A DNA stretch of 64,000 nucleotides from Lacticaseibacillus yichunensis (GTDB taxonomy: Bacteria; Bacillota; Bacilli; Lactobacillales; Lactobacillaceae). Below the pieces are notes generated by a model. The model was given only the letters and a program-made list of their open reading frames with translations, made no database searches and was not told the origin of the DNA. A program made the position numbers and the translations under genes. Positions 1 through 64,000 of the stretch are shown here, one piece after another (position 1 is the stretch's first letter; each line of letters begins with the position of its first letter). The stretch covers positions 1 to 64,000 of the forward strand of contig NZ_RHOG01000005.1 in NCBI RefSeq assembly GCF_003946405.1, in the 5' to 3' direction.

Positions 1-653
1 AGCCGGCAAAACATATCAAATTAACTATAAAGTCATCACTGAACGGTCAAAGTCAGCAGCCTAGTTCAGTACTGACTAATATATCACCGTCAAATAATGT
101 AGGCAAAATATCGACAAACTTGCATAAATGCAATAAATCATTTTACTTTTTAGAAAAGTGACGATTTTAGATTTTGCAAAAAAGGAAAGCGCAAAATGTG
201 AACGCTTAGAAAATCCTGAATATCCAATATAGTTGGTTACGAAAATGAATGAATTGAGCACTATACGTTAGCAAGGAACAAAACAGAATATTTAAATTAA
301 CAATTTATTTTTAGATTTTTGTCTATTAATTCACAGTCTCAACTTTTAACACGATTTACCATTTTCGTGCGCAATTCAGTGAGAGAACAGCTTACTGTCA
401 GGTTTTTAAGTGCTCGATCAATCGAACAACATTTTGCGCTGATCGGGCAGTTTTGCAAAACATCGATTGCTAGCGTCTAGACGACTCTCATTACGTTTGA
501 TGGCTAGAAAACCTCATCCAGATGTATATACCTCTCCCGTCGCGAGCTTCTTATTCATCTCTTCCCCGCCTTCAGGTACCCATTATTCTTTTGTATCTCT
601 TTTATTTATACGGGTTCCCAGATTCACTGGAAGCTAGGGCTTCTCATAAGACG
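1..653. other. Intergenic or edge region without a recognised gene
   Basis: AT-rich stretch at the left edge. The only open frame, a minus-strand frame of about 61 codons near 76-261, has no convincing ribosome binding site and no recognisable motif, so I do not call it. I see no tRNA-like fold, repeat or clear promoter pair. Confidence 0.6.
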
Positions 654-692
654 CAAAAAAGCGTTCCGTCAATTGTGCACGGAACGCTTTTT
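654..692 (-). terminator. Rho-independent terminator of surface protein gene 1
   Basis: An eight-base stem (GCGTTCCG at 661-668 with CGGAACGC at 680-687) is flanked by T5 on the plus strand and by T6 on the minus strand. It lies 26 bp past the stop codon of the minus-strand surface protein gene and could work in both directions. Confidence 0.85.
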
Positions 693-717
693 CATTAGAG
701 AGAGTTACGGTTATGGA

Positions 718-2661
718 TTACGCACGCTTGCGGCGATCGCCAGCAAGACCGAACAGTGCGCCGATTACAGCAACCACGCCAACGCCTGCGAGAGCAACAT
801 TGTTGTCATCGCCGGTCGTTGGGAGCGTTGCGGCCTTGGCCTTCGGTGCAGCAGGGGTCTGCTTAGCAGCCTTTGCAGCCGGGGTCTTGGCAGTCGCAAC
901 GGTCTTGCTACCCTTATCGCCAGTATCAGTGGTGTTGCCACCCTTGTTGCTGTCGGTGTTGGTGTCGCCCTTACCATTGTCCTTGTTAGGAGTGGTTGGG
1001 TTGGTGTCGTCCTTCTTCAGGCCGGCAAGCCATGCAGCATGACCTTCAGCGTAGCCTTCGTCGTAGCCATCACGGAATTCAGCAACTTGCTTGCTGATCG
1101 CAGGATCGTTTGCACGAGAGTTGGCGCCAAGCTTGCCACCTTTCAGACCAGCTTCGTAGCCTGCCTTGTGCAGCGCTTCCTTAGCAGCAGCCTTGTCATC
1201 AAGCGCCTTCTGCCATGCAGCGTGACCTTCGTCAAAGCCATTTGCGTAGCCTTCCTGGTATTCAGCAACTTGCTTGCTGATCGCAGGATCGTCTGCGCGG
1301 GACTCTGCACCAAGCTTGCCGTCTTTCAGACCAGCTTCGTAGCCAGCTTTACGCTGAGCAGCTTTTGCAGCAGCAGCGTCGGCTTCAGCCTTCTGATGGT
1401 CCTTGAAGTCGTCACCCTTCTTGTTGGCATCCAGAACGGCTTCGCCATGAGCAGCCTTGGCATTATCCAAAGCGCGCTGTGCGGAATCCGCATGGCCTTG
1501 AGCTTCGTCAGCGGCAAGGTTTGCCTTTTCAGCAGCAAGCTTTGCAGAGTCGTAATGGCCCTGTGCGATGTCCTTTTGAAGGTTGGCGTTCTCGAGGGCA
1601 GTCTTGGCGTCATTTGCTGCCTTGGTCGCGGAATCAACGTGACCCTGTGCAATGTCCTTTTGAAGGTTGGCGTTCTCAAGGGCAGTCTTGGCTGCAGCAG
1701 CGGCAGTCGCCGTGTCAGCAGCCTTCTTGTCAGCAACATTTGCCTTGTACTGATCGATATCGGCTTGCGCCTGCTTCTGATCAGCAAGGTTTTGTGCGAT
1801 TGTTGCTTGGCCAGCAGCATCGCTTGCCTTGGTGGTTGCAACAGCAAGTGCAGCATCCTTCGCATCAGCAACAAGCTGTGCAGGAATCTGAGCGGCCTGA
1901 GCATTGTTCAAAGCAGTATTAGCTGCCTGTGCAATCTCTTGGCTGGCAGCATATGCTGCGGCGGTCGTTGCATTCGGATGATCATTCATTACTTGCTTAG
2001 CAGTCGCAACGTTAGCGTCCGCAGCATTCTTAGCCGCAAGTTTAGCAGCGGTGTCCGCTTTGCGTTCTGCCAAAGCCTGGTCCGCAGTACCAGCCTGCTG
2101 TGCAGCAGTGGTCTTTGCGGCAGCAGCATCGTCAGCAGCCTTTTGTGCCTGCGTTGCCTTGCCAGCAGCGGCGGTTGCGTCGCTCTGACTGATAAATGCA
2201 GTCGCGTCAGCCTGGTCCTTGGCAAGGGCAGCATCTTTAGCAGCCTTTGCAGCGGAATCATTGTGGCCTGCAGCAATATCGGCAGCCAAGTTGGCCTTCT
2301 CAGATGCAGTCGTTGCATCAGCGAGGGTCTTTGCTGCGGAGTCGTTGTGGCCTGCAGCAATATCAGCGGCCAGGTTAGCCTGTTCAGAAGCAGCCTTGGT
2401 GTCAGCTTCCTTCTTGTCAGCTACCTTTTTGTTCGACTGAGCAATGTCGTTGGCAGCTTGTGCCTGATCATTCTTCAGCGTTGCGTCCTTCACAGTCGCA
2501 GCTGTCTCAGTGACAGCCGTCTGTGCATCGCCGGTTGCGGCGGAAACTTGCTGACCGCCAAGCGCAGAAACGCTCAGCAGGCTTGCAGCAACGACACCGG
2601 CCGCAAGCCAGGTCTTATGTGCTTTGTATAACTTCTTTGCCCCACTACGATCTTTCAACAT
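718..2661 (-). CDS. KxYKxGKxW-type signal peptide, alanine-rich LPxTG surface protein
   Basis: Predicted cell-wall-anchored surface protein of 647 residues. The N-terminus has the KxYKxGKxW-like motif KLYKAHKTW (residues 10-18), a hydrophobic core and a likely cleavage near VSA at about 41. The middle (about 45-440) is very rich in Ala, Lys, Asp and Gln and probably helical. It carries four copies of a motif resembling NLxxDIAxGHxDSA. Two repeats of about 60 residues follow, each with GYEAGLKxGKLGAxSRA. A Thr/Asn/Gly-rich linker leads to LPTTG (613-617), a hydrophobic segment and the tail DRRKRA, a standard sortase A substrate. The start has a good Shine-Dalgarno (GGGAGGAG at about 2669-2676). 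Codon use matches the neighbours. The function is unknown; adhesion or a wall role is inference. Confidence 0.88.
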   Translation of the reverse strand: MLKDRSGAKKLYKAHKTWLAAGVVAASLLSVSALGGQQVSAATGDAQTAVTETAATVKDATLKNDQAQAANDIAQSNKKVADKKEADTKAASEQANLAADIAAGHNDSAAKTLADATTASEKANLAADIAAGHNDSAAKAAKDAALAKDQADATAFISQSDATAAAGKATQAQKAADDAAAAKTTAAQQAGTADQALAERKADTAAKLAAKNAADANVATAKQVMNDHPNATTAAAYAASQEIAQAANTALNNAQAAQIPAQLVADAKDAALAVATTKASDAAGQATIAQNLADQKQAQADIDQYKANVADKKAADTATAAAAAKTALENANLQKDIAQGHVDSATKAANDAKTALENANLQKDIAQGHYDSAKLAAEKANLAADEAQGHADSAQRALDNAKAAHGEAVLDANKKGDDFKDHQKAEADAAAAKAAQRKAGYEAGLKDGKLGAESRADDPAISKQVAEYQEGYANGFDEGHAAWQKALDDKAAAKEALHKAGYEAGLKGGKLGANSRANDPAISKQVAEFRDGYDEGYAEGHAAWLAGLKKDDTNPTTPNKDNGKGDTNTDSNKGGNTTDTGDKGSKTVATAKTPAAKAAKQTPAAPKAKAATLPTTGDDNNVALAGVGVVAVIGALFGLAGDRRKRA

Positions 2662-2766
2662 AAACGGATCTCCTCCCGAACTTCTATAATAACGACGTCA
2701 TTTTTGTAGAAGTCAAACTCGTTAACTCGTCCAACCACAGACACGAGAATCTGGCTCCACGTTGTT

Positions 2767-2795
2767 AGTATATTCACTGTGATATTTAATGTCAA
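2767..2795 (-). promoter_or_regulatory. Promoter of surface protein gene 1
   Basis: On the minus strand, TTGACA (2790-2795) is followed after 17 nt by TATACT (2767-2772), about 105 bp upstream of the start codon. The architecture closely matches the promoter of the second surface protein gene. Confidence 0.8.
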
Positions 2796-3180
2796 AAGAT
2801 ATTTATTTTTCCATTCACTTGCGGGTATTATTTAGAATTGCGAACGAAACGCCGTGTGTTGTGTTCAACACCGGTATATACGGGGTTGCGTACGTTTGAA
2901 GAACGGATTGAATATATGGAGTAAACCATTATCGTTATAGTATAGCGCATGTTCTATGTTTGATGGACAGCGTTTCATGCTCGCGAAACGTAATTTATTT
3001 TGCCGTTCCAAATTGATGGTTTAATCGCAAACAGCGCTTTCGCTAGACAACAGAGTTAATCATTAAAGCCCTAAAAATAACAAGTGAAACTGCCGATTTT
3101 CAAGATAGGCTAACAACAGCCCAATTGAGAAAATTTGCGTGTCCTTCGATCATCTCCTCAGAATTCTGTCCTTTCGTTGT
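2796..3180. other. AT-rich intergenic region
   Basis: About 385 bp between the promoter of surface protein gene 1 and the terminator of gene 2. I find no coding potential, repeat or recognised RNA here. Confidence 0.55.
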
Positions 3181-3184
3181 ATAC

Positions 3185-3222
3185 AAAAAGTTCCCCGTCA
3201 TCCGACGAGGAGCTTTTATTAT
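3185..3222 (-). terminator. Terminator of surface protein gene 2
   Basis: On the minus strand an imperfect stem (AGCTCCTCGTC with GACGGGGAACT) is followed by T5. It lies about 35 bp beyond the stop codon of the interrupted surface protein gene. Confidence 0.7.
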
Positions 3223-3255
3223 TAGATTTATAATCAAATCTAACGTTGGTACTAA

Positions 3256-5053
3256 TTATGCACGCTTGCGATGATCGCCAGCGAGGCCAAACAGCGCACC
3301 TACTACTGCGACAACGCCAAGGCCTGCAAGTGAGGCGTTGTTAGCGTCACCAGCTTGTGGCAAGCTAGCAGCACTCGTTGCGGCAGCCTTAGGAGTATCA
3401 GCTGGGGTCTGAGCAACAGCCTTAGGAGCTGGCGTCTCAGTAGCGGCGAGCTTGGTGCCCTTAGCATCAGGATCGGTCGTTGCTGGAGTTGTCGTGTCGT
3501 CCGTCTGCGCTTTCTTAGCGTATGCATCAATCGTATCAGTCGAAGGGGCATTCTTCTGTGCCTCTGCTTCAGCGTCGCTCTTGTGCTCTTCACCTGCTAC
3601 ATAGTCGATTGCGCCTGCGGAAGGAGCATTCTTTTGAGCTTCTGCCTCAGCAGCACTCTTACCGTTTTCGCCATTTACGTACGCATCACGCGCAGCGTTG
3701 TTTGAAGCCTCAGTAGACTTATTGTCGGAGAAACCCGTCTGAGCGACCTGGTTTTGCTCTTCGCGGTTCTTTGCGGCGGCCACAGCGTCATCAATTGCCT
3801 GCTTAAGTTGAGCGGCCTGATCATCAGTCAAAGGCAGTTGAGCCTTGGACGTGTCATTATTTGTATCTGTATTATTGTCAGACCCAGTATCGGAGTTCGG
3901 TACGTCCGGCAAAGAATTGCCGCGCTTTTCAATTTCTTGGGCAAGCCGGTCGGCAGTGGTGTCATCACCGTTTTGCTTGGCCTCAATGTAATCCTTCTCA
4001 AGAGTATTCTCATCAAGGTTTGCAATCTGACCATCCGTCAAATCTGCTGGATCAGTATCTGCAGGCTTTGTGGGTGTAGTGGAATCGCCACCATTTGGTA
4101 CTGAACTCGTTTCGCCTGTAGTCCCCCCATTTGTTGCAATATCATGGATTTGGTCTTGGGTTGTTGGCTGTTTGATCTGAGAAAGCGCCTGTCTAAGTTT
4201 GTCTAGATTATTTTGAAAATCCTGATCCGACTGCGCCTGTTTCGCGTTGGAATCAGCAATAGCCTGTTTTAAACCATCAGCAAAATCTTGGAGCTTCTGT
4301 TGGGCCTCATTACTTTCCTCGGTCTTTGAAATCTGATCAAGCGCATTCTGAAGCTTTTCCAAATTAGCCTGGAAATCTTGATTAGACTGTGCCTGCTTTG
4401 CATTGGAGTCATCAATAGCCTGTTTTAAGCCATCAGCGAAATCTTGGAGCTTCTGTTGGGCCTTATTATTTTCTTCGGTCTTGGCAATTTGATCAAGGGC
4501 ATTCTGAAGCTTATCCAGATTAGCCTGGAAATCTTGATTAGACTGTGCCTGCTTTGCATTGGAGTCAGCAATAGCTTGTTTCAGGCCATCAGTGAAATCT
4601 TGGAGCTTTTGCTTAGCGCTAGTTGTTGCATCCGTTGAAGGCTGACCGTCACCGCCATTAAGAATATCTACAGCAGATTGGGCAGAACCATCATCTGATG
4701 ATGCTAGCTGACTCTCATACTGGTTCAAGAGGTCTGTCAGTACGGTGCTGCCGTCGACTCAGGACTTTATTTCAGTAACAATGTTTTTTGCACCAGTTAA
4801 ATCGTTGTTCGAGATAGCCTTGGAAAAGAGGCCTTCAAGCCCGTTTGAATAACGTAGGCCGAACTGATCAAGATAGTTATCAGAGTTGCTACCATCAATT
4901 GAAGTCCAGTCAGGCTCAGTAGCAGCTTGAACTGGCTCTGGTTGAGAAGAAAAAGCCTGCACACTAAGAAGAGTTGCCGCAGCCAGTCCAACAGTTACCC
5001 ACAGTTTATGCGCTTTATACATTTTTTTTTGCGCCAAAACGATCTTTCAACAT
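3256..5053 (-). pseudogene. KxYKxGKxW-type surface protein gene with poly-A frameshift and in-frame TGA
   Basis: This is a relative of the gene at 718-2661 with two lesions. The natural ATG (5051-5053) has a strong AGGAGGAG ribosome site. From it the frame reads MLKDRFGAKK and then shifts, because the run after GGCGC holds nine A where eight would keep the KMYKAHKLW signal motif in frame. Further on, an in-frame TGA (4759-4761) lies between ...VTEIKS and VDGSTVLTDLL. Without the lesions the product would be about 600 residues: signal peptide, three repeats of about 51 residues (KLQDFADGLKQAI-type, likely coiled coil), two EHKSDAEAEAQKNAPS-type repeats, and the anchor LPQAG (a variant of LPxTG) with hydrophobic segment and tail DHRKRA. 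Fragments starting at TTG codons (5037 and 4728) could be translated but are not convincing. Slippage of the A run could restore the start region but not the TGA. Confidence 0.85.
5022..5030 (-). repeat. A9 homopolymer at codons 8-11 (slippage site)
   Basis: Nine A residues on the coding strand directly follow GGCGC. Loss of one A restores a frame that matches the first surface protein (GAKKMYKAHK against GAKKLYKAHK). It is either a phase-variation switch, a fixed mutation or a homopolymer sequencing error. Confidence 0.75.
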
Positions 5054-5158
5054 ATCTGGATCTCCTCCTAAAAAAAATGACTTTTATTCCCGCAATAATG
5101 CCGGCGATCTAGTCAGAGCGACGACGTCTATGCCGCACTGTACCAATCCCTATCCTGA

Positions 5159-5187
5159 AGTATATTAACGCAATTATATAAAGTCAA
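5159..5187 (-). promoter_or_regulatory. Promoter of surface protein gene 2
   Basis: On the minus strand, TTGACT (5182-5187) is followed after 17 nt by TATACT (5159-5164). Spacing and composition resemble the promoter at 2767-2795, so the two surface protein genes probably share a duplicated control region that is still intact here. Confidence 0.78.
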
Positions 5188-5189
5188 AG

Positions 5190-5811
5190 GTTATTTATGA
5201 ATACGAAATAGTTTACGTTCATTGATGAACTTTTGTTGTTAAATATGCAGACGACCCTCAGCAAATTAGCGGTTATCAGGAATGGTCCATATGTATAGAA
5301 TTTTTGTTCATCACGTATACGAGCTTTATATACTAGCAAATATTTTACAAACCGACCGTTATATTTTGAAAATACATAACCGGCAACAAAGAGGTTGAAC
5401 GCTTTCACTAATTTTCTATCTTTTACTTAATTTCCAAGAAATGGCATCCGTTTGCCTCGATAAATTCGATCACCATCAGAATTGATAATTTTTTCAGATC
5501 ATATACCCAGCAAAATTTCTTGCAAATATGATTAATCCTTAGTCAAGCCAACCGTTACTTGATACCCACACAAATTAGTCCAAAGTTGTCTCATTGCATT
5601 TTCATCATCCGTTATGAAACCTGTATTGACGGCATTTTTCATATCTGAGTTTTTTGAGAAAAAATTCTTTCCATTTTAGTTTCATCTTGTAAATGTATTG
5701 TAATAAAACACGGATGTGCGTGCAAAACGCTTTTTTGTCCCGTTTTGTTCATCATTTTTGGTTTTTACGTCTCCGCGATCAACGCACACAACCAATCTTT
5801 CCACGCGTAAA
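5190..5811. other. AT-rich intergenic region
   Basis: About 620 bp without a convincing gene. A minus-strand frame of 74 codons at 5184-5408 overlaps the promoter of the surface protein and lacks a ribosome site. A small plus-strand hairpin with a T run (GCGT, ACGC, T6) sits near 5718-5736, but no gene precedes it. Confidence 0.5.
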
Positions 5812-5843
5812 TAAAAAGCCAACCACCGTATCCAGTGGTTGGC
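5812..5843 (-). terminator. Terminator of the serine-rich membrane protein gene
   Basis: Perfect nine-base stem GCCAACCAC (5818-5826) with GTGGTTGGC (5835-5843), followed on the minus strand by T5. It lies about 18 bp past the stop codon. Confidence 0.88.
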
Positions 5844-5861
5844 ACCTCTCACACTATCTAT

Positions 5862-6449
5862 TTATTGTCCTGCGACATCGGCTTTGTCGTCAAACTGGCC
5901 GCTTGGGTAGACCCAGTATTCGGCGAGCTGCGTATTGTCCTTAGCGAAGGCCCCGACGCGCTGCACCGGCAGGCCAGCATTGCCCGTGGTCTGGCCGAGA
6001 AAATGGAAGGTGACCGGCTGATCATCGATCGCACTGCCGACATACCCAGAGACGATCGTGATCGCCTTGGAGCCGGCCGCGGTCAGCTTCACGGATGGGA
6101 TGGTCGCGCTACTGGTTGATGACGAGGAGGCACTACTGGATTCACTGGATGACTTGGCCGCAGCCTTCTTCGATGAGTTGGCCTTACTCGAGGAAACGGC
6201 CGCGCTGCGGTTCTCCGCATGGGCCGGTTCCCACACGCGGTCATAGACCATGACCCCGGCGAATGCGAGCACGATCAGGATCATCCAGACGCGCGTGGAG
6301 CCGATCGCGCCTGCCAGCTTCCGGCGTTGGGCACGGCCACGGGTATGTTTGGCGATGTGGACATAGCGGAAATAATAGATGACGATCACTAAGAGAAATA
6401 GGATGCCCAGTAATATTTCGCGAAAAAGTTTGGATGTGATCAGCGTCAT
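5862..6449 (-). CDS. Hypothetical membrane protein with Ser/Ala-rich linker
   Basis: Protein of 195 residues. I chose the ATG at 6449 (MTLITSKLFREIL) because a G-rich ribosome site (GGGGG) lies about 10 nt upstream; an upstream in-frame start would add 13 residues. Two hydrophobic helices (about 11-29 and 54-70) enclose a short Arg/Lys-rich segment. They are followed by a Ser/Ala/Lys-rich low-complexity linker (about 85-120) and a C-terminal domain of about 75 residues with many beta-prone residues, which would lie outside if the second helix is an anchor. I do not recognise the family. It sits alone with its own terminator. Confidence 0.7.
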   Translation of the reverse strand: MTLITSKLFREILLGILFLLVIVIYYFRYVHIAKHTRGRAQRRKLAGAIGSTRVWMILIVLAFAGVMVYDRVWEPAHAENRSAAVSSSKANSSKKAAAKSSSESSSASSSSTSSATIPSVKLTAAGSKAITIVSGYVGSAIDDQPVTFHFLGQTTGNAGLPVQRVGAFAKDNTQLAEYWVYPSGQFDDKADVAGQ

Positions 6450-6568
6450 CAATCGATTTTCCCCCATCGCAAGTGGTCCCCAACCCAACTTGCCCCAGCT
6501 TTAGAAAACTATTTATCAAAGTTAAATATACTATAATCCAGTCGCCCCGTGAAGACACGTGCCGGACC

Positions 6569-6606
6569 AAAAAAACGCGCATCCCCGAAAAGTCGGAGAG
6601 GCGCGG
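6569..6606 (-). terminator. Terminator of the LytTR-DUF3021 operon
   Basis: A GCGC...GCGC stem with an inner TCCGA/TCGGG pairing is followed on the minus strand by T7 (6569-6575). It ends 5 bp before the stop codon of the DUF3021 gene. Confidence 0.8.
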
Positions 6607-6610
6607 TGTC

Positions 6611-7060
6611 TTAGCGTGCGGCCAATTTTTTATTGACGGCCGCGACGTAATGCCGGGCGGCGAGGTAGAAGCTGAGCCACATCGCCACGTAGATACCCAG
6701 GTAGATCAAGGTGTAGCTGGCCAGGAACCCCCAGCCAGCTGGGAACCATTTTGCCAAGAGCGCCAAAATCGTGAACGGGATGTAGCTCGCCAGGAAGTGA
6801 ACGGCGGTGCGGCGCGCCATGGACCAGCGTTCGATGTCGAAGATGAGGCTGCTGAGGGCAAAGACGATGCCCATCAGCGCCCACAGGAGGATCGACACGC
6901 TGATGGCGTCAAGCGGGCGCTGGAATTGCGCCGTGAAGCGCGGCGACGATGGGTAATACATATTCGCATACATATAGGAAAACAGCAATGACATTACCAG
7001 CCCACACGTGACGCCAATCGGAATGCCGAGGCCGATCGCCTGGCCAATTTTCTTCATCAT
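6611..7060 (-). CDS. DUF3021 family membrane protein
   Basis: Integral membrane protein of 149 residues with four predicted helices (about 8-30, 56-76, 88-107 and 113-135) and a short basic tail. The layout and length fit the DUF3021 family, which is often encoded beside a LytTR transcription factor. The ATG overlaps the stop of the upstream LytTR gene by 4 nt (ATGA), so the two are translationally coupled. By analogy with streptococcal LytTR regulatory systems, it may hold the partner DNA-binding protein in check at the membrane. That role is inference. Confidence 0.85.
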   Translation of the reverse strand: MMKKIGQAIGLGIPIGVTCGLVMSLLFSYMYANMYYPSSPRFTAQFQRPLDAISVSILLWALMGIVFALSSLIFDIERWSMARRTAVHFLASYIPFTILALLAKWFPAGWGFLASYTLIYLGIYVAMWLSFYLAARHYVAAVNKKLAAR

Positions 7061-7494
7061 AAGCCTAACCTCTCTTTCAGTGACCTCATGTAACGCCTTG
7101 ACACCATCGCGACCTGGCCGTCCTGCATGGCGATGTTGATCAGGCCGTTCAGCCCCACGCTCAAATGGTCGATCGAGTCGCCATTGACGATCTCGCCCTT
7201 GGACACGCGGATAAAATTGCTGGGCAGCGCCGCCTCCAGTTGATAGAGGCGCTCGCGCAACTGCACCGGCCCGCCGCCCACGCGGTAAGCCGTCACCGTG
7301 TCATCGCTGGCCCGGATCAACGACAGGTGCCGCAAGTCCAGCGGAATGATTTGTTTGTCCTGATAGCCCCACCACTGCTGGTCAACTTGGCCCAGCTGAT
7401 CCAGCGCCGTCTGAAGCGGCGGGGTCAAGGCCTGCACATAAACGTCCGCGTGCTCCGGCGCCACGTTCGGGTCAATATGCAATTCGATCTTCAT
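7057..7494 (-). CDS. LytTR family DNA-binding regulator
   Basis: Protein of 145 residues. The C-terminal half (about 45-142) fits a LytTR DNA-binding domain: a core YRVGGGPVQLRERLYQLEAALP, then FIRVSKGEIVNGDSI and a terminal MVSRRYMRSLKERLGL. The N-terminal 45 residues are not a receiver domain, so it is a stand-alone LytTR regulator, not a two-component response regulator. It is the first gene of a two-gene operon with the DUF3021 protein. Autoregulation is common in such systems, but I did not find a clear direct-repeat operator upstream. Confidence 0.85.
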   Translation of the reverse strand: MKIELHIDPNVAPEHADVYVQALTPPLQTALDQLGQVDQQWWGYQDKQIIPLDLRHLSLIRASDDTVTAYRVGGGPVQLRERLYQLEAALPSNFIRVSKGEIVNGDSIDHLSVGLNGLINIAMQDGQVAMVSRRYMRSLKERLGL

Positions 7495-7651
7495 TTTCTG
7501 CCTCCTCGCTTGCGACTTTACTGTACCGCGATTTCGCCGCGATACACGTCAATATCGGTAAACGGTGCGATTGGGCCGGTAAGTGGTCGCGCGGCGGCGG
7601 TCAGGACGGGCGGGAGCTGTGGGTGCGCACGGCGGGCTCAGTTTTGTCGAC

Positions 7652-7685
7652 AAAAAAGGCGCGCTCGGATCGGCAGGCGCGCCTT
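7652..7685 (-). terminator. Terminator of the sulfatase maturase gene
   Basis: The stem GGCGCGC (7658-7664) pairs with GCGCGCC (7677-7683) and is followed by T6 on the minus strand, just past the maturase stop. Confidence 0.85.
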
Positions 7686-7693
7686 CGTTTCGA

Positions 7694-8821
7694 TTATGCG
7701 GTGACTTCCCCAGCCGCAGTGGCCAAGGTCGCGATCTCCTGGGCATGTGGCAAGATCGTCTGGAGCACCGTCTGGTAGCCGCACATCCGGCCGCTTGGCG
7801 CCACGTACATCGCGTCCTTCATGCGCTTGCAGCCGCCGCAACAGTACTGCTTGAAGGGACAGGTGGCGCAATAAGCCGGCAGCTTGCGTTTGTCGTGGAG
7901 CCAGGCAAAGGACATGGGCTTGCTGAAGAGTTCCTTGAGGGTCTCCTCGGTGATATAGCCCAGCCGGTATTTGTCCAGCGCGTAAAAATCGCAGGGGTAA
8001 ACGGACCCGTCTGCCTCGATGACATACTGGATCTGGCACTGACCGGCGAGGCCGCAAGCCGTCACCCGGCCGCCGACGAACAGGTTGATGATGTCGTCAA
8101 ACAGCTTGATCGAGCGGTAGCGCCCCCTTTTCAATTCACCCAGCCACAAGGGAAAGAGTTGCTGGTAAAAGCTGGCGAAGCGCTCCGGTGTCAGTGCGAA
8201 GTCACTTTTTTCCTCGGCATCAAGGTCGTCGAGGCACGGGATGAACTGGGTGAAGCGCACGTGGTTATCGACGAGGAACTTGTAGACTTTCTGCGGGTGC
8301 TTGGCGAGTTCGTTGGTGAGGACGCAGAGGATGTTGTATTCGATGCCGTAGCGGTCGAACAGCTCCTTGGTCTGCATGACGCGCCGGAATGTCCCGCCGC
8401 CGTGGGTGTCCACGCGGTTGGCGTCGTGGTAGAGCGGGCCGCCGTCGATGGAGAGGCCCACGAGAAAATGGTTGTCGCGCAGCAGCGGAATCCAGCGTTC
8501 ATTGATGATGGTGCCGTTGGTCTGCATGGCATAGGTGACGTGGACGCGCTTTTCCTGGCGGTTGATGACGGCGATGAATTTCTCAAAATAGGTCAGGCCT
8601 GCGTATGTTGGTTCGCCGCCTTGAAATGCGATCGCCAGCTCGTCGCCGTCTTCGAGGTCGGCGTAGATGTTGGGGATCATTTCCTCGACGACCGCGTCTT
8701 TCATTTTTCCGTACGAGCGCACTTCGCGGATGGACGAGATGTTTGCGTAGAAGCAGTATTTGCACCGCAGATTGCAGAGCGCGGACGCGGGTTTGATGAG
8801 GATGGAGATGTGCTTTTTCAT
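7694..8821 (-). CDS. Anaerobic sulfatase-maturating radical SAM enzyme (anSME type)
   Basis: Radical SAM/SPASM enzyme of 375 residues, expected to convert the active-site Cys of sulfatases to formylglycine. The radical SAM cluster motif CNLRCKYC has Cys at 16, 20 and 23. The motifs FQGGEPT and QTNGT follow. The C-terminal SPASM part holds many Cys: CGLAGQC, PCDFY, CATCPFKQYCCGGCKR and MCGYQ. I chose the ATG at 8821, which has an AGGAAG ribosome site; the longer frame adds 15 unlikely residues. Two sulfatases with Cys-type motifs lie just upstream on the same strand, which strongly supports the assignment. The activity needs SAM and low oxygen. Confidence 0.93.
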   Translation of the reverse strand: MKKHISILIKPASALCNLRCKYCFYANISSIREVRSYGKMKDAVVEEMIPNIYADLEDGDELAIAFQGGEPTYAGLTYFEKFIAVINRQEKRVHVTYAMQTNGTIINERWIPLLRDNHFLVGLSIDGGPLYHDANRVDTHGGGTFRRVMQTKELFDRYGIEYNILCVLTNELAKHPQKVYKFLVDNHVRFTQFIPCLDDLDAEEKSDFALTPERFASFYQQLFPLWLGELKRGRYRSIKLFDDIINLFVGGRVTACGLAGQCQIQYVIEADGSVYPCDFYALDKYRLGYITEETLKELFSKPMSFAWLHDKRKLPAYCATCPFKQYCCGGCKRMKDAMYVAPSGRMCGYQTVLQTILPHAQEIATLATAAGEVTA

Positions 8822-8885
8822 GGCTGCTTCCTTTTTTTGGTGTGTGTTTCTTCTATTATAATGCATTTGGATTGTTCAAGAGCCC

Positions 8886-9033
8886 GGGTGGACTCCGGCC
8901 AGAAATCGGCTGGAACGCTCCCAGGCAACTTTGAGCCCGCGAGAAGCGCGGTCTCAAAGCTTGCCTTCGGTGTAAGCGGCACAGCCGCTAACACCGACGA
9001 GGGGGCTGAGCCGTTTCTGGCCGGAGCCCACCC
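8886..9033 (+). repeat. Family A structured repeat, copy 1
   Basis: Element of 148 bp. Its outer arms, GGGTGGACTCCGGCCAGAAA and TTTCTGGCCGGAGCCCACCC, are nearly complementary. Inside are two further hairpins: one with TTTGAG and CTCAAA arms around a CCGCG/CGCGG tip, and one with CGGTGT, AGCGGC, GCCGCT and ACACCG. Copies 2 and 3 share this layout with compensating changes. It is intergenic, upstream of the maturase gene. Reading frames through it (ending ...GAEPFLAGAHP) are artefacts. Confidence 0.85.
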
Positions 9034-9202
9034 TCACATCCAGCACTTTTGGTACTTTGTAAAAGAACGCCAATAGTAGCGTACGCGGAGAATTAGCGAC
9101 ATCGCCCTGCAAAGGAGGTCCGCATCTTTACCACTTCCGCAGTCTCTGCCCTCTAGCGTCCAACTCAGCCTCAGCCGAATTTTCCACTCTCCCGCATCCC
9201 CG
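9034..9202. other. Intergenic spacer downstream of sulfatase 1
   Basis: About 170 bp between repeat copy 1 and the sulfatase stop. No recognisable terminator or gene is visible. Confidence 0.5.
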
Positions 9203-10747
9203 TTATTCCCACGAGAACGGCTTGCCCGGGTTCGAGAGTCTTCGCTCGGCTAGTGGGAGGCGGAGGTGGTTGAATTCGTAGACGAGGTTGTCGGCGTGGT
9301 CGATCATCCATTGCTGCATGGCCAGGCGCAGGCTGTGTAGGGCGGTCTGGTAGCCTGGGGCGTCGATCAGGTTGGTGCGCTCGTGCGGATCATTTTTCAG
9401 ATCGTACAGCTCGTCGATGTCGCCTGAGTTGAAGACGTACTTCATGTGGCCCTTCCGCAGCATCCGTTGGGAGAACAGCTCGGAGCCGATGCCGGAGCAT
9501 TCGACGACCGCGGTGTCCGGCCAGGCGACCGGCTTGTCCTCGATCAGCGGGCGCATGGACTGGCCGTCGCGATCGCGGTTGGCCGCCGGGGCCCCGGCGT
9601 AGTCCAGAATCGTGGAAAATAGGTCCGCGTTGGTCACCAATTGCGGACGCCGGCTGGCCGTGGTCTGCTGAGGCAACTTGTAACTCAGCGGAATCGAGCA
9701 GGTCTCTTCGTACATGAAGATGGCCTTGTCGAAGAGCCCGCCGTGAATGCCGAGGCTCTCGCCATGGTCGCTAGAAAAAACGATCAGGGTATCATCGTAT
9801 AAATTGTTTTGTTTGAGCCAGGTGATCAGCCGGCCGATCTGATAGTCGATGTGCGTGATCTCGGCGTAGTAATGCTTGATGATCGGCACCAGGTCCTCCC
9901 AGGTGTCGATGTTGCCGCGCTTGAGGTCATGGATGCGCGGCTTTTGGGTGCCCGGCGTATCCTGCCAATTCGGCCACTCGGGAATATCGATATCATCATA
10001 TTGATGGAGAAATTCGCTCGGCACGAAATAAGGCTCATGCGGTCCCCAGAAATTCAGCTGGAAATACCACGGCTTGCCTTCGTCCTGGAAATTCTTGAGG
10101 TAATGCTCGGTGCGGTCGATCAAGAACTGATCCACAGAGGTGTCGACGCCGCTGGTGATCTGGCCGGCTTGATGGCCTTCGTAGTAGCCGCGCAAAATGC
10201 GCTCAATTTTCACCGACTTGCCCTGGTCTGCCAGCCACTGCTTATATTCCGGAAAGCCGAAGCCGCCAAAGCCGTGGCCCGGAAAATCATCCCCGGTATA
10301 ACCAATCGTGGTCGGCACGGAATCAAAATTCTTGTCGAACTCGGCGAAATGAATGTTGCCCATATAATGTTTGAGATATTCATCATGCTGCACGGCATAA
10401 ACACCGGAGCCTAGATGCCACTTGCCGGTGTAGCCGGTCAGATAGCCCTGACCCGCCAACTGATGCGGCAAGAGGTCCGGGGTGTTCGGTAATTCCTGGA
10501 CCATATTGCCATAATTATATGAGTTCGTCAGCATGCCATGATGCATCGGATATAGCCCGGTCTGCAGGGTCGCCCGCGCCGGCGCGCAGATGGGGCAAGT
10601 CGTGTAGGCATTTTCAAATGTCACGGACTGCGCCATCAACGCGTCGATGTTCGGCGTCATGCAGACATGGGCCGGGTCATAAGCCGCCAGCGTATCTTTA
10701 CGCTGCTGGTCGGTCAAAATAAACAAAATATTCGGCTGTTTTGCCAT
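9203..10747 (-). CDS. Cys-type sulfatase 1 (arylsulfatase family)
   Basis: Sulfatase of about 514 residues in the alkaline phosphatase fold. Metal-binding N-terminal ILTDQQR, then the catalytic signature CAPARATLQTG, where the Cys (about residue 54) is the one to be oxidised to formylglycine. Later come TGYTGKWHLG, the fold-typical FSSDHGESLGIHG (metal ligands Asp-His) and a C-terminal region with DLKNDPHERTNL. No signal peptide is seen, so it should act in the cytoplasm on imported sulfated sugars. Of two adjacent ATGs I prefer the second (10747), because AGGAGG lies better spaced from it. It fits the anSME gene downstream. The true substrate cannot be told from sequence alone. Confidence 0.92.
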   Translation of the reverse strand: MAKQPNILFILTDQQRKDTLAAYDPAHVCMTPNIDALMAQSVTFENAYTTCPICAPARATLQTGLYPMHHGMLTNSYNYGNMVQELPNTPDLLPHQLAGQGYLTGYTGKWHLGSGVYAVQHDEYLKHYMGNIHFAEFDKNFDSVPTTIGYTGDDFPGHGFGGFGFPEYKQWLADQGKSVKIERILRGYYEGHQAGQITSGVDTSVDQFLIDRTEHYLKNFQDEGKPWYFQLNFWGPHEPYFVPSEFLHQYDDIDIPEWPNWQDTPGTQKPRIHDLKRGNIDTWEDLVPIIKHYYAEITHIDYQIGRLITWLKQNNLYDDTLIVFSSDHGESLGIHGGLFDKAIFMYEETCSIPLSYKLPQQTTASRRPQLVTNADLFSTILDYAGAPAANRDRDGQSMRPLIEDKPVAWPDTAVVECSGIGSELFSQRMLRKGHMKYVFNSGDIDELYDLKNDPHERTNLIDAPGYQTALHSLRLAMQQWMIDHADNLVYEFNHLRLPLAERRLSNPGKPFSWE

Positions 10748-10768
10748 CATGCCCTCCTAAATAATAAA

Positions 10769-10870
10769 CGGACTTTCGCCGCGGCCGCACCGCATTATGA
10801 TCCAATCGCCACCATTGTTTGGAGGATGCGGCGATCTTCTCAGATGCGGTCCGGCCGCGGAAAAAGTCCG
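10769..10870. repeat. Long inverted repeat upstream of sulfatase 1
   Basis: The arms at 10769-10795 and 10844-10870 are complementary over about 27 nt with few mismatches (CGGACTTT, CCGCGGCCG and ACCGCAT on the left). The 48-nt loop holds a smaller ATCGCC/GGCGAT hairpin. It lies 22 bp upstream of the sulfatase 1 start in the leader region. It has no T run. It may be a leader structure, an operator region or the remnant of a mobile palindrome. Confidence 0.75.
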
Positions 10871-11022
10871 CAGTGACGGTCAGCACTGTCTTGTGCCGAA
10901 CCGGTGAAACAGTGATCCGTCTGAACGGGTGAGTGGGCGGGCGCGGCTCGCCCTGCCCCGCAAACCCGGGAAAGCCCACCTCGCCCCGCAACCCGGGACA
11001 GCCCGCCTCGCCTCGCGCCACC

Positions 11023-11838
11023 TTAATCCAGCTTTGGAATCGGGCGCAGCGAGAAGTCGATCAGAATCGGGAAGTGGTCAGATGGCCAGGCGCCGTTGAT
11101 CGGCGTGGTCTCGACGATGTAGCGGGTGACGCTCAGGGCCTTCACGAAGAAAAAGTCCAGCTGAAGGACCTGCTGATCGGCATGCACCACGAACGGGTCC
11201 TCGACATTATCCTGCCAAGTGCCGCCGAACTCATCCTTGTGAATCGGCGCCAAAAGCCGCGCGTCGTCCAGCGTCTGCGCCATTTCCAGATACGCCGGGT
11301 CGTTTTCCGTGGTGTTGAAGTCGCCCGTCAAGATCAGGGGCAGCTCCTCGGAAAAGACGTCCAGGAAATTATTTTTCAAGAAGGCCAAGATCTCTTGCAC
11401 GCCGAATAACCGGGCGGCGCCGCTTTGGTCATCGAGGTGCGTGGCGACAACCAGAAATTGCTGGCCGGTCACATTGTGCTGCAGCTTGACCCACTGGAAC
11501 TCGCGAATCGAGCCGGCCCCTGGATACTTGCTTGGCAGGTCAGGCGTGCTGGATAGCCATTTATGCCCCTCAAGAAGTGGCGTGAACTGATCCTTTTTGA
11601 AAAAGACGATGGTGGCTTCGCCCTCATCGATGCCGTTGTCGCGCGGCACGCCGAAGCCGTCGTAATCCTCAAAGGCGTCCTGCAGATCAACGAACTGGTG
11701 CGGCAGGGCCTCTTCGATGGTGAAGATGTCGGGCTTCCAGTTGGCGATGGTGTGGATGACGTCGGCGCGGCGGACGTCCCAGGTGCGCGGGGCATCAGCC
11801 ATGTTGTCGTAGCGGATGTTGAATTGAAGTGCGCGCAT
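11023..11838 (-). CDS. Endonuclease/exonuclease/phosphatase family hydrolase
   Basis: EEP-superfamily enzyme of 271 residues. Visible motifs: N-terminal QFNIRYDN, the metal-binding Glu in TIEEALPHQ, the catalytic His in VVATHLDD, LTGDFNTTEND (Asp/Asn), and the C-terminal SDHFPI. The family includes DNA repair nucleases, sphingomyelinases and phosphodiesterases; this shorter form resembles unassigned secreted or cytosolic EEP hydrolases. No signal peptide is seen. The start codon overlaps the stop of the upstream sulfatase 2 (TGATG), so they form an operon. The partnership suggests a phosphodiester-containing sulfated glycan or lipid as substrate, but that is inference. Confidence 0.9.
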   Translation of the reverse strand: MRALQFNIRYDNMADAPRTWDVRRADVIHTIANWKPDIFTIEEALPHQFVDLQDAFEDYDGFGVPRDNGIDEGEATIVFFKKDQFTPLLEGHKWLSSTPDLPSKYPGAGSIREFQWVKLQHNVTGQQFLVVATHLDDQSGAARLFGVQEILAFLKNNFLDVFSEELPLILTGDFNTTENDPAYLEMAQTLDDARLLAPIHKDEFGGTWQDNVEDPFVVHADQQVLQLDFFFVKALSVTRYIVETTPINGAWPSDHFPILIDFSLRPIPKLD

Positions 11839-13241
11839 CAGATCTTCTCCTCTCGGCTCCAGAAGAGCTTGCCCTGTGAGAAATCAAGATCGCCGAGCTG
11901 GGCAGCAAGGTCGCGCATCTGGTGGCGCAGGTCGTCCAGCGTCTCGCGATATTCCGGCGCAAAGGCCAGGTTGGTGATCTCGTACGGATCCTTGTGGCGG
12001 TCAAACAGCTGCGTGTGCGAGCCGTCCGCGGTCCGGTATTCGATCAATTTATAATCCTTATTCACGACGCCGCGAATCTTGCTGGTGAATTGCAAAAATA
12101 GCGTGTCGCGGCCGTCATCTTGGCCGTTGATCTGCGGCAGTAGCGAATGGCCAACAATGCCAGCTGGCACCGCTGCGCCGGTGTAATCCAGAATCGTCGG
12201 CATGATGTCCAGCAACAGCGCCTTGCCTGCGACTCGGTGATCCTTTGGAATGCCGGGGCCCGCCATGATCAGCGGCACCCTGATCGACGCGTCGTAGAGG
12301 TTCTGTTTGCCCATCAGCCCGTGTTGGCCAAGCGAAAGGCCGTTGTCGCCGGTGAAGATGATCAAGGTATCTTCCAGCCGGCCCTCTTTTTCCAGCGTAT
12401 CGAGAATGTCCCCCACACGGCTGTCGATGTGGGAGATCATCGCGTAATAATCGGCAATCTGCTGCTTGACGACTTGCGGGTCGCGCGGATAGGCCACGAG
12501 CTGCTCGTCGCGCTCGCCGCGGATGTCGTAGCGGAACGGGTGCAGCGGCATGAAATTCGGCGGCAGGTCGATATTTTCCGGGTTATACATGTGCTTGAAC
12601 TTCTCCGGCATCGTCCGCGGGTCATGCGGCGCCAGAAACGCCCCGTAAATAAAGAACGGCTTCTCCTCGGTGTCGAGATGCTCGATCGTCTCGATCACTT
12701 TGTCGGCGAACAGGTCCGTGGAATGCACGCCCACATTGATTTTTTCCGCTGGCAGCTCGATCGTCCGGTTGCTGGAAAATGGATCCTGGGTGAAGTGGCG
12801 CAGATGGTCGTATTTTCCGCTCGGGTCATAGCTGTTGACCGGGACATTCCAGTGGTCCCACATGCCGCCGAAGAAAATATCGTCGCCGTCCGTGAAACTG
12901 CGGGCGAAGCTGCGCGTGCCGTTGTGCCACTTGCCGATGCCAAACGTGTTATAACCGGCGTCCTTGAGCTGTTCGCCCAGCAGTGCCTGGTCGTCGGGAA
13001 TGCTTTCGCCAAAATTCTCCCAGCTGGTCAGGTAGCGGCTGGTGTTGATCATCGCGCGCGATGGCATGCACACTGCGCCACTGGTGCCGCCTGGAATGAA
13101 GGCCTCGGTGAAGCTCGAGCCCATTTTCACCAGCCGATCGAGGTTCGGGGTCTTGATCTGCGGGTTGCCCAACGCCGCAATGGTATCAAACCGCTGATCA
13201 TCCGCGATCAGCAGCAACACATTCTTCTTTTTCTCTGCCAA
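11838..13241 (-). CDS. Cys-type sulfatase 2
   Basis: Sulfatase of about 467 residues. Motifs: LLLIADDQRFD (metal ligands), signature CMPSRAMI with the Cys near residue 58, GKWHNGT, IIFTGDNGLSLGQHGLMGKQN, and a C-terminal DRHKDPYEITNLA typical of sulfatases. I favour the TTG at 13239-13241, about nine bases after GGAGGA, over a GTG at 13250 that abuts the ribosome site. It is the first gene of a two-gene operon with the EEP hydrolase. It belongs to a different subgroup from sulfatase 1. Cytoplasmic, as no signal peptide is seen. Confidence 0.92.
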   Translation of the reverse strand: MAEKKKNVLLLIADDQRFDTIAALGNPQIKTPNLDRLVKMGSSFTEAFIPGGTSGAVCMPSRAMINTSRYLTSWENFGESIPDDQALLGEQLKDAGYNTFGIGKWHNGTRSFARSFTDGDDIFFGGMWDHWNVPVNSYDPSGKYDHLRHFTQDPFSSNRTIELPAEKINVGVHSTDLFADKVIETIEHLDTEEKPFFIYGAFLAPHDPRTMPEKFKHMYNPENIDLPPNFMPLHPFRYDIRGERDEQLVAYPRDPQVVKQQIADYYAMISHIDSRVGDILDTLEKEGRLEDTLIIFTGDNGLSLGQHGLMGKQNLYDASIRVPLIMAGPGIPKDHRVAGKALLLDIMPTILDYTGAAVPAGIVGHSLLPQINGQDDGRDTLFLQFTSKIRGVVNKDYKLIEYRTADGSHTQLFDRHKDPYEITNLAFAPEYRETLDDLRHQMRDLAAQLGDLDFSQGKLFWSREEKI

Positions 13242-13321
13242 AAAGATCACTCCTCCATGCCCGCCTGCGCGGGGCTGACTGTGATTGCTTTCCTGTCTAG
13301 TATGACCGGCCGGCCGCCAAG

Positions 13322-13335
13322 TGGAAACGGTTTCT
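13322..13335. promoter_or_regulatory. cre-like operator upstream of sulfatase 2
   Basis: The palindromic TGGAAACGGTTTCT differs from the CcpA cre consensus at two positions. It sits about 80 bp upstream of the sulfatase 2 start. Carbon catabolite control of the operon is plausible. Confidence 0.45.
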
Positions 13336-13339
13336 CGGG

Positions 13340-13723
13340 GAAAGTTGGTATCCCGCGATATGACAAATGGCGCCGGGGTCTACTTAATAGATACGCAAGA
13401 TGCGGGGAAAAGAACGGGCGGTGGGGCGCGGTTGGGGCAGGCAGTTGGGCCGGTTGCGGGCGGGGGCGGGAACCGATATGTTCGCAGGGGCCGTTCCGCG
13501 AGTCGGCGATTCTACGGGGTTAGCGCTTCGCGTGATTTGGCAATTGCAGTGTCGTGCGACTCGATCTATTCGCCATAAGGGTGCCGCATCGACGCGGAAT
13601 CGTCAAATATTTCGACTCGGGATGACAGTAGGTGATGCACGGGAGGTTGTCGGAGGTAGTGATGAAAGTTATTTATATCGTCTGGAATTGTTTTTATACA
13701 AGGAAATATTTTTAATCAGACGT
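13340..13723. other. Intergenic region between the sulfatase operon and the TA-like module
   Basis: About 380 bp. G-rich in the first half, AT-rich in the second. Open frames here lack ribosome sites and known motifs; I see no gene. Confidence 0.5.
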
Positions 13724-13752
13724 TCTTTTAACCTTGGATTTTCTGATATACT
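13724..13752 (+). promoter_or_regulatory. Promoter of the toxin-like transcript
   Basis: An extended -10, TGATATACT (13744-13752), lies about 50 bp upstream of a strong ribosome site with a five-codon leader frame (13790-13807). The -35 region is weak. Inference from motif only. Confidence 0.5.
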
Positions 13753-13856
13753 GAGTCTACACAGTATAGCGGTGATCCCTCAGAAGGAGATGATGCCAAT
13801 GCAGTGAATCATTCTGCACGCGCTGAAGTCTTTGAGAAAGGAGGATCTTTGTCCCT

Positions 13857-14009
13857 GTGGCCCATTCGGTCATAGAGACTCTCGCATTCGCGCTTATTCT
13901 GACGTACCTGCTTCGGCAGTTGCTACGAGAATGCCTAGGGGTGGTGGTTTTATTGGCCGCCTGCATTCAGGCATGGCGCGCTCTTGCGAGAGTATTGCGA
14001 GTCAAATAA
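13857..14009 (+). CDS. Small hydrophobic peptide, candidate type I toxin
   Basis: Frame of 50 codons starting with GTG and ending at TAA (14007-14009). The predicted peptide begins VAHSVIETLAFALILTYLL and continues with a second hydrophobic stretch (LGVVVLLAACIQAW) and a basic tail (RALARVLRVK). Such short membrane peptides resemble the holin-like type I toxins of lactobacilli. Ribosome site AAAGGAGG (about 13837-13844) lies 12 nt upstream, slightly far; an overlapping 8-codon TTG frame may couple translation. Downstream is a bidirectional terminator and, beyond it, a convergent antisense promoter. A second, truncated copy follows. Experimental proof is lacking and the choice of frame is uncertain. 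Confidence 0.5.
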   Translation: MAHSVIETLAFALILTYLLRQLLRECLGVVVLLAACIQAWRALARVLRVK

Positions 14010-14020
14010 CTCGTTGTACA

Positions 14021-14060
14021 CAAAAAGCCGCTCATCTTTCCAAAGGGTAGCGGCTTTTTG
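14021..14060. terminator. Bidirectional terminator of TA-like module 1
   Basis: An AGCCGCT/AGCGGCT stem (about 14026-14056) is flanked by A5 and T5. It can stop both the plus-strand toxin-like transcript and the convergent minus-strand RNA, as in Fst-type modules. Confidence 0.85.
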
Positions 14061-14162
14061 TCGTCACATCTAATGGGATCACCATACTGTGAGAGAGCTT
14101 GCTCTCGGAGGCGCGGTTGCATCCGCGCTCTTTTTGTCTCTTGTCGCATGGCCATCATCTCT
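14021..14162 (-). ncRNA. Candidate antisense antitoxin RNA, copy 1
   Basis: The minus-strand promoter GTGACA (14192-14197), 17 nt, TACTCT (14169-14174) with an upstream TG would start an RNA near 14162. It runs through two GC-rich hairpins (GCGCGG/CCGCGC and GAGAGC/GCTCTC) and stops at the shared terminator. The promoter is conserved in copy 2. It converges on the toxin-like gene. The RNA contains CACAGTATGGTGATCCC, nearly identical to the 5' leader of the plus transcript (13763-13780 region). Confidence 0.5.
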
Positions 14163-14200
14163 ATAATTAGAGTAACATGGACGACCGGGATTGTCACCAA
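14075..14200. repeat. Direct repeat unit, copy 1 of antisense region
   Basis: This segment is repeated nearly unchanged at 14404-14530. Together with the upstream toxin-like part (13908-14060 and 14238-14392) it shows a tandem duplication of about 330 bp. Confidence 0.85.
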
Positions 14201-14237
14201 TCTGTCGACACAATCTGTCTCTTCATCTCATAATCTA

Positions 14238-14340
14238 CCTGCTTCGGCAGTTGCTAGGAGAATGCCTAGTGGTGGTGGTTTTATTGGCCGCTTGCATTCA
14301 GGCATGGCGCGCTCTTGCGAGAGTATTGCGAGTCAAATAA
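14238..14340 (+). pseudogene. Truncated second copy of the toxin-like frame
   Basis: The coding part from YLLRQLL to the final RVK is repeated, with two amino-acid changes (R to G, G to V) and one silent change. The first 16 codons and the ribosome site are missing; the sequence upstream is unrelated and offers no clear start. It looks like a partial duplicate. Confidence 0.55.
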
Positions 14341-14349
14341 CTCGACATA

Positions 14350-14505
14350 CACAAAAAGCCGCTCCCAATCCCAAAAGTTAGCGGCTTTTTGTTGAATTAA
14401 CTAGCGGGATCACCATACTGTGACAGAGCTTGCTCTCGGAGGCGCGGTTGCATCCGCGCTCTTTTTGTCTCTTGTCGCATGGCCATCATCTCTATAATCA
14501 GAGTA
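14350..14505 (-). ncRNA. Candidate antisense antitoxin RNA, copy 2
   Basis: Minus-strand promoter GTGACA (14523-14528), 17 nt, TACTCT (14500-14505), as in copy 1. The predicted RNA ends in the bidirectional GCCGCT/AGCGGC terminator at about 14352-14391. If expressed, it could act in trans on the mRNA of copy 1. Confidence 0.45.
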
Positions 14506-14655
14506 ACATGGACGACCTGGATTGTCACCAGGGAAGTGACAGCAGCAGTGCTCACCCTCACATAAAGCTCGCGATGCTGAATTCACCACACTCCCAATAA
14601 GCGACTCAGCCATCCGATCCTGGGTTGACCCCCTCAAAAAAATCAAGTCTGGTAG

Positions 14656-14684
14656 TTGACGAATAGTGAATGAACGTTTATTAT
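14656..14684 (+). promoter_or_regulatory. Promoter of the tetR gene; possible leaderless start
   Basis: TTGACG (14656-14661), 17 nt, TATTAT (14679-14684). The expected start of transcription falls on or within a base or two of the ATG at 14691, so the mRNA may have no leader. There is no ribosome site before the ATG, which agrees. Confidence 0.75.
14667..14683. promoter_or_regulatory. TetR operator 1 (autoregulation)
   Basis: TGAATGAACGTTTATTA is a near-palindrome centred on AACGTT, between the -35 and -10 of tetR. The same core recurs upstream of the SDR gene. Confidence 0.7.
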
Positions 14685-14690
14685 AGCGTC

Positions 14691-15245
14691 ATGCGAACAA
14701 TTGATGAAGACAAACGCGCGCGCATCCAGCAGGCCGTCTTTTCTCTCACGGCAACAGAAGGATTGACTGGCCTTGCGATGAGCAAAGTCGCGAAAACCGC
14801 TGGCGTCAGCCCGGCCACCATCTACATTTACTACAACGACAAGGAAGACATGCTCAGCCGCATTTACGAGCAGGTCAAAACGCTTTTCGATGCCGGCCTG
14901 CACGCCGCGATCGATGCCGCCCCGGATCTTGACGCCAAGATCCGCGCGGCGGAGTGGCATTACATCACCCAGTTCCGCCAATACCCGGAACAGGCGCGGT
15001 TCGTCGACGCTGTTTTGGCCAATGAGCAGGCAATCGATGCGAAGGCCAAAGCCTTTGCGGATGACCAGGCGCAACCGCTGACCGATCTGTTCGCGCAGGT
15101 CCAGGCGGCGCCGGCCTATCGCCCAATCGATGCGTTGCTCGGCACCACCCTATTTTCCGTGCCGCTTCAGATGCTGAAAAGTCAGGCGACCGACGCGCAG
15201 CTGAACGCGGCCATCGATACCATCATCGCGGCGCTGAAACGCTGA
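14691..15245 (+). CDS. TetR/AcrR family repressor
   Basis: Regulator of 184 residues. The N-terminal helix-turn-helix (about 10-55) reads IQQAVFSLTATEGLTGLAMSKVA...SPATIYIYYNDKEDML, typical of TetR. The ligand-binding C-terminal domain is variable. I chose the ATG at 14691 since the promoter's -10 lies seven bases before it; the longer frame starting at 14670 would run through the promoter. It is followed by an SDR gene with a matching operator, so it probably represses itself and the SDR gene and is released by the SDR's substrate or a related small molecule. Confidence 0.9.
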   Translation: MRTIDEDKRARIQQAVFSLTATEGLTGLAMSKVAKTAGVSPATIYIYYNDKEDMLSRIYEQVKTLFDAGLHAAIDAAPDLDAKIRAAEWHYITQFRQYPEQARFVDAVLANEQAIDAKAKAFADDQAQPLTDLFAQVQAAPAYRPIDALLGTTLFSVPLQMLKSQATDAQLNAAIDTIIAALKR

Positions 15246-15264
15246 GGCGCCGCTTGCTTTTCCG

Positions 15265-15293
15265 TTGATAGAAACGAACGTTCATTCACAAAT
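15265..15293 (+). promoter_or_regulatory. SDR gene promoter with TetR operator 2
   Basis: TTGATA (15265-15270) precedes the operator AACGAACGTTCATTCA (about 15273-15288), with a weak -10 at 15288-15293. The operator shares the palindrome AATGAACGTTCATT-type core with the tetR promoter. Confidence 0.6.
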
Positions 15294-15310
15294 CAAAAGG
15301 AGTCTTACTT

Positions 15311-16144
15311 ATGTCAGAAAAAGTTGTTGCGATCACTGGTGCGTCAAATGGGATGGGGCTGGAGGCTGCCAAGCTGTTTGCCCAGCGCGGCTGGATCGTG
15401 TATGGCGGCGCGCGGCGTGTGGAAAAAATTCCAACCACAAATGGCATCCATGCGCTCAAACTCGACGTCACCGATGACGCTTCCCGAAAGGCCTTCATCC
15501 AGACCATCCTCACCGACCAGCACCGCATTGATGTGTTGATCAACAATGCGGGCTACGGTGAATATGGGCCACTTGAAGAGTTGCCGCTGGAAAATCTCAA
15601 GGCGCAGTTCGACGTTAACTTTTTTGGCGCAGCCGCATTGACCCAGCTGGTCCTGCCAACCATGCGCGCGCAACACAGCGGGCGCATCGTCAATATCTCC
15701 TCGATCGGCGAGGACGTCTTCACCCCACTTGGCGGCGCGTATCATGCGACCAAGGCCGCGCTGCGCCGCTGGAGCAACGTGCTGGATCAGGAGGTCAAGG
15801 GTTTCGGCATTCGGTCGGTCATCGTCCAGCCCGGCGGCACTCAGTCGTCTTGGGCGGAGATTGCCATGGCCAACGCGAAGAAAAATCTGAAGCCAAATTC
15901 CGTCTACCGGCCGCTGGTAGAGGCGGTCGAGACGCAATTATCCGGCCTGCCAGCCAGCGCCGCAACGTCCGCCGACCTCGCCCGCCTGTTCTATCGCGCC
16001 GCCACGGATGAAACGCCGAAGTATGCCTACTTCAACACGTGGTCAGACCGACTGATGGCGCGCACCGCCCGCGTCCATCCGCGTCTGTACATGCGCATCG
16101 CTGATCAGTTGATGAAAGGCTTTAGCAAGGAAGCCGGCAATTGA
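15311..16144 (+). CDS. Short-chain dehydrogenase/reductase
   Basis: Classical SDR of 277 residues. Motifs: cofactor loop TGASNGMG (9-16), LDVTDD, NNAGYG, a Ser in IVNISSIG, and the catalytic YHATK. The form of the nucleotide loop and the GARR after the second strand suggest NADP preference, but this is inference. The C-terminus extends into a hydrophobic substrate loop (FNTWSDRLMARTARVHP). Ribosome site AAAAGGAG is well placed. It forms a regulatory unit with the upstream TetR gene. Substrate unknown; aldehyde or ketone detoxification is plausible. Confidence 0.9.
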   Translation: MSEKVVAITGASNGMGLEAAKLFAQRGWIVYGGARRVEKIPTTNGIHALKLDVTDDASRKAFIQTILTDQHRIDVLINNAGYGEYGPLEELPLENLKAQFDVNFFGAAALTQLVLPTMRAQHSGRIVNISSIGEDVFTPLGGAYHATKAALRRWSNVLDQEVKGFGIRSVIVQPGGTQSSWAEIAMANAKKNLKPNSVYRPLVEAVETQLSGLPASAATSADLARLFYRAATDETPKYAYFNTWSDRLMARTARVHPRLYMRIADQLMKGFSKEAGN

Positions 16145-16153
16145 TCAGGATGC

Positions 16154-16197
16154 CAAAAAAACAGAAGTGGCCGCCGGGTCACTTCTGTTTTTTTTGC
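16154..16197. terminator. Bidirectional terminator after the SDR gene
   Basis: ACAGAAGTG (16161-16169) pairs with CACTTCTGT (16180-16188) and is flanked by A and T runs. It ends the SDR transcript and probably the convergent AIM24-like gene. Confidence 0.88.
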
Positions 16198-16215
16198 TCA
16201 AAGATACAACGTCGC

Positions 16216-16926
16216 TTAGTCCGAGCTGGAATTTGTTGGCAAGAACGGCTGGATCATGTCCGCCAGGCTCTCGATGTTGCGCGTCTGAACGTACACCCGG
16301 CCGCGACCGTGGAAATGGTTGGCCAACCCCTCGCCTGTTTTGAAGCCGAGCGCCCCGCCGGCCGCGACGATGTTGTAATCCAGCGTGCTGGCCCAGGCGA
16401 CGACGTGGTTGTTGTCGATCACATAATCATTGGTGCCGTCCAGGTCGATCGGCAACAGCGCCCCGTATGCCGACACCAACATGGTCCCCGTGCCGCTGCT
16501 TTCCATAATGAAAAATCCGCCGGTGCCGCCGAACAGCGCGCCACTAGCCTTTTGGCGCACCATCGAATAACTGGCGGTGCTGTCCGCGGCCAAAAACGCG
16601 CCCGTGTTCAGGCGCCATTGATGCTCTGCGTCGACCGGCAGCTCGGTGATCTCACCGGGGTTGCCTGGCGCGATGGCGAGGTCCGCTCCATCTGCCGTCG
16701 CCGTTGCGGTGGTGATGAAGAAGGATTCGCCAGACGTGGCCGCGCGCCCGATCGCCGATAACAGGCCGCCGAACCCTTTTTTCCCATTACTATTCATGTG
16801 GCCGGCAAGATCGATGCGGTCGTTGTGATAGATCATCGCGCCGGATTCCAGCTGGACGCTTTCGCCCGCGTTCAGGTGAAGCAGCGCGATCGGAAACGGA
16901 TTGTCGCCTTGCAATTCGTAATTCAT
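16216..16926 (-). CDS. AIM24/TIGR00266 family protein
   Basis: Protein of 236 residues with the pattern of the AIM24/TIGR00266 family: NYELQGDNPFPIALLHLNAGESVQLESGAMIYH at the start, a Gly-rich central part (NSNGKKGFGGLLSAIGRA), an ESFFITTATA segment, and a C-terminal FKTGEGLANHFHGRGRVYVQTRN. The fold is related to the TRAP-like beta structure. The cellular role is not established. The start at 16926 has a GGAGGTGTC ribosome site; a longer frame adds five residues. Monocistronic. Confidence 0.9.
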   Translation of the reverse strand: MNYELQGDNPFPIALLHLNAGESVQLESGAMIYHNDRIDLAGHMNSNGKKGFGGLLSAIGRAATSGESFFITTATATADGADLAIAPGNPGEITELPVDAEHQWRLNTGAFLAADSTASYSMVRQKASGALFGGTGGFFIMESSGTGTMLVSAYGALLPIDLDGTNDYVIDNNHVVAWASTLDYNIVAAGGALGFKTGEGLANHFHGRGRVYVQTRNIESLADMIQPFLPTNSSSD

Positions 16927-16982
16927 TTTTGACACCTCCATTTGCGGTCAGTTTACCGTAAATGGGGCAAAAACAAAAGGAA

Positions 16983-17024
16983 CAAAAATGCGGCGTCCCG
17001 TTGGCCAGGGCGCCGCATTTTTGT
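16983..17024. terminator. Terminator of GH1 gene 1
   Basis: ATGCGGCG and CGCCGCAT form the stem, flanked by runs of A and T. It lies about 10 bp after the GH1 stop on the minus strand. Confidence 0.85.
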
Positions 17025-17034
17025 GACCTAGAAA

Positions 17035-18489
<1,455 letters not shown>

Positions 18490-18624
18490 TTAATTATCTT
18501 CTATAATAAAGCCAATATACACCATAACCGGTCCGACATACAAGGAAGCGGTCTCAGATAGCGCCTTCTTTTCGCGTCGCACGCGGCCAGCCCTTGCCCC
18601 AGCCGGCATCCGCTCGAGAATATT

Positions 18625-18653
18625 AAAAAAGCCAGGGCAATTTTGCCCCAGCT
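18625..18653 (-). terminator. Terminator of the PTS IIB-IIA operon
   Basis: The GCTGGGGCAA/TTGCCCTGGC stem is followed by T6 on the minus strand, about 70 bp past the IIA stop codon. Confidence 0.85.
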
Positions 18654-18721
18654 TCATCGCTACCGAGCTGTTTGCGAGACCATCACAGAACAACTCGTTA
18701 TTTGCGCTGTCAAAGCGAAGT

Positions 18722-19060
18722 TTACTTGGCTTCGTCTTTTGCCAGGCGCTTGTAGAGATCAACGATTTCACCCGCCAGATCGCGGAAGGTGATGCTGGTC
18801 ATCAAGTGGTCCTGGGAGTGTACCGTGAGCAAGGTGACAGTGGCATGCTCGCCGTTTGCTTCGGCGGTCAGCATCTTGGTCTGCGAGTTATGCGCGTCAA
18901 CTAAGAAACTGTCTGCTTCCTTGAGCTTGCTGTCTGCCAGGTCAAAATCACCAGTTTTAGCAGCTGCGATCGCTTCGAATGCGGAACTCTTCGCGTTGCC
19001 ACCATTGATGATGAGGCCCATGATTGCTTCCATGTTTTGGTCTTGTTCTTCTTCAGCCAT
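18722..19060 (-). CDS. PTS lactose/cellobiose-type IIA component
   Basis: Protein of 112 residues matching the Lac family IIA domain: EAIMGLIINGGNAKSSAFEAIAAAK, and the active-site His in LLTVHSQDHLM. It accepts phosphate from HPr and passes it to IIB. I chose the ATG at 19060, with GGAGAG upstream; a longer frame adds four residues. It follows the IIB gene after about 40 bp. No IIC permease gene lies in the window. Confidence 0.93.
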   Translation of the reverse strand: MAEEEQDQNMEAIMGLIINGGNAKSSAFEAIAAAKTGDFDLADSKLKEADSFLVDAHNSQTKMLTAEANGEHATVTLLTVHSQDHLMTSITFRDLAGEIVDLYKRLAKDEAK

Positions 19061-19098
19061 TGTTCTCTCCATTCACTGCGTTTAAAATGACGATGCGA

Positions 19099-19422
19099 TT
19101 ACTTTTGGAAACTGTCGATCGACGTGAGGGCTTCCTTGAGCACCTTTTCGCCGTTCATCATGCCGTAGTCCTGCATGTTGATGACTTCGACAGGAATATC
19201 AGAAACCTGAGCTTTGAACTGGTTCAGCATGTAACGAACCTGGGGTCCAAGCATTAAGATGTCTGGGTTCTTTTCCTTGAGCATGTGAGGGGCATCGGAT
19301 GAAGCGGTTGCAAAAATATCTGCATCAACACCTTCAGCCTGAGCTGCCTTTTGCATCTTCGCAACGAGCAGTGAAGTGGACATCCCGGCACTGCATACCA
19401 ACATAATGGTCTTGTCAGCCAT
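19099..19422 (-). CDS. PTS lactose/cellobiose-type IIB component
   Basis: Protein of 107 residues. The phosphorylation site Cys lies in MLVCSAGMSTSLLV (Cys about 10), and GPQVRYML is typical of the family. It carries the phosphoryl group from IIA to the sugar bound by IIC. First gene of a IIB-IIA operon, divergent from a GntR/UTRA regulator that probably controls it. Which sugar is transported depends on a IIC encoded elsewhere; a beta-glucoside is likely given the adjacent GH1 gene. Confidence 0.93.
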   Translation of the reverse strand: MADKTIMLVCSAGMSTSLLVAKMQKAAQAEGVDADIFATASSDAPHMLKEKNPDILMLGPQVRYMLNQFKAQVSDIPVEVINMQDYGMMNGEKVLKEALTSIDSFQK

Positions 19423-19457
19423 AACGTATCTCTCCCTTGATTTAAGCGTAAATTTTT

Positions 19458-19476
19458 GCGGTATTACTTAAACCGC
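19458..19476. promoter_or_regulatory. GntR-type operator and divergent promoter region
   Basis: The 19-bp near-palindrome GCGGTATTACTTAAACCGC overlaps the -35 (TTAAAC, 19468-19473) of the regulator gene. The -10 is TATAAT (19491-19496) after 17 nt. The site lies between the divergent PTS and regulator genes and could control both. Confidence 0.65.
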
Positions 19477-19552
19477 TTTCAACACAATGCTATAATAATA
19501 CGTGGGAACAAATTTTACAAGTACTTACCATTTAATTTTTTGGAGGCCTGTC

Positions 19553-20260
19553 ATGTATCACGAAATCGCAGAAGATCTGATTCGCGCCATCGAGGCTGGC
19601 AATTTTCACGACAAATTACCGACCGAACAGCAACTGATGAAACAATACGCCGTCAGCCGCAACACGATCAGGCGCGCGATCGACGTCGTCTACCAACGTG
19701 GCCTTCTTCGCCGGGTACAGGGATCAGGCTATTTCATCAACCAAACCCAATTGGAAAATAAGGCCACGCTCAACTTGTCCTTCGGCGTGGGGAAAAAATT
19801 GCTGGCAGGCGGTATTTTGACCAGCAAAGTCGTCACCTTCGACCGCGTCAAGGCCGGCGAGATCGACCTGGCCAGCCGACTGCGCATCGATGCGGACCTC
19901 GATCTATACCGAATCTTCCGGCTTCGCTACCTGAACGCGCAGCTTTACTGCTACGAACAGGCGTATTACATGCGGGACGTCATCCCGTTTCTTTCCACTG
20001 ACAGCATCAACTCCTCGATCTTGGATTTCGTGCGCGATACTTATGATATCGAGATCTCGTCGAGCGAGAACTTCATTTCCCAGGTCTCGCTTGAGCCGGA
20101 TCAGGCCGAACTGCTTCACGCGCCGGTCGGGACGCTAAAGATGATGCTCGAGCAGGTCAGCTACTCGAAAAACAATGTGCCGTTTAATTTCTCGCGGACG
20201 ATCTATGACTACCCGGGGCTGAACTTCTACTTCCACTCGGCCCACCTCGCGTCGAACTAG
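19553..20260 (+). CDS. GntR/UTRA transcriptional regulator
   Basis: Regulator of 235 residues. The winged helix (about 1-70) has YHEIAEDLIRAIEAGNFHDKLPTEQQLMKQYAVSRNTIRRAIDVVYQRGLLRRVQGSGYF. The UTRA effector domain (about 90-235) includes YRIFRLRYLNAQLYCYEQAYYM. Proteins of this type sense phosphorylated sugars. I chose the ATG at 19553, which follows TGGAGG. It is divergent to the PTS IIB-IIA operon and close to a GH1 gene, so a 6-phospho-beta-glucoside is a likely inducer. Confidence 0.92.
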   Translation: MYHEIAEDLIRAIEAGNFHDKLPTEQQLMKQYAVSRNTIRRAIDVVYQRGLLRRVQGSGYFINQTQLENKATLNLSFGVGKKLLAGGILTSKVVTFDRVKAGEIDLASRLRIDADLDLYRIFRLRYLNAQLYCYEQAYYMRDVIPFLSTDSINSSILDFVRDTYDIEISSSENFISQVSLEPDQAELLHAPVGTLKMMLEQVSYSKNNVPFNFSRTIYDYPGLNFYFHSAHLASN

Positions 20261-20357
20261 CGGGCTTCGCTTCTATCATCTCAGGTTGTGGGCTTTGCCT
20301 GCAACGATGGGCATGTTTGTGCGGTTTGGGATTCGAAAACCGTTTGAGGTATCGCCC

Positions 20358-20562
20358 GGGTGGACTCCGGCCAGAAATCGGCTGGCGACCGTAGTAGAGC
20401 GGCAAGCAACTTTGAGCCCGCTGGAAAGCGCGGTCTCAAAGCTCACTTTCGGTGTAAGCGGCACAGCCGCTAACACCGACGAGGGGGCTTGCTCTTGGCG
20501 TTAGGCATTTATGCCTTACGCCAAGACATGCGAAACGAGCCGTTTCTGGCCGGAGCCCACCC
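20358..20562 (+). repeat. Family A structured repeat, copy 2 (with inserted hairpin)
   Basis: Same outer arms and inner hairpins as copy 1, but 205 bp long. The extra part near 20491-20525 is itself a clean hairpin (CTTGGCGT, AGGCAT, ATGCCT, ACGCCAAG), so the element still folds. It is intergenic, after the GntR/UTRA gene. Confidence 0.8.
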
Positions 20563-20769
20563 TCATATCCAACTTTGAATTGATTCTAAACAAACTGGCA
20601 TCTTCGGGAAAGTGCGAATGCTGACCCAGCGCCATTGCGTAGCCCGCTTTTTAGTTCAGGTAAACTCAGCATGTGAAATTATAATGACTTGCAGCGCGAT
20701 ACCCGCTCAAGTCCTCTGCCACGCCTTTCCTCGCCGCTTTCGCATGCGGCAAGTCCCCGTCGACTGCAC
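20563..20769. other. Intergenic spacer
   Basis: About 200 bp between family A copy 2 and the terminator of the putative sRNA. No recognisable gene. Confidence 0.5.
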
Positions 20770-21259
20770 AAAAAAAGGCCGATCCAGCCGTCTCACTCGA
20801 CTGGATCGGTCTATTTTGTTCCTGTTACCGATGCAACATCCCCAGGCGGGCGTCACGCCGCTTGGGTCGATCTTTGGTTCGGGTCAGGGCGTCTGTTCAG
20901 CGGCCCTCGTTTGTCAGATTGGTCCTGGCCGTTTGACCGCACTTAATACGGCCTTGATGAAGGGATTTTTTTAGATCTCCCAAATCGTTGTTTTCCAACT
21001 CGTTAGGGGGACGTGATCGGCGTCCCAGCCCGCAGTGGTACCGGGCTTTTCCGGAAGTACTTGTTCATTTGCCTGGTGTACCCAGGGTGACTAGGCAGGT
21101 TGGCCTTCCCAGTGACGGTCGCCGTCTTGCTGCGAGTCCGATTTTTTGGTGCCGCGGTGGGCTCCGGAAGAATCACCGCGCGTCGTCTCGTCCAAGACAC
21201 GGGGTCTTGCAACAAACTGCGCCATTTTCCGGCCACCTTGCAGCACCCATTCTTAAGAT
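20770..21259 (-). ncRNA. Candidate non-coding RNA (about 490 nt) with CcpA-type promoter
   Basis: An orphan transcription unit. A near-perfect minus-strand promoter (21266-21294) would start transcription near 21259. A strong terminator (CCGATCCAG with CTGGATCGG, then T7, about 20770-20815) would end it. Frames inside (up to 86 codons) lack ribosome sites and known motifs. The RNA contains a C-rich stretch (GTCCCCCTAACG, about 21004-21015) that could pair with ribosome sites. Repression by CcpA is suggested by the cre-like site. I do not recognise it as RNase P RNA, tmRNA, 6S or SRP RNA. Confidence 0.5.
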
Positions 21260-21265
21260 GCAAAA

Positions 21266-21294
21266 AGTATAAACCCGAAAGCGCTTACTGTCAA
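21266..21294 (-). promoter_or_regulatory. Orphan promoter with embedded cre-like site
   Basis: TTGACA (21289-21294), 17 nt, TATACT (21266-21271) on the minus strand. The spacer is filled by AGTAAGCGCTTTCG, whose core AAGCGCTT is that of a cre site; only the outermost bases deviate. It points away from the GH2 gene, into a region with no gene. Confidence 0.75.
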
Positions 21295-21401
21295 CTATTT
21301 TTCAACAATTATTTTGTGCACGTCCGGTTGTGAAAAACGCCACAGTAACGCGGCTCATTGGCGTTTTATCAGGTCCCGTTTTGCCAGCAAGCCGCAGCCA
21401 G

Positions 21402-23153
21402 TTAGACCCCACTTTGTGCAGCTTCGAACGTCGTTTGGAGGTCTGCATTCAAAGCGGCAAGCGCGGCTGGATCAATTTTGCAGACGGCGCGATCGAAGGT
21501 CCACAGGCCGTTGATCTCATCCTCGACATCGCTGACCTGGGTGTAGATCGCGACGGCCAGGCCTCGCGGAATATTCGCGCGCACGTGACTGTGATAAAGC
21601 TTGGTCAAGGCCGAAAGCAATGCCGCTGGATCTGCAAGGGACTTGTACCCAAATGCCCGGTCGACCTGAATGTGGTTTGGCACCGCCAGCGCGTACCCGC
21701 CAAATTCGGTGAGGGCCTGAATGCGCGCACCCGCGTTTTTCACCAGGCGAAACGGCTTGTAGTAACTATGATGGCTGCGAAAATCGCCGCTGCCTTGATC
21801 GTACCAACCCGAGGCTTGATCCACCAAACGCGTCGGATCGCGCCATGCCACCTCTGCCGCGATCTCATTGGCGGAAAATTGCCCCCAACCCTCATTGAAC
21901 GGGACCCAGGTGCAAATGCTGACGGTATTTTTCAACAGATCGAGTGTGCGCTGGGCGTCGCGCAAGTAGACCGCCCGGCTGCGCGCCTCCCCGCGGCCCA
22001 GCAGCGCCGGATCCTGGTCGGAAAAATGGGCGCCGACGAATGGCAAAATACGAATCAGCCAATCATTATATGGCCCGCCGCCGGAAACAAAATCCTGCCA
22101 GACCAAGATGCCCAACCGGTCGCAGTGGTAATACCAGCGTAGCGGCTCGATCTTGATGTGTTTGCGCAGCATGTTGAAGCCCATTTCCTTGATCGCAGTG
22201 AGTTCGCGGACCACCGCGGCGTCGGACGGCGGGGTGTAAAGGCCGGCTGCCCAGTAGCCCTGGTCGAGCAGACCGGATTGGAAAAATGGCTGCCCGTTCA
22301 GCAAAAACGCCGGCCGCCCCGCCGCATCCAGGCCGCGGGCAAAACTGCGCAGGCCAAAATAGCTTTGCGCCTGATCGTCATCGGCCGTGATCACCACATC
22401 GTACAAAAATGGGTCGGCCGGGGTCCATAGATGCGGCCGAGGGAGCGACACGGTCACGTAGCCGCTTGCCGGGTCGATCGGCGCGCCGGCAACCGGTTCC
22501 CCATCGGCCAGCACCTGCACGGTCAGCGCAGACGCCGGCCGATTTGTCGTCAGCGCAACAGTCACCGCTCCGGCGGCCACATCCGGCGTGATCGTCAGGT
22601 CGGTCAAATAGGTCGCAGGCACCACTTCCAGCCAGACCGTCTGCCAGATTCCACTTTGCGGCGTATACCACATGCCGCCATGCGCCAATTTTTGCTTGCC
22701 GTATGCTTCCAGGCCTTGGTCGCTGTGATCCTGCACGGCGACGATCAACTCGACGTCCCGCGGCGCGGCCCCGCCTGTAATTTCCACTGTGAACGGCCAG
22801 TACCCGCCTCGGTGCGTCACCCGCAACTGCCGATCCACAAAGACCCGGCAGAATTGATCCACCGCCCCGAAATGTAGCAGCACATGCGCCCCGGCTTCAA
22901 CCGCCGGCACCGTCACCGTTCGCTTGTACCACAGGGTCTGAGTCGGCGAAACCGGCCGCTGCACCCCTGAGGCCTTGGTCTCCGGCGAATACGGCACCAG
23001 GATCAGGCCGTCGTATTGCGTCGGTTCCTGCGCCATCTCGGTGATCGCGTATTGCCACCAACCGTTGAGATTCTGCCAGGTCGGCCGCTGAAGCTGGGGC
23101 CGCGGGTAATCATCCAGCGGCAAGGTTTTTTCATTATGAATTTTGTTTTCCAT
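21402..23153 (-). CDS. Glycoside hydrolase family 2 enzyme (short type)
   Basis: GH2 enzyme of 583 residues. An N-terminal sugar-binding domain (QRPTWQNLNGWWQYAI, LWYKRTVTVP, HRGGYWPFTVEI), an Ig-like domain, and a TIM barrel (from about 305) starting GQPFFQSGLLDQGYW. Catalytic acid/base Glu in VPFNEGWGQF and nucleophile Glu in ALTEFGGYA. Specificity (beta-galactosidase, glucuronidase, mannosidase or other) cannot be told. Without a signal peptide it acts in the cytoplasm. It is shorter than LacZ, and lies 21 bp after a GntR/UTRA regulator in an operon. Confidence 0.9.
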   Translation of the reverse strand: MENKIHNEKTLPLDDYPRPQLQRPTWQNLNGWWQYAITEMAQEPTQYDGLILVPYSPETKASGVQRPVSPTQTLWYKRTVTVPAVEAGAHVLLHFGAVDQFCRVFVDRQLRVTHRGGYWPFTVEITGGAAPRDVELIVAVQDHSDQGLEAYGKQKLAHGGMWYTPQSGIWQTVWLEVVPATYLTDLTITPDVAAGAVTVALTTNRPASALTVQVLADGEPVAGAPIDPASGYVTVSLPRPHLWTPADPFLYDVVITADDDQAQSYFGLRSFARGLDAAGRPAFLLNGQPFFQSGLLDQGYWAAGLYTPPSDAAVVRELTAIKEMGFNMLRKHIKIEPLRWYYHCDRLGILVWQDFVSGGGPYNDWLIRILPFVGAHFSDQDPALLGRGEARSRAVYLRDAQRTLDLLKNTVSICTWVPFNEGWGQFSANEIAAEVAWRDPTRLVDQASGWYDQGSGDFRSHHSYYKPFRLVKNAGARIQALTEFGGYALAVPNHIQVDRAFGYKSLADPAALLSALTKLYHSHVRANIPRGLAVAIYTQVSDVEDEINGLWTFDRAVCKIDPAALAALNADLQTTFEAAQSGV

Positions 23154-23174
23154 GTCCCCGCCTCCAGGTTTGCG

Positions 23175-23888
23175 TCACAGCGTTACATCGGCCACGATGC
23201 GACTGGTCTTAAATGGAAAATGGCTCTCAGAATACTCGAAGGGCTCGCCGCTGTCGGTATACGCCACTTGCTTGATCACGAGCACCGGTTCGCCGATGCG
23301 CTTGGCCACGCCGGCCGTGACATCGGGCATCCCCGCTTCGATCGCAAACACCTGACGATGGGCCCCGGCGATCTCGATCTCCGCCACATCGCGCAGATAG
23401 CTGTACAGCGAGCCCAGCAGCACCTGCTCCGTCAGGGTCGCGATCTTGGTCGGCATGATCGTATGTTCATAGGCGTATACCTTTTTATCCAGATAGCGCA
23501 CGCGGCGAATGTCGTAGACCGGCGTGCCGCTGTCGATCAGGAGATTTTCCTCCTCATCCGGCGCAGGTAGCCGCGCCTCCAGCCCAAGCACAAGGCTTGA
23601 GACTTGGCGGTCCTGGTAGGTAAAAGTGGTCCCCAGCGGCGCTTCGATGCTGGCGGCTTGGCGCGCGGCGTTGGGGTTGTAGTCCTTGCGTAAAAATGTG
23701 CCGGCGCCGCGTTTTGTGTAAACGACCCCTTCGATGATCAGGCTTTGAATCGCCTTGCGAATGGTGATGCGGGTCGTGTCGAATTGCTTGGCCAGTGTTT
23801 CTTGATCCGGTAACTGGGCGCCTGGGGCATAGGTGCCGTCGGTGAAAAGCGCCTGCAGTTTTTCTGCGATCTCTTGATATTTATACAT
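23175..23888 (-). CDS. GntR/UTRA transcriptional regulator, operon with GH2
   Basis: Regulator of 237 residues. Winged helix at 1-70 (MYKYQEIAEKLQALFTDGTYAPGAQLPDQETLAKQFDTTRITIRKAIQSL) and a UTRA domain at about 85-235 (VYDIRRVRYLDKKVYAYEHTIMP). First gene of an operon with the GH2 enzyme. It probably represses the operon and is released by a phosphorylated sugar. The divergent GH1 gene (24236) may share its control. A family B repeat unit occupies the region just upstream of the start. Confidence 0.92.
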   Translation of the reverse strand: MYKYQEIAEKLQALFTDGTYAPGAQLPDQETLAKQFDTTRITIRKAIQSLIIEGVVYTKRGAGTFLRKDYNPNAARQAASIEAPLGTTFTYQDRQVSSLVLGLEARLPAPDEEENLLIDSGTPVYDIRRVRYLDKKVYAYEHTIMPTKIATLTEQVLLGSLYSYLRDVAEIEIAGAHRQVFAIEAGMPDVTAGVAKRIGEPVLVIKQVAYTDSGEPFEYSESHFPFKTSRIVADVTL

Positions 23889-23901
23889 GTGTGTCTCCTT
23901 C

Positions 23902-24022
23902 TAGTCAGGCTACAGCTCGCATGGTGGAAACATCTAGGCGGCTCAGGGGCTCGGTGGCCAGGACCGCCACCAAGTCTCTGAGCCGACCTAACTGTTCCAG
24001 CATCCGGCGAGCTTCCGCACCC
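23902..24022 (-). repeat. Family B structured repeat, single unit
   Basis: Read on the minus strand, the unit starts with AAAAAGGGTGCGGA and ends with a form of AGCCTGACT. In between are paired arms: GCTCGC with GCGAGC, TGGAACA with TGTTTCCA, GGCTCAG with CTGAGCC, and a terminal GGTGGC with GCCACC. It lies between the divergent gntR and GH1 genes, close to the gntR start. The same layout is seen at 28883-29176 and 52906-53494. Confidence 0.8.
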
Positions 24023-24172
24023 TTTTTATGCGCCATGAATGGCGGTGGCGCCCGATTTTCCACTCGTCATCTATGGGCTTGAGCGAATGCTGGCGAGTAT
24101 CCGTCAGTCATAGTCTATGCCTTCGCTTTGCATTTCGCCACAAAATAGTATATACATTTATTTGAAAGCGTG

Positions 24173-24202
24173 TTTACAGCGGTCGCGGGAGGCCGTTATA
24201 AT
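24173..24202 (+). promoter_or_regulatory. Promoter of GH1 gene 2
   Basis: TTTACA (24173-24178), 18 nt, TATAAT (24197-24202). A cre-like TGAAAGCG precedes the -35 at 24163-24170. The start codon follows after about 33 bp. Confidence 0.65.
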
Positions 24203-24235
24203 GAGGACAGCACACAATTGAAGGGAGTCCAACAA

Positions 24236-25609
24236 ATGGGACAAGCATTGCCAAAAGGGTTTCTCTGGGGGAATTCGACCTCCAGCATGCAGACAGAAGG
24301 CGGCTGGAACGAAGGCGGCAAGGGCAAGTCAGTCTATGACGTGCGCCCAGCCACGGAAAATTCGAGCGATTGGAAGGTCGCGATCGATGAATACCACGAT
24401 TTCGATGAAGACTTCGATCTGATGGCGGCCGCGGGCATGACTTGCTATCGGTTCCAGATCTCCTGGAGTCGCGTCTGCCCGACCGGCGACGGGGATTTCA
24501 ATGAGGAAGGCATCGCGTTTTACGACCGCTTGATCGATGGCCTCATCGCGCGCCACATCACCCCGATGATCTGCCTGTATCATTTCGATATGCCGCTGGC
24601 GCTGGCGGAAAAAGAGAACGGCTTTTTGAGTCGGCATGTGACCAACGCCTTCATTCGCTTTGGCAAGGAAATGATTGACCGCTTTGCCGATAAGGTGCCC
24701 TACTGGATCGTTTTCAACGAGCAAAACCTCTATTCAACGACCTACGCCAAGCATTACGCTGGCGTGCTGGAAGGCGGCGACACGGATCAGGAGATCTTCA
24801 CCATCGCCCATCACGTGATGATCGCGCATGTCGAGATCGCCAACTACCTGCATGCGCATTCCACGGCCCAGATCGGCGGGATGCTCGCGTATGAGGAATG
24901 CTACCCGGCGACAAACAATCCGGAAGATATTTTGTTCGCGCGCCAGATCAACGAATTCTTCAATCGCAACCTACTGGATGTCTATGCCCATGGCCGCTAC
25001 TCCAATGAAGTGTTGACCTTCATCAAGAACCACGACATCGACATGGACTTCACGGCCGCCGACCAAGCGCAATTCGACCAGGTGAAAACAGACTTCATCG
25101 CGTTTTCCTATTACCGCAGCGATTCCATCGACTCGACGAAGGTCCCGGTGGGCACGGTGCCGACGCGCTACCTTGATTATGGTGGCGTGCCGAACAAGTA
25201 CACGCGCTATAACGAATGGGGCTGGAACGTCGATCCACTGGGCTTCCGCGACATCCTGAGCAAGGTCTACAACGAATACGGCATTCCGATGTTCCCAATC
25301 GAAAACGGCATCGGCGTCCGCGAAAACTATCAGGGCAAAGAGATTCAGGACGACTATCGCATTCAGTACCATCGCGTCCATCTTGAAGCACTGCGCGACG
25401 CGGTTCAGCAGGATGGCGTCAAGGTGCTCGGGTATCTCGGCTGGGGCCTCATCGACATTCCAAGCTCCGGTGGCAACTTCGACAAACGCTACGGCATGGT
25501 CTACGTGAACCGCACCAACCACGACCTGCTGGACATGAAGCGCGTGCCGAAGAAGTCGTACGGCTGGTTCAAACACGTCATTGAGAGCAACGGCGCGGAT
25601 CTGGATTAA
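24236..25609 (+). CDS. GH1 family beta-glycosidase (second copy)
   Basis: GH1 enzyme of 457 residues. N-terminal LPKGFLWGNSTSSMQTEGGW, acid/base Glu in WIVFNEQNLY, nucleophile Glu in MFPIENGIGVREN, and SSGGNFDKRYGMVYVN near the C-terminus, again fitting 6-phospho-sugar binding. It diverges clearly from the GH1 enzyme at 17035 (about 40% by eye), so it probably has another substrate. The ATG at 24236 follows AAGGGAG. It is monocistronic, opposite the gntR-GH2 operon. Confidence 0.92.
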   Translation: MGQALPKGFLWGNSTSSMQTEGGWNEGGKGKSVYDVRPATENSSDWKVAIDEYHDFDEDFDLMAAAGMTCYRFQISWSRVCPTGDGDFNEEGIAFYDRLIDGLIARHITPMICLYHFDMPLALAEKENGFLSRHVTNAFIRFGKEMIDRFADKVPYWIVFNEQNLYSTTYAKHYAGVLEGGDTDQEIFTIAHHVMIAHVEIANYLHAHSTAQIGGMLAYEECYPATNNPEDILFARQINEFFNRNLLDVYAHGRYSNEVLTFIKNHDIDMDFTAADQAQFDQVKTDFIAFSYYRSDSIDSTKVPVGTVPTRYLDYGGVPNKYTRYNEWGWNVDPLGFRDILSKVYNEYGIPMFPIENGIGVRENYQGKEIQDDYRIQYHRVHLEALRDAVQQDGVKVLGYLGWGLIDIPSSGGNFDKRYGMVYVNRTNHDLLDMKRVPKKSYGWFKHVIESNGADLD

Positions 25610-25619
25610 TTTTGAAATG

Positions 25620-25657
25620 GACAAAAAAAGCGTTGGGCCTAGGCTCAGCGCTTTTTG
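25620..25657. terminator. Bidirectional terminator between GH1 gene 2 and the SGNH hydrolase
   Basis: AGCGTTGGGCC and GGCTCAGCGCT form the stem, flanked by A and T runs. Confidence 0.85.
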
Positions 25658-25706
25658 GTTGGCTTCTGGTTGCCGGCAGTGGCCGCCGTCCGCCACCGAT
25701 TTTTCC

Positions 25707-26390
25707 TCAGACCGCCGCCAGCGCCGCCTCGAGCATCGGTGTGTAATAGCGCTGGTAGCCGAGCTTGTTCAGGTGCGTGCCGTCCCCGCCATGAAAGACC
25801 GGCCGCCCGTTGTAAGAAAATTCAGCCGCCATCGCCGGCAGACAGGTGTTGATCGTGCCGGCGCGATACACGTCGACCACCGGAAATGCCCACTTAGCGC
25901 ACAGTAAGGCCGCCAGCGCATGGGCCTGATCTTGCAGTGGCTGCGGGATGTTCGGCATGTGATGGACGCTCACGTACAAAATGGGCACCGCCGGATATTT
26001 TTGCCGCATGGTCCAGCAGGCATGCTCAAACGCCCCGGCGAAGGTGTTCCGGTCAAAATCGGCGTCCGCATAACCCAGCGCCGGCGTCCCGATCGCGCGC
26101 AACTGACCGATGTAACTCATGCAATCATTGACCAGGCCATCGAAAATGATCAGATCTGGCTGTTCGCTCGGCGCGCCCTGGACCTGCGCTGCGATGTCTG
26201 GCACCTGATTGTCACTTGGCCAGGTGTGATCGGTCGGCTTGGTCGGCACCACGGTCGCCCCATTTTGCGCAAAATTTTGCCAGGCCAGCTGATGCCGGGC
26301 GGCCAGATCATCGAGTAGCCCATAGTTCAGTTCGTGCCCGGCGATCAGGGAGTCGCCAAAGCTATACAGAATTTTGCCAGTCAGATTCAT
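25707..26390 (-). CDS. SGNH/GDSL hydrolase family esterase
   Basis: Hydrolase of 227 residues with the four SGNH blocks: block I YSFGDSLIAG (nucleophile Ser), block II with NGATV, block III FDGLVND, and block V GDGTHLNKLG (Asp and His). No signal peptide, so it acts in the cytoplasm, possibly as a carbohydrate or acyl esterase that removes acetyl groups from imported sugars. The gene stands next to glycosidase genes, which supports that. Substrate unproven. Confidence 0.88.
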   Translation of the reverse strand: MNLTGKILYSFGDSLIAGHELNYGLLDDLAARHQLAWQNFAQNGATVVPTKPTDHTWPSDNQVPDIAAQVQGAPSEQPDLIIFDGLVNDCMSYIGQLRAIGTPALGYADADFDRNTFAGAFEHACWTMRQKYPAVPILYVSVHHMPNIPQPLQDQAHALAALLCAKWAFPVVDVYRAGTINTCLPAMAAEFSYNGRPVFHGGDGTHLNKLGYQRYYTPMLEAALAAV

Positions 26391-26517
26391 GAGGATGCCT
26401 CCAAAACAGTTTGCTTTGGGTCATCGTACCACGAATGCGGGTGAGCGAGGAGGAAAATTAGGCGCTTGACGGAAAGCGGATCAGTCTGGAAAATAGAGTC
26501 TATAAGGGATGATGAGA

Positions 26518-26799
26518 ATGCCGATCACGATGTCTCAAGCTAAATTTCGCAAGCATTTCAACACTGCCCTCAACCGCGTGAACAACCAAGATGAAACGCT
26601 CACTATTGTCCGGCCAAATCAACGAGCCGTGGCGATTCTTTCGCTGGAGAAGTTAGTATGGCTTGAAACCGCCCTTTGCGCCCGCCCTGAGTCGCTCGAA
26701 TATGCCGTCGCATTGGATCAGTTAAATCGCCGCGAGGTATTGGCCGATACTGAGCCGATCGTTGAAGCCGATGATGCCTATTGGAAGCAGTTCTATTGA
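26518..26799 (+). CDS. Phd/YefM-type antitoxin, no toxin gene alongside
   Basis: Small protein of about 93 residues. The N-terminal pattern MPITMSQAKFRKHFNTALNRVNNQDETLTIVRPNQRAVAILSLEKLVWLETA is typical of Phd/YefM DNA-binding antitoxins. The C-terminus is acidic. Three in-frame ATGs (26509, 26512, 26518) exist; the third is spaced best after AAGGG. A terminator follows directly, so no RelE/Doc/YoeB toxin gene is present downstream, and none upstream. It may be a solitary antitoxin or a repurposed regulator. Confidence 0.8.
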   Translation: MPITMSQAKFRKHFNTALNRVNNQDETLTIVRPNQRAVAILSLEKLVWLETALCARPESLEYAVALDQLNRREVLADTEPIVEADDAYWKQFY

Positions 26800-26827
26800 T
26801 CAGGCACGTCAAAACGGCGGATTCAAA

Positions 26828-26870
26828 AACAGCAGCGCACCCCACCCAGGGCGCACTGCTGTTTTTTGAT
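26828..26870. terminator. Bidirectional terminator between antitoxin and ATPase genes
   Basis: A stem of CAGCAG, GCGC and CCC with its complement, flanked by A and T runs. Confidence 0.85.
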
Positions 26871-26881
26871 TCCATGTGACC

Positions 26882-28705
26882 CTACGCCTTGACGCTTGCC
26901 GTGACCTGATCCGCGTCGCGCCGCCCAGTCCGGGCCCGCAGCGCGTAAAGAATCGTCACGGTATCGACGACTTCCTGCAACAGCGCGCCGATCATGGCCG
27001 GAATGATACCGGAGCTGGCGATCAGCATCAGCCCCGTGCAGATTGCGATGCCGATCAAAACAGCTTCTCGGGCGATGCGCATCGTGTCCTGCGCAATGAT
27101 CATGGCAGATGCGACCTTGGTCAAGTCGTCGCGTAGCACCACCGCATCGGCGCTTTCGCTGGCGGCCGTGGCCCCATGCGCGCCCATCGCGATGCCGACA
27201 TCGGAAATGGCCAGGGATGGCGCATCATTCACCCCGTCGCCGACCATCACCGCCGGCCGGCCATGACGATCGATTTTTTCCAAAACCGCGATCTTATCCG
27301 CGGGCAACTGCTCGGCGTAAACCGTGTCCAGCCCCACCTGCGCCGCCACCTCATCGGCGATTGCCTGGCTGTCGCCGGAGATCATCATTGTGTCGGCCAC
27401 GCCCAGCTGGTGTAGCGCGGCGATCGTTTCCTTTGCTTCGGGCCGCACAATGTCGGTGAATGTGATATACCCGGCATATTGGCCATCGACGCCAACGTAA
27501 ACGGCGGTATCATTCGCGTCCTCCGTCGCCCCGGCGAACGCGCGCTTGCCGACAACGAGCTGATGCCCATCCACCACGGCCCGCACGCCACTGCCAGTCA
27601 CCTCTTCCACATCGCTGGCCGGCCGCAGCTTGGTCGCTCCAAGATGCGAAACCAGCGAACGCGCCAGAATGTGGGTGCTTTGCTGCTCGGCGCTGGCCGT
27701 CAGCGTCATCAATTCTTCCTTGGAAAAATCGGCAGTGGGCTCGATCCGTGCCACGTCCAAAACGCCTTGCGTGATCGTGCCTGTTTTATCAAACGCAACC
27801 GTTTTGGCGATGGCTAATTTCTCCAGCGCCGTGCCGGATTTCACAATGATCCCGTCGCGACTGGTGCGGCTCATCCCCGACACCATGGCCACCGGCGCCG
27901 CCAAGATCAGTGGGCACGGCGACGCCACGACCAGCACTTCCGCAAAGCGAACGGGATCACCGGCCAACGCCCAGGCCACCCCAGCGATAATATAGGCGAC
28001 GATCGTGAAAGGCAGCGCATAGCGGTCCGCCATCCGGACAAAATGGGCAGGCTTGGCTTCACTTTCCTGGACCAACTTGACGATCCCCTGATACTGACTA
28101 TCCGCCGCACGCTTCGTGACTTGCACGGTCAGCGCCGCGTCGCCATTGACCGTCCCCGACATCAGGTCATCGCCAACTGTTTTCGCCACCGGCCGCGATT
28201 CGCCCGTCAGGCTGGCCTCATCGACCATGCTGTCGCCATCCGTGATCACCCCATCGACTGGCACGAGCTCGCCCGGCTTGACCACGATTGCCTCCCCGAC
28301 TTGGACCACGTCGACATCGACCTCTTCAACGCGCCCATCGACCAAGCGATTGGCCGTCGTCGGCGTGTTGTCCAACAAACTCTTCAGATCAGAGTTCGCC
28401 TTGCGCGCCGCAAAGTCCTCCAGCGCATCCCCACCGGTGAGCATCAACAGGACGATCATCGATGCCCAGTATTCGCCCACGGCCAGCGTGGCCACGACCG
28501 CCGTGATCGCCAGCAGGTCCACGCCAAACGAGCCACTGCGAAGCGTTTTGATCATGTCGATCAGCATCAAAAGCGCGATGAGCGAGCCTAAAATGGTGAT
28601 GACGCCCTGTGCCCAAAGCGCCTGCCCCAATCCAAACTCACAGATCAGGGCCACTACCCCTACTGCCAACACTGCCCAAAGCCGTCGATACTCACGCATG
28701 TTCAT
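26882..28705 (-). CDS. P1B-type metal-transporting ATPase
   Basis: Membrane ATPase of about 607 residues for exporting a transition metal. The N-terminus lacks a metal-binding domain. Six to eight helices; actuator TGES in DEASLTGESRPV; metal-binding SPC motif in VVASPCPLILAAPVAM (SPC, not CPC); phosphorylation site FDKTGTITQG; hinge MVGDGVNDAPSLA. An SPC motif with no extra N-terminal domain points to the P1B-4-like group (cobalt, iron, zinc or cadmium). Two ATGs are possible six bases apart. No metal regulator gene adjoins. Confidence 0.92.
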   Translation of the reverse strand: MNMREYRRLWAVLAVGVVALICEFGLGQALWAQGVITILGSLIALLMLIDMIKTLRSGSFGVDLLAITAVVATLAVGEYWASMIVLLMLTGGDALEDFAARKANSDLKSLLDNTPTTANRLVDGRVEEVDVDVVQVGEAIVVKPGELVPVDGVITDGDSMVDEASLTGESRPVAKTVGDDLMSGTVNGDAALTVQVTKRAADSQYQGIVKLVQESEAKPAHFVRMADRYALPFTIVAYIIAGVAWALAGDPVRFAEVLVVASPCPLILAAPVAMVSGMSRTSRDGIIVKSGTALEKLAIAKTVAFDKTGTITQGVLDVARIEPTADFSKEELMTLTASAEQQSTHILARSLVSHLGATKLRPASDVEEVTGSGVRAVVDGHQLVVGKRAFAGATEDANDTAVYVGVDGQYAGYITFTDIVRPEAKETIAALHQLGVADTMMISGDSQAIADEVAAQVGLDTVYAEQLPADKIAVLEKIDRHGRPAVMVGDGVNDAPSLAISDVGIAMGAHGATAASESADAVVLRDDLTKVASAMIIAQDTMRIAREAVLIGIAICTGLMLIASSGIIPAMIGALLQEVVDTVTILYALRARTGRRDADQVTASVKA

Positions 28706-28882
28706 GTCCCCCTTATGTACTTTGTAACTTCTAATTAATTATAACCATTCCAATCTGAAAAGTCTAGGACAAGTTCGTCGCTTCACGTGAAACCGCCGGA
28801 TATAGCGCGCTTTTTTGTCAAAATTGTAGCAAAAAGGACACGCGGCTGCGTGTCCTTAAATCGCTCTATAGAGGACAGTGGG

Positions 28883-29176
28883 CCAGGCCGAACTATCTGC
28901 TCAGGCCTCCCAGCCCGCTCCGCACCCTTTCCCAGTTGGGCTCCACGGGCCAGGTCTGAGACAGATAGTCAACCCGGTCGCCCGATGGCCAAGTGCGCCA
29001 TCAACCGCCCAGGCCGAACTATCTGCTCAGGCCTCCCAGCCCGCTCCGCACCCTTTCCCAGTTGGGCTTCGGTGCGCATGCTCGAGGCAGCTAGGTACGC
29101 CAGTCACTCGGGGCTTAGTGCGCCCCAAGCGCCAGGCTAGCCTAGCTGCTCGACCATCCCGCGCACCTCCGCACCC
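28883..29176 (-). repeat. Family B structured repeat array, about 2.4 units
   Basis: On the minus strand, units begin at 29176, 29053 and 28927, each with GGGTGCGGAG. The first two end with AGCCCAACTG and the third is cut off after about 45 bp. Internal arms differ between units but stay complementary (for example TTGGGGCGC with GCCCCGAG in one unit, TTGATGGC with GGCCATCG in the next). The array begins one base after the stop codon of the DUF998-like gene and may serve as its 3' end. Confidence 0.85.
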
Positions 29177-29177
29177 T

Positions 29178-30380
29178 TTAATTATGGTGTCGGGTCCGCG
29201 CTTCTGCCTTGACGACTTGCGGAGTTGGGCCTTCTTCCACCAACGTCTGCAGGCGGCCAAACAACATCAAGAGCCAACCGAACGCGATTGCAAAGGCCTG
29301 CACCTCAAACGCCGTCAGCGAGGGATACCCAACCAGCCGAAAGCCGAAATTGAGAATCAGCAGGAAGATCCCTGCCCCGTATGATAACCACAGGAACTCT
29401 TTTGTCACCCCAGGCAACAGCCAGCGCAACCCGATGATCAAAAAGACGATCAGAAACACCAGCATCCCCGACACGGAATCATGCAGCCAGTGAAGCCACG
29501 GCGTATCCGTGAAGTTCGGGAACGCCCCGACCGCGCCGAGATCCACCGCCGTCAGCGTCAGCATCACCCGCAGCAGACTCAACTGCCACGTCCGCGCCAT
29601 CACTTCTTGTAGCGACACAAACAGATAATCGATCAAGGCAACCATGATCAGCGCCGACAAGATCAGCGTGAAATTAAATTGCCAACTGTTGGCCGCTTCC
29701 GGCGACCCCAGAAAACTGAGGTTCCGCTGCCACCAGTGACGCTGCCCATTGGAGGCCATCGAGATCACGACCCCGCCGATGATGACCGTGGTCAAAAGCG
29801 TCGTGAGAATTCGTCCATTGATGCGAAAAGCCGCCGCAACCATAAACGCATTGACGAAAAAATCGAAGATCACCAAGATCAACATCGACGTGAACCGGTC
29901 AAACGCCGCCGTGGGAAAAAGCTCCCCGAGCACCCAGAAAATCCCGATCAACGCGAGCCCCAAGATCAGCACCAGTGACAACGTGATCGTGGGAAAATTT
30001 CGCCAATATATTTTGCTAGAGAATCGGTTCGCATTATCATTGCGCGACTTGATGAAAAAGCCAATAAATAAAAGCGACCCAGAGATCAACCCCAAAATAA
30101 TGGTCAGCGAGGCCACCGAGTTATCACCGGCCAGCGGCATCAACCCGAGATGTTGCACCGACGCATACACCATCGCCACAATTCCCATCACAAGCGCAAC
30201 CGCCAGCGGCCAAATGATCAAATACCGCTGCCGAAGTGGCGACACCACCCCACTCGTGTAACTCAGCGTGTTGCCCCGCACCTTCAGCTGCAACTCGTCC
30301 CCCGGATGAATCGCAAGCTGACTCGCCACCGCATCCGGCACCTCCACCATGATCTTCTTATGTGAACTACTCTGTGCCAT
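29178..30380 (-). CDS. DUF998-like multi-pass membrane protein with AbrB-like N-terminus
   Basis: Protein of 400 residues. The first 45 residues (KIMVEVPDAVASQLAIHPGDELQLKVRGNTLSYTS) resemble a SpoVT/AbrB-type swapped-hairpin domain or other small beta domain. About ten predicted membrane helices follow from residue 52 to 385. The membrane part resembles DUF998 proteins of lactobacilli. The function is unknown. Monocistronic. The 3' end abuts a family B repeat array, with no separate terminator. Confidence 0.7.
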   Translation of the reverse strand: MAQSSSHKKIMVEVPDAVASQLAIHPGDELQLKVRGNTLSYTSGVVSPLRQRYLIIWPLAVALVMGIVAMVYASVQHLGLMPLAGDNSVASLTIILGLISGSLLFIGFFIKSRNDNANRFSSKIYWRNFPTITLSLVLILGLALIGIFWVLGELFPTAAFDRFTSMLILVIFDFFVNAFMVAAAFRINGRILTTLLTTVIIGGVVISMASNGQRHWWQRNLSFLGSPEAANSWQFNFTLILSALIMVALIDYLFVSLQEVMARTWQLSLLRVMLTLTAVDLGAVGAFPNFTDTPWLHWLHDSVSGMLVFLIVFLIIGLRWLLPGVTKEFLWLSYGAGIFLLILNFGFRLVGYPSLTAFEVQAFAIAFGWLLMLFGRLQTLVEEGPTPQVVKAEARTRHHN

Positions 30381-30394
30381 CCCACTTCTCCTCT

Positions 30395-30833
30395 GCTAAA
30401 CTCTCAACTATTATAGCAATCTCGCCGGCGAAAACCCGCGACACGGGAAAAATAGTCACAAGAACCGGGCCACACCGCCCAATAAACTTGGCTGGTCGGT
30501 CTCATCCAACCACAAAAAAGAGGCAACAAGGGCGTCGGACCGGCCATGCGAAGGGCGGACATCCGAGTAATCGAAATTTTTCCTTCTATATAAATAGCAG
30601 GCCACAAACACAACTGGCCTACTCGATGCACATGGCCAGGCGAAGACACAGGCACATCCAAGGCCGAATCGAGGATCAAACCGTCAAGCCGCGTCACAGC
30701 ATCAGCGAGCATCCACGGACAAGGTCGCCCGCTACTCTGCACCACTCAAACAGCGACCAGCCGCATTCGACTAAACCGCTATCCCTCACTAACAGTCACC
30801 GCTTCCGGCAAACAGCTTGATTCCTGGATCTAA
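30395..30833. other. Intergenic region without recognised gene
   Basis: About 440 bp. A minus-strand frame of 113 codons at 30404-30745 has no ribosome site and no family-like features, so I leave it out. No clear promoter. Confidence 0.5.
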
Positions 30834-30981
30834 GGGTGGGCGCCGGCCAGAAACGGCTCAGCCCCCTCGTCGGTGTTGGCGGCTCTGCCGCTTACACCGA
30901 AAGTGAGCTTTGAGACCGCGCTCTCCGCGGGCTCAAAGTCACTTGGGAGCGTTCCAGCCGATTTCTGGCCGGCGCCCACCC
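30834..30981 (-). repeat. Family A structured repeat, copy 3
   Basis: Inverted relative to copies 1 and 2. The outer arms here read GGGTGGGCGCCGGCCAG and CTGGCCGGCGCCCACCC: where copies 1 and 2 have a T-A pair in CTCC/GGAG, this copy has G-C in GCGCC/GGCGC. The base of the inner TTTGAG hairpin is AGTGA/TCACT instead of GGCAA/TTGCC. It sits 20 bp before the opp terminator. Confidence 0.85.
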
Positions 30982-31001
30982 GGGGGCCAACACAACAAAA
31001 A

Positions 31002-31030
31002 AAGACGTCCACCAAGAAGCGGTGGACGCC
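31002..31030 (-). terminator. Terminator of the opp operon
   Basis: GACGTCCACC (31003-31012) pairs with GGTGGACGCC, followed on the minus strand by T7. It ends about 17 bp after the oppF stop. Confidence 0.88.
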
Positions 31031-31046
31031 ACAGAACAATAGCAGT

Positions 31047-32009
31047 TTAGTCGTTTGCGTGCGCCGCTTGGGCAGCATGCTGGTAGCCGGCGACCTCGTC
31101 GGTGGCGGCGTAGATGAAGTGCCCGGGGAAGACCTCGGTCATGCTTCGGGCCTTGTCATCGCCCTCAGCTTGGCTGGCATCATACGGCACCAGCACGCGC
31201 CGGCGCTCCGTGTCCGGATCCGGCTCCGGAATCGCGGAAAGCAGACTCTGCGTGTACGGGTGAAGCGGGTGCGTGTACACCTCATCGGAAGACGCAAGCT
31301 CCACCAGCCGGCCATTGTGCATGACGGCGATCCGGTCGGAAATATATTTGACCATCGACAAGTCATGCGCAATGAACAGATACGTCAGGCCATTTTTATC
31401 CTGAATATCCTTCATCAAGTTGACCACTTGGGCCTGAATGGACACATCCAGCGCCGAGATTGGCTCGTCGGCGATGATGAATTCCGGCTCCACGGCCAGG
31501 GCGCGGGCGATGCCGATTCGCTGACGCTGGCCCCCGGAAAATTCATGCGGGTAGCGCGTGGCGTGATCGGGGTTTAACCCAACTTCTTCCAGCAACGCGG
31601 CGACACGGTCATCGCGCTCTTTTTCGGACTTGACCAAATGGTGAATGTCCAGGCCCTCTGCGATGATGTCCTTGACCTTCATGCGGGGGTTCAAGCTCGC
31701 ATACGGATCCTGGAAGATCATCTGCATTTGGCGCCGGAATTGATGCATGGCCTTGCTGCCATTTTTCAACTTGGCGATGTCTTGGCCTTCGAACTTGACG
31801 GTGCCAGAAGTCGGGTCATACAGGCGAATGATCGAGCGGCCGGTCGTCGTTTTCCCCGACCCGGATTCGCCCACCAGCCCCAATGTCTCGCCGCGATAAA
31901 TGTCAAAGGAGATGTCTTGAATGGCGCGGACCTCATCTTTTTTCCCGGCGTTGAAGGTCTGCACGAGATCGCGGACTTCGACTAATTTTTCACGCGTGTC
32001 TTCGCTCAT
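31047..32009 (-). CDS. oppF: Oligopeptide ABC transporter ATP-binding protein OppF
   Basis: ATPase of 320 residues. Walker A GESGSGKT (47-54), ABC signature [15 protein letters not shown], Walker [13 protein letters not shown] and H-loop in [11 protein letters not shown]. The C-terminal oligopeptide-transporter extension is present ([19 protein letters not shown]). I chose the ATG at 32009, which overlaps the oppD stop (ATGA) and has GGAGG upstream. Last gene of oppABCDF; it pairs with OppD to power peptide import. Confidence 0.95.
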
Positions 32010-33058
32010 TTGGCGGCCTCCTGACTTGGGTGTTTCTGCGCCCATATCTTGCGCCGGCGCACGATCTCCGGCGGCAGTTCAACGGTCGGCGCACCGGGCG
32101 CCAGCAGCCATGTCGCTGCATAATGCGTCTGAGACACCTGGAAAAATGGTGGCTCCTGTTCGGTGTCGATCTTCATCGCATAGCGATTGCGGGGCGCAAA
32201 CGCGTCTCCCTTGGGCGGGTCGAGCAGATCCGGCGGCGTGCCCGGAATGGCGTAGAGGCGGTCGCGCTTGGTCTCAAGCGTCGGCATCGCCTCCAGCAGG
32301 CCCCAGGTATAGGGATGCTGCGGGTTATAAAAGACTTCATCGACATCGCCGGACTCGATGATCTTGCCGGCGTACATGACGGCGACGCGATCCGCGATGC
32401 CAGCCACCACGCCCAGGTCATGGGTGATGAAAATGATCGCCGTGTCGATCTTATGTTGGATCTCTTGGAGCAGGTGAATGATCTGGGCCTGGATGGTCAC
32501 ATCCAGCGCGGTGGTCGGTTCGTCGGCAATCAGGACCTTGGGATGGTTGATGATTGCAATAGCGATAACGATGCGCTGGCGTTGCCCGCCAGAAAATTGA
32601 TGCGGGTAATCCTTCAGCCGGCGCGCGGCATCATGAATCCCGACAAGTTCAAGGACCCGGACCGCCTCTTTCAGCGCGGCTTTTTGCGAGATCTTGGTGT
32701 GCAGGCGCAGTGGTTCTGCGACCTGTTTGCCAATGGTCATGGTCGGATCAAGGGACGTCATCGGATCCTGGAAGATCATCGCGACGTCATTGCCGCGCAT
32801 GGCGTTGAGCTCTTTTTCCGACTTTTTCAAAATGTCCTTGCCTTCGAGCTTGACCTCGCCAGCTTCAATCTTGGCGTTGGTCGCCAGCAAGCCCATCACC
32901 GTGCGCATGGTGACGGATTTGCCGGAGCCGGATTCTCCGACGATGGCCAGCGTCTCGCCTTTGTTCAGGTGAAACGAGACGTCGCGAATGGCATGGACCG
33001 GGCCGGCGAAGGTGTTAAAATCGATGGTCAAATGATTGACCTCAAGAATTTTTTCCAT
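32006..33058 (-). CDS. oppD: Oligopeptide ABC transporter ATP-binding protein OppD
   Basis: ATPase of 350 residues. Walker A GESGSGKS (41-48), signature [15 protein letters not shown], Walker [14 protein letters not shown]-loop [11 protein letters not shown], and the C-terminal [17 protein letters not shown] with [20 protein letters not shown]. The last part is the oligopeptide-specific tail often linked to an iron-sulfur-like Cys set; the Cys set is absent here. Overlaps oppF by 4 nt and follows oppC by 14 bp. Confidence 0.95.
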
Positions 33059-33072
33059 TATGCCGCCCCTTT

Positions 33073-34104
33073 CTAATGAGATGACCGCGGATCAAACGCG
33101 TCGCGCAGGCCATCGCCGAGCAGGTTGAACGCCAGCATCAACAGCACGATGACGATCGCCGGGAACACCAGCATGTACGGCTGCGTCTGCAGGTTCTGCT
33201 GGGCGTCGGAAAGCAGCGTCCCCAGACTGGCTTGCGGCGACGGAATCCCGATGCCGATGTAAGACAGGAAGGCTTCAAAGAAGATCGCCGACGGAATGGT
33301 GAACATCGTCTGAATGATGATGGTGGAGCTCAGGTTCGGCACCAGATGCTTCAGCGCGATCTTCACCGAACTTTCCCCAAGCGTGCGGGCGGCCAGCACA
33401 TATTCCTGGTCCTTGAGCTGCAAGGTTTGGGCGCGCACCAGGCGGGCCATGGTGACCCAGCCGGACAGCGCGATGGCCAAAATGATCGAGGTGAGGCCGG
33501 GCTTGAAGACCAGCAGCATCAAGATTACGACGACCAGGTTTGGCACGGAGGAGATGATCTCGATCACACGCTGCATCACGATATCGGTGCGGCCGCCGCG
33601 CCAGCCTGAGATGATGCCGTACACGACGCCGATCGACAGGTCAAAGAAGGTCGCGACGATCGCGATGATCAAGGACACCCGCGTCCCTGCCAGCAGCCGG
33701 CTCAGCATGTCGCGGCCAAAGCCATCGGTGCCGAGCAGAAAATAGACGCCATCCTTAATGCCATTTGCCTTGTAAACATCCACGCCGTTGTTCCAGCCGT
33801 TGAGCCCCGGAATATTCAGGTTGCCCCATTTTGGCGGCAGGTAAGAATAAGTCAGGTTCTGGTGATTAGGATCCGCTGGGGACCAGAAAAACGAGCCGAA
33901 TGCCAGCACCGCGATCACGACCAAGATCCAAAATGAGATGATTGCAGCCTTGTTTTGGCGCAGCCGGCGCATCGCGTCTTGGGTAAAGGTCAAAGCCGGC
34001 GCCGCGATACGTTCTTTTTCAGTCTTGTCGACTTGGGCGGGTTCAAACGCGTCTTTTGGCAGCGAAGCCATGGCGGTCGCTGATTGATTTTTCGCATCTG
34101 CCAT
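33073..34104 (-). CDS. oppC: Oligopeptide ABC transporter permease OppC
   Basis: Permease of 343 residues. An N-terminal cytoplasmic part is followed by a helix at about 52-72, then the large external loop, then five more helices. The binding-protein-dependent EAA loop reads AARTLGESSVKIALKHLVPN. It forms the membrane channel with OppB. The ATG lies one base after the oppB stop. Confidence 0.95.
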   Translation of the reverse strand: MADAKNQSATAMASLPKDAFEPAQVDKTEKERIAAPALTFTQDAMRRLRQNKAAIISFWILVVIAVLAFGSFFWSPADPNHQNLTYSYLPPKWGNLNIPGLNGWNNGVDVYKANGIKDGVYFLLGTDGFGRDMLSRLLAGTRVSLIIAIVATFFDLSIGVVYGIISGWRGGRTDIVMQRVIEIISSVPNLVVVILMLLVFKPGLTSIILAIALSGWVTMARLVRAQTLQLKDQEYVLAARTLGESSVKIALKHLVPNLSSTIIIQTMFTIPSAIFFEAFLSYIGIGIPSPQASLGTLLSDAQQNLQTQPYMLVFPAIVIVLLMLAFNLLGDGLRDAFDPRSSH

Positions 34105-34105
34105 T

Positions 34106-35035
34106 TTAGTTTGCCTCCCCTGTCAGTCGAATTCGTGGATCAATGAAGCCATATAGGATGTCAACAATGAGAATGACCACCGTCAACATGAAGCAGTACA
34201 TGATGGTCAGGCCCATAATGACGGGATAGTCGTTGGTCGTGATCGACTTAACGAACTGCTCGCCGATGCCGGGAATCGCGAAAATATTTTCCACGACCAT
34301 GGAGCCGGACATCAGATCGACCGCCATTGGCCCGATGATGGTGACGATTGGAATCATCGAGTTGCGCAGCGCGTGCCAGGCCACCGCCTGCCACTTCGCA
34401 TCGCCTTTGGACCGGGCGAGCTCGATGTAATCACTGTTCAAGACGTCGACCATTTCCGTTCGCATGAAGCGCGCGGTATTGGCCAAGGGCGCCATGGCCA
34501 GCGCGATCGTCGGCAAAACGCTTGAGGAAAAGCCATTTTCCCACAGCGCAACGGGGAACAGGCCCCATTTGTAGGCGACGAAGAACTGGAGCAAGGCGGC
34601 AAACACGAAACTTGGAATCGAGCGGCCGAGAATGGCGAAAATTGTCGCCACGGAATCGACCCACGTATTTTTCCGGATCGCCGCGATCGCACCCAGCAGG
34701 ATGCCGAGAATGGTACCAACGACCATGGCCTGGGCGCCGAGTTGCAGCGACGGGCCGACCCGGGTGGCGATCAGCGTCGACACAGGCTCGCCGACATACT
34801 GATAGGACTGGCCAAAATCACCATGCGCGATGCCGACGATGTACTGGAAGAATTGGACCCACAGCGGCTTATCCAGCCCGTATTGCTTGTTCAACAACGC
34901 GATCTGGTCATGCGTGAGCTTCGGATTATTGAACGGCGTCCCTGGCAGGAGCTTCATCAGAAAGAAGGTGATGCTCGCCACGAGAAACAGCGTCAAGATC
35001 AGGTACCCGATCCGCTTGAGAATGTATTTGATCAT
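34106..35035 (-). CDS. oppB: Oligopeptide ABC transporter permease OppB
   Basis: Permease of 309 residues with six helices (first at 9-30). The first loop LLPGTPFNNPKLTHDQIALLNKQYGLDKPLWVQF is typical of OppB, and the EAA loop reads ARSKGDAKWQAVAWHALRNS. It pairs with OppC. About 70 bp after oppA, with a hairpin in between. Confidence 0.95.
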   Translation of the reverse strand: MIKYILKRIGYLILTLFLVASITFFLMKLLPGTPFNNPKLTHDQIALLNKQYGLDKPLWVQFFQYIVGIAHGDFGQSYQYVGEPVSTLIATRVGPSLQLGAQAMVVGTILGILLGAIAAIRKNTWVDSVATIFAILGRSIPSFVFAALLQFFVAYKWGLFPVALWENGFSSSVLPTIALAMAPLANTARFMRTEMVDVLNSDYIELARSKGDAKWQAVAWHALRNSMIPIVTIIGPMAVDLMSGSMVVENIFAIPGIGEQFVKSITTNDYPVIMGLTIMYCFMLTVVILIVDILYGFIDPRIRLTGEAN

Positions 35036-35059
35036 ATGAGGTCTCCTTTGAACTCAAAC

Positions 35060-35092
35060 AATGCCGCCACCCTTGTACCGATGACGGCATTG
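35060..35092 (-). terminator. Intergenic hairpin between oppA and oppB
   Basis: AATGCCGTCATC pairs with GTGGCGGCATT on the minus strand, followed by only a weak GTTTG tail. It probably stabilises the oppA mRNA or partly terminates it, giving more OppA than OppBCDF. Confidence 0.6.
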
Positions 35093-35106
35093 CCCGCTGC
35101 CGCGCC

Positions 35107-36750
35107 TTACTTGATGCTGGCGCCGACGTAGTTATAAAAGCCGTTCGGGCCAAACTTGAGGTCCTTGATCTTGGAGTTGACCAGGTGAGAAGCCACTTGC
35201 TGGTAAACTGGGATCACACCGGCTTCAGACGTAAGCAGCTCTTGTGCCTTGAGCAAGGTCGCCCAACGCTTGGTGGCATCCGTGGCATACGTGGTCTTGC
35301 TTTCTTGGATCAGCTTGTCGTATTGCGCGTTGCTCCACTTACCATCGTTATAAGCATTGCCAGAGGTGAACAGATCCAGGAAGGTGATCGGGTCTGGGAA
35401 GTCCGCGGACCAGCCGGAAACGACCATGTCGAACTGGCCATTTTGGCTCCGGGTCAACCGGGTCTTGAATGGCACGGTGGTGATGGAGACCTTCAGCCCA
35501 TCCAGGGTCTGCAATGCACTTTGCAGGTACTGCGAGGTGGACTTGGCAGCGCTGGTATCATCAGACAGCAGGGAAACAGAGATCGAGGAGTTACCAGTTT
35601 CTTTCAGCCCTTCGGCAAAAAGCTTCTCTGCTTCCTTCTTGTTGTACGTGGTGTATTGCTTCGTGGATTCGGCCGCTTCGTTGGCAAAATCCTTCGTGGT
35701 ATCATCCGGATCGCCGGCGAGGCCTTCAGGGGTGACCCCGGTGGCTGGAATGGAGCCATCGTTCAAGACTTTGGAGATGTACTGCTGACGATTGAGAATC
35801 ATGGAGATCGCCTGGCGGATCTTGGTGTTCTTGAAGAAGCTGTCCTTCTTTTCGTTCATTTCAAGATAGAACACAGCGGATTGCTTCAGGGCGCTGTAAT
35901 CCTTGTTCGACTTGGCCTGAGCCGCCTGCTGACCAGACAGTGAGGCATCGTCGAGCTTGCCGGTGTTGTAAAGATTCAAAGCCGTTGCGCTATCCTTAAC
36001 GACTTTCGTTTGCAGGGTCTTGATGTGGACATTCTTCGCATTCCAATACTTCGGGTTCTTGACCGAGGTCCAGGAATCGCTGGTCCCGTTCCAGTCCTTC
36101 AGGATGTAAGGGCCGTTGGAAAGAATGTACTTGCTGCTGTGGCCATACTTGCTGCCCGCTTTTTCAACAAAGGCTTGGCTCTGCGGCGCAAAGGTCGGGC
36201 TGGCGAGCATCGTGTTGAAGTAAGGCATTGCGCGTTCAAGGGTGACGACCAAGGTGTCATCGCCTTCTGCCTTCACGCCCAGCGTGCTGGCCTTGGCTTT
36301 GCCGGCCATGATCGCATCGGCATTCTTGATGCCTGAGAACAGGTAGGCGTACTGAGACTTCGTGGCCGGATCAACGGTGCGCTGCCAGCTATAAACGAAA
36401 TCTTTCGCGGTGACGGCGGTGCCGTTCGACCAGGTCGACTTGCGCAGATGATACGTGTAAGTCAGGCCATTGTTGGTCGCTTCCGGAACGGAGGTCGCCA
36501 GCGCTGGCTGAAGATCCGCGCCGCTATAACGAAGCAGACCTTCTGTCGTGTTGCTCAATGCCTGCCCGGAAATGATATCCGTGCTCATGGATGGATCCAT
36601 GGTGGAAATGACATCTCCGACCATCGTGGTCCATGTGGAATCGCTCGCGGACTTGGTGGTCGCTTTGCTACTATTACCACCGCAAGCGGCCAAGACCGTT
36701 GCGAGTGTCAGGAGCATGGCGCCTGCCTTAAGACTCTTTTTGACTTTCAT
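35107..36750 (-). CDS. oppA: Oligopeptide-binding lipoprotein OppA
   Basis: Solute-binding lipoprotein of 547 residues. Signal sequence with lipobox LAAC (Cys 23), and an SBP family 5 body: STMDPSMSTDIISGQALSNTTEGLLRY, TYTYHLRKSTWSNGTAVTAKDFVYSWQR, and a C-terminal VVSGWSADFPDPITFLDLF. It captures peptides outside the cell for OppBCDF. I chose the ATG at 36750, with GGGGG upstream; the longer frame to 36828 lacks a ribosome site. First gene of the operon. It can supply peptides made by an envelope protease, though the one in this window is broken. Confidence 0.95.
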   Translation of the reverse strand: MKVKKSLKAGAMLLTLATVLAACGGNSSKATTKSASDSTWTTMVGDVISTMDPSMSTDIISGQALSNTTEGLLRYSGADLQPALATSVPEATNNGLTYTYHLRKSTWSNGTAVTAKDFVYSWQRTVDPATKSQYAYLFSGIKNADAIMAGKAKASTLGVKAEGDDTLVVTLERAMPYFNTMLASPTFAPQSQAFVEKAGSKYGHSSKYILSNGPYILKDWNGTSDSWTSVKNPKYWNAKNVHIKTLQTKVVKDSATALNLYNTGKLDDASLSGQQAAQAKSNKDYSALKQSAVFYLEMNEKKDSFFKNTKIRQAISMILNRQQYISKVLNDGSIPATGVTPEGLAGDPDDTTKDFANEAAESTKQYTTYNKKEAEKLFAEGLKETGNSSISVSLLSDDTSAAKSTSQYLQSALQTLDGLKVSITTVPFKTRLTRSQNGQFDMVVSGWSADFPDPITFLDLFTSGNAYNDGKWSNAQYDKLIQESKTTYATDATKRWATLLKAQELLTSEAGVIPVYQQVASHLVNSKIKDLKFGPNGFYNYVGASIK

Positions 36751-36799
36751 ACTTGGTTCCCCCTCAAGAAATGCCGACAACTTATTTGTGATTGCGACT

Positions 36800-36828
36800 A
36801 GCGTACATTGGAAACAGATTAAATTCAA
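36800..36828 (-). promoter_or_regulatory. Possible opp operon promoter
   Basis: TTGAAT (36823-36828), 17 nt, TACGCT (36800-36805) on the minus strand, about 50 bp before the oppA start. The -10 is only a moderate match. I found no clear CodY box. Confidence 0.45.
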
Positions 36829-37064
36829 GCACTTTTTTCAATTCATTCTCATAAAGTGCCCACCGTTTTCACACATTCGTTATATTTTAAAAAAACGTCG
36901 GTGATCTTTCCGCTTATGGTATCGGCGCGGCGCAGATTCTTTAAATAAGTATTTTGTTCACTTCTGGCCGGTCACTGCTTATTCTCATTTTCACCACAAA
37001 ATGGACAAACACTCATTTTCAAGCATCTTCTTCGTTCATGCGCGGATGCTTTTTGGGGGAAAAG

Positions 37065-37093
37065 AAAAAGCCACCGGCGCGGGCCGGTGGCTT
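37065..37093 (-). terminator. Terminator of hsp20 gene 1
   Basis: GCCACCGGC pairs with GCCGGTGGC (about 37071-37092); the minus strand ends in T5. It lies about 64 bp past the stop codon. Confidence 0.85.
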
Positions 37094-37156
37094 CTACTGA
37101 TGACAGACAGCTGTTTACAAATGCTGTCCGCCGTTTGTCAGAAAGTTATTTTATTT

Positions 37157-37579
37157 TTACTCGATTCCGATCTGATGCGGGCTCTTTTCATCCGCAGTCA
37201 GCTTCGGCAAGGTGATGGTCAAGACACCATCTTCATAATGAGCCTTGATGTCCTGCTCCTTCACATTCGGCAACCGATAGCTGCGACTCATCGCGCCATA
37301 GTGCCGCTCACTCATCAGGACATTACCATCCTTGTCCTCGTGATCATTGAAGTCAGTCTTTTTCACACTGATGTTCAAGATCCCATCCTGGTAGTTCAAC
37401 TTGATATCGTCCTTGGCGATGCCCGGAACATCGACATTGGCGACATAATTCTTTTCCGTCTCCTTGATATCGGTCTTCAGGACCTGGTCAGTGGGCTGCA
37501 TATTGCCGAAAAAGTGGCGCCCAAAATCATCAAAGAACGGGTCAAGCCAGTCATTGCGACGCATCATTTCATTAGCCAT
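37157..37579 (-). CDS. Hsp20/alpha-crystallin small heat shock protein 1
   Basis: Chaperone of 140 residues. The alpha-crystallin domain (about 40-135) begins LKTDIKETEKNYVANVDVPGIAKDDIKLNYQDGILNISV and ends EDGVLTITLPKL, with a C-terminal QIGIE as the I-x-I-like tail. It binds unfolded proteins without ATP. The N-terminal part is short (RRNDWLDPFFDDFGRHFFGNMQP). It adjoins a second Hsp20 gene. No CIRCE or clear CtsR box lies upstream. Confidence 0.93.
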   Translation of the reverse strand: MANEMMRRNDWLDPFFDDFGRHFFGNMQPTDQVLKTDIKETEKNYVANVDVPGIAKDDIKLNYQDGILNISVKKTDFNDHEDKDGNVLMSERHYGAMSRSYRLPNVKEQDIKAHYEDGVLTITLPKLTADEKSPHQIGIE

Positions 37580-37711
37580 AAAACAAGTCTCCCTTCATTA
37601 TTTGTGGTACACATTGATGATACTGACATGACAGCCAGTAATGCGAGTATTTAGCTTGCAGATTTTCGTTTTTCTTCTATTAAGTACGCAACGAATGACG
37701 CACCTATTGTG

Positions 37712-38137
37712 TTAGTCGATCGGGATGTCATGCGTGTGGACCTCAGCCGCCTTGGGCAAGGTGATCGTCAGCACCCCATCCTGGGTCGTCGCGCTGATCT
37801 TCGCCGGGTCCACATCCGGCAGCTTGAACTGGCGCTGGGCCTGCGTGTGCAGGCGCTCGCTGAGAAGCACCCCACTGTCTTGGCTTTCGTCTGCCGCATC
37901 CTCATGCACGGTGACCGTCAGGATCTCGTCTTGATAGCGCAGATCGATCGCGTCCTTTTTGACGCCCGGCACATCGACCGCCGCCACATAGGCCTGCGCC
38001 GTTTCACGGATATCAGTTCTAAGCAAGCGGTCATCATCAACTGCCGGCGCAAAGCGATCAAAGAAGCGGCGGCTCAGCTCATCAAACATCGGATCCGCCA
38101 GCCAACGACCTGAATTTGTCAACTCATTTGCCATCAT
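37712..38137 (-). CDS. Hsp20/alpha-crystallin small heat shock protein 2
   Basis: Chaperone of 141 residues. The domain starts LRTDIRETAQAYVAAVDVPGVKKDAIDLRYQDEILTVTV, ends QDGVLTITLPKAAEV, and the tail has IPID. Only about half of the residues match the first Hsp20 (by eye), so the duplication is old or the origins differ. A CIRCE element overlaps its promoter, so it is under HrcA control, unlike its neighbour. Confidence 0.93.
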   Translation of the reverse strand: MMANELTNSGRWLADPMFDELSRRFFDRFAPAVDDDRLLRTDIRETAQAYVAAVDVPGVKKDAIDLRYQDEILTVTVHEDAADESQDSGVLLSERLHTQAQRQFKLPDVDPAKISATTQDGVLTITLPKAAEVHTHDIPID

Positions 38138-38196
38138 CGAAAACTTCCTTTCACCACGAGAAGCGCACGTTTGCGTTTCTCTTATTCACATAATCT

Positions 38197-38236
38197 ATGA
38201 TAGTCGGATTTAGCAGTCTTGTCAACAGAGTGCTAA
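38197..38236 (-). promoter_or_regulatory. Promoter and CIRCE operator of hsp20 gene 2
   Basis: CIRCE: TTAGCACTC, nine bases, GACTGCTAA (38210-38236; one mismatch from GAGTGCTAA). The nine-base loop holds TTGACA (38220-38225); 17 nt on is TATCAT (38197-38202). HrcA repression is therefore well supported. Confidence 0.9.
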
Positions 38237-38242
38237 TGTTTG

Positions 38243-38283
38243 GCAAAAAAACATGGCGGTCGCAATTGATCGCCATGTTTTCT
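38243..38283 (-). terminator. Terminator of the protease-LRR operon
   Basis: ACATGGCG and CGCCATGT form the stem with T7 on the minus strand (38244-38250). It ends about 53 bp after the stop of the large surface protein gene. Confidence 0.85.
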
Positions 38284-38335
38284 GCTGTCTGAGGGGTTCA
38301 GTCAGCATTTTCAAAAAAGGAGGTGCCGGCAGCTG

Positions 38336-41300
38336 TTAGGCTTCGTGCTTCTTGTTGCGGCCGAGGCCAACCAACGCGAGCAGGGCCGAGAACCCAGCGA
38401 CGATCGCGCCCAGCAGCGTGGTGCGCGTGCCAGCCGCCTCACCCGTTGCCGGATAGGTCGCCTCGCTGCCCGTTGTGGTCGCAGCGGCGCCGGTCGTGGC
38501 ATTGGTTGTGGCGTCGGTTGTGCTCGTCGCATCGCCAGTCGTGGTACCAGTCGCGGCAGCGCGGGTGGCGCCGCCGGTTGTGGTGGCCGCGCCTGTGCCG
38601 GTCGTGCTTGCGCCGTTTCCGGTTGTGCCGGTCGCGGTACCAGTCGACTGGTCGTCATTGGTGCCCGTTGCGGTGTTGTCGGTTGGGTCACTGGTTGCGG
38701 CCTTGCCTTGCACCTTGCTCTTGGCATCCTGCTTGGCCTTCGTCGCTTTGTAGGCGGCGAGGTAGGCATTCTTGTAGGCAGTGGACTTGCCAGTCAGATC
38801 AGCTTGCGCCTTGCCTGCCTTGGCATCAGCCACGCCAGCTGTTTTGCCAGCCTTCGTGCCCGCCGTGGCCTGCTTTGCGTCGAAAAGCTGCTTGGCTGGG
38901 GTGTAGGCCGCCTTGTACGCATTTTTGTATGCATCCGACTTGTCATCCAGCGTGGCGGCGTCTTTACCGGCTTGGCCATCTGCCTTGCCAGCCTTCGCGC
39001 CCGCCGTTGCATCCGCCGCAGCCACTTTGGCGTCATAGCTTTGCTTGGCAAGTGTGTAGGCATCGTCGTAGGCCTTCTGGAAGGCAGCGGACTGCGCGCT
39101 GTTGTCAGCGGCGTCCTTGCCTTCTTGGCCATCCGCCTTGCCTGCGTCTGTGCCAGCCTTGGTGTCTGCCGCAACTTGCTTCAGATCCGCAGCTTCAGCG
39201 GCTGCCTTCGCCTTGGCGTAAGCCGCGGTGTAGCCAGCCTGATAGCCGGCCGACTGGGCACTATTTTCAGCTGCCGGCTTGCCAGCCGCAAAATCGGCAG
39301 CACCGGCCTTTTCGCCTTGCGCTTCATCGGCGTCGTAAGCGGCCTTGGCCGTGTTGTACGCGGCGGTGTAGGCATCTTGATAGGCATCGGATTGGCCGGT
39401 CAGATCAGCTTGCTTGTTGCCAGCTGCACCATCAGCCGTCCCGTCCGCCTTGCCAGCGGCGGTATCGGCCGCTTTCGTCGCCTCATCCTGCGCCTGGGCC
39501 GCAGCGGCTGCTTCTTTGGCATCCGCCAGGCCTTTCGCGTAACCGGCCTGGTAGCCGGCTGACTTCGCGCTGTTATCAGCATCCGTCTTCCCAGCTGCAA
39601 AATCAGCGGCACCGGCCTTTTCGCCTTGCGCTTCATCGGCGTCGTAAGCGGCCTTGGCTGTGTTGTACGCGGCGGTGTAGGCATCTTGATAGGCATCGGA
39701 TTGGCTGGTCACATCTGCGGCCGGCTTGCCTGCTGTCCCATCGATCGTCCCAGCCGCTTTGCCAGCAGCGGTATCGGCTGCTGCCTGTTCTGCCGCCGTG
39801 GTCGCCGCGGCTTGTTGGGCTGCAGTATAGGCCTTGGTGTAGCCCGCCTGATAGCCAGCGGACTGGGCACTATTTTCAGCTGCCGGCTTACCAGCCGCAA
39901 AATCAGCAGCCCCAGCCTTTTCGCCTTGTGCTTCATCGGCGGCATAGGCGGCCTTAGCCGTGTTGTATGCCTCATTGTAAGCAGCCTGATACGCATCAGA
40001 CTTGCCAGTCAGCTCAGCCGCTGTTTTACCAGCTGCCCCATCGGCCGTCCCAGCTGCTTTGCCAGCGGCGGCATCCGCTGCAGTTTCAGCATCGGCCTGC
40101 GCCTGGGCATCTTCGTCAGCCTTTTGCGCATCCGCAAACCCCTTGGTGTAGCCCGCCTGATAACCGGCCGACTGTTCACTGTTGTCAGCGGCAGCCTGGC
40201 CAGTCGCGTAATCCGCAGCCCCAGCCTTTTCGCCTTGCGCTTCATCAGCGTCATAGGCGGCCTTGGCGGTGTTATAAGCCGCGGTGTAGGCATCGGCATA
40301 GGCGTCGGATTGCGCGGTCAGGTCTGCGGCTGTTTTGCCGGCTGCCCCATCGGCCGTCCCGGCTTCGGTGCCAGCAGCAGCGTCGGCGGTAGCCTCATCT
40401 GTTGGCTCAGCGTCAGTATCTGGGTCCTCGCCATCCTCGGGGTCGAGCGCACTGGTTCCAGCTAATGCTTCACCCTGCGCAAACCCGCTTTGATACCCTG
40501 CCTGATAGCCGATCGACTGCGCCGAGACATCCGCCGGCGTTGCGCCGTTGATGCCATCATTGAACCCATCGCCCATCCCATCGGAGAGATCGTCATTGTA
40601 TTGGCCAAGCGCATCCGAGTAGGCCTGCTGATAAGCGGTCTGATAGGCCTGAGATTGATCCGACACATCGGCTGCATCCTTGCCTGCAGCCCCATCGGCC
40701 GTGCCGGCTTCAGTGCCCGCGGCTGTATCTGCAGCGGCGCTCGCAGTCCCATCGCCGGCCGCAGCAGCCTCATAGCCAGCTGCATACCCATCTTGGTAGC
40801 CCGTCATTTCATCCGAGCTACTCAAATCAGCTTCAGGGTTGCCTGCCTCAAAGTCATCCGCACCAGCGGCTTGACCCTGCGCATAATCGGCATCATATTC
40901 GGCTTTAGCGGCTTCATAGGCCGCATCATAGGCGGTTCGGTAAGCGGCGTCCTTGTTGCTGGTATCCCGCTTGGCCAAGCCGAGCTCGCCATCCTGCTCC
41001 CCTTCCAGCGTGCCTAGGGTCGTTGCATTATTTTCCGCCTTTGCCTTGGCAAATACGCCTGAATCGACCTCTGCTTGATAAGCCGCCTGATAAGCTGCCG
41101 TATAAGCCTCAGATTGGCCATTCAGATCGGCTTTCGCCAGACCGGCATCGGCATCCGTTTTCCCAGCGACTGTCCCGGCGCTAGTCTCACTGACGCTTGC
41201 ATAACCGTCCGTGTAGCCCAGCTGGTAGCCAAGCGATTCCGCGCTCGTATCCGCTGGGTCTTTGGCGGCCGTCGCGTCTGCCTGACCGGCTGCCAGGCCC

Positions 41301-43786
41301 GCCGTGCGATCGGCCGCGGCCCCATCATAGACCTGGTCATATGCGGCCTGGGCCCCGTCGATACTTGACAGGTCCGCCTTTTCCCAACCCATCGCGCCAT
41401 CGATCTTCGCCAGCAACATCGCGGTCGGCATGAAGACCGGATCCGTGATGTGCGCCGCAAGAAAGGCGTCGCGGTAAGCGTCTTTATATGTCTCCGTCAG
41501 CGTCGGGTCGGTGAAGACCGTTGTTTCAAGCTCGGTGGCATTTTGCCCTGCGAGCTTGCCAGCATTGATCTCTTGGGTGCGTGCTGCGCTCCCGGCTTCA
41601 TAACCATCCCCGTACGACGCAACATAACTATCCGACTGATATGACAGAGTCGTATCGCGCAGGCTATTGCTGTAGCCGTCCTGATAGCCAAACTTATAGG
41701 CCTGCTGCGCCTGAAGTTCTGCTTCAGTCAATTGGCTGAACACAGCGTAAAGCGTCTCATCGCCAACTGGCTTGTAGTTCGTCAGATCGACAGTGTCCCC
41801 CATGCTAGTCTCCCAGTGGTCGAACTTGTGGCCCTCGTCTGGCTCCAAGGCTGGAAGGTCATCTTCGGTCAGCAACGCCCCGGCATCGACTTGAACCAAC
41901 ACGCCTGCCTGTGGATCGTCCGTGCCAGCCACTTTGCCGTGGAAGGCCGCGTCCTCATCGCTATCAGGTGCGGTCGTGATCGTCAGTCCCAGTTTCTGAG
42001 CCGGTACTTCAGTCAGCGCAGCCGTCACGATCGTATCAGGCACAAAACTGCCAAGCGGGTTCAAATTCGAAATATGGATCGCGTTGACATTGTATTGCAG
42101 CTCCGTTGGTGTCCCGTTGCCAAGATACCGGGCGATGCCGCTTCGATCATCGAGTTGCCAGTCATCACCGATCAGGCGCACCCAATCTATATTGTCCAAC
42201 CCGATCGCCTTCCCCAGGTCGACGAACCAGGTATTGTCAACTTCGTACATCCCCATATCGGTCGTCTGGCCGCTCCCTGTAAAATGAGGGGCATTTGCGG
42301 ACAAACTCTGTGAATAAAGGTATGACGTGTCCAAAGCAACAAAGGCCAAGTGATTATTGGTGGCAGAGATCGACCCGAACGCCTTCGACCCTGTCATATC
42401 AAGATTCGTCAGCTCATTGTTGTCCACATACAAGGCATTCAGTCGCGGATCATTGTTCAGCTTCAAAGAGGTCAGCTGATTATCGGTGATCGTCAAGTTC
42501 CGAAGCTCCGGATAGTTTGACAGGTCGAGTTCTCCAGAAAGCTTGTTGCTACCCAATTGAATCTGAGAGATCTTCGGGTTATCAAACGTAATATCCGAGA
42601 TCTGATTTGCCCCTGCATGGAGGGTCTGTAGTTCATGCAGGCCAGTCAGATCCAACTTCGACAAGTTATCGCTTGACGCTGACAGATAGACCAAGTATGG
42701 ATTGTTCGACAGATCAAGCGTCTTGAGGTCGTTGCCATCCACAAACAAGTTGGTCAAATTAGGAAAACCAGACAGATCCAGCTTGGTCAGGTTGTTGGAG
42801 TACATCTGAAGCTCACGCAACTTATCGGACTGCCCGTAATTGACATCGGTCAAACCATCTTCGTTTGCCTGTACCCGCATCAGGTTTGGCATCGTTGTCA
42901 AATCGAGTGAGTTGTCCTTGAAGAATTTCGGTGACTGCTTCACGTCAAACTCTAACAGCTCGGAGGTGTCACCCAAATCAACATTCGTCAGATTAGGCGT
43001 ATCACGCGTGGAAAATAATTGGAGCTTCTGATCTGGCGAGAACTTGATGCTGCTAAGGGTCGAGCCATCCATCTGGACCATTTTGAGCCCTGCCAAGTGG
43101 CTAAAATCGATGCTGTCCACACCACTTTCATACTCACCGGTCACTGATGAGGTATCATACAACGCAATTCGCTGAATCGAAGGATTGGTCAGTGTCGCAA
43201 GATCAGTCGCAGGCGTAAAGTTCATCGTGATCTCTTTAAGCGCGGGCACTTTGTTCAGCGGGGTAAGGTCCTTCACACCAGTGTGTTCCAGCCCAAGTTG
43301 CTGAAGATTCGGAAAGACTTCCAGTCCGTGCAGATTCGAAATCGAGGCATGATTAGAAGGAATCGAGAGATCCAGTGAAGTTGGGTAGTTCAACATGGAT
43401 GGCAAAAGGCTCTCGCCATCCCACGATTCGAGCTCTTCATCCGACACGATGTCCGGTTCGGATGCCATTGATTTGGCCATTTCCTGGACCAGTTGGCGCA
43501 GGCCGTCGTCTGGGAAGGTCGTCTCGTTGATCGGCACCGCCTCAGTGGCTTGCGGTGTATCTGCATTTGCAGCAAAACTGGTCCCAAACTTCCAGATATC
43601 GACACCGCCATCGTTCGACGTGTCATATGCGCTCGTTGGCGGTGTGCCCGCGGTTTCCGTAGCAGCCGCACGCACCGTCACCGGCGTTGCCGCCGTCAAA
43701 ACAACGGTGGCACTCCCAGCACTCATCCCCAACATCCCAAGGACCATGGCGCTATATAGCAAGGTATTGGTTTTAGTCCTTTTCAT
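38336..43786 (-). CDS. Giant LRR and GYxxGY-repeat surface protein
   Basis: Protein of about 1816 residues. A signal peptide (about 1-45) is followed by leucine-rich repeats (about 100-520; for example LTKLDLSGFPNLTNLFVDGNDLKTLDLSNN). An Ig-like part and an InlB-type FDHWETSMGDTV...LYAVF repeat (about 640-690) come next. A long tract of repeats (about 700-1690) has units of about 95 residues built on DAYxxAYxAAYNTAKAAY, GAADFAAGKPAAENSAQSAGYQAGYTKG and AAGKAAGTADGAAGK. A Thr/Gly/Ala-rich stalk and an anchor with YPATGE in place of LPxTG, a hydrophobic stretch and RNKKHEA complete it. Start chosen at 43786: the ribosome site AGGAAGG lies inside the end of the protease gene, so translation is coupled. 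The LRRs suggest binding to a host or bacterial partner; this is inference. Confidence 0.88.
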   Translation of the reverse strand: MKRTKTNTLLYSAMVLGMLGMSAGSATVVLTAATPVTVRAAATETAGTPPTSAYDTSNDGGVDIWKFGTSFAANADTPQATEAVPINETTFPDDGLRQLVQEMAKSMASEPDIVSDEELESWDGESLLPSMLNYPTSLDLSIPSNHASISNLHGLEVFPNLQQLGLEHTGVKDLTPLNKVPALKEITMNFTPATDLATLTNPSIQRIALYDTSSVTGEYESGVDSIDFSHLAGLKMVQMDGSTLSSIKFSPDQKLQLFSTRDTPNLTNVDLGDTSELLEFDVKQSPKFFKDNSLDLTTMPNLMRVQANEDGLTDVNYGQSDKLRELQMYSNNLTKLDLSGFPNLTNLFVDGNDLKTLDLSNNPYLVYLSASSDNLSKLDLTGLHELQTLHAGANQISDITFDNPKISQIQLGSNKLSGELDLSNYPELRNLTITDNQLTSLKLNNDPRLNALYVDNNELTNLDMTGSKAFGSISATNNHLAFVALDTSYLYSQSLSANAPHFTGSGQTTDMGMYEVDNTWFVDLGKAIGLDNIDWVRLIGDDWQLDDRSGIARYLGNGTPTELQYNVNAIHISNLNPLGSFVPDTIVTAALTEVPAQKLGLTITTAPDSDEDAAFHGKVAGTDDPQAGVLVQVDAGALLTEDDLPALEPDEGHKFDHWETSMGDTVDLTNYKPVGDETLYAVFSQLTEAELQAQQAYKFGYQDGYSNSLRDTTLSYQSDSYVASYGDGYEAGSAARTQEINAGKLAGQNATELETTVFTDPTLTETYKDAYRDAFLAAHITDPVFMPTAMLLAKIDGAMGWEKADLSSIDGAQAAYDQVYDGAAADRTAGLAAGQADATAAKDPADTSAESLGYQLGYTDGYASVSETSAGTVAGKTDADAGLAKADLNGQSEAYTAAYQAAYQAEVDSGVFAKAKAENNATTLGTLEGEQDGELGLAKRDTSNKDAAYRTAYDAAYEAAKAEYDADYAQGQAAGADDFEAGNPEADLSSSDEMTGYQDGYAAGYEAAAAGDGTASAAADTAAGTEAGTADGAAGKDAADVSDQSQAYQTAYQQAYSDALGQYNDDLSDGMGDGFNDGINGATPADVSAQSIGYQAGYQSGFAQGEALAGTSALDPEDGEDPDTDAEPTDEATADAAAGTEAGTADGAAGKTAADLTAQSDAYADAYTAAYNTAKAAYDADEAQGEKAGAADYATGQAAADNSEQSAGYQAGYTKGFADAQKADEDAQAQADAETAADAAAGKAAGTADGAAGKTAAELTGKSDAYQAAYNEAYNTAKAAYAADEAQGEKAGAADFAAGKPAAENSAQSAGYQAGYTKAYTAAQQAAATTAAEQAAADTAAGKAAGTIDGTAGKPAADVTSQSDAYQDAYTAAYNTAKAAYDADEAQGEKAGAADFAAGKTDADNSAKSAGYQAGYAKGLADAKEAAAAAQAQDEATKAADTAAGKADGTADGAAGNKQADLTGQSDAYQDAYTAAYNTAKAAYDADEAQGEKAGAADFAAGKPAAENSAQSAGYQAGYTAAYAKAKAAAEAADLKQVAADTKAGTDAGKADGQEGKDAADNSAQSAAFQKAYDDAYTLAKQSYDAKVAAADATAGAKAGKADGQAGKDAATLDDKSDAYKNAYKAAYTPAKQLFDAKQATAGTKAGKTAGVADAKAGKAQADLTGKSTAYKNAYLAAYKATKAKQDAKSKVQGKAATSDPTDNTATGTNDDQSTGTATGTTGNGASTTGTGAATTTGGATRAAATGTTTGDATSTTDATTNATTGAAATTTGSEATYPATGEAAGTRTTLLGAIVAGFSALLALVGLGRNKKHEA
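38750..41700 (-). repeat. Internal coding repeats of the giant surface protein
   Basis: Segments of about 290 bp recur (for example near 39200-39410, 39500-39700 and 39800-40000) with high identity in parts. Such direct repeats can expand or shrink by recombination, so the gene length may vary between strains. Confidence 0.8.
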
Positions 43787-46700
43787 TCGTTTCATCCTTC
43801 CTCTTCAGCCGCATCATCATGACGGCTGCGCCGCCGACGATTGCCGCACCAAGGCCAATTGCCGCAACTGCGACCTGATCAGCCTTTTCGGTCAGCAACC
43901 CCGTATCGGCCTTTGTTGCAGATGCTGTTTTCGCAGCAGTCGCTTTTGCCTTTGATGTCTTTGTCGTCGAAGCCTTTTGTGCAGCACGTGCAGCTGTTGC
44001 AGCCGCAACGTTCGCAGCGCCTGTCGTCAGACTGCCTGTCGCATGGCCAACGATTGCCATAATATCCATTCCGGCAGGCATCAATGAAGCGGACGTCGTG
44101 GACCGTGCACTGGCCGTACCCGCAGTCGCCGCTGGTTGTGCAACAGTGAGTGGTGCCGCAGTCGTCTTTTTCGCAATCGTCGCTTCCGTTGGCGCAGTCT
44201 TGGCTTTCGTTGTTGCTGACGCTTCAGTCGCCGGTTGAACCGGTGCTGCTACTGTCTGAGTTGCAGTTGGCAATGCCACGTGGACGTTCTTGACCTTGCT
44301 GACGTTACCCGCATCATCGATCGTCCGCGCTTTGATATCTGTGGTTTCCGTGACCTTGAATGGCTCGCTGTAAGTCAACCAGGTCTGGCCGCCATCCAGG
44401 CTATACTGCAGATGTGTCATCGCCGCAGCCGTTTCGGTCATCGTCTTGTCATAGCCGAGGGTCACGGTCGCCGAATCCTGCGCTAGATCACTCAGCGAGG
44501 CGGTTGGCGTCGCGGCGATCAGCGGGAAGACATTCGTCACGTGATAGGTCACAACATCGGATTCATTGCCGTACTTGTCAGTCGCCTTGAACTGAACATC
44601 GCCGTTCAAGCCTTTGATGACGCCATTGCTGTAATCACTCCAAGTCTTGCCATTATCGAGACTGAACTGGATCTGCGCCTTTTGCGCCTGAGTCGCGCTC
44701 AGCAAAACTGGCTTGTTCGTGATCTTCGTTGTCGACGCTTTGACTTTTGGTGCCGCTGGCTTGGCTGTGGAATGGTGAACCAACAGCGTCGCCGCGGTCA
44801 TGTTTTGATAGGAGTCATAAAGCGCGAGCTGGAAGTAATGATCCCCGTCAAAATCCGTCAGCGGCAGGGTCTTACTGAAGTTGTACTTGTCATGACCACT
44901 GAACTTCGCGATCAACGCACCATCAGTCGGATCGTGGTACTCTTCGTCGCCGTTGATGTACAGCGTATAACCAGAGAGGTCGTCATTTCCCCAACCGGAC
45001 AGTGTATAGGTGTCCTTGTTGGTCCAGATCTCGTAATCGACACCCTTTTTGGTCGAAACTTGCCAGGTGTCGCCATCATCGGTGTAGAGCTGTGGGAAGA
45101 CCGTATCCAGCGCGACCCCGAAGTTCCCTTCAGCGATCTCACCAGTCGCCTTGCTCGTATATTCATACGTCACAAAACGATCTTCCGTGGCACCCATCTT
45201 CAGATCGTAGGTGAAGGTCGTGTTACCGGCTTGGTCTGTGGTAAGGGTCGGTTTATTCAGAGGATCATCTGGATCGTTTGAATGGCCGAGAATGACAAAA
45301 TCTTTCAGCGCATCGGTGTTCACAACACCTTTGACCACAAAGACGCCCTTATCCGCATCATAGCCATTGGCAGCGGCATTCTTGCCGGTATATTGCACCA
45401 TCCCAGCGTCGGTAATGTTGTTGAACTTCACAGAATCGGTGGTACCGGTCTGCCGGACCAGAATTGAATCGGAAAGCCCATCGAGCTCTTCATCGCTCCC
45501 GAACTCGCCACTGTAGGCATATGCCGAGATGATGTTATCGCCAGGGTACCCCGTGTCGTAACTACTCAACAATTCCTCAGCGGAAAGGCCGCTTGTGGAA
45601 GGATCGGTCCCAACCATCTTGAAGGTCGCGTTGAACTTATTCGTGTCCTTATCCAAGTTGAATTCAAAATTCTGTGGCGACGCCTGATAATTGGCAAAGA
45701 TCTCAGCGTCAAACACACCGCCGACGCCATCAAAGGTCGTCCCTGCCTGGTCATCAACTGAGCCATTGACCACAAAGTAAGGGGCGCTGTTGGTGTACAT
45801 TTGGATGTACTGGCCGTTGTAATAGGTCCGCGTTGCGCCGGATTTTTCCAGGGTTACAGACGGCAATACAGCCCAGTTGAACGCGATCTTTTTGATCACG
45901 CGCACCTGCTTGTTATCAAGCGAGAAGACCAGTTCCTTGGTGCTTGGTTCCAGCTTGATGTGGGCTGTGAAAGTCCCGTCATCATTGATGGTCACAAGCT
46001 GCCCATTGATGTAAAAATCGCGGGTGAAGTAGCCATAAAGTGTATAGGTCCCAGTCTTCGCATCATAGTAGGAGGAACTGTTGGCACTTTCATTTTCGCC
46101 ATCATAAACGTTATACAAGATCAGTTGGCTACCAGACTGGTTGGTATCTGCACTCAGGGCAAACTTGCTCTGCGTCAGATTATCCGCGTTGTCCTGGATG
46201 CTGAGGATGATCTCGTTTTTCCCTGTTTCAAGGTACTTATTCAGACTGCTGTGCAGGGTCAGGTCAAACTTTTTGCTCGTCAGCAGTTGATCCGCCTTTG
46301 GATCCTGGTTGATGTAATCCGCAAGCGAAGCGCTGTTATCGAGATGGTAAGCCGCCGAATCGCTGGCCCCATTGACGCTGATACCAATCGCTGAGTAGTT
46401 GTTGAGTCCACTCAGATTATCGGTGACCGTCCCGGTGACATGATAGCCATCCGCCTTTTTGACCAATTGCACATTCTTGAAGACCGGATTTGTCACATCG
46501 ATTTTGACGGGCATCTTGATTGTTTCAGGCTGCGGGTCTTTGGTATCCGGTGTCGCTGTGACGTTGTAGTAATACTGGCCTTCCGGAAGTTGGGCCATCA
46601 CGCCGGTCTTGGTGTCGTACTTGCTGCCGTCAAATGTCCCAGCGCTGAAGGAGATCGAATTATTGATCGTCACTTCTTCGCCGCGGTTGGTCACATAATG

Positions 46701-49616
46701 GCGAGTGGTGTTGTTTTCGGTATTCAGCGTCCGCACCGTCTTGCCACTCTCGTCTGTGATGTACTCGGTCAATTTCTTGACGTTCCGATTTGTCATCAGA
46801 TACGGTGAGGCAACATCGCGGTACTCATCCCCGTTTGGTGAGATTGCCACTTTATCTTCGTTAACATAGGCTGGATAGTCCGCCAGTGCATCACCGAAGG
46901 AACCATCCGCGGCCATGTTTTGATAGGTCGAGTAGTCAAAATCAAGACCCAAAATATCGCCGTAGCTGTCCTGTAAGAAATTCAGGTTATAGGTCGAATC
47001 ATCATGGCCTGCGACACCATCAAAAAGTGTCTGGCTCTGAAGATTGTCCCAATCACCAAAGAATGAGGTCACAGGCATCGACAGATCTGGCTGACCATCT
47101 TGACTGGTGAAACCGATGAAGCCTTCTGCCCACTGATCATTTTTAAAGGTGCTCGGCAACGTCAATGTCACTTTGACAGTGGCGGTCTTGCCAGCCGCGA
47201 TTGAAATCGTCTGCTGATCCGCGGTCATGGTTGCGCCTGCGATCTTGGTATCATAGGTGACTTTCGTGTCATCGATCGCCTTGGTGTAAACACCACCAAA
47301 ATCGTTGTATTTATAATTGGCAGTCGTGCTCCCGTTGTTGGTCAAGGTCACGGTAAAGGTCTGACTGCGGCCATTCAGCTCACCAAGGGCCGCCGCCCCG
47401 GTGCCATCTTCGTAGCTGAGTGCCACGTTGTTTGCAACAGCATTTGCGATCTGAATATTCCCAGCGCCTTGCAAGCGCGGCGAATAAGGTGCGTTATCGT
47501 GATCTGGATCGGTCAGCGGGGTCGCCGTATTTTGTGACATCAGCTTGGCCGTGTTGACCAGATCAAGGCCACTCAGTGAGGTGGTGGCCTTCAGGTGTTG
47601 CGCGATCAACGTTTCCGCCCCTGCAACCACCGGTGATGCCATCGAGGTTCCACTCATATCCTGATATTTGTTGTTGTTCGCCAGCGACCACAGATGACCA
47701 CCAGGTGCGGTGATATCAGGCTTGGCGCTCAGGTCAGAGCTCGGGCCCCAAGTGCTGTAACTCGACATCTTGCCATAATCCGCATTGTCGTCGACAACAT
47801 ATTTGACTGGGGAAAGCTGATATTTCGTGCTGGTATGTGCGCGAACCTCCGCCAGCAACTTCACACCGTTTTCGTGGGTGATATAAATTGTCGGGATATT
47901 TGCACCATCATCATCCAAGTTAGCCTCATAATCGGCATCCCCGTCTGTGGCGTTGTTGATAATGATCAGCCCAGCAGCCCCGGCGCTCAGCGCATTTTTC
48001 TCCTTATCGGCAAACGAATTATCGCCACGAGAAACCACCGCAATGCGGCCGGTCACGGCAAGGCCGTCGTAATCTGACAGGAACCCACGGCCGGCATCCC
48101 CATCCGCAACTTTTGCGATCGGATCCCCACCCGTCAGTTTCGTTGTTTTGTCCGGTACGACCACGATCTGCTTGTTCGTTGGGAACTGAAGATCCTTCAA
48201 CGTGGAGGTATAGGTACTCATCTGCATCTTCAGCGGCCCGCCAAACAGCTCTTCGCCATCGCGGGAGAACGTGATCGCCGAGCGATCCAGCTTTTCATTT
48301 TCGGAGGATGCAACGGTGATCGCATTTTTGGCGATCGCCGGTGATGCAAGAGTCGAATCATCCGTCCAGTCATTGATGGTGGTGTTTTCGGTGCCGCCAT
48401 TCATCATCCAGCCGGCATTCCCATCATTGCCCGCTGCGACAACAGGAATGACGCCTGCTTCAGCCGCGCGGTCCAACGCTTCAACTTCCGCCGAAATACT
48501 TGAGGCCCCAGTACTGATCGAGCCAAGGGACATGTTGATGACATCGGCATCGAGCTTGACCGAGTCTTCGATTGCTTCGATGATCACATCAGACAGCGGG
48601 CCGACCGTGTTGGTGTTTGGAAAGACCTTCATATCCAGCAGCTGGGCCTCTGGTGCGACCCCGACAACAGAATCCGTGTTGTCTGGATTTTCGCCATTAG
48701 CGGCCGCGATCCCAGCAACGTGCATCCCATGCATATCTTCTGAGGAATCATAGATCTGCGTGTCGCTCCCTTCGCCGTAGTTATGGGCAAAAGGTACCTT
48801 GGCGCTGGAATAGACCCCTTAGCCAAGTTCTTTGATCTTAGATTCTGCCGCGGACTTGGTGATCTTCGCGGTCGATGGATCCGTCAACCGAAGATCCTTA
48901 TGGGTCGGATCGATCCCACTATCGATGATCGCGATGACCATGCCTTGGCCAGTCAGAGAATATTTCTCCCAGGCCGCCTGTCCTTGGACTGAAGTGTCCG
49001 CGAACACATCCTGTTTCTGCGTGACATCGGCGACTTCAACGGACTTGACGCCCTTGATTGCCTCGATATCCGCCAGCTGTCCGACTTGTGCATCGATGGA
49101 AAAACCATTCAGCAAGTAGCCAAATTCTTCGGCGACCTTATTGCCTGTCAGTTTTTCGACCTTATCCTGCACAGTCTCCTGTTTGTCCAGCACCTTGTCT
49201 TCCGCAGCGTTTGCGGCCGCTGTGCTTTGGCGCTGGTCATCGTTTTTGGCCAATGCGGATTCGCCGTTGACCATTACGATGACACGAACGGTCTCCTCGG
49301 AGGCTTTTTCCAAGGTGAGGTCCTTCGTATTCAGTCCTTTTGCTTCGAGCTGGGCCTTGACCCCCTTGAGGTAGGTCGACTGCAGCGTCTTTTGGGTGCT
49401 GCTGTCAGTACTGCGGACAAGTGCCGCGGCCTTTTCCTCGGCAGTCTGTCCTGTCCCCTCCGCCGTTTTCGCCGGCGTGAAGCTCACGGTCGAGGCGACT
49501 GCCGCCTGGACCGCTTGAACATCGGTCGCGATGGTGGTGGCTGTGCCCAACACGATGGTGGACAGCAGGATCAGCCCCGCGCGCCGATTAAAATGTGATG
49601 ACCGGTGTTTCTTCAT
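43773..49616 (-). pseudogene. Lactocepin-like cell-envelope S8 protease interrupted by in-frame TAA
   Basis: A subtilisin-like protease of about 1950 codons in one frame, except for TAA at 48819-48821. The first part (49616 to 48822) holds the signal peptide (MKKHRSSHF...VQA), the propeptide and the catalytic Asp in IAIIDSGIDPTHKD. The second part continues GVYSSAKVPFAHNYGEGSD and contains the catalytic His in MHGMHVAGIAA, a PA insert, and the catalytic Ser in MSGTSMASPVVAG. The Fn3-like A domain, helical and Ig-like B domains and a low-complexity stalk follow. The C-terminus has a membrane helix and basic tail but no LPxTG motif. The stop lies between Asp and His, so the short product cannot be active. 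The ribosome site GAGGGGG before 49616 is good. It is an operon with the giant LRR gene. A sequencing error or a real strain-specific loss are both possible. Confidence 0.88.
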
Positions 49617-49619
49617 CAA

Positions 49620-50182
49620 AACGAACCCCCTCCAACAGCAAACCGCCGCATTTTCGCTGACCATCCCTGATTCCGCAAAAACCCTTTGTCCATGCGGTCG
49701 TCATCTGCCCCACACTGCTGCGATGACGGCCCGCCACGGTCGGTGTTTCTGCCCAGATAACGAAACGCCGGCTATTTGATGTCTACAATAAATGAGTGCA
49801 AACCAACGAGAAAATTAGATTTACATTAATTTTATCTGATGTTTGCAAAGTATATCCTCAGCAAAGGCTCGAATCAACGACTGAATTAAATATTTATTAA
49901 TATTAATTAACCTGGTGTTCAAGTTTTTGCGAAACATAACCATTACACTACTAAACGACGCATTTTAACGCGGATTTTCGACGCCTTGCTTTGGCAACCG
50001 CAATGTTGGTAAATAACACGAAGTAAATGAATAATCGAATGGGAATGTGAATTTTACGAACCAGGTTTTGCCCGCCTCATACATTTGTGTAAAAATCGTG
50101 GAGTTTCTAATTTATCTCTAATGTTACGGCCGGTTCGAAACCGGATGCTCAGCCAAAAAATAACGTCAAATTTTTTCGCAAC
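49620..50182. other. AT-rich region upstream of the protease operon
   Basis: About 560 bp. A promoter for the protease operon may lie on the minus strand at TTGATT (49872-49877), 17 nt, TATACT (49849-49854), which would give a leader of about 230 nt. No gene is visible. Confidence 0.5.
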
Positions 50183-50222
50183 AAAAAAACCAGGGCAAAC
50201 TTTTTTCAGCTTGTCCTGGTTT
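50183..50222 (-). terminator. Terminator of the HesB-like gene
   Basis: CCAGGACAAGC pairs with GTTTGCCCTGG, followed by T7 on the minus strand. Confidence 0.85.
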
Positions 50223-50255
50223 TGTCATGCTATTCAATTCGTGATGGCTGAGACC

Positions 50256-50660
50256 TTAGCAGATCTTGCCGCCGAGGGTCTCCATTTCCTTGCGTTTCGC
50301 ATCATCGTCTTGCGGGGCCTCTGGTGCGTCTTCAAGTGTGACCGCGCCGTCGAGCATGCCGCTGTCATCGCTAAGGACCAGCGCGCCGAGCTTGTGATCC
50401 AGCGCAAGGCCGTGGCCGAGGTACATCGTTTCAGGCATCGCGGTGGTCAAGTTGAGCCCCGCATTGTTGTCGATCACAACATCGTAATCGCTGTCGGCGT
50501 GAGCGCTGCGGACCAGCTGGAACTTGTTGCCGATCGCACAGGAGCCACCGAGTTTCGAGAACTTGCTACTACCATCATCAAGCGCAAGGAACAAATGCTG
50601 GTCCTTGGCGACTTTATCTTGTAAGTACTCCATTGCTGCTGGTTTGATATTGATTTGCAT
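50256..50660 (-). CDS. HesB/IscA-like iron-sulfur biosynthesis family protein
   Basis: Protein of 134 residues resembling the firmicute HesB-like family: MQINIKPAAMEYLQDK, LFLALDDGSSKFSKLGGSCAIGNKFQLV, and a central NNAGLNLTTAMPETMYLGHGLALDHK. The three Cys of true A-type carriers are not conserved (one Cys in GGSCAIG, one at the C-terminus). A role in iron-sulfur assembly is therefore uncertain. The start at 50660 is preceded by AAGG at good spacing. Monocistronic. Confidence 0.8.
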   Translation of the reverse strand: MQINIKPAAMEYLQDKVAKDQHLFLALDDGSSKFSKLGGSCAIGNKFQLVRSAHADSDYDVVIDNNAGLNLTTAMPETMYLGHGLALDHKLGALVLSDDSGMLDGAVTLEDAPEAPQDDDAKRKEMETLGGKIC

Positions 50661-50769
50661 GATGATCATCCTTTCGTCGGGGCTTTAGATTGTGCACAAC
50701 CTTTTTACAGTTTCTATTATACCCGATCTGCGTCCGCGGTCAACAACAACTTACTTAAATTCAGTATAA

Positions 50770-51100
50770 CCGACTTCATCCACATGATGCACGGATTGTC
50801 CCCAGCATTTATCCACATGTGCAAAACCCGAGACGCTATCACTGGTGGTCAGCTGATCTTTTGACACCACTTTTTGCGCCGGAAAAAATCAAGTTTTTTT
50901 TTTATAATCAACACTTATCCACACCGTCTGATCGTTCGATTTACTTTTGTGAAAACGGTGAACCCGTTGATAAAACTGGCCGAACGCTTGTTCATTGCCG
51001 TGCAAACTTTTTTTGTCCACAGGTTGTGCACATGTTGTGGGAAAATCTATTCACACCCGCTAAACTGAGTTATGAACAGTATCCACAGAGTTATCCACAG
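50770..51100. promoter_or_regulatory. DnaA-box cluster next to htrA
   Basis: Perfect DnaA boxes TTATCCACA at 50808-50816, 50915-50923 and 51091-51099. One-mismatch boxes at 50775-50783 (TCATCCACA), 51013-51021 (TTGTCCACA), 51024-51032 (TTGTGCACA), 51047-51055 (CTATTCACA), 51070-51078 (TTATGAACA) and 51079-51087 (GTATCCACA). An AT-rich stretch lies at 50880-50912. No dnaA or dnaN is nearby. In B. subtilis a DnaA-binding cluster is known near yydA (rlmH), close to the wal locus; this may be the counterpart. Confidence 0.8.
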
Positions 51101-51278
51101 GTCGGCCTTGTGGTTATCCCCGGGGCGAATTCACACTTGACAACTGAAAACTGAACGATTTTTCGAGATCGTCTCAGAACATCCATAATTGGCCAGCGGT
51201 TGTCCAACTTCATCAGGTATTGGCCAATAAAATTCGTCTGTTCCGAATTTTCCGCTGGCCGGCCTGCAAAACGCACAC

Positions 51279-51323
51279 AAATAGGCCACCGGTTAGGAAT
51301 TTTCCCCAACCTGGTGGCCTATT
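51279..51323 (-). terminator. Terminator of htrA
   Basis: AATAGGCCACC and GGTGGCCTATT form a long stem, extended by GGTT/AACC, with a short T run on the minus strand. It lies about 10 bp beyond the stop. Confidence 0.8.
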
Positions 51324-51333
51324 GACGGGATGA

Positions 51334-52788
51334 TCAGTTGCTTGAGCTCTGACTATCCGTGGACGAGGTGCTCAGCTGCTCAGTGGTCTGAGTCAGCTTG
51401 AGGCTGATCGTCTTCTTGGTGCTTTGGTGATAATACGTGATCTTCACGGTGTCGCCAACGCTGTGCTTGTACAGGGCGGTGTGCAGCTCCGCGACGGACG
51501 AAACCGCGGTGCCGTCGATGGCCGTGATCACGTCATATTGCTGCAGGCCAGCCTTCTTTGCGATCGAGGTGTCGGTGAACCCGGCGACCACCACGCCAGC
51601 CGTGATGCTGCTTGGCAACTTGAGCAGGCTCTCCTGCTGATCAGAGGTCACACTGGACAGATCGCGGACCGTAACGCCAAGCGCCGGGCGAACGACCTTG
51701 CCGTTTGCGACAAGCTGATTGATGATCGAAACGACTTCGTTAGACGGAATGGCAAAGCCCATCCCTTCGATCGTGGCGTTGGAATTGCTGGTACCAGACA
51801 GCTTCATCGAGTTGATTCCGATGACCTGGCCCGACAAATTGATCAGTGGGCCGCCAGAATTACCGGAGTTGATCGCGGCATCGGTCTGGATGACGGTCGC
51901 TTGGCCGGTTGTCTGGCCGGTGGTCTCATCGGTGGTGTCAACGGTCCGGCTGGTAGCCGAAATGATGCCCTGGGTCACGGACGTCGCGTACTGAGAGCCC
52001 AGCGGCGAGCCGATTGCGAGCACAGTCTGCCCAGCGGCGATCTTGCTGGAGTCGCCAAAGCTTGCAACGGTGGTGACTTTGCTACCGTCGATGCTGAGCA
52101 CTGCAAGATCGGTGTCTTCATCGGTGCCGACGAGCTTGGCGGTCACTTTGCTACCGTCGCTCATGATGACTTCAAGGGCGTCGCTGCCTTCGACCACGTG
52201 GTAGTTGGTGACGATGTAGGCCTTACCGTCTTTCTTTTCATAAATGACGCCAGAGCCTTCGCCGTATTCCTCAAGCGATCCAGAATCGGAGCTGGAAGAG
52301 TTGCTATCAGAATCGTCGGAAGAGCCCGAGCCGTAACTGTCGCTGGAGCCTGAGCCATCGCTACTGGAACCCCAGCCGTTGCCGAAGATATCGCCAAATG
52401 AATCGAGGCCGCTGCTCGTGCTTTGGGCCTTTTGCATGTTGACGACGGAAACGACCGCTTTTTCAACTTTTGCAAAAGCCGTTTGCGAAGCCGAGCTTTC
52501 ATTGACCGACACATTGGAGACTTGTGTCGTGCCCGCCTTTTGCGTGGTCGAGGTGACGCCCAGGTCTTGGCCTTGAGCGGTCTTGGTGAAGCCGTAGTAC
52601 GCAGCCCCACCGCCGACGCCACCGCCGATCAGCGCGGCAACAACGGCAACGAGCGCGGTCGACTTGAGCCCGCTGCGCCGTTTCTTCGGCTGCGGTGCCG
52701 CCGCATTGAGTGCTTGACGCGACTGTGACAATGGTGCGCCTGTGATTGGATCGAATTTCTTTTCTTGATCGTTATTTTGATTATCCAT
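51334..52788 (-). CDS. htrA: Serine protease HtrA (Do-like)
   Basis: Membrane-anchored quality-control protease of 484 residues. Cytoplasmic N-terminus, one membrane helix (about 43-68), a Ser/Gly/Asp-rich linker (about 125-170), then a trypsin-like domain with catalytic His in IVTNYHVVEG, Asp in DEDTDLAVL and Ser in AINSGNSGGPLI. A PDZ domain (about 370-465) contains GVVVAGFTDTSIAKKAGLQQYDVITAIDG. It degrades misfolded exported proteins. It normally follows walJ; here a structured repeat array and a broken hicB separate the two. Confidence 0.95.
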   Translation of the reverse strand: MDNQNNDQEKKFDPITGAPLSQSRQALNAAAPQPKKRRSGLKSTALVAVVAALIGGGVGGGAAYYGFTKTAQGQDLGVTSTTQKAGTTQVSNVSVNESSASQTAFAKVEKAVVSVVNMQKAQSTSSGLDSFGDIFGNGWGSSSDGSGSSDSYGSGSSDDSDSNSSSSDSGSLEEYGEGSGVIYEKKDGKAYIVTNYHVVEGSDALEVIMSDGSKVTAKLVGTDEDTDLAVLSIDGSKVTTVASFGDSSKIAAGQTVLAIGSPLGSQYATSVTQGIISATSRTVDTTDETTGQTTGQATVIQTDAAINSGNSGGPLINLSGQVIGINSMKLSGTSNSNATIEGMGFAIPSNEVVSIINQLVANGKVVRPALGVTVRDLSSVTSDQQESLLKLPSSITAGVVVAGFTDTSIAKKAGLQQYDVITAIDGTAVSSVAELHTALYKHSVGDTVKITYYHQSTKKTISLKLTQTTEQLSTSSTDSQSSSN

Positions 52789-52905
52789 TACGAAGTCCCT
52801 CCTCGGTGATCTGCTCCGTTTCTACAAGACATATATTAACGGGTGTCTGTGATGAATTTATGAAGAAGGATTGCACTTTCTTTCAATTGTGTGACATTTG
52901 AAAAA

Positions 52906-53494
52906 GGGTGCGCAGGTGCGCGGGATGGTGGGGCAACTAATTTGGCTTGAGCGCTTGATAGCGCACTTGGCTATCGAGTGCTCGAGACAATTAGATGACC
53001 CCACCATGCGCACCGGAGCCCGACTACAAAAAGGGTGCGCAGCGCGGCGTTTAGGTCTGAGCAGCTAACTTGGCCCTGGCGCTTGGGGCGCACTTCGCCC
53101 CGAGTGACGGGGACAGTTAGATGCCTCAGACCTGCCGCGCGGAGCCCGACTGAAAAAGGGTGCGGAGGCTCGCGTTTAGGGGTGGGCAGTTAGCTTGGCC
53201 TAGGTGCTTGGGGCCGCTCTTAGCCCCGAGTGCCTAGGTCAGCTAAATGTCCCACCCCTGCGAGCCGGAGCCCGACTGAAAAAGGGTGCGGAGGCTCGCG
53301 TTTAGGGGTGGGCAGTTAGCTTGGCCTAGGTGCTTGGGCCGCTCTTAGCCCCGAGTGACGGGGACAGTTAGATGCCTCAGACCTGCCGCGCGGAGCCCGA
53401 CTGAAAAGGGTGCGGAGGCTCGCGTTTAGGGGTGGGCAGTTAGCTTGGCCTAGGTGCTTGGGGCGCACTTCGCCCCGAGTGCCTAGGTCAGCTA
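52906..53494 (+). repeat. Family B structured repeat array, about 4.7 units
   Basis: Units start at 52906, 53033, 53158, 53284 and 53408, each with GGGTGCG after an A-rich spacer. The first four end with GGAGCCCGACT; the last is cut at 53494. Each forms a long hairpin, but the arm sequences differ: unit 1 CTTGATAGC/GCTATCGAG, unit 2 CTTGGGGCG/CGCCCCGAG. Unit 4 combines the left arm of unit 3 with the right arm of unit 2, so its stems mismatch, as expected after unequal recombination. The last unit runs into the 3' end of hicB. Confidence 0.9.
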
Positions 53495-53758
53495 TCCTTC
53501 TTGGCCTTTTCGCGATACCGCCCGGTCATAGTCACAGCGATGTATGCAACGGTCTCATTCGCTTCAAGATGCCATTTTGAGTGGTCTTGGACAGCAGGAT
53601 AGTCCTCGCGATGGCGTCCGCGGCCTCGATCGCGGCGTGCACGTGGTCATCCCCTTGCGTGACCATCCCCGGGATATTGGGGCTGGTCACGGTAATATAA
53701 TGGCCGTCATCATTATTTTCCTGAAAGATGACCGGAAAAGTAGAACTTTATTCTGCAT
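53488..53758 (-). pseudogene. hicB-like antitoxin remnant
   Basis: Starts at ATG 53758 with AGGAGGG upstream. The first frame reads MQNKVLLF. One missing base in a T run shifts it; the next frame gives PVIFQENNDDGHYITVTSPNIPGMVTQGDD, the HicB signature, then HAAIEAADAIA. After a second shift a third frame reads EDYPAVQDHSKWHLEANE and TVAYIAVTMTGRYREKAKKD, ending in a TGA (53488-53490) inside the repeat array. The gene is thus frameshifted at least twice and cut at its C-terminus. No hicA toxin is visible. Confidence 0.75.
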
Positions 53759-53775
53759 GAATTTTCCCTCCTAAT

Positions 53776-53806
53776 AAAAAGCCCAGGACGCACCAACGTC
53801 CCAGGC
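53776..53806 (-). terminator. Terminator of walJ
   Basis: GCC and GGACG arms with a two-base internal loop, followed by T5 on the minus strand. It lies about 40 bp past the walJ stop. Confidence 0.75.
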
Positions 53807-53845
53807 TGAACACCCTCACACATCATTAACCGCTGCCCGCGACGT

Positions 53846-54643
53846 CTACGCCCCAACGGTGAACAGCGGATCCGGCACTTCCGGATCGGTATCGTACAGC
53901 TCAAAATCGTGGCCCACACCGAGGCCCTGCTGCATCAACAGATCGGCCACAGTCGCATGGGCCAGCGACTTGAAGTTGTTGTGCGGCGACAAATGCCCCA
54001 AGTAAACGCGCTTGGTGCGCAACCCGATCACATCCATGATTGCATCTGCCCCATCCTCATTCGACAAATGGCCCGTGTCGGATAAGATTCGCTGCTGAAG
54101 TGGCCACGGATACGGTCCTTGCCGCAACATGTCGATATCATGGTTGCATTCCATCACATACGCGTCCGCGTCGCGAATCGTGCCCGCCACCGTGTCCGAG
54201 ACATAGCCGGTATCGGTGACGATCGCAAACGCATGGTCATCGTGATGAAACTGGTAAAATTGAGCCGCCGCCGAGTCGTGGGAGACGCCAAAGCTCTCGA
54301 CATCCAGATCGCCCAGGCTCAAGGTCGCCCCACGGTCAAAAACATGGAGTTGGTCCGCTGGCAGTTTTCCCAGGCTCGTTGGCAGGGCCGCAAGTGTCGG
54401 GGCATTGGCGTAGACTGCCAGCTTCGGGTAGCGCCTCGCGAGCACGCCCACGCCGCGGCAGTGGTCGCTATGTTCGTGGGTGATGAAAAGACTGTCCACG
54501 TCGCTGAGATCGCGGCCAATGCTGGCCATCATCGCCGCCAGCCGCTTCCCGGAAAAACCGGCGTCGACCAGCACCTTATGTTCGGGTGTCTCAATATAAG
54601 TCGCGTTGCCGGAGCTGCTGCTGGCGAGCACCGAAACGCGCAT
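53846..54643 (-). CDS. walJ: MBL-fold metallohydrolase WalJ (YycJ)
   Basis: Metallo-beta-lactamase fold protein of about 265 residues. Motifs: SSSSGNATYIETPEHKVLVDAGFSGKRL at the start, the metal site THEHSDHCRGV, VSHDSAAAQFYQFHHDDHAFAIVTDTG and VMECNHDIDML, and a late YLGHLSPHNN. WalJ proteins are exonuclease-like and linked to cell division and DNA repair. I prefer the ATG at 54643, with GAGGA upstream, though an ATG at 54661 is possible. It belongs to the wal cluster but is separated from walI by a terminator. Confidence 0.9.
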   Translation of the reverse strand: MRVSVLASSSSGNATYIETPEHKVLVDAGFSGKRLAAMMASIGRDLSDVDSLFITHEHSDHCRGVGVLARRYPKLAVYANAPTLAALPTSLGKLPADQLHVFDRGATLSLGDLDVESFGVSHDSAAAQFYQFHHDDHAFAIVTDTGYVSDTVAGTIRDADAYVMECNHDIDMLRQGPYPWPLQQRILSDTGHLSNEDGADAIMDVIGLRTKRVYLGHLSPHNNFKSLAHATVADLLMQQGLGVGHDFELYDTDPEVPDPLFTVGA

Positions 54644-54661
54644 GCCAAAATCCTCGCTCAT

Positions 54662-54900
54662 TTTAGATCGCTACTTTCTTCCTTTTGTATAGTGCACGCC
54701 CAATTGTACCCTGTTCGCATCGGGAAAACAATTGGCGGCCGGCCCAGACCCGGCGCTGGACCTGGCCCCCAAACAGCCAGTGAACGGCCCACATGACAGC
54801 TGGCCTCCCCATGCCACAGCAGCCAGCCCATAAGACGGCGGTCACCCTCACCGGAGCGGCGCCGCCCACCTCACAGCGCGCGCCCCCATGCGACAACCAA
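54662..54900. other. GC-rich spacer between walI and walJ
   Basis: About 240 bp, C-rich on the plus strand. No gene is seen. A walJ promoter should lie here but no clear pair of boxes is visible. Confidence 0.45.
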
Positions 54901-54903
54901 AAC

Positions 54904-54938
54904 GGGGGCGGCGACCCTATTTAGCAGATCGCCGCCCC
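54904..54938 (-). terminator. Terminator of the walRKHI operon
   Basis: GGGGGCGGCGA pairs with TCGCCGCCCCC, with TTTT on the minus strand after the stem. It lies about 11 bp past the walI stop. Confidence 0.8.
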
Positions 54939-54948
54939 CTACTGTTGC

Positions 54949-55755
54949 CTATTGTTCCTCAGTCCGGGTCGTGATCACCGTCTTGGAGATCGCGTTGACT
55001 TTTTTCACCGTGAGCGACTTGGCGCCTTGGGTCTCGACACCGACGAACCAGGCCGGCACGAAGACCGTGCTGCCCTTTGCGTCGAGCATGTAGGTGTACG
55101 CGAGCTTCGTCCAGGTGACAGTCGCGTTGTTGGCCAGCTCATTGTCGCGATACAGGGTGATCACGGCATCTTGTGCCGAGGCCAGGGCCACATCACTGCG
55201 CAGGACGGTCAGCTTGTCGATGTACGTCTGTGTGTAACTGATGAGCCGCTCATTTTTGACCGTGCAAACGATCTCCGCGCGCCGATCGTAGAGTTCATCC
55301 CCGTCGCGTTTTTGGACAAAAATGTAAGTGTCCTTGCTCGACAGGCCTTCCGCGTACACATACTCGTCGCCATCGATCGCATTTTCCCCGCTGGCGAGCC
55401 ATTTCTTCAGCTGGGTGGCCGCGTCCTTCTCCTTGATCACGACGTCGCCGCGCAGCGTGCTGTGCAGCGTCTCAGGCGCCGTGCCGCTGACGGTGGTATA
55501 CTGGCCGATCAGCTGGTCCTTGCGCTGGCTGAGCGCCGTGTTCGGCTGGCTGGCCAGATACCCCCCAGTCGGCGTGGTGGTCGCCAGTTTCGGCAGCTTG
55601 ATGCCGTCACGCCCCATGTCGGCGAGCAGATCCGCGGTGTCCGTGGTGCTGGTCGCAAGGTCAACTTGCTGTGACTGGAAAAAACTGATGCCCAGGAAGA
55701 TATTCAGGCCGATGAAGACCATCAAGAAGATCCATTCGATCCGCCGAAAATCCAT
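54949..55755 (-). CDS. walI: WalI (YycI) regulatory membrane protein
   Basis: Protein of 268 residues with a single N-terminal membrane helix (about 9-27, IEWIFLMVFIGLNIFLGISFF) and an extracellular domain, as in the YycI family. With WalH it controls the activity of the WalK kinase at the membrane. Follows walH after 11 bp in the walRKHI operon. Confidence 0.92.
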   Translation of the reverse strand: MDFRRIEWIFLMVFIGLNIFLGISFFQSQQVDLATSTTDTADLLADMGRDGIKLPKLATTTPTGGYLASQPNTALSQRKDQLIGQYTTVSGTAPETLHSTLRGDVVIKEKDAATQLKKWLASGENAIDGDEYVYAEGLSSKDTYIFVQKRDGDELYDRRAEIVCTVKNERLISYTQTYIDKLTVLRSDVALASAQDAVITLYRDNELANNATVTWTKLAYTYMLDAKGSTVFVPAWFVGVETQGAKSLTVKKVNAISKTVITTRTEEQ

Positions 55756-55766
55756 GTGCTCACCTC

Positions 55767-57122
55767 CTATTCAAGCGGTTGTGCCGGGTTGGCGTTGCTG
55801 TCGTCATCGAGCATGCCGCTGGCGAGCCATTGCGTGTAGCGCCGGTATTCGCCATTGATCTCGACAAAATACGTCGGCGTGAGTGCCACGACCTGGCTGT
55901 CTGCCGCCTGCGTATGCCAATAATAACCGAGGACGATATCCTGAATGCCCGTTGTCGCGTAGCCATCTTTTTTCAGCTGAGCCAGCACCGTCGCCGTGGT
56001 CGGCAGCGTTGTTTTCGCCTGCTGCGTGGGAATCGGCACGATCAGATTATTGGTGGAAAAATCGATCTGCAGGCCCGAGCTCGTGCTCGCCACCGTGACC
56101 TTGCCGTTGTCCTCGCCGTTAAAGATCGGCAGGCCCTGGGCAAATGCGCGGAAGGTGGTCTCCTGGCTGGTGCGGTCATAGGAAAAATAGCGCACCGCAT
56201 TGAGGCCCAACAGATTGAGGTTCCCCAATCCACTGTACGCCTTGGTCAAGGCGGTCTGGAGATCCTTTTTGCGGTTGGCGGACGCGGCATTTTCAAATTC
56301 CATCAAGCCGCTGGATGGCGTGAGGGTCAGGCGATAATTCGTGCCGACCGTGTAGACCGTCTCCGCCCCAATCTCCCGCGAGTCGATTGCGCTGGCTTGC
56401 TGGGCCGGCATCAGAAGTGCCACGTAATGGTTGGCGCTTTGCTGATCGAGCAGATAGGCATACGGCTGCACCTGAATCTGGTCGCGATACACCGCCACCT
56501 GCCGCGTGCCGAGGCGCATCTCGCTGATTGCGAAGGCATTTGGCAACGTGTCATCCACCGTCTGGCGCAGCGCCGCCGTCTTCGCGTTGGTCAAATTGCC
56601 ATAGCGCACCTGGCGCGTCTCGTCGTTGATGAAGGCCAGCCGGTCCGGATGGGCAAAATCAAACAGCAGTCGATCAAACTGAAAATCGCCGTTGGTCGCG
56701 GTCGCTTTTTTATTGAAAAAGCCGCTGTTGAATGTGCGATAGGTGATCATCCCGCTGTAATGCAGTTGCACGGTGTCCTGGCTGGCCAAGAGCTTCGTGA
56801 AGTCATCCGCGCTGAGCCGGACCGCGGTGCCGACCGTGCCCAGGCGCCACTTGGCCATCGCCAGGCGGACCGTTTGTGCGGCATCATTGTCCGCCTCAAA
56901 CAGCTGCCACTTTTGCCCGTTCTGCTGGTAATAGACCGCAGTCGGCGCCATGACGGTGGACTTGAGTTTGGCGATATTGGGATCTTTTTTCGTCTGCACG
57001 ACCGCGGTGGTTTCTTCGCGGCCCAAGCGTGACGGATTCTGCCAGATCAACCAGGTGAAAACAAGACTCAGCGCGATCATCGCGATGAGGCTGACGCGTA
57101 AGATCCAGCCACTAAGCTTCAT
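55767..57122 (-). CDS. walH: WalH (YycH) regulatory membrane protein
   Basis: Protein of 451 residues with one N-terminal helix (about 7-27) and a large extracellular part, matching YycH in length and place. It regulates WalK together with WalI. The start overlaps the walK end by 11 bp, indicating tight coupling. Confidence 0.92.
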   Translation of the reverse strand: MKLSGWILRVSLIAMIALSLVFTWLIWQNPSRLGREETTAVVQTKKDPNIAKLKSTVMAPTAVYYQQNGQKWQLFEADNDAAQTVRLAMAKWRLGTVGTAVRLSADDFTKLLASQDTVQLHYSGMITYRTFNSGFFNKKATATNGDFQFDRLLFDFAHPDRLAFINDETRQVRYGNLTNAKTAALRQTVDDTLPNAFAISEMRLGTRQVAVYRDQIQVQPYAYLLDQQSANHYVALLMPAQQASAIDSREIGAETVYTVGTNYRLTLTPSSGLMEFENAASANRKKDLQTALTKAYSGLGNLNLLGLNAVRYFSYDRTSQETTFRAFAQGLPIFNGEDNGKVTVASTSSGLQIDFSTNNLIVPIPTQQAKTTLPTTATVLAQLKKDGYATTGIQDIVLGYYWHTQAADSQVVALTPTYFVEINGEYRRYTQWLASGMLDDDSNANPAQPLE

Positions 57123-59016
57123 CCCAATCGCCTCCTTCGTCTTCGATCGGCTGATACGGCAGCGAAATATAGAATGTGGAGCCCTTACCTTCCTCGGAAT
57201 CGACCCAGATACGGCCGTTCAGCGCCTCCACCACTTCCTTGGAGATCGCCAGGCCAAGCCCGGTGCCGCCTTGTTTGCGGGAGCGGGCCTTGTCCACGCG
57301 ATAGAAGCGGTCAAAGACTTTGCCGAGGTCCTGGCGCGGAATGCCCAGGCCTTGGTCGGAGATCGACAGAATCACATGGTTGTGCGTCTCAAGCAGCCGC
57401 GCGGTGATCACGCCGCCATCCGGACTGTATTTGATCGCATTGTTCATGATGTTGTCGATCACCTGCATGAACTTATCCTGGTCGATCTCGACCCACAGAT
57501 CGCGCTTGGTGATCTCACGGCGAATCGTGTACGTCTTTTTCGTGGTCGCAACTTCGATGTGCTGGTTGTTGTCGCTGGACGCATGCTCATTTTGCGTCTT
57601 GAGCATCATGTCGAAGCGATCGAGGATGTAGTTGAAAAATTCGTTGAGGTTGATGGTCTCAAGCTCGATCTTGCTGGTGCCCGAATCAAGCCGCGACAAA
57701 CTGAGCAGGTCATTGATCATCCGGATCATCCGGTCGGTCTCTTCCTGCGTCACCTTGAGAAATTGCGGTGCGATCTTCGGATCCTGCCAGGCCCCTTCGT
57801 TCAGCGCCTCGATGTAGCTGCGCATAGACGTGAGCGGCGTCCGCAATTCGTGTGAGACATTCGACACGAATTCCCGCCGTTCACGATCGCTTTTTTGTTG
57901 CTCAGTGACGTCATGCAACACAGCAACCAGGCCGGAGATGAAGCCGGTCTCCCGCTGGATCAGGCTAAAGTCCACGCGCAAGATCAGCTCGCGGTTGAGC
58001 TGTTCCGTGAAGTCCAGCAGCAACTCCTTTTGATTTTCCAGCAGGTCGCGCAGTGTGTAGTCCTTTTCGATGTTGAGCAGGCGCAAGATCGACACGCCGA
58101 TCACGTCTTCGTTTTTCGTCTCGAGAAAATCCAGCGCCGTCTGATTGATGATGATCACATTGCCCCGGCGATCGGTGGCGATCACCCCATCGGTCATGTG
58201 GGCCAGTACCGAATCCAGCCGCCGCCGCTCCGCCTCACTGGCTTCCTGGGCCTCTTCGACGCGGACAGACAGGTTATTGACCGCAACCGCCAGCTGGCCC
58301 AACTCATCTTGACCGTAGATGCGGACTTGCCCGGAGTAATCCCCGCGCGCCATTCGAATCGCCTGTTTTTTCATCTCGTCGATTGGCCGCGTGATGGCCC
58401 GGGAGATGACAATGGAGATCGCGATGCCCAAGAGGCCTGCGACCAGCGATGCGATGAGGAAAATACGGACGATCTTGTTGATATTGCCATATACAGATTC
58501 CATGCTCGCGGTGATGGCAATGGCGCCGACAACGGTGTTGGTGTCGCCGGTCGCGTTGGGATTTTTCACCGGAATGATCTTGGTATAACTGGCGCCGCTG
58601 CCATTTTCGTACTCGAAGCCCTCAAAGATCTGGCCGTTATAGAGCACGGATTTCACATTGCTCGCCGCGCTTTTTTGCCCGATGGCGCTTTGCGCGTTGA
58701 TGTTAGAATTCGCGCGCACGGTCCCCTTGGCATCGACAACCTGAATCTCAGCGGAATTGGCGATCTCCGCCTGGCTGATGGTCGTCTTCATGTCCTTGTT
58801 GGCGTCGCCGGTATCCTTGCGCAACAGATCCGTGGCGAGTTTATCTTGAATGTACGGATCGATATTGACCGCCGTCTTGAATGTCTCGATGTTCTGGCTT
58901 TCAAGCGAGCGCACAAAATACGCGCCAATGATTTCCACAGTTACCAGCAGTAACAGGATAAACACTAGCGCGATCTTGAAATGAATCGATTGGAAAAAGC
59001 GAATCTTCTTATTCAT
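57112..59016 (-). CDS. walK: Sensor histidine kinase WalK (YycG)
   Basis: Histidine kinase of 634 residues. Helix 1 (about 12-32), an extracellular sensor domain (33-180), helix 2 (about 183-203), a HAMP domain (ISRAITRPIDEMKKQAIRMARGD), a PAS domain (SVLAHMTDGVIATDRRGNVIIIN), the HisKA box with catalytic His near 390 (VSNVSHELRTPLTSMR), and a HATPase domain (DNIMNNAIKYSPDGG, DQGLGIP, GTGLGLAISKEVV). It controls cell-wall turnover through WalR and is usually essential in Firmicutes. Confidence 0.96.
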   Translation of the reverse strand: MNKKIRFFQSIHFKIALVFILLLLVTVEIIGAYFVRSLESQNIETFKTAVNIDPYIQDKLATDLLRKDTGDANKDMKTTISQAEIANSAEIQVVDAKGTVRANSNINAQSAIGQKSAASNVKSVLYNGQIFEGFEYENGSGASYTKIIPVKNPNATGDTNTVVGAIAITASMESVYGNINKIVRIFLIASLVAGLLGIAISIVISRAITRPIDEMKKQAIRMARGDYSGQVRIYGQDELGQLAVAVNNLSVRVEEAQEASEAERRRLDSVLAHMTDGVIATDRRGNVIIINQTALDFLETKNEDVIGVSILRLLNIEKDYTLRDLLENQKELLLDFTEQLNRELILRVDFSLIQRETGFISGLVAVLHDVTEQQKSDRERREFVSNVSHELRTPLTSMRSYIEALNEGAWQDPKIAPQFLKVTQEETDRMIRMINDLLSLSRLDSGTSKIELETINLNEFFNYILDRFDMMLKTQNEHASSDNNQHIEVATTKKTYTIRREITKRDLWVEIDQDKFMQVIDNIMNNAIKYSPDGGVITARLLETHNHVILSISDQGLGIPRQDLGKVFDRFYRVDKARSRKQGGTGLGLAISKEVVEALNGRIWVDSEEGKGSTFYISLPYQPIEDEGGDWDEA

Positions 59017-59110
59017 AACAGCCGTCGCTCCATGGAGATAGGTGGCAACGGCGTGATTCGGGCAGGCCGAAAAACGCCGTCCTTAGAGATGATCAGGTCA
59101 GAAAGCCGAC

Positions 59111-59821
59111 TTACTCAGCTTCCGGGTTGCGCAGGTAGTAGCCCACGCCGCGACGGGTGATCAGCCAATCCGGATGCGACGGATTATCCTCGACTTTTTC
59201 ACGTAGGCGCCGCATCGTCACATCGACGGTGCGCACATCCCCGAAGTAGTCGTAGCCCCAGACCGTTTGAAGCAAATGCTCTCGCGTCATCACCTGGCCG
59301 ATATGCCGCGCCAAATAATGCAGCAACTCAAATTCACGGTGCGTCAGCTCGATCTTCTCGCCGCGCTTGGTCACCGTGTAGGCATCCGGATGAATGGTCA
59401 AATCGCCGATGCTCAGCTCCTTGTTCTCATCTTCCGCTTCGGGCTGCGCGCTTTGCGTCCCACTGCGGCGCAGGTTTGCCTTGACCCGCGCCACCAGTTC
59501 CCGATTGGAAAATGGTTTGGTGACATAATCATCCGCGCCGAGCTCCAGCCCCAGGACCTTATCGATCTCCGAGTCCTTTGCCGTCAGCATAATAATTGGG
59601 GTATCGTGGTCTTTGCGCACCTGGCGTGCCACTTCGAGCCCATCGATCTTCGGTAACATCAGATCAAGTAAGATCAGATCAGGATCTTCTTCGTTCACTT
59701 TGGCCAACGCTTCTTCACCATCAAATGCGGTGACAACGTCGTAGCCTTCTTTTGTCAGGTTAAATTTCACGATGTCCGAGATCGGTTTCTCGTCATCAAC
59801 GACCAAGATCTTCTTCGCCAT
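59111..59821 (-). CDS. walR: Response regulator WalR (YycF)
   Basis: OmpR-type regulator of 236 residues. The receiver domain has the acidic pair DD (9-10), phosphoacceptor Asp 53 ([13 protein letters not shown]) and Lys in VTKPFS. The winged helix is at about 135-232 ([51 protein letters not shown]). It controls cell-wall hydrolase genes. I chose the ATG at 59821, with AAGGAGGG upstream. A hairpin (ACGGCGT/ACGCCGT) lies in the gap before walK. Confidence 0.96.
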
Positions 59822-59851
59822 AGTCGGCCCTCCTTGGTGTGTTCTGCCTCC

Positions 59852-59880
59852 ATTATAACGGTTTGTCACAACAGGGGCAA
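59852..59880 (-). promoter_or_regulatory. Promoter of the walRKHI operon
   Basis: TTGCCC (59875-59880), 17 nt, TATAAT (59852-59857) on the minus strand, about 30 bp before the walR start. Confidence 0.75.
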
Positions 59881-60065
59881 AAATTCAGGGTGCGCTGAAT
59901 TCCTGGGGACTGTCTGTATTGACTGCTCTACCAATGTTTACCCTCAGATGCCAGCAGCCATGTACGACGATAACCGATCGCCCCAGGCTCAGACAACCTT
60001 GTGACACTCAATATTTGCTGTTCCTAGGACGTCAGAAGAAAGTTAACACCCTCAAGTGTTTATGG

Positions 60066-60094
60066 TTGTGTTTCACTAACCCCCCAGCTACAAT
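60066..60094 (+). promoter_or_regulatory. Promoter of the secreted unknown protein gene
   Basis: TTGTGT (60066-60071), 17 nt, TACAAT (60089-60094), 33 bp before the ATG. The ribosome site AAAGGGG lies just upstream of the start. Confidence 0.65.
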
Positions 60095-60127
60095 TATGGT
60101 ATCAAAAAAAGAAAGGGGTGATACGCC

Positions 60128-60937
60128 ATGAAAAAAACTTGTATCTCTCTCATTAGCCTTGTTGCTAGCGTCCTCTTCACTACTATTCATCCCGTCTCAG
60201 CAAGCTCTCCTACCTCAACATCCTCAGCCAACAATTCCAATCTACTCTTAGAATTAAGCAACACACAGATCGAAAACCGAGCTCAGCAAGCTATCGATGA
60301 ATTCAACCTCAACGGAAAGGTCACCTGGCCGGGATACCGCGTTTCAGTTCAGACGAAGCATCTTGGCGACTACACACTTAGTCAGTTTTCTGTTGATATG
60401 CCAGCAGGGCCAGAAGTACGAGCGGCGACTTTATTCGCTTCGCCACGAGCCGTCTTAACCGTTGGCACGCTGACCAGAACAGGTGAGGACCAATCGATGT
60501 CGATTACAGGTTCAACAACCGTACGCTACGATGAACGTATTTTCGAAGGCATAACATGTGCTAAAATTAGTGGGATGACGAGTAAGTATGAGAGCCATGA
60601 TAGCCGTATGCTCTGCCGTACCATGTATATGATTTTAGGTCAAGATGGAAATGGATATAATGAAGACGGCTCACGTATGATGTTCGCGGGGGAATACACA
60701 GACGGAAAATCCGTTACAAACCCAAAGAGTGGCACGAACTATAGTCTATCCGCACCAACTGAACAGATTCAATTCTATGCGGCTTCTAACGCCCCATTAT
60801 CAGTAGTGGGAGCAAACACTCAATTTGACCTAAGCCATGTTGATAGCTCAACAATATCCGAATCATTTGAAGTCCAAGCAGTTGATTTTGGTAATATGCC
60901 CAACCCTGCTGATTTGGTTCATTCTATCGGCGGATAA
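60128..60937 (+). CDS. Hypothetical secreted protein
   Basis: Protein of 269 residues with an N-terminal signal peptide (MKKTCISLISLVASVLF...VSA, cut after about residue 26). The mature part has no membrane segment and no motif I recognise; it contains two Cys (ITCAKISG and MLCRTMY) that could pair. It is followed after 27 bp by a lipoprotein gene, likely one operon. The pair is lower in GC than the flanking wal genes, so it may have come by transfer. Function unknown. Confidence 0.78.
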   Translation: MKKTCISLISLVASVLFTTIHPVSASSPTSTSSANNSNLLLELSNTQIENRAQQAIDEFNLNGKVTWPGYRVSVQTKHLGDYTLSQFSVDMPAGPEVRAATLFASPRAVLTVGTLTRTGEDQSMSITGSTTVRYDERIFEGITCAKISGMTSKYESHDSRMLCRTMYMILGQDGNGYNEDGSRMMFAGEYTDGKSVTNPKSGTNYSLSAPTEQIQFYAASNAPLSVVGANTQFDLSHVDSSTISESFEVQAVDFGNMPNPADLVHSIGG

Positions 60938-60964
60938 CGTTCAAAAGTGAAAAGAGGATTTTAC

Positions 60965-61417
60965 ATGCGGCCCATACTTCTCGAAGCAATTGCCATATGC
61001 ACATTACTAGCTGGCTGCTCAGTAGCGTCTCATTCTCCTTCCAGTACCTCCTCTTTGGCCGCGCATCAAACGACTGTATCAAAATCTGCCAGACTCTATC
61101 AGGAGCCATCCTTACAGATCAAATATGGTGCACACATTGTTCAGGCAGGGGCAACATTGACACGACAATCTGGATCAGAGCTGAGCATTATCATTAGCGA
61201 TTTTCCAAAAAGCTACACTGGACAGATTCTCTTAGATGGCGTCGACATTGGCATTGCTGGACCCGACACCACAACGATCACGCTTGCAGACGACCCTTCA
61301 GACTCAACTGCTCGGCTAGCGCGCCCAGGCCTACACAGGGTCACACTTAATATCTATCCAGAAAAGAGCGGCCACGCAGTCGCTACACTCTATCACACCT
61401 TTTCGACTAGTAAGTAA
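60965..61417 (+). CDS. Hypothetical lipoprotein
   Basis: Protein of 150 residues with a short signal and lipobox LLAGCS (Cys about 18). A Ser/Thr-rich linker and a compact beta-rich domain (about 45-150) follow. The ATG at 60965 is preceded by AAAGAGG; a GTG a little upstream (60947) is less likely. No family recognised. Forms a likely operon with the secreted protein before it; the two may act together outside the membrane. Confidence 0.75.
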   Translation: MRPILLEAIAICTLLAGCSVASHSPSSTSSLAAHQTTVSKSARLYQEPSLQIKYGAHIVQAGATLTRQSGSELSIIISDFPKSYTGQILLDGVDIGIAGPDTTTITLADDPSDSTARLARPGLHRVTLNIYPEKSGHAVATLYHTFSTSK

Positions 61418-61593
61418 TCGATGCTTTGTAGCAACCCTCCGCCGTCACGTGTCCTAACAATCCAGGTCAACAATCCAAATAGAGTTGATCAATTGCGATA
61501 CGACCATCTAATGGCATTGAACTTCGACCTGCATGCCATCCGCCGCTTTCCCTCCCTGCCTCGGTCAGGTAAACTGAGCGTGGAGGTGATCAC

Positions 61594-62265
61594 ATGGAGA
61601 TCACGGTCAATCACATTCGCATCAATTATGAAAAGCACGGAAGCGGCGCCCCCCTTTTACTGCTTCACGGCAACGGGGAAGATCTGCACCTTTTCGACGA
61701 TCTGACGCCACTTTTGGCAAAGACGCACACCGTTTATGCCTTGGACAGCCGAGACCACGGCCAAAGCGAGCGCGGCGTCGCGTTGACGTATGAACTGATG
61801 GCAGAGGACGTGCGTGCCTTTTTGCGTGAGCTGAATCTGATGAAGGTAACGCTGATCGGGTTCTCAGACGGCGCGATCACCGCGATGCTGGTCGCCAGTG
61901 CCTCGCCAAGGCGGATTCATAAATTAGTGCTAGCCGGTGGTAATCTCACCCCACGCGGCGTGCGGTGGGCGGCACGAACCGGGGTGCGACTTGCCTATCT
62001 CAAGCACCGCGATCCGCTGTTGGGTCTGATGCTGCACGGCCCGCACATCAGTCAAAAACAGTTGCGGGCGATCACGGCCCAGACACTTGTGTTGACTGGG
62101 GCGAAAGATGTCATCACCCGCAAAGAGAGTATCGCGATCGCCAGCGGTATTCCGGGCAGTATCTTGCAGATCGTCCCAAACGCCGAGCACAGCGATTATG
62201 TCAAAGACGCCGGCCGATTTTACCCGCTGATTCGCGCGTTTGTCAGTCCGACGCCAGAAGCATGA
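61594..62265 (+). CDS. Alpha/beta hydrolase
   Basis: Hydrolase of 223 residues. Motifs: oxyanion LLLLHGNGED, DSRDHGQSE, nucleophile elbow GFSDGA (Ser), a late Asp in TGAKDVITRKES and His in NAEHSDYV. A compact fold without a large lid. The substrate is unknown. The ribosome site GGAGG precedes the ATG well. Monocistronic. Confidence 0.9.
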   Translation: MEITVNHIRINYEKHGSGAPLLLLHGNGEDLHLFDDLTPLLAKTHTVYALDSRDHGQSERGVALTYELMAEDVRAFLRELNLMKVTLIGFSDGAITAMLVASASPRRIHKLVLAGGNLTPRGVRWAARTGVRLAYLKHRDPLLGLMLHGPHISQKQLRAITAQTLVLTGAKDVITRKESIAIASGIPGSILQIVPNAEHSDYVKDAGRFYPLIRAFVSPTPEA

Positions 62266-62310
62266 TTCGTCGCTCGCCTGACAAGGCTAATTGAAAGTGA
62301 AGTCCAATCA

Positions 62311-62342
62311 AGCGCTGCGACAAAACGTCGCGCGCTTTTTTT
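62311..62342 (+). terminator. Terminator of the alpha/beta hydrolase gene
   Basis: AGCG, GCGAC and their complements GTCGC and GCT form the stem, followed by T7. Confidence 0.8.
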
Positions 62343-62344
62343 GC

Positions 62345-62734
62345 GCAAAAAAACGCCAACCGACAAATTTCGTCAGTTGGCGCCTCAGGACACACTAAAG
62401 AGGCCTCGAGAGGCCCCATTTTTGAAATTTTCAGTTACGAACGTGCCGCTGTCTGCGCGGGAGTCGGTGCCGCGCCCTATGTACCGTGTGCTACCCGCTG
62501 TGATGGCACACGGTGATCCATCCGACCCATTTTGAACACCAGATGAAAATGGCATCCGTTGTTAACGCTTATACCCGAATCGCCGAACACGCGCCAGCGC
62601 CGGTGAGACAGGCCCCATGAGACTCAAGGGAAAGCTACGATCGTTCGGCAACCGGACTCGGCCGGCAGGACCACCGAAGGAATTGGACAGGAGTTCAGTG
62701 AGTTTGCAAGGCTCACACCTGCAATCGAGTTAAC
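62345..62734 (-). ncRNA. Candidate CcpA-controlled non-coding RNA (about 390 nt)
   Basis: A consensus promoter with a cre site (62741-62777) points left. Transcription would start near 62734 and end at a strong hairpin with T7 (CGCCAAC/GTTGGCG, about 62345-62384). The region has other stable hairpins: ACCGTGTGC/GCACACGGT (62481-62513) and AGGCCTC/GAGGCC (about 62400-62417). The only frame of note, 56 codons at 62385-62555, has no ribosome site. The RNA contains pyrimidine stretches able to pair with ribosome sites (AACTCCTGTCC). It does not look like a T-box, tmRNA or RNase P RNA to me. Confidence 0.5.
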
Positions 62735-62740
62735 GAAATC

Positions 62741-62777
62741 AGTATAGTCGGGTGCTTACTTTTTGTCAACGTTTTCA
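62741..62777 (-). promoter_or_regulatory. Orphan promoter with perfect cre site
   Basis: TTGACA (62764-62769), 17 nt, TATACT (62741-62746) on the minus strand. The sequence TGTCAACGTTTTCA (62764-62777) matches the cre consensus TGWNANCGNTNWCA at every fixed position and overlaps the -35 box, a position where CcpA would repress. Confidence 0.85.
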
Positions 62778-62848
62778 ATCTGCGTGGAATCGCTGTTACA
62801 GCGGTGTTGTGAGCGCTTACGAAAAACTTAATGTTTGGTTTACGCACG

Positions 62849-62885
62849 CGAAAAAAGCCGAGCCCATTTTGCAAGGCTCGACTGA
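62849..62885 (-). terminator. Terminator of the serine hydrolase gene
   Basis: AGTCGAGCC pairs with GGGCTCGGCT on the minus strand, followed by T6. It ends 5 bp after the stop codon. Confidence 0.85.
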
Positions 62886-62889
62886 TCGA

Positions 62890-64000
62890 TCAAATATATT
62901 GTTTGGCCAGCGCGTCGGCGATCTTCAGGAACGGATACTTGTCCGGCGCCTTGGTTGTGTTGGTCAAGAAGATCACGGCGTTTTGACCGTCTCGACTGAT
63001 GCGCATGAACCCGGTGAAGCCGTAGCCGTAGCCTTGCGCGCGACGCTGGGTCGCCACCGATTGATACAGGCCCCCGGCGTAACTGCTATTCGTGCCAGCT
63101 AACCGGGTGTACAACGTCTTTTTCTCCGCCGGCGTCAAAATCGTGCCATCCTGCAACGCTTTTTCCGCGTGATACAGTTCCATGCAGTTCATGTAGAGCT
63201 GCCCGGTGCCCAGCTCGAAATGAGCCTGCGTTGCGCTGGTGGTATAGGCGGCACTGAAATCCGCGAGCGCGGCTTTCGGCGGCCAGCGGTATCCCAGGGC
63301 GGCCGTTTGTGGGAGCGGGTCATAGGCAAATGTCGCCGCGTTCAACTTGAGGGGATCGAGGATCAGCTCGTGCAAGTTTTGCGGATACTGTTTACCGCTG
63401 ACCTTCGCCAAGATGCCGCAGAGAATGTTGTAGTTCAGCCCGGCGTAGAAGAAACTGCGGTGCTGCGCCGGGTCAAACTGCACCATGGTCGCCATGTTCG
63501 CGACGGCTTGCTGGTCGTTGACGTACGGGCGTGGCCCATATCCTTGGCCAGGGCGATACCCCGAGGTCATGGTCAACAATTCCTGAACCGTGACCTGGCT
63601 GGCCGCCGGAAACTGTGGGAAAAATTGGCTCAGTTTGGTCGTCATCGCGAGCTTACCCGCCGAGATCTGCTTCATGATCAATGCAGCAGTCAGGCTTTTT
63701 TGAATCGAGTTGATCTCGTACAGCGTCCCCAAACTATTTTTCTGGCCCGTGCCGGCGTTTGCGATACCGCTAGCGTAACTGGCGACCAGTTTCCCGCCCC
63801 GCACGATGATTGCCGTCCCGTTGAAGTGAAGCGGGGCAAGGCGACCCTGCAAAACAGCCTGGATGGTCGGGTCCACCGTCGAGGGCGTCTTCGAGACACT
63901 GCTAGAACTGGTAACGGTGGGCTCAGAGACCGTCCGTGTCATCGTGACGAGACTCGACTTCGCCTTTTGGGCCACCGCGTTGGCTTGGTGGCGGTGCCAA
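62890..64000 (-). CDS. Serine hydrolase, beta-lactamase/PBP-like (5' end outside the window)
   Basis: Partial protein of at least 369 residues. The frame stays open to the right edge (HRHQANAVAQKAKSS...), so the true start lies beyond. A Ser/Thr-rich linker leads into a class C-like domain: FNGTAIIVRGGKLVASYASG, the SxxK nucleophile SIQKS, LTMTSGYRPG, and FFYAGLNYNIL, in which the second motif reads YAG or YNI in place of the usual YxN. A late ELGTGQLYMN may supply the KTG-like element. Family members are D-alanyl-D-alanine peptidase-like or esterase-like and usually surface-exposed. Activity unproven. Confidence 0.85.
   Translation of the reverse strand, partial: WHRHQANAVAQKAKSSLVTMTRTVSEPTVTSSSSVSKTPSTVDPTIQAVLQGRLAPLHFNGTAIIVRGGKLVASYASGIANAGTGQKNSLGTLYEINSIQKSLTAALIMKQISAGKLAMTTKLSQFFPQFPAASQVTVQELLTMTSGYRPGQGYGPRPYVNDQQAVANMATMVQFDPAQHRSFFYAGLNYNILCGILAKVSGKQYPQNLHELILDPLKLNAATFAYDPLPQTAALGYRWPPKAALADFSAAYTTSATQAHFELGTGQLYMNCMELYHAEKALQDGTILTPAEKKTLYTRLAGTNSSYAGGLYQSVATQRRAQGYGYGFTGFMRISRDGQNAVIFLTNTTKAPDKYPFLKIADALAKQYI

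Follow-up and report, generated by a model that had tools for sequence, protein, structure and literature searches.

Bacterial MITE-like intergenic hairpins such as RUP, NEMIS/Correia, ERIC, and bcr1 are described as noncoding, folded sequences of 70-300 bp that often lie next to genes (PMC3733652). In the same account, MITEs have terminal inverted repeats of 15-30 bp and are mobilised by transposases recognising these repeats, and REPs are high-copy extragenic palindromes, sometimes clustered or in tandem (PMC3733652). REPs are generally given as 20-40 bp in length with a GTAG/CGTC tag. For the Bacillus cereus group, it was reported that copies of the 18 families bcr1-bcr18 lie in mRNA in 84/165 and 62/155 cases and that bcr1-3 are MITE-like (PMC3446304).

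The window (the whole stretch of 64,000 nucleotides analysed here) carries a tandem array of long hairpins beside an htrA gene. How does this locus compare with the described systems? Like MITEs, the Lactobacillaceae hairpin falls in the 70-300 bp range and is non-coding, dispersed, and present in high copy number. Unlike MITEs, it has no long terminal inverted repeats: the pairing between its conserved ends spans about 4 bp, and their tails are asymmetric. Its arms are not conserved in sequence, it forms polar head-to-tail arrays whose last unit is truncated, and no related transposase was found in a survey covering the Y1_Tnp and RVT_1 families. As to target duplication, one site has AAAAA duplicated and another has no duplication, while the linkers between units are similar to left flanks. 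The linkers are 1-8 nt in length, mostly 3 or 6, and such variable length is unusual for DDE-type target duplication.

The likeness to REPs and BIMEs lies in the high-copy extragenic palindromes that are sometimes in tandem. RAYT (Y1) transposases recognise REPs as single-strand hairpins. However, the present unit is about 120 bp in length, shows no dependence on the presence of Y1_Tnp, and has no inverted neighbours in 144 arrays. Of the 30 genomes of the genus, 13 have Y1_Tnp (PF01797), including the window's genome (G000) and its sister genome (G013). Mobilisation by RAYT was rejected, as Y1_Tnp is absent from G010, G011, G018, and G020, each of which has at least 121 copies of the hairpin. 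Copying by a retroelement with its own reverse transcriptase was also rejected, there being no RVT_1 in G000 or G013.

Integron attC sites are single-strand hairpins recognised by their fold and extrahelical bases, and their arms are variable. The present hairpin resembles them in being a single-strand hairpin with variable arms. It differs in having no cassettes and in its terminal tails, which vary between genomes (AACT, GTTT, GTTA, and GACG); thus, the attC core is not conserved. The bcr1-bcr18 repeats are likewise Gram-positive intergenic families. They belong to another host family, and the part of the bcr account used here makes no mention of tandem covarying arrays. The hairpin family was not found described in the titles and abstracts of the literature searched (supplements and most subscription papers were outside this scope). 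A table of stem-loop clusters of Lactobacillus johnsonii appears in PMC2267715. For L. casei BL23, 307 putative small RNAs are reported, and the tables that list them may include hairpin loci (PMC8220740).

Hairpin units in the window

The features of the window are as follows.

51334-52788, minus strand: gene of an HtrA-type serine protease (Trypsin_2 and PDZ), a neighbour outside the element
52898-52905, plus strand: left flank of the array, TTGAAAAA, last base A
52906-53025, plus strand: array unit 1, intact hairpin (RNA MFE -75.1; 126.1 bits with covariance model R1)
53033-53151, plus strand: array unit 2, intact hairpin (RNA MFE -77.2; R1 127.3 bits)
53158-53277, plus strand: array unit 3, intact hairpin (RNA MFE -86.7; R1 131 bits)
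53284-53402, plus strand: array unit 4, chimera, weaker hairpin (MFE -51.8)
53408 to about 53494, plus strand: array unit 5, right side truncated, mosaic of units 3 and 2
29060-29176, minus strand: unit of a second array, left end 1 nt past the stop codon of the ORF at 29178-30380 (minus strand)
28934-29053, minus strand: second unit of that array
about 28883-28927, minus strand: terminal truncated unit of the second array (units from 29176 to 28934)
23903-24022, minus strand: single unit, lying upstream of the gene of a GntR-type regulator (23175-23888, minus strand)

On the plus strand of 52906-53494, three intact hairpin units, one chimera, and one truncated unit stand head to tail. A reading made from the sequence alone had counted nearly five units of about 120 bp; this is right for units 1-3 but the fourth is chimeric and the fifth a truncated mosaic. 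The intact units are 119-120 nt in length and form near-perfect bulged hairpins of -75 to -87 kcal/mol as RNA. They retain 100% of the consensus pairs, and unit 4 retains 87%. Unit 4 repeats the left 55 nt of unit 3 exactly and, at its other end, the right 55 nt of unit 2. In unit 5, the first 57 nt are as in unit 3, the apex is as in unit 2, and the next 23 nt are again as in unit 3; its R1 score of 65.5 bits comes from a model fit that extends into non-homologous sequence. The exchange points of units 4 and 5 lie near the shared apex and may mark natural recombinants or an error of the draft assembly. The linkers of this array (ACAAAAA, GAAAAA, GAAAAA, and GAAAA) are similar to its left flank. 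The related units that the same reading had placed at 23902-24022 and 28883-29176 are present, with the edges listed above, all on the minus strand.

As had been noted, the array lies upstream of htrA: it starts 117 bp before the htrA start codon and runs in the opposite orientation. On its other side is a metallo-beta-lactamase-fold gene (53846-54661), which, by its position, is presumably walJ/yycJ. A short ORF on the minus strand between this gene and the array (about 53500-53770) looks by eye like a putative HicB-type antitoxin or a remnant of one. The link between the array and htrA is positional only, and nothing connects it with regulation of htrA. Among the named genomes matched, the nearest HtrA is that of Lacticaseibacillus baoqingensis (73%), and a search of its htrA locus for the motif ends gave no match. 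The first two units of the array have orthologs in the sister species. With Rfam, no match at gathering score was found in the window, and permissive scans of the array and nine other loci stayed below that score, their matches being microRNA-like apart from one to an sRNA.

Fold, strand, and inheritance of the stems

The arms had been described as quite different between units and still complementary, and this covariation was borne out. In 24 units of the window's own genome, both-sided changes occur in 24 of 39 pairs. In an alignment of 54 units from several genomes, which was fitted to the structure and thus favours pairing, 93.7% of the cells are paired, compared with 69.0% in shuffled alignments and 33.7-39.0% in slid versions. 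Both-sided changes were found in 35 pairs of this alignment against 27.2 after shuffling. Its covariation score of 0.692 compares with 0.213 after shuffling and was reached by 0 of 500 shuffles (the shuffles ignore relatedness). The covariation is real, but copies that exchange blocks may have produced part of it, so that covariation alone is no proof of a functional RNA.

The fold is strand-specific. Taken together, the two closest genomes provide 221 distinct units, with 1109 G-T cells and 119 A-C cells. When the 34 pairs that have neither G-T nor A-C as a rule are taken, the numbers are 298 and 114, and 21 pairs have more G-T and 9 more A-C. The MFE of the plus strand is better in 219 of the 221 units, with a mean gain of 12.9 kcal/mol. 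From the G-T excess and the better fold of the plus strand, the single-stranded plus strand, whether RNA or DNA, seems to be the form that matters.

Are the two arms of a stem inherited together? Blocks that are partners in the stem are linked, the normalised mutual information being 0.56, 0.38, 0.72, and 0.38 from the outer block to the apex (20 shuffles subtracted, here and below). Within one arm, neighbouring blocks reach 0.21-0.39, and the outer block is nearly independent of the inner or apex block (0.09-0.15). For the apex block, the link to its partner (0.38) is no stronger than those to the inner blocks (0.34-0.39). Thus, inheritance is governed more by pairing than by distance in the outer and inner stems; in the middle stem this is less clear, and at the apex it does not hold. 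Fewer than 85% of the consensus pairs are kept by 13 of 226 units, compared with about 80% of random left/right chimeras. Such a block pattern would be expected from exchange proceeding outward from the apex (for instance, gap repair after a hairpin breaks at the tip) or from template switching between the arms. Selection against mispaired recombinants would give the same pattern. Unit 4 of the htrA-side array shows that linear left/right recombinants arise, if it is not an assembly error.

Copies, arrays, and turnover

A genome-wide search with a covariance model was proposed by the sequence-only reading, as was a search of other genera, and both revealed further copies. In the window's genome, blastn lists 48 places, R1 has at least 150 full-length matches, and a strict pattern has at least 160 (160 counted, against 0 for a reversed control pattern). 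Since this pattern detects 77 of 116 full units in the G000 and G013 stretches examined, about 240 full copies may be extrapolated for the genome. The units are about 115-124 bp in length (mean about 119). Among 30 genomes of the genus, counting that of the window, R1 matches 25 and R2, a family model built from the 54 units of several genomes, matches 29. In the survey of Lactobacillaceae, R2 matches at least 75 of 301 genomes with the window's own, or at least 74 of the 300 others (13 of those 74 are congeners), and 16 of 40 genera are represented. In a phylum sample, it matches at least 2 of 299, namely the window's own and a single 45.6-bit match (at least 1 of 298 others). Both surveys used stricter filters and scored no more than 12 candidates in each genome, and their counts are lower bounds. 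Distant units in three other genera (G049, G176, and G257/G286) share by eye a common plan of a short base helix, an internal loop, an outer stem, a left bulge, a long stem, a small apex, and a short tail.

Units of the casei type are also found on plasmids. The 21 records, some of which are described as complete, comprise 9 from Pediococcus, 6 from Lacticaseibacillus, and 6 from Lactiplantibacillus. Casei-type units were sought in phages and own-type units in plasmids, and none were found in either.

The anatomy of the arrays was studied in 836,733 bases of G000 and 1,174,552 bases of G013. These contain 70 and 74 arrays, none of mixed orientation, so that all are head to tail. The left border is sharp (A|G); the base preceding the first unit is A in 65/67 and 67/72 arrays. 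The likeness of linkers to the left flank of their own array is 0.501 against 0.359 (sd 0.041) in G000 and 0.494 against 0.350 (sd 0.034) in G013, with 0 of 2000 shuffles as high. Neighbouring linkers are equal in length in 36/49 and 24/42 cases, where chance gives 0.26 and 0.20. Neighbouring units have terminal bases in common, and their arms are as unlike as those of unrelated copies, apart from near-identical pairs (85% or more), which make up 21 of 97. An avoidance of the same arm type between neighbours was considered and rejected: over all pairs it is 27/53 against 27.2 expected and 22/44 against 23.3, and the apparent effect arose from omitting the near-identical pairs.

The least expected feature is the polarity of the arrays, whose last unit, on the right, is usually truncated. 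When 150 random positions were scored in each genome and their 99th percentile was taken as the threshold, a terminal truncated unit was detected in 42/63 and 53/66 arrays, mostly comprising a part of the first 45 nt. In the mirror test, a right-arm remnant to the left of the array was found in 6/68 and 4/74, and several of these are by eye whole units with a deleted apex or lie at the edge of the stretch examined. An autonomous copy split in two was also looked for; the right-half fragments resemble deletion products or stretch edges, and none was seen.

The sister genome is a close relative, with about 90-96% identity in long alignments. In the stretches compared, 32 of the 70 G000 arrays were paired with an ortholog in G013; the numbers of full units are equal in 10 and unequal in 22. 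An empty site was revealed for the unit L143:15549-15664, which has AAAAA on both sides where the relative has a single AAAAA. It is the only clean one, its surroundings are an A-run, and the same picture would result if the unit had been deleted precisely between the AAAAA repeats. A second pair of absence and presence (L258:14109 and L145:5832) has no duplication. By eye, the remnant in the relative corresponds to the full unit's left arm at L152:11839, L168:1178, and L231:17067, and at L215:19136 and L229:11248 it is rather like a terminal truncated unit. Thus, changes at the right end and at the left end both occur. In one relative, a unit is reduced to its joined ends, as a deletion between CGGAG repeats would leave. 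Most other differences inspected base by base, four plasmid loci among closely matching records included, are deletion-like or changes in unit number and not new insertions; at the plasmid loci, these are hairpin deletions at short repeats or changes in unit number, with the direction inferred.

Two further kinds of repeat were seen in these comparisons. At L216, about 14185-14330, consecutive minimal repeats GGGTGCGAAGCCCAACTGGAAA resemble units whose whole hairpin has been deleted, with the joined ends left. At L241:1377-1632 and L221:7888-8439, a different repeat with long self-complementary stretches (AAGCTCACTTTCGG..., ...GAGGGGGCTGAGCC...) has been gained or lost between the sister genomes.

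A probable mobile hairpin and the alternatives

The hairpin is apparently an undescribed kind of small mobile element, in which the fold is kept, the sequence is freely replaced, and the copy number is quick to change. Probably, though with considerable doubt, it is a non-autonomous MITE/REP-like family of Lactobacillaceae, an imperfect palindrome whose plus strand must fold as a single strand. A putative enzyme would recognise the folded plus strand by its base, bulges, and conserved termini and not by the arm sequence. Insertion would occur just after an A with a few base pairs duplicated, and stop codons and terminator ends may be preferred or best tolerated as sites. Repeated insertion at the same border together with tandem duplication might build the head-to-tail arrays, the linkers being copies of the left flank. 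Deletions between short repeats, provoked by the hairpin, would take out apices or whole units. The arms may be renewed in paired blocks, when a hairpin broken at the apex is gap-repaired from another copy or when the template is switched between the arms. The array beside htrA would be a locus of this kind. If the hairpin is mobile and its arrays grow by insertion or duplication and shrink by hairpin-driven loss, then the dispersal, the left border, the linkers, the turnover, and the strand-specific fold are explained. By itself, this mechanism leaves the truncated last unit unexplained and names no enzyme. Still, of the three options offered by the sequence-only reading (a structured RNA, a protein-bound DNA array, and a new mobile element), the last is the best supported, with one clean insertion site and no transposase identified, and the protein-bound array is less favoured.

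If the mobile hairpin is the right reading, an abundant non-coding repeat family of lactobacilli, which are food and probiotic bacteria, is unnamed in the literature searched. It would be a tractable case of a mobile element recognised by its single-strand structure, with a nearly free arm sequence. As a natural system, it would also allow hairpin-driven events (insertion, conversion, and deletion) to be observed within a genome. The arrays may also serve as a practical marker, as they vary even among otherwise near-identical plasmid stretches.

Could the unit instead be a structured RNA? Its plus strand would be transcribed in UTRs and operon spacers and act on the mRNA (3'-end protection, RNase III processing, or termination), and selection on the RNA fold would yield the covariation. 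The strand-specific fold, the conserved G-U pairs, and the strong covariation across species agree with this. So does the position of many arrays relative to stop codons: in sense cases within 100 nt, the left end lies at -1 to 6 nt of the stop codon in 16/25 and 18/25 (A-preceded sites there, 12.7% and 13.2%). When upstream genes point into the array, 18/30 and 20/28 left ends fall no more than 12 nt from the stop codon, compared with 1/32 and 1/37 on the start-codon side. However, there is no preference for the sense orientation, as the upstream gene reads in at 30/62 and 28/65 arrays (expected 0.50 and 0.52), and arrays that are antisense to both neighbours form the most frequent class (21/62 and 24/65); the context genes are from a simple ORF caller, and the counts are not independent, because G000 and G013 share loci. 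Moreover, the number of units at a given gene is not conserved, and no Rfam family matches at gathering score. A cis-acting structured RNA is weakened, because the arrays are about equally sense and antisense to their neighbours, although the strand specificity of the single-strand fold is clear. An RNA function is rather unlikely. The placement at stop codons and terminator ends (several other left ends come after terminator-like T-runs) is targeting or tolerance, which these counts do not distinguish.

It is also conceivable, but doubtful, that this is a new kind of mobile element, the identity of which is its fold. Arrays would be written one way, beginning at a fixed point that is often the 3' end of a gene (stop codon or terminator end), and would stop at random, in a cell that has no recognised reverse transcriptase of its own. 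The arms would be inherited in paired blocks, and the structure instead of the sequence would be copied and selected. The truncated last unit would follow, because one-way writing stops at random. If this were true, a polar single-strand intermediate (ssDNA or RNA) and a new host or mobile enzyme would be implied.

According to a further explanation, the units are ordinary tandem repeats that are palindromic only through mutation processes (slippage, template switching between arms, and gene conversion), with neither present mobility nor function. The near-identical neighbours, the origin of units 4 and 5 as recombinants of units 2 and 3, the block linkage, and the deletion-like nature of most differences between the species would fit. 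Nevertheless, the roughly 240 dispersed copies, the plasmids of several genera, the strict A|G border, and the flank-like linkers exceed local slippage alone, and I regard this explanation as improbable.

A protein-bound DNA array for nucleoid organisation, or as a barrier or recombination site, would be intergenic and in tandem with conserved termini and spacing, as these arrays are. A double-strand site, however, needs no strand-specific, G-U compatible pairing and would conserve sequence over pairing, and the orientation of the arrays to GC skew and replication is not significant (28:34 and 29:41). A role of this kind is very unlikely. An assembly artefact is hardly credible: the draft is in 73 contigs, and short-read assembly could create a unit 4 that is a chimera of its neighbours, but arrays of the same kind are present in the single-contig congener G020 and in plasmid records described as complete, and, given the orthologs of the first two units, only the exact make-up of units 4 and 5 could be artefactual.

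Two minor observations concern the positions of arrays. Arrays with the plus strand on the C-rich strand are longer in G000 (1.32 versus 2.06 units, p = 0.025), with 1.34 versus 1.56 units (p = 0.36) in G013. This is a weak lead that matches the prediction of hairpin loss on the lagging-strand template. In addition, the flank TTTTTTGATTCA, directly after a terminator-like stretch, recurs before independent arrays (L215, L160, and others) and is perhaps an insertion hot spot or a sequence that moved together with the hairpin.
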